A stretch of 5,290 nt of DNA, from assembly GCA_030597485.1 (NCBI GenBank), contig JAUVRU010000196.1, positions 1 through 5,290 on the forward strand, read 5' to 3'. Positions 1 to 5,290 of the stretch are shown in pieces. The first letter of the stretch is position 1; each line of letters opens with the position of its first letter. A program made the translations under genes and the position numbers. The notes below the pieces were generated by a model. That model saw only the letters and a list, made by a program, of their open reading frames with translations. It searched no databases and was not told the DNA's origin. Source of the DNA: Anaerolineae bacterium. Lineage in GTDB: Bacteria; Chloroflexota; Anaerolineae; 4572-78; NAK82.

Positions 1-182
1 CGCACCTGCGCCAGGCGTTGCGCCGCGACATCCTCGGAGTTCACCTCAAGGACACAGTGAAGGCGCGGCGCTTGTTGCCCAATGGCAGCTATGAACACAC
101 GCGCCCCCAGGACGACCAGACACCGCTGAACTCGCAGGAATGGCTGATTGCACACCGTGGAAGCTGGAATGGCGAGGAATAG
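1..182 (+). CDS. ppk1: Polyphosphate kinase 1, C-terminal end (partial, 5' end outside window)
   Basis: This is the last 59 codons of a gene entering from the left. The reading frame begins at position 3 and ends at TAG 180-182. The translation starts HLRQALRRDILGVHLKDTVK, continues with ARRLLPNGSY and ends with NSQEWLIAHR plus a short tail. The L-x-D-T-V-K-A-R core, the following N-G-S-Y and the S-Q-E-x-L near the end match the extreme C-terminus of PPK1 as I remember it; E. coli PPK also has DTVKAR here. PPK1 makes long-chain polyphosphate from ATP reversibly and is usually about 700 residues, so the catalytic histidines lie outside the window. The convergent neighbour carries polyphosphate-associated domains, which supports the call. 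The fragment is short, so family assignment rests on one conserved block. Confidence 0.85.
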   Translation, partial: HLRQALRRDILGVHLKDTVKARRLLPNGSYEHTRPQDDQTPLNSQEWLIAHRGSWNGEE

Positions 183-208
183 GGATCACCGATGTGGAAC
201 GGTGATCC
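183..208 (+). other. Stem-loop directly after the ppk1 stop codon
   Basis: A perfect 9-bp inverted repeat, GGATCACCG (183-191) and CGGTGATCC (200-208), encloses an 8-base loop. It starts at the base after the ppk1 stop codon. No T-run follows on either strand, so it is not a classical intrinsic terminator. It could protect the 3' end of the mRNA or assist termination. Confidence 0.55.
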
Positions 209-238
209 TCGACGCAGGCAACGATTCCCACGGTCGGG

Positions 239-283
239 AAAAGGCCACGAGCAGCCTGATTCCCCCTCAGCTGGCGCCGTTTT
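239..283. terminator. Candidate bidirectional terminator between convergent genes
   Basis: CAGC (252-255) plus TGA (257-259) pairs with TCA (267-269) plus GCTG (270-273) around a 7-base loop, with one bulged C. An outer GGC/GCC pairing (243-245 with 276-278) is possible. On the + strand TTTT follows at 280-283. On the - strand the complement of AAAA 239-242 gives TTTT after the stem. Short T-runs on both sides of one hairpin between two facing genes suit a shared terminator. The stem is imperfect and the T-runs are short. The + strand T-run abuts the stop codon of the facing gene. Confidence 0.4.
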
Positions 284-285
284 CC

Positions 286-2847
286 TTATAGCACCGCCAC
301 CGCCTGCATCAGCAGTTGCTTGAACCGAGAGCCGTGGAATCCTCTCCAGACGGACGGAAACTCCCCTAACAGGCGCTGGAGTTCCATCTGCCGGTTGGCC
401 AGGTAGGTCGCGACACCGGGAGCGATCACAAGCGCTTCCGAAATGGGTCGTTGTTTGGGCACGTGCCCCCACGTCCCCCAGGTCAAGAAATCGCGCAATA
501 GATTGCAGGCCACCACTGCATCTTGAAGGTCCCCCAGGTTGTCCTGCAGCGCCTTGACTTCCTCTATCAGGATTTCTGCCTCCGGCCCCAACACCTCTCG
601 GAAGTACTCCAGGGTGTAGCGCAACCCTTTGCTGGTTATGCGCAGCTGATGGTATCGCTCCAGGGGCACCTCTGCCCCCGTCATCCATTCGTCGTAGGCC
701 CATACATCTGCCATCCGGCGATACACAGCAATGGGCACGGTGTGCCGCAACCGATGCGGCCGAGGACCGTCCTGTTGCCAGTCTACCGCTAACGCGCCGG
801 CCCCGGGTGTTTGCAGGAATTCGCCAAACTGCTGCACAAACAGAGCGTAGCGCTCGCTGTCAAGATAGGCCAGCATCCTCTCTCGCGCCACCTCACGTTG
901 CGACGTCAGAACCCGCAGCAGCGGGTCCAACTCGCTCCGACGGTCTCGGGGCCGACCCTTCAGGTACTTGCGAGCCTTCTGCTGGAACACGTCCAGGTCT
1001 CGCACGGCTCCCAGCGCTCGGCCAGTACGTCGCATACCCTTGACGAACGGTCTCATCCGCTCCATATCCAGATAGTCGGAGAAGACCGGCATGGCCGCTC
1101 GCATGCGACGGGTGGCCACCCGCATATCGTGCAGATCTTCCGCATCTTCTCCCACTCGAGTCCCCGCCTCATGCGCCAACATTCGCTGAAAATGGAAGAG
1201 CAAGGTCTTGCGAGCAGCCTCGGCCATCGTGTCGTCCGGTTCCAGCCCCGGTGTCTCAAGCAGTTCGGCTGTTTCGGCAACGACGTCCGGCTGGGTCACT
1301 TCCACAGGCAGCAGTGGCTCCCTGACCATTGCACCAGCACCCTCCGTGGGGGCGAAGCGAACCTTCACGTCGAACAGAAGGTGCCACATATCGGTTAGCT
1401 CCTGTGCCTTCTCAGCATCCACCGCCGCAAAGGGACCGCGCAACGCAATCTGAACCCCGCCTTTCTTCTGCTGGATGCCATGCAATTGGCTGCTGCCCTG
1501 CGAGTAATCCATGCCGTCCGCCATTCGCACGAGAGCGGCCAGAACCAACGTTTCTCTCTGCGCTGATTCGGGCAGCGTACCCAGGTATCTGGCAATCAGC
1601 TTCTCCATTGTCTTGGCCGTGATCAGTCTGCGATGCAACAGGGTCGTGGCCGCCACCATCTGGCGTTCTCGGTCGCTCAGCCCTGCCGGCGGATGTGCCA
1701 GCAGAATGTCATAGCCCACCATGTCGGACCGTGCACTATTGGTGGCAAAACCGATGTCGTGCACCAATGCCGCGGTCTCCAACAACCGGCGGCGTTCAGG
1801 CGGCAAGCCGTGGATAGGGAGCAGATGGTCAAACAATGCCAGGGCAAAGCCAGCCACGGCCCGAGCGTGGGACCGGTCCACTTCGTAGTGTTTGAACAGC
1901 AGTTCCATCGGCCACGGCTGAGGCGACCGGCCGGTTCTGCGCCAGGGCCTTGACGCCTTCGTCGCTCCGGCCGGTGGGGAAGTAGCAGGCGTCGCCCCCA
2001 CAGAGGCCAGCACACGGTCGGGAAAGACAACCAGCCGCTGCCTGCAAAACTGGGCCTGCCAGTATCGTACTCTGCGCTCAGACATTCCCGCCTGCTCTCC
2101 AGCCAATTTCTGTGAAGCGCCACCACCCACTGCCAGCAGTGCCATCGCCCGCCGGCCATGCAGGTCATCCCGCTCGGCCAATTGCGTGCAGATCGCCCGT
2201 TCCTCAACTGTCAACAGCCCGTCCGGAGCCAGGCTCTCCGCCAAAAAGACCAACGCCCGCTCAAATTTGGACCGTGACTCGGGCTGCAGTCCCCAGTCTT
2301 TCTGCAGACAGGATGCGATGGATACCAGTTCTTCTTCCGCCCCATCGGGGGCCAGCTCAACCTCCAGCTCGAAATAGGATTGCCGATTGTCACCAACAGC
2401 CAGATGCACATCGTCCAGGCTCAATTCGGCCACCAACCTCTCGCCCTCTCGTAGCAGCCGCACCACCCTCGTCTGACGCAGATCAAACACGGGGACCAGA
2501 GGGGCATCCCCAATCAGTTCCAGCACCCGATCACGCACCGGACTGGCCGGCCACTGGGATGGCGGAAGGTCCTGGGGCGATAGAACCTCCAGCTCCTCCC
2601 GTCGGTGAATGGCGCCCTCAGTCCTCTCCAGCCCCTTGAGGGTGAACATCGTCGTCTCGTCGTCTCGTTCTCGACGGCGACAGGCGTAGCCGGCAGCCAG
2701 AATCGACCGGTCTGGTGTGTCCACATAGGTGTCGTGCAGTATCCTGGCCTGACCGGCTGAAAGTGAGAAACCGGCCAAGTCACTCGCTGATTGGAGCCGG
2801 TTGAACATCTCCTCTGTCGACACGACAAACTTGGCCTCGATCTCCAC
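286..2847 (-). CDS. CYTH - HTH-like - Ppx-type HD - CHAD multidomain protein (polyphosphate-associated)
   Basis: The 853-residue protein has four modules. CYTH (about 1-203) shows the E-x-E-x-K signature (E2, E4, K6), basic residues R57-R59 and K71, R82-R83, the acidic E160/E162/E164 strand and K194. An HTH-like segment (about 211-278) ends in MSERRVRYWQ and is followed by a basic, Pro-rich linker. A Ppx/GppA C-terminal HD region (about 313-500) carries H327, H363-D364 in ALVHDIG, H405 and D444. CHAD (about 538-850) has two copies of its basic motif: H573-x2-R with R580/R581/R583, and H733-x2-R with K740/R743. CYTH domains bind or cleave triphosphates and CHAD binds polyphosphate, so a cytosolic polyphosphate role beside ppk1 is inferred. 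The ASKHA half of exopolyphosphatase is absent. There is no signal peptide or membrane segment. GTG 2847 is preferred because AGGAG (2854-2858) lies 6 bases upstream; TTG 2853 would touch it. The actual reaction is unknown. Confidence 0.9.
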   Translation of the reverse strand: MEIEAKFVVSTEEMFNRLQSASDLAGFSLSAGQARILHDTYVDTPDRSILAAGYACRRRERDDETTMFTLKGLERTEGAIHRREELEVLSPQDLPPSQWPASPVRDRVLELIGDAPLVPVFDLRQTRVVRLLREGERLVAELSLDDVHLAVGDNRQSYFELEVELAPDGAEEELVSIASCLQKDWGLQPESRSKFERALVFLAESLAPDGLLTVEERAICTQLAERDDLHGRRAMALLAVGGGASQKLAGEQAGMSERRVRYWQAQFCRQRLVVFPDRVLASVGATPATSPPAGATKASRPWRRTGRSPQPWPMELLFKHYEVDRSHARAVAGFALALFDHLLPIHGLPPERRRLLETAALVHDIGFATNSARSDMVGYDILLAHPPAGLSDRERQMVAATTLLHRRLITAKTMEKLIARYLGTLPESAQRETLVLAALVRMADGMDYSQGSSQLHGIQQKKGGVQIALRGPFAAVDAEKAQELTDMWHLLFDVKVRFAPTEGAGAMVREPLLPVEVTQPDVVAETAELLETPGLEPDDTMAEAARKTLLFHFQRMLAHEAGTRVGEDAEDLHDMRVATRRMRAAMPVFSDYLDMERMRPFVKGMRRTGRALGAVRDLDVFQQKARKYLKGRPRDRRSELDPLLRVLTSQREVARERMLAYLDSERYALFVQQFGEFLQTPGAGALAVDWQQDGPRPHRLRHTVPIAVYRRMADVWAYDEWMTGAEVPLERYHQLRITSKGLRYTLEYFREVLGPEAEILIEEVKALQDNLGDLQDAVVACNLLRDFLTWGTWGHVPKQRPISEALVIAPGVATYLANRQMELQRLLGEFPSVWRGFHGSRFKQLLMQAVAVL

Positions 2848-2853
2848 AGGCAA

Positions 2854-2858
2854 CTCCT
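2854..2858 (-). promoter_or_regulatory. Ribosome binding site deciding the start of the CYTH/CHAD gene
   Basis: On the - strand AGGAG is followed by TTGCCT and then GTG, a 6-base spacing to the GTG at 2847-2845. The TTG at 2853-2851 has no spacing at all. An in-frame TAG overlaps this site just upstream, so the start cannot lie further out. The protein then begins directly with the CYTH E-I-E-A-K strand. Confidence 0.7.
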
Positions 2859-2912
2859 ATCTGGGCTACGACACTTGCCATCATCTTGACGTGGTGTTAA
2901 CGGCGCGTCCAC

Positions 2913-2941
2913 AGTATACCAATGTGCGGCACCAAACACAA
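2913..2941 (-). promoter_or_regulatory. Predicted sigma70-type promoter for the CYTH/CHAD gene
   Basis: On the - strand TTGTGT (2941-2936) is followed by a 17-base spacer and TATACT (2918-2913), which matches TATAAT at 5 of 6 positions. Transcription would start near 2906, giving a leader of about 60 bases to the GTG start. The -35 matches the consensus only in TTG, so strength is uncertain. The -35 elements of the two divergent promoters lie 24 bp apart. Confidence 0.5.
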
Positions 2942-2965
2942 GCGTACCGCCCACCGTCGCGATTC

Positions 2966-2994
2966 TTGTTGAGTTTCGGCAGTCAGGATATAAT
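2966..2994 (+). promoter_or_regulatory. Predicted sigma70-type promoter for the glcF-glcD pair
   Basis: TTGTTG (2966-2971), a 17-base spacer and a perfect TATAAT (2989-2994) form a credible promoter. Transcription would begin near 3001, just before the inverted repeat, leaving a leader of about 87 bases to ATG 3088. The -35 is weak beyond TTG, which would leave room for activator control. No convincing activator site was identified. Confidence 0.6.
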
Positions 2995-3005
2995 GGGCAA
3001 CCTGA

Positions 3006-3060
3006 GCTTGGGCGCCATCCGGATCCGCGTCCACCCCACAGCCTCGCCCGGCGCCCAAGC
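3006..3060 (+). repeat. Perfect 11-bp inverted repeat in the glcF leader
   Basis: GCTTGGGCGCC (3006-3016) is the exact reverse complement of GGCGCCCAAGC (3050-3060), separated by 33 bases. The loop holds a smaller palindrome, CGGATCCG (3020-3027). The repeat sits between the predicted transcription start and the glcF ribosome binding site. No T-run follows, so it is not an intrinsic terminator. It could be a leader RNA structure or a spaced DNA operator. The sequence alone does not separate these. Confidence 0.6.
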
Positions 3061-3087
3061 CGATGGGCGACTTGACTGGAGTTAGGT

Positions 3088-4461
3088 ATGATACGAGACC
3101 TTGAACTGCTCAGAACGGAGGACTTCAAGAGCAAAGTGAGGCAGTGCATCCACTGTGGTCTGTGCCTGGAGGCATGTCCTACCTATGCGGTGTTCGGCAC
3201 GGAGATGGATGGTCCCCGGGGGCGCGTTGCGCTGATGCGAGCAGCTTCCGAGGGCAAGGTCGGGCTTGAGGACTTCCGAGAGGCTCTTGCTCCTCACATC
3301 ATGTTGTGTCTGGTTTGCCGGGCGTGTGAGACAGCTTGCCCCTCCGGGGTGCAGTATGGCGCTCTGGTGGAGATGGCGCGGGTCGTCGTGGAACACAACC
3401 GCACGCCCGGCCTGGCAGAGCGGTTCTTGCGCTGGCTGGGGACTCAACAGTTGATGCCCAGACTGGGACTCCTCAAGATGATCGCTCGTTTGATGTGGCT
3501 CTACCAGGTCATCGGCCTTCAGCACCTGGTGCGGGCCCTGAATTTCCTTCCCAAGACACTCGGGGCGATGGAGGGCATCTTGCCCCCTATCGTGCCCAGA
3601 TTTGCGGACTACCGCAGACCAGCCCCGGCGACAGCCACCAGACGGGGCACTGTGTTCTTCTTTGCCGGGTGCATTCAGGAAGCCTTCCTGGCCCAGGTGA
3701 ACCAGGCCACCATTCGCGTGCTGCAACACAACGGCTACCAGGTCTGCACGCCCCAAGCACAAACCTGTTGCGGAGCTCCGCATCTTCACCTGGGGGATTT
3801 GGAGACTGCCCGGAAACTGGCCCGCCGCAATATCGATGCCTTCCTGGCACAGGAAGGCGAATGCGAAGCCGTGATCTGCAACGCGGGAGGCTGCGGCCTG
3901 ACGCTCAAGGAATACCCACACCTCCTGGCAGACGATCCCATTTATGCCCCACTGGCCAGCAAGTTCGCCACACAGGTGAAAGACGTCACTGAGTTCATAG
4001 CCGACCACTTCCACGTGCCACCTCGCGGTGAGGTCAAGGCACGGGTAACCTACTCAGATTCGTGCCATCTTCGCCACGGCCAGAAGGTTGTCAAACAGCC
4101 GCGCGAGCTGCTCAAGGGCATTCCCGGTCTGCAATACGTCGAGCTGCAATTCCCGGATCGCTGTTGTGGCAGCGCCGGTGTCTACAATATTGCCCAGGTG
4201 GACACGGCCAACGAAGTCCTGGACGCCAAGATGGCCGACATTGCCGCCACCGGCGCCGATTTGATCGTGACGTCAAACACTGGTTGTCAGATGCAGCTGA
4301 TTGCCGGCGTGCGGCGTGCGGAGCTGAAAGCTAAGGTGATGCACGTGGTGGAAGTGCTGGATCTGTCCTACCGATATTCCGGTTCTGGGTCACACGACGT
4401 CGGTTCTCGGGAAGAGGATAGCTCCCAAGCACTGGCAAACGAGAATCCGACTGCACGATAG
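3088..4461 (+). CDS. glcF: Glycolate/D-lactate oxidase iron-sulfur subunit (GlcF-like)
   Basis: The 457-residue protein is the probable electron-transfer partner of the FAD subunit encoded next. Near the N-terminus are two 4Fe-4S motifs: C20-x2-C23-x2-C26-x3-C30-P and C74-x2-C77-x2-C80-x3-C84-P. Two cysteine-rich CCG-type domains follow, one with C195 and C227-C228-G, the other with C326 and C359-C360-G. This is the GlcF/GlpC/HdrD-like arrangement, and the following GlcD-type gene favours GlcF. Electrons would pass from FAD through the clusters towards quinone at the inner face of the membrane. ATG 3088 is preceded by GGAG (3078-3081) with 6-base spacing. E. coli GlcF is about 407 residues; the excess here includes a Ser/Glu-rich, probably disordered tail (about 431-457). 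There is no signal peptide. Glycolate and D-lactate cannot be told apart as substrates. Confidence 0.88.
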
Positions 4462-4489
4462 AAAGTGCTGCTGCAGGAAAGGGAAATCC

Positions 4490-5290
4490 ATGGCCACGAT
4501 TGTCCAAGACAAGGACTATGACTCACTGGCTCGCCTGCTGGGGTCCGGACAGGTCATCACCAATCCAGTTGAACTGATCACCTACGAGGTGGATGGCGCC
4601 TTGCGGCGTGGTCACCCAGACGTGGTGATCCTGCCCCATACTGCGGACGAGGTAGTCCAGGTGGTCCGATGGGCGGCGGAACACCATGTGCCACTGGTGG
4701 CGCGGGGGGCGGGCACCGGGCTGTCGGGGGGAGCGGTAGCCGAGAATGGCGGGCTGGTCCTTGGCTTCTCACGTATGAAGCGTGTCCTCGAGTTTGACCC
4801 TGCCGGGCGCAGCGCCGTGGTCGAGCCGGGCGTGATCAACCTGAGGTTGGACGAAGACGCCAGGAAGGTTGGCCTTTTCTTCCCGCCGGACCCGGCCAGC
4901 GGCCGGGCGACCACAATTGGCGGTAACATCGGCGAAAACTCAGGTGGGCCCCATTGCTTCAAGTACGGTGTGACGACCAATTTCGTCACCGGCCTGGAGC
5001 TGGTGCTGGCCGATGGTCGCATCGTTCAGCTGGGTGGAGAGGCCATGGACTATCCCGAGTATGACTTCACCGGGCTGCTGATCGGGAGTGAGGGCACACT
5101 GGGCATTACCACCAAGGCCAGCGTGCGGCTGCTGCGGAACCCGCCGGCCGTGAAGACGACGATGGCCGCCTTTGATACCGTGCAGGAGGCGGGGGAAGCC
5201 GTCTCAGCAGTTATCGCTCGCGGGTTGGGGCCGGCCACTCTGGAGATGAGGGATCAGAAGATGATGGGGATCATCGAGGACTCATCCCCC
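4490..5290 (+). CDS. glcD: FAD-linked 2-hydroxyacid oxidase, GlcD-like (partial, 3' end outside window)
   Basis: The frame is open from ATG 4490 to the window edge, giving 267 residues of a family usually about 460-500 long. The PCMH/VAO-type FAD-binding domain is clear. It shows the pyrophosphate loop [10 protein letters not shown] (72-81), then PPDPAS (132-137), the [12 protein letters not shown] block (142-153), KYGVT (158-162) and [10 protein letters not shown] (198-207). From about residue 210 the FAD-oxidase C-terminal, substrate-binding domain begins and is cut off. The enzyme would oxidise glycolate, D-lactate or a related 2-hydroxyacid to the 2-oxoacid. AGGGA (4480-4484) lies 5 bases before the ATG. 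The gene starts 28 bp after the glcF stop with no promoter or terminator seen between, so cotranscription is likely. D-lactate dehydrogenase of the same family is the main alternative. Confidence 0.9.

Follow-up and report, generated by a model that had tools for sequence, protein, structure and literature searches.

A four-module CYTH-HTH-HD-CHAD protein of an Anaerolineae bacterium with a predicted role in polyphosphate handling

What does a CHAD domain do when it shares one polypeptide with a CYTH triphosphate tunnel, a helix-turn-helix (HTH) segment and the HD-type domain III of the Ppx/GppA exopolyphosphatases? The question is raised by a gene that lies next to the end of a polyphosphate kinase gene (ppk1) in a stretch of 5,290 nucleotides from an Anaerolineae bacterium, called the window below. 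CHAD proteins bind polyphosphate (polyP), and their cellular job is mostly a matter of proposal. Judged from sequence, the four-module protein is a real, well-populated variation on the YgiF-type CYTH-CHAD proteins, with a predicted role.

Fusions of CYTH are in print (Iyer and Aravind 2002, as cited in the accessible part of PMC8233210), and the accessible parts of PMC10892726 and PMC6416229 describe ppk and CYTH-CHAD genes together in Acidithiobacillus. No description of the four-module protein, of its adenylate kinase fusion or of its linkage to ppk2 was found in the part of the open-access literature that was covered. CYTH-CHAD or CHAD proteins, not the four-module architecture, are the subject of PMC3783465, PMC6416229, PMC6973038 and PMC8981147 as far as their accessible text goes, and CHAD is not mentioned in PMC6864096, PMC6821655 and PMC13318637.

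The gene, its modules and the ppk1 end

The open reading frame at positions 286-2853 of the minus strand is 855 amino acids long when counted from TTG, and residue numbers follow this count. A GTG at 2847 is the preferred start, because AGGAG at 2854-2858 lies 6 nt 5' of it and a matching Met is the start in most relatives. The coding sequence thus spans 286-2847 and 853 residues, and the limits given for it in the preliminary description are correct on these grounds. The features of the locus are as follows.

3..182, plus strand: 3' end of ppk1, 59 codons and the stop, the gene running off the contig (similarity to PPK1 C termini)
182..209, no strand: stem-loop between the convergent genes, a possible two-way terminator without a T run (-17.1 / -16.3 kcal/mol, z -3.3 / -4.2)
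286..2847, minus strand: coding sequence of the four-module protein, 853 aa, GTG start, AGGAG at 2854-2858
493..1200, minus strand: CHAD domain, residues 552-787
1501..1899, minus strand: Ppx/GppA domain III with HD fold, residues 319-451
1984..2238, minus strand: helix-turn-helix segment, residues 206-290, with the HTH_28 match at 234-269
2257..2844, minus strand: CYTH (triphosphate tunnel) domain, residues 4-199, Pfam E 2e-16

Three of the modules are found by Pfam above the curated cut-offs: CYTH (residues 4-199, E 2e-16), Ppx-GppA_III (PF21447, residues 319-451, E 7e-12) and CHAD (residues 552-787, E 2e-51). The HD model PF01966 also matches the Ppx-type segment above its cut-off (E 2e-5). 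The ASKHA catalytic domains I-II (PF02541) have no Pfam match in the protein up to an E of 1. The HTH_28 match at residues 234-269 (E 0.02) falls below the cut-off. Across the 38 aligned members of the family, HTH_23 matches 24 at E<=1e-3 (best 2.5e-9), HTH_28 is found in 22 and HTH_29 in 21, and a separate model of the segment is a helix-turn-helix with a pLDDT of 90. The presence of all four modules in one chain, as read earlier from the letters alone, is therefore borne out by the Pfam matches and, for the HTH, by the family matches and the model. The structural model of the CYTH module matches YgiF and plant TTM3. The pTM of the predicted structure of the whole protein is 0.47, which limits how far the mutual arrangement of the domains can be read.

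The ppk1 fragment matches NCBIfam PRK05443.2-2 (E 1e-6) and Pfam PP_kinase_C (E 0.009), both below the cut-offs as befits a fragment, and is 45-60% identical to PPK1 C termini over 47-59 residues (best E 7e-19, 15 matches listed). The only PPK1 core match (PP_kinase) in the assembly is on contig C475, in a gene that runs off the contig end. The two pieces fit a single PPK1 with 145-149 residues missing, according to the 13 of 15 listed matches that cover both, and the window contig probably adjoins C475. The stops of ppk1 and of the four-module gene are convergent and 103 bp apart, so the tail-to-tail layout proposed for the locus stands, with only the 3' end of ppk1 inside the window. The stem-loop at 182-209 is absent from the output of the consensus terminator scan. 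The assembly, with a completeness of 71.65%, carries a tandem ppk2 pair on contig C326, which has no four-module gene beside it, and an adk gene on contig C226. PF02541 was not found in this 71.65% complete assembly. The rest of the window (3088-5290) encodes a glycolate/lactate oxidase pair without an evident link to the four-module gene, namely a GlcF-like iron-sulfur protein and a GlcD-like FAD oxidase of which the first part is present.

Relatives and the conservation of each module

A protein search gave 1689 matches at E<=1e-3 among 7997 scored candidates. All of the best 120 of these 1689 relatives contain Ppx-GppA_III and CHAD, and 116 contain CYTH as well. Eleven of the 120 end in a C-terminal adenylate kinase that is joined on through similar linkers (P0012, P0029, P0030, P0034, P0037, P0039, P0042, P0043, P0053, P0059 and P0081); the kinase part of P0012 passes the NCBIfam equivalog cut-off, and in P0081 the fusion lacks a match to CYTH. 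In a scan of GTDB genomes, 419 stretches turned out to encode a relative, and the best 80 loci were kept. Their modules were sorted with four profiles built from a 38-row alignment that included the window protein, so that weak modules with E > 1e-3 are missed. The order CYTH-HTH-HD-CHAD, for which a survey of homologues had been suggested, occurs in 33 of these 80 loci (20 records from Methanosarcinaceae or Euryarchaeota and 13 from Chloroflexi or Anaerolineae). The others are CYTH-HTH-CHAD (15), HTH-HD-CHAD (13), CYTH-CHAD (10), HD-CHAD (5), HTH-CHAD (2) and CHAD alone (2, one of them masked). Among the HTH-HD-CHAD loci, L030 is cut by a contig end, and L009 and L032 have CYTH as a separate gene just upstream. 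A further alignment, A2, holds 88 four-module proteins in 75 bacterial and 13 archaeal rows.

The CYTH module has the tunnel fold and the ExExK motif. The YgiF residues E4, E6, R56, K69, E160 and E162 are given metal or catalytic roles in the accessible part of PMC4641920. In a profile alignment to 5a60 they correspond to E4, E6, R59, K73, E164 and E166 of the window protein, which do not vary in any of the 88 aligned four-module proteins and represent both metal sites and the catalytic Arg and Lys. Among the 80 loci, the complete set of six was read in every bacterial four-module gene (13 of 13) and in 19 of the 20 archaeal ones, in all 15 CYTH-HTH-CHAD genes and in 8 of 10 CYTH-CHAD genes; in the three incomplete cases the missing positions are positions that were not read. 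According to the accessible text of PMC8233210, a CYTH cyclase differs from a phosphatase in three features: HF ahead of ExExK, a small residue where RxR has its first Arg, and Ala in place of the second Glu of ExE. The motifs of class IV adenylyl cyclase (CyaB) do not occur in the window protein, which starts at ExExK and has no HF, and in which R59 and E166 are present and invariant in 88/88. By these motifs the module is predicted to be of the phosphatase type. A synthetic role for CYTH is very improbable. An adenylyl cyclase has been proposed for the Acidithiobacillus CYTH-CHAD protein (PMC6416229, accessible part), but the RxR Arg and the ExE Glu that cyclases replace are both in place here. 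As to a polyP polymerase like Vtc4, the second metal site is absent from Vtc4 (PMC4641920, accessible part) and invariant in this family, and the genome of the window has a PPK1.

The CHAD module is conserved to a similar degree at the residues that matter for binding in a related protein. Its H575, R578, R582, R618, R745 and Y746 match the polyP-binding residues identified by mutation in CtCHAD (PMC6537752, as far as accessible). Five of the six are invariant in 88/88 and R582 is kept in 87/88.

The HTH is more variable. Its model is nearest to sigma region 4, PAX6 and HetR. The recognition helix (residues 258-273) has a mean net charge of +3.5 to +4.5 in four bacterial groups versus -0.8 (range -3 to +5) in 20 archaeal copies from Methanosarcinaceae, and W265 is present in nearly all bacterial copies and in none of the 20 archaeal ones. 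A basic recognition helix is thus not conserved throughout the family. These data would suit a structural or DNA-touching adaptor in bacteria rather than a family-wide regulator; regulation through the HTH is possible in bacteria and unlikely as a role of the whole family. Two explanations of the protein depend on this segment. In the first, polyP or triphosphate would be detected by CHAD and CYTH, and the HTH would control ppk1 or ppk2 through DNA binding. The HTH_23, HTH_28 and HTH_29 matches in 24, 22 and 21 of 38 members, the basic bacterial helix and the likeness to sigma region 4, PAX6 and HetR all speak for such a transcription regulator, which we nevertheless consider unlikely. In the second, the protein is a phosin-type tether that would anchor polyP granules to DNA for segregation, with CHAD coating the granules and the HTH holding on to the DNA. 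CHAD proteins do localize to polyP granules (PMC6537752 and PMC10892726, accessible parts), and the HTH is basic in bacteria. Such a tether, however, has no need for an invariant catalytic CYTH or for an adenylate kinase fusion, and the archaeal HTH is on average not basic, which makes this decidedly improbable.

The HD module of the window protein keeps H329, H365-D366, H407, D446 and D449, and has S/D in place of H376/H377. The four primary metal ligands, H329, H365, D366 and D449, are kept in 14 of 88 four-module proteins including that of the window, and 12 of the 88 also keep H376 and H407. In A2, 61 of the 75 bacterial rows and all 13 archaeal ones are without at least one of the four, and Asp366 is replaced by Asn in 48 of 64 P proteins. 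In the loci set, four-module genes with an intact HD doublet number 2 of 13 in bacteria and 2 of 20 in archaea, and the doublet is also whole in 1 of 13 HTH-HD-CHAD and 2 of 5 HD-CHAD genes. By contrast, all 28 stand-alone Ppx of these loci retain it, and so do 4 of 5 Metallophos-HD proteins. The doublet was taken as the measure, H407 being present in 32/33 or 27/33 of the stand-alone set depending on the alignment settings. Lys or Arg takes the place of the first ligand in 18 of 20 archaeal four-module proteins, which would suit the conversion of a metal site into one for polyanions. In the four-module genes of Methanosarcinaceae the HD ligands have changed to Lys, Arg or Gln and the HTH Trp is lost, and the Ppx of the same loci keeps the doublet in 16 of 16 cases.

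In most members the Ppx-type HD module is thus probably retired, serving as a non-catalytic guide or spacer. This is a statement about the family, because the window protein and the seven other rows of its subclade all keep H329, H365, D366 and D449; some HD activity may persist in the window protein, because its four primary metal ligands survive. Retainers of the site cluster on a quick tree (6 changes of the label against a shuffled mean of 13.2, with 5 of the 6 over well-supported branches), and some clades may therefore have reason to retain the site. The surviving ligands of the window protein, the 14/88 and 12/88 retainers and their clustering would be accounted for by a double hydrolase, in which the HD is an active metal phosphohydrolase, with polyP, (p)ppGpp or a cyclic nucleotide as its substrate, beside the CYTH tripolyphosphatase. 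Against this, most bacterial and all archaeal rows of A2 lack at least one ligand, Asn stands for Asp366 in the majority of P proteins, and H376/H377 are lost in the window protein itself; the double hydrolase appears rather unlikely.

A tree of 86 HD modules separates the CHAD-fused HDs from the Ppx and Metallophos-HD modules with 100/100 support. Because the CHAD-fused HDs stand apart in this way, the fused HD was probably not captured from a neighbouring Ppx. Short stand-alone ORFs (215, 137 and 77 aa) in Methanosarcina loci, L018:18122-18766 and L015:14524-15137, match the fused-type HD profile, and the one of L018 groups with the CHAD-fused HDs. The archaeal four-module HDs group with those of Chloroflexota (93/94, in a set of 28 holding both). 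A transfer from bacteria to Methanosarcina would fit this grouping, as one reading; the whole-protein tree is a quick one, rooted only at its midpoint.

Gene neighbourhoods

PPK1, in any part, is encoded within 10 kb of the relative in 47 of the 80 loci. A query with only the N-terminal 511 residues of PPK1 gives 46/80, as it misses the C-terminal fragment in L004. By architecture, PPK1 accompanies 15 of 20 archaeal and 1 of 13 bacterial four-module genes, 13 of 15 CYTH-HTH-CHAD, 7 of 11 HTH-HD-CHAD, neither of the 2 split, 5 of 10 CYTH-CHAD, 4 of 5 HD-CHAD, 1 of 2 HTH-CHAD and 1 of 2 CHAD-alone genes. Contig ends cut the flanks of many bacterial loci, so that some PPK1 genes are probably unseen. 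Beyond the 13 loci, ppk1 lies near a bacterial four-module gene in L130 and in the window itself. The adjacency to ppk1 expected of homologues is accordingly common in the survey as a whole (47/80) but holds for only one of the 13 bacterial four-module loci, and a simple reading of the protein as a partner of ppk1 is too narrow. In a sample of the class, a PPK1 core match occurs in 11 HD-bearing genomes besides that of the window, and G039 alone carries the two on the same contig; G348 is a second one if the C-terminal PPK1 fragment seen in L004 is counted. The 12 HTH-HD-CHAD, HD-CHAD and HTH-CHAD relatives with PPK1 all share its strand and lie behind it, at distances of -88 to +109 bp, an order that resembles the ppk-pptA operon of Streptomyces (PMC8003754, accessible part).

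The main partners in Chloroflexota are ppk2 and adk. Downstream of the four-module gene, on the same strand and within 2 kb, ppk2 is present in 10 of the 13 bacterial loci (two copies in seven, one in three). An adk gene lies near 4 of the 13, at -139 to 34 bp, between the four-module gene and ppk2, and a thymidylate-kinase-like gene is also near 4 of the 13; these neighbour families were checked on examples. In L004 the row runs four-module gene, adk, ppk2, ppk2 and then a convergent ppk1 end. The adenylate kinase fusion of some relatives mirrors the neighbour order of L002, L004, L005 and L006. The PPK2 at L002:4556-5605 has a domain like the C-terminal domain of RNA polymerase alpha (PF03118, E 1.5e-8).

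The neighbours in Methanosarcinaceae are ppx and ppk1, with a convergent Ppx gene in 16 of 20 archaeal four-module loci. Together with ppk1 in 47/80 loci, this ties the homologues to ppk and ppx. None of five neighbour families was found in 9 of the 80 loci, several of which have short flanks. By a rough estimate for a 4-Mb genome, a randomly chosen gene comes to lie within 6 kb of a particular one in well under 1% of cases. The neighbour links are thus not chance, although the loci are related and not independent.

The suggestion that the four-module protein replaces a missing Ppx is not supported: PF02541 exceeds its cut-off in 68 of 396 genomes of the class, the difference among the 66 genomes matching the window protein is weak (2 of 21 with an HD-covering alignment versus 13 of 45 without one), and most archaeal loci have a Ppx next door.

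L130 repeats the layout of the window: ppk1, a gene for a calcineurin-like phosphoesterase and then the convergent four-module gene. In L031, L035, L071, L072 and L074 a calcineurin-like phosphoesterase of 433-473 residues contains Ppx domain III (by Pfam on four of the five), and no HD was found in the CHAD protein of these five loci. In seven other loci and L130 the phosphoesterase has no HD, and the CHAD protein carries one in five of the eight; L036 is masked. The HD module seems to swap between neighbours in this small sample. The phosphoesterase counts rest on 12 matches; counts from a query whose HD also matches Ppx are inflated and were left out. Genes resembling the SixA phosphohistidine phosphatase were seen by eye, from their N termini, in the polyP neighbourhoods of L137 (5521-6093) and L143 (15093-15620).

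Predicted function and comparison with known systems

The explanation we favour, and hold to be reasonably probable, is that of a CHAD-tethered tripolyphosphatase that serves the enzymes making polyP (PPK1) or charging nucleotides from it (PPK2 and ADK), with the HD mostly retired. It starts from the observed module order, residue conservation, gene neighbourhoods and adenylate kinase fusions, and predicts that the protein binds polyP, hydrolyses it and cooperates with its neighbours. The C-terminal CHAD would grip the polyP chain, and the N-terminal CYTH tunnel would hydrolyse tripolyphosphate or short chain ends, as YgiF does. PPK2 and ADK nearby would draw nucleotides from polyP, CYTH would remove the short chains left over by polyP-consuming kinases, and the HD module would be a mostly non-catalytic remnant or guide. 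Counting against this explanation are the presence of ppk1 near only 1 of 13 bacterial loci, the 9 of 80 loci without any of the neighbour families and the location of the window genome's own ppk2 pair and adk on other contigs, C326 and C226. The preliminary description had offered either a polyP sensor-regulator or a processing scaffold. The scaffold gains from the residue conservation and from the neighbours over many genomes; the sensor-regulator is weakened by the archaeal helix, with its mean charge of -0.8 and no Trp, and by the Chloroflexota genes, which stand in same-strand rows with ppk2 and at times adk.

A bolder proposal, which we regard as possible but doubtful, is that the protein is the core of a polyP-to-ATP machine. 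CHAD and a repurposed, non-catalytic Ppx domain III would thread polyP to the PPK2s and to ADK, which is fused in some species, and CYTH would destroy the leftover tripolyphosphate that the kinases cannot use. If so, Ppx domain III would be a portable polyP-handling module that has been joined to ASKHA in Ppx, to a calcineurin-like phosphoesterase and to a triphosphate tunnel.

In a large family CHAD is thus combined with an intact tripolyphosphatase-type tunnel and Ppx domain III, with adenylate kinase as a fusion partner or, like PPK2, encoded just behind. This suggests a concrete job, the handling of polyP while it is synthesized or while nucleotides are drawn from it. The family is a natural test of Ppx domain III without its usual catalytic partner. 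As most relatives lie beside genes predicted to make polyP or to recharge nucleotides with it, the protein is a likely hub of phosphate-energy storage.

Among known systems, E. coli YgiF (5a60) has the same N-terminal triphosphate tunnel, the six catalytic or metal residues and a C-terminal CHAD. Unlike the four-module protein, YgiF is 433 residues long and has a reported two-domain structure with neither HTH nor Ppx domain III. Its tripolyphosphatase activity is stimulated by its CHAD (PMC6537752, accessible part). The CHAD protein of C. tepidum (6qv7/6qva) shares the fold and the six polyP-binding residues, whereas in the window protein CHAD is one of four modules in the chain. Domain III is common to the window protein and the Ppx/GppA exopolyphosphatases, but the window protein is without their ASKHA catalytic domains (PF02541), and the neighbouring Ppx proteins keep the HD doublet while the HD site of most four-module members is degenerate. 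The CHAD phosin PptA is encoded next to ppk, as here, in the ppk-pptA operon of Streptomyces, and in the accessible parts of PMC8003754 and PMC8981147 it has the proposed role of handing polyP to enzymes that break it down or gain ATP from it. PptA is described there as a CHAD protein without polyphosphatase activity, whereas the four-module protein has a CYTH predicted to be catalytic. The HTH-HD-CHAD relatives that stand directly behind ppk1 are the most PptA-like in layout.
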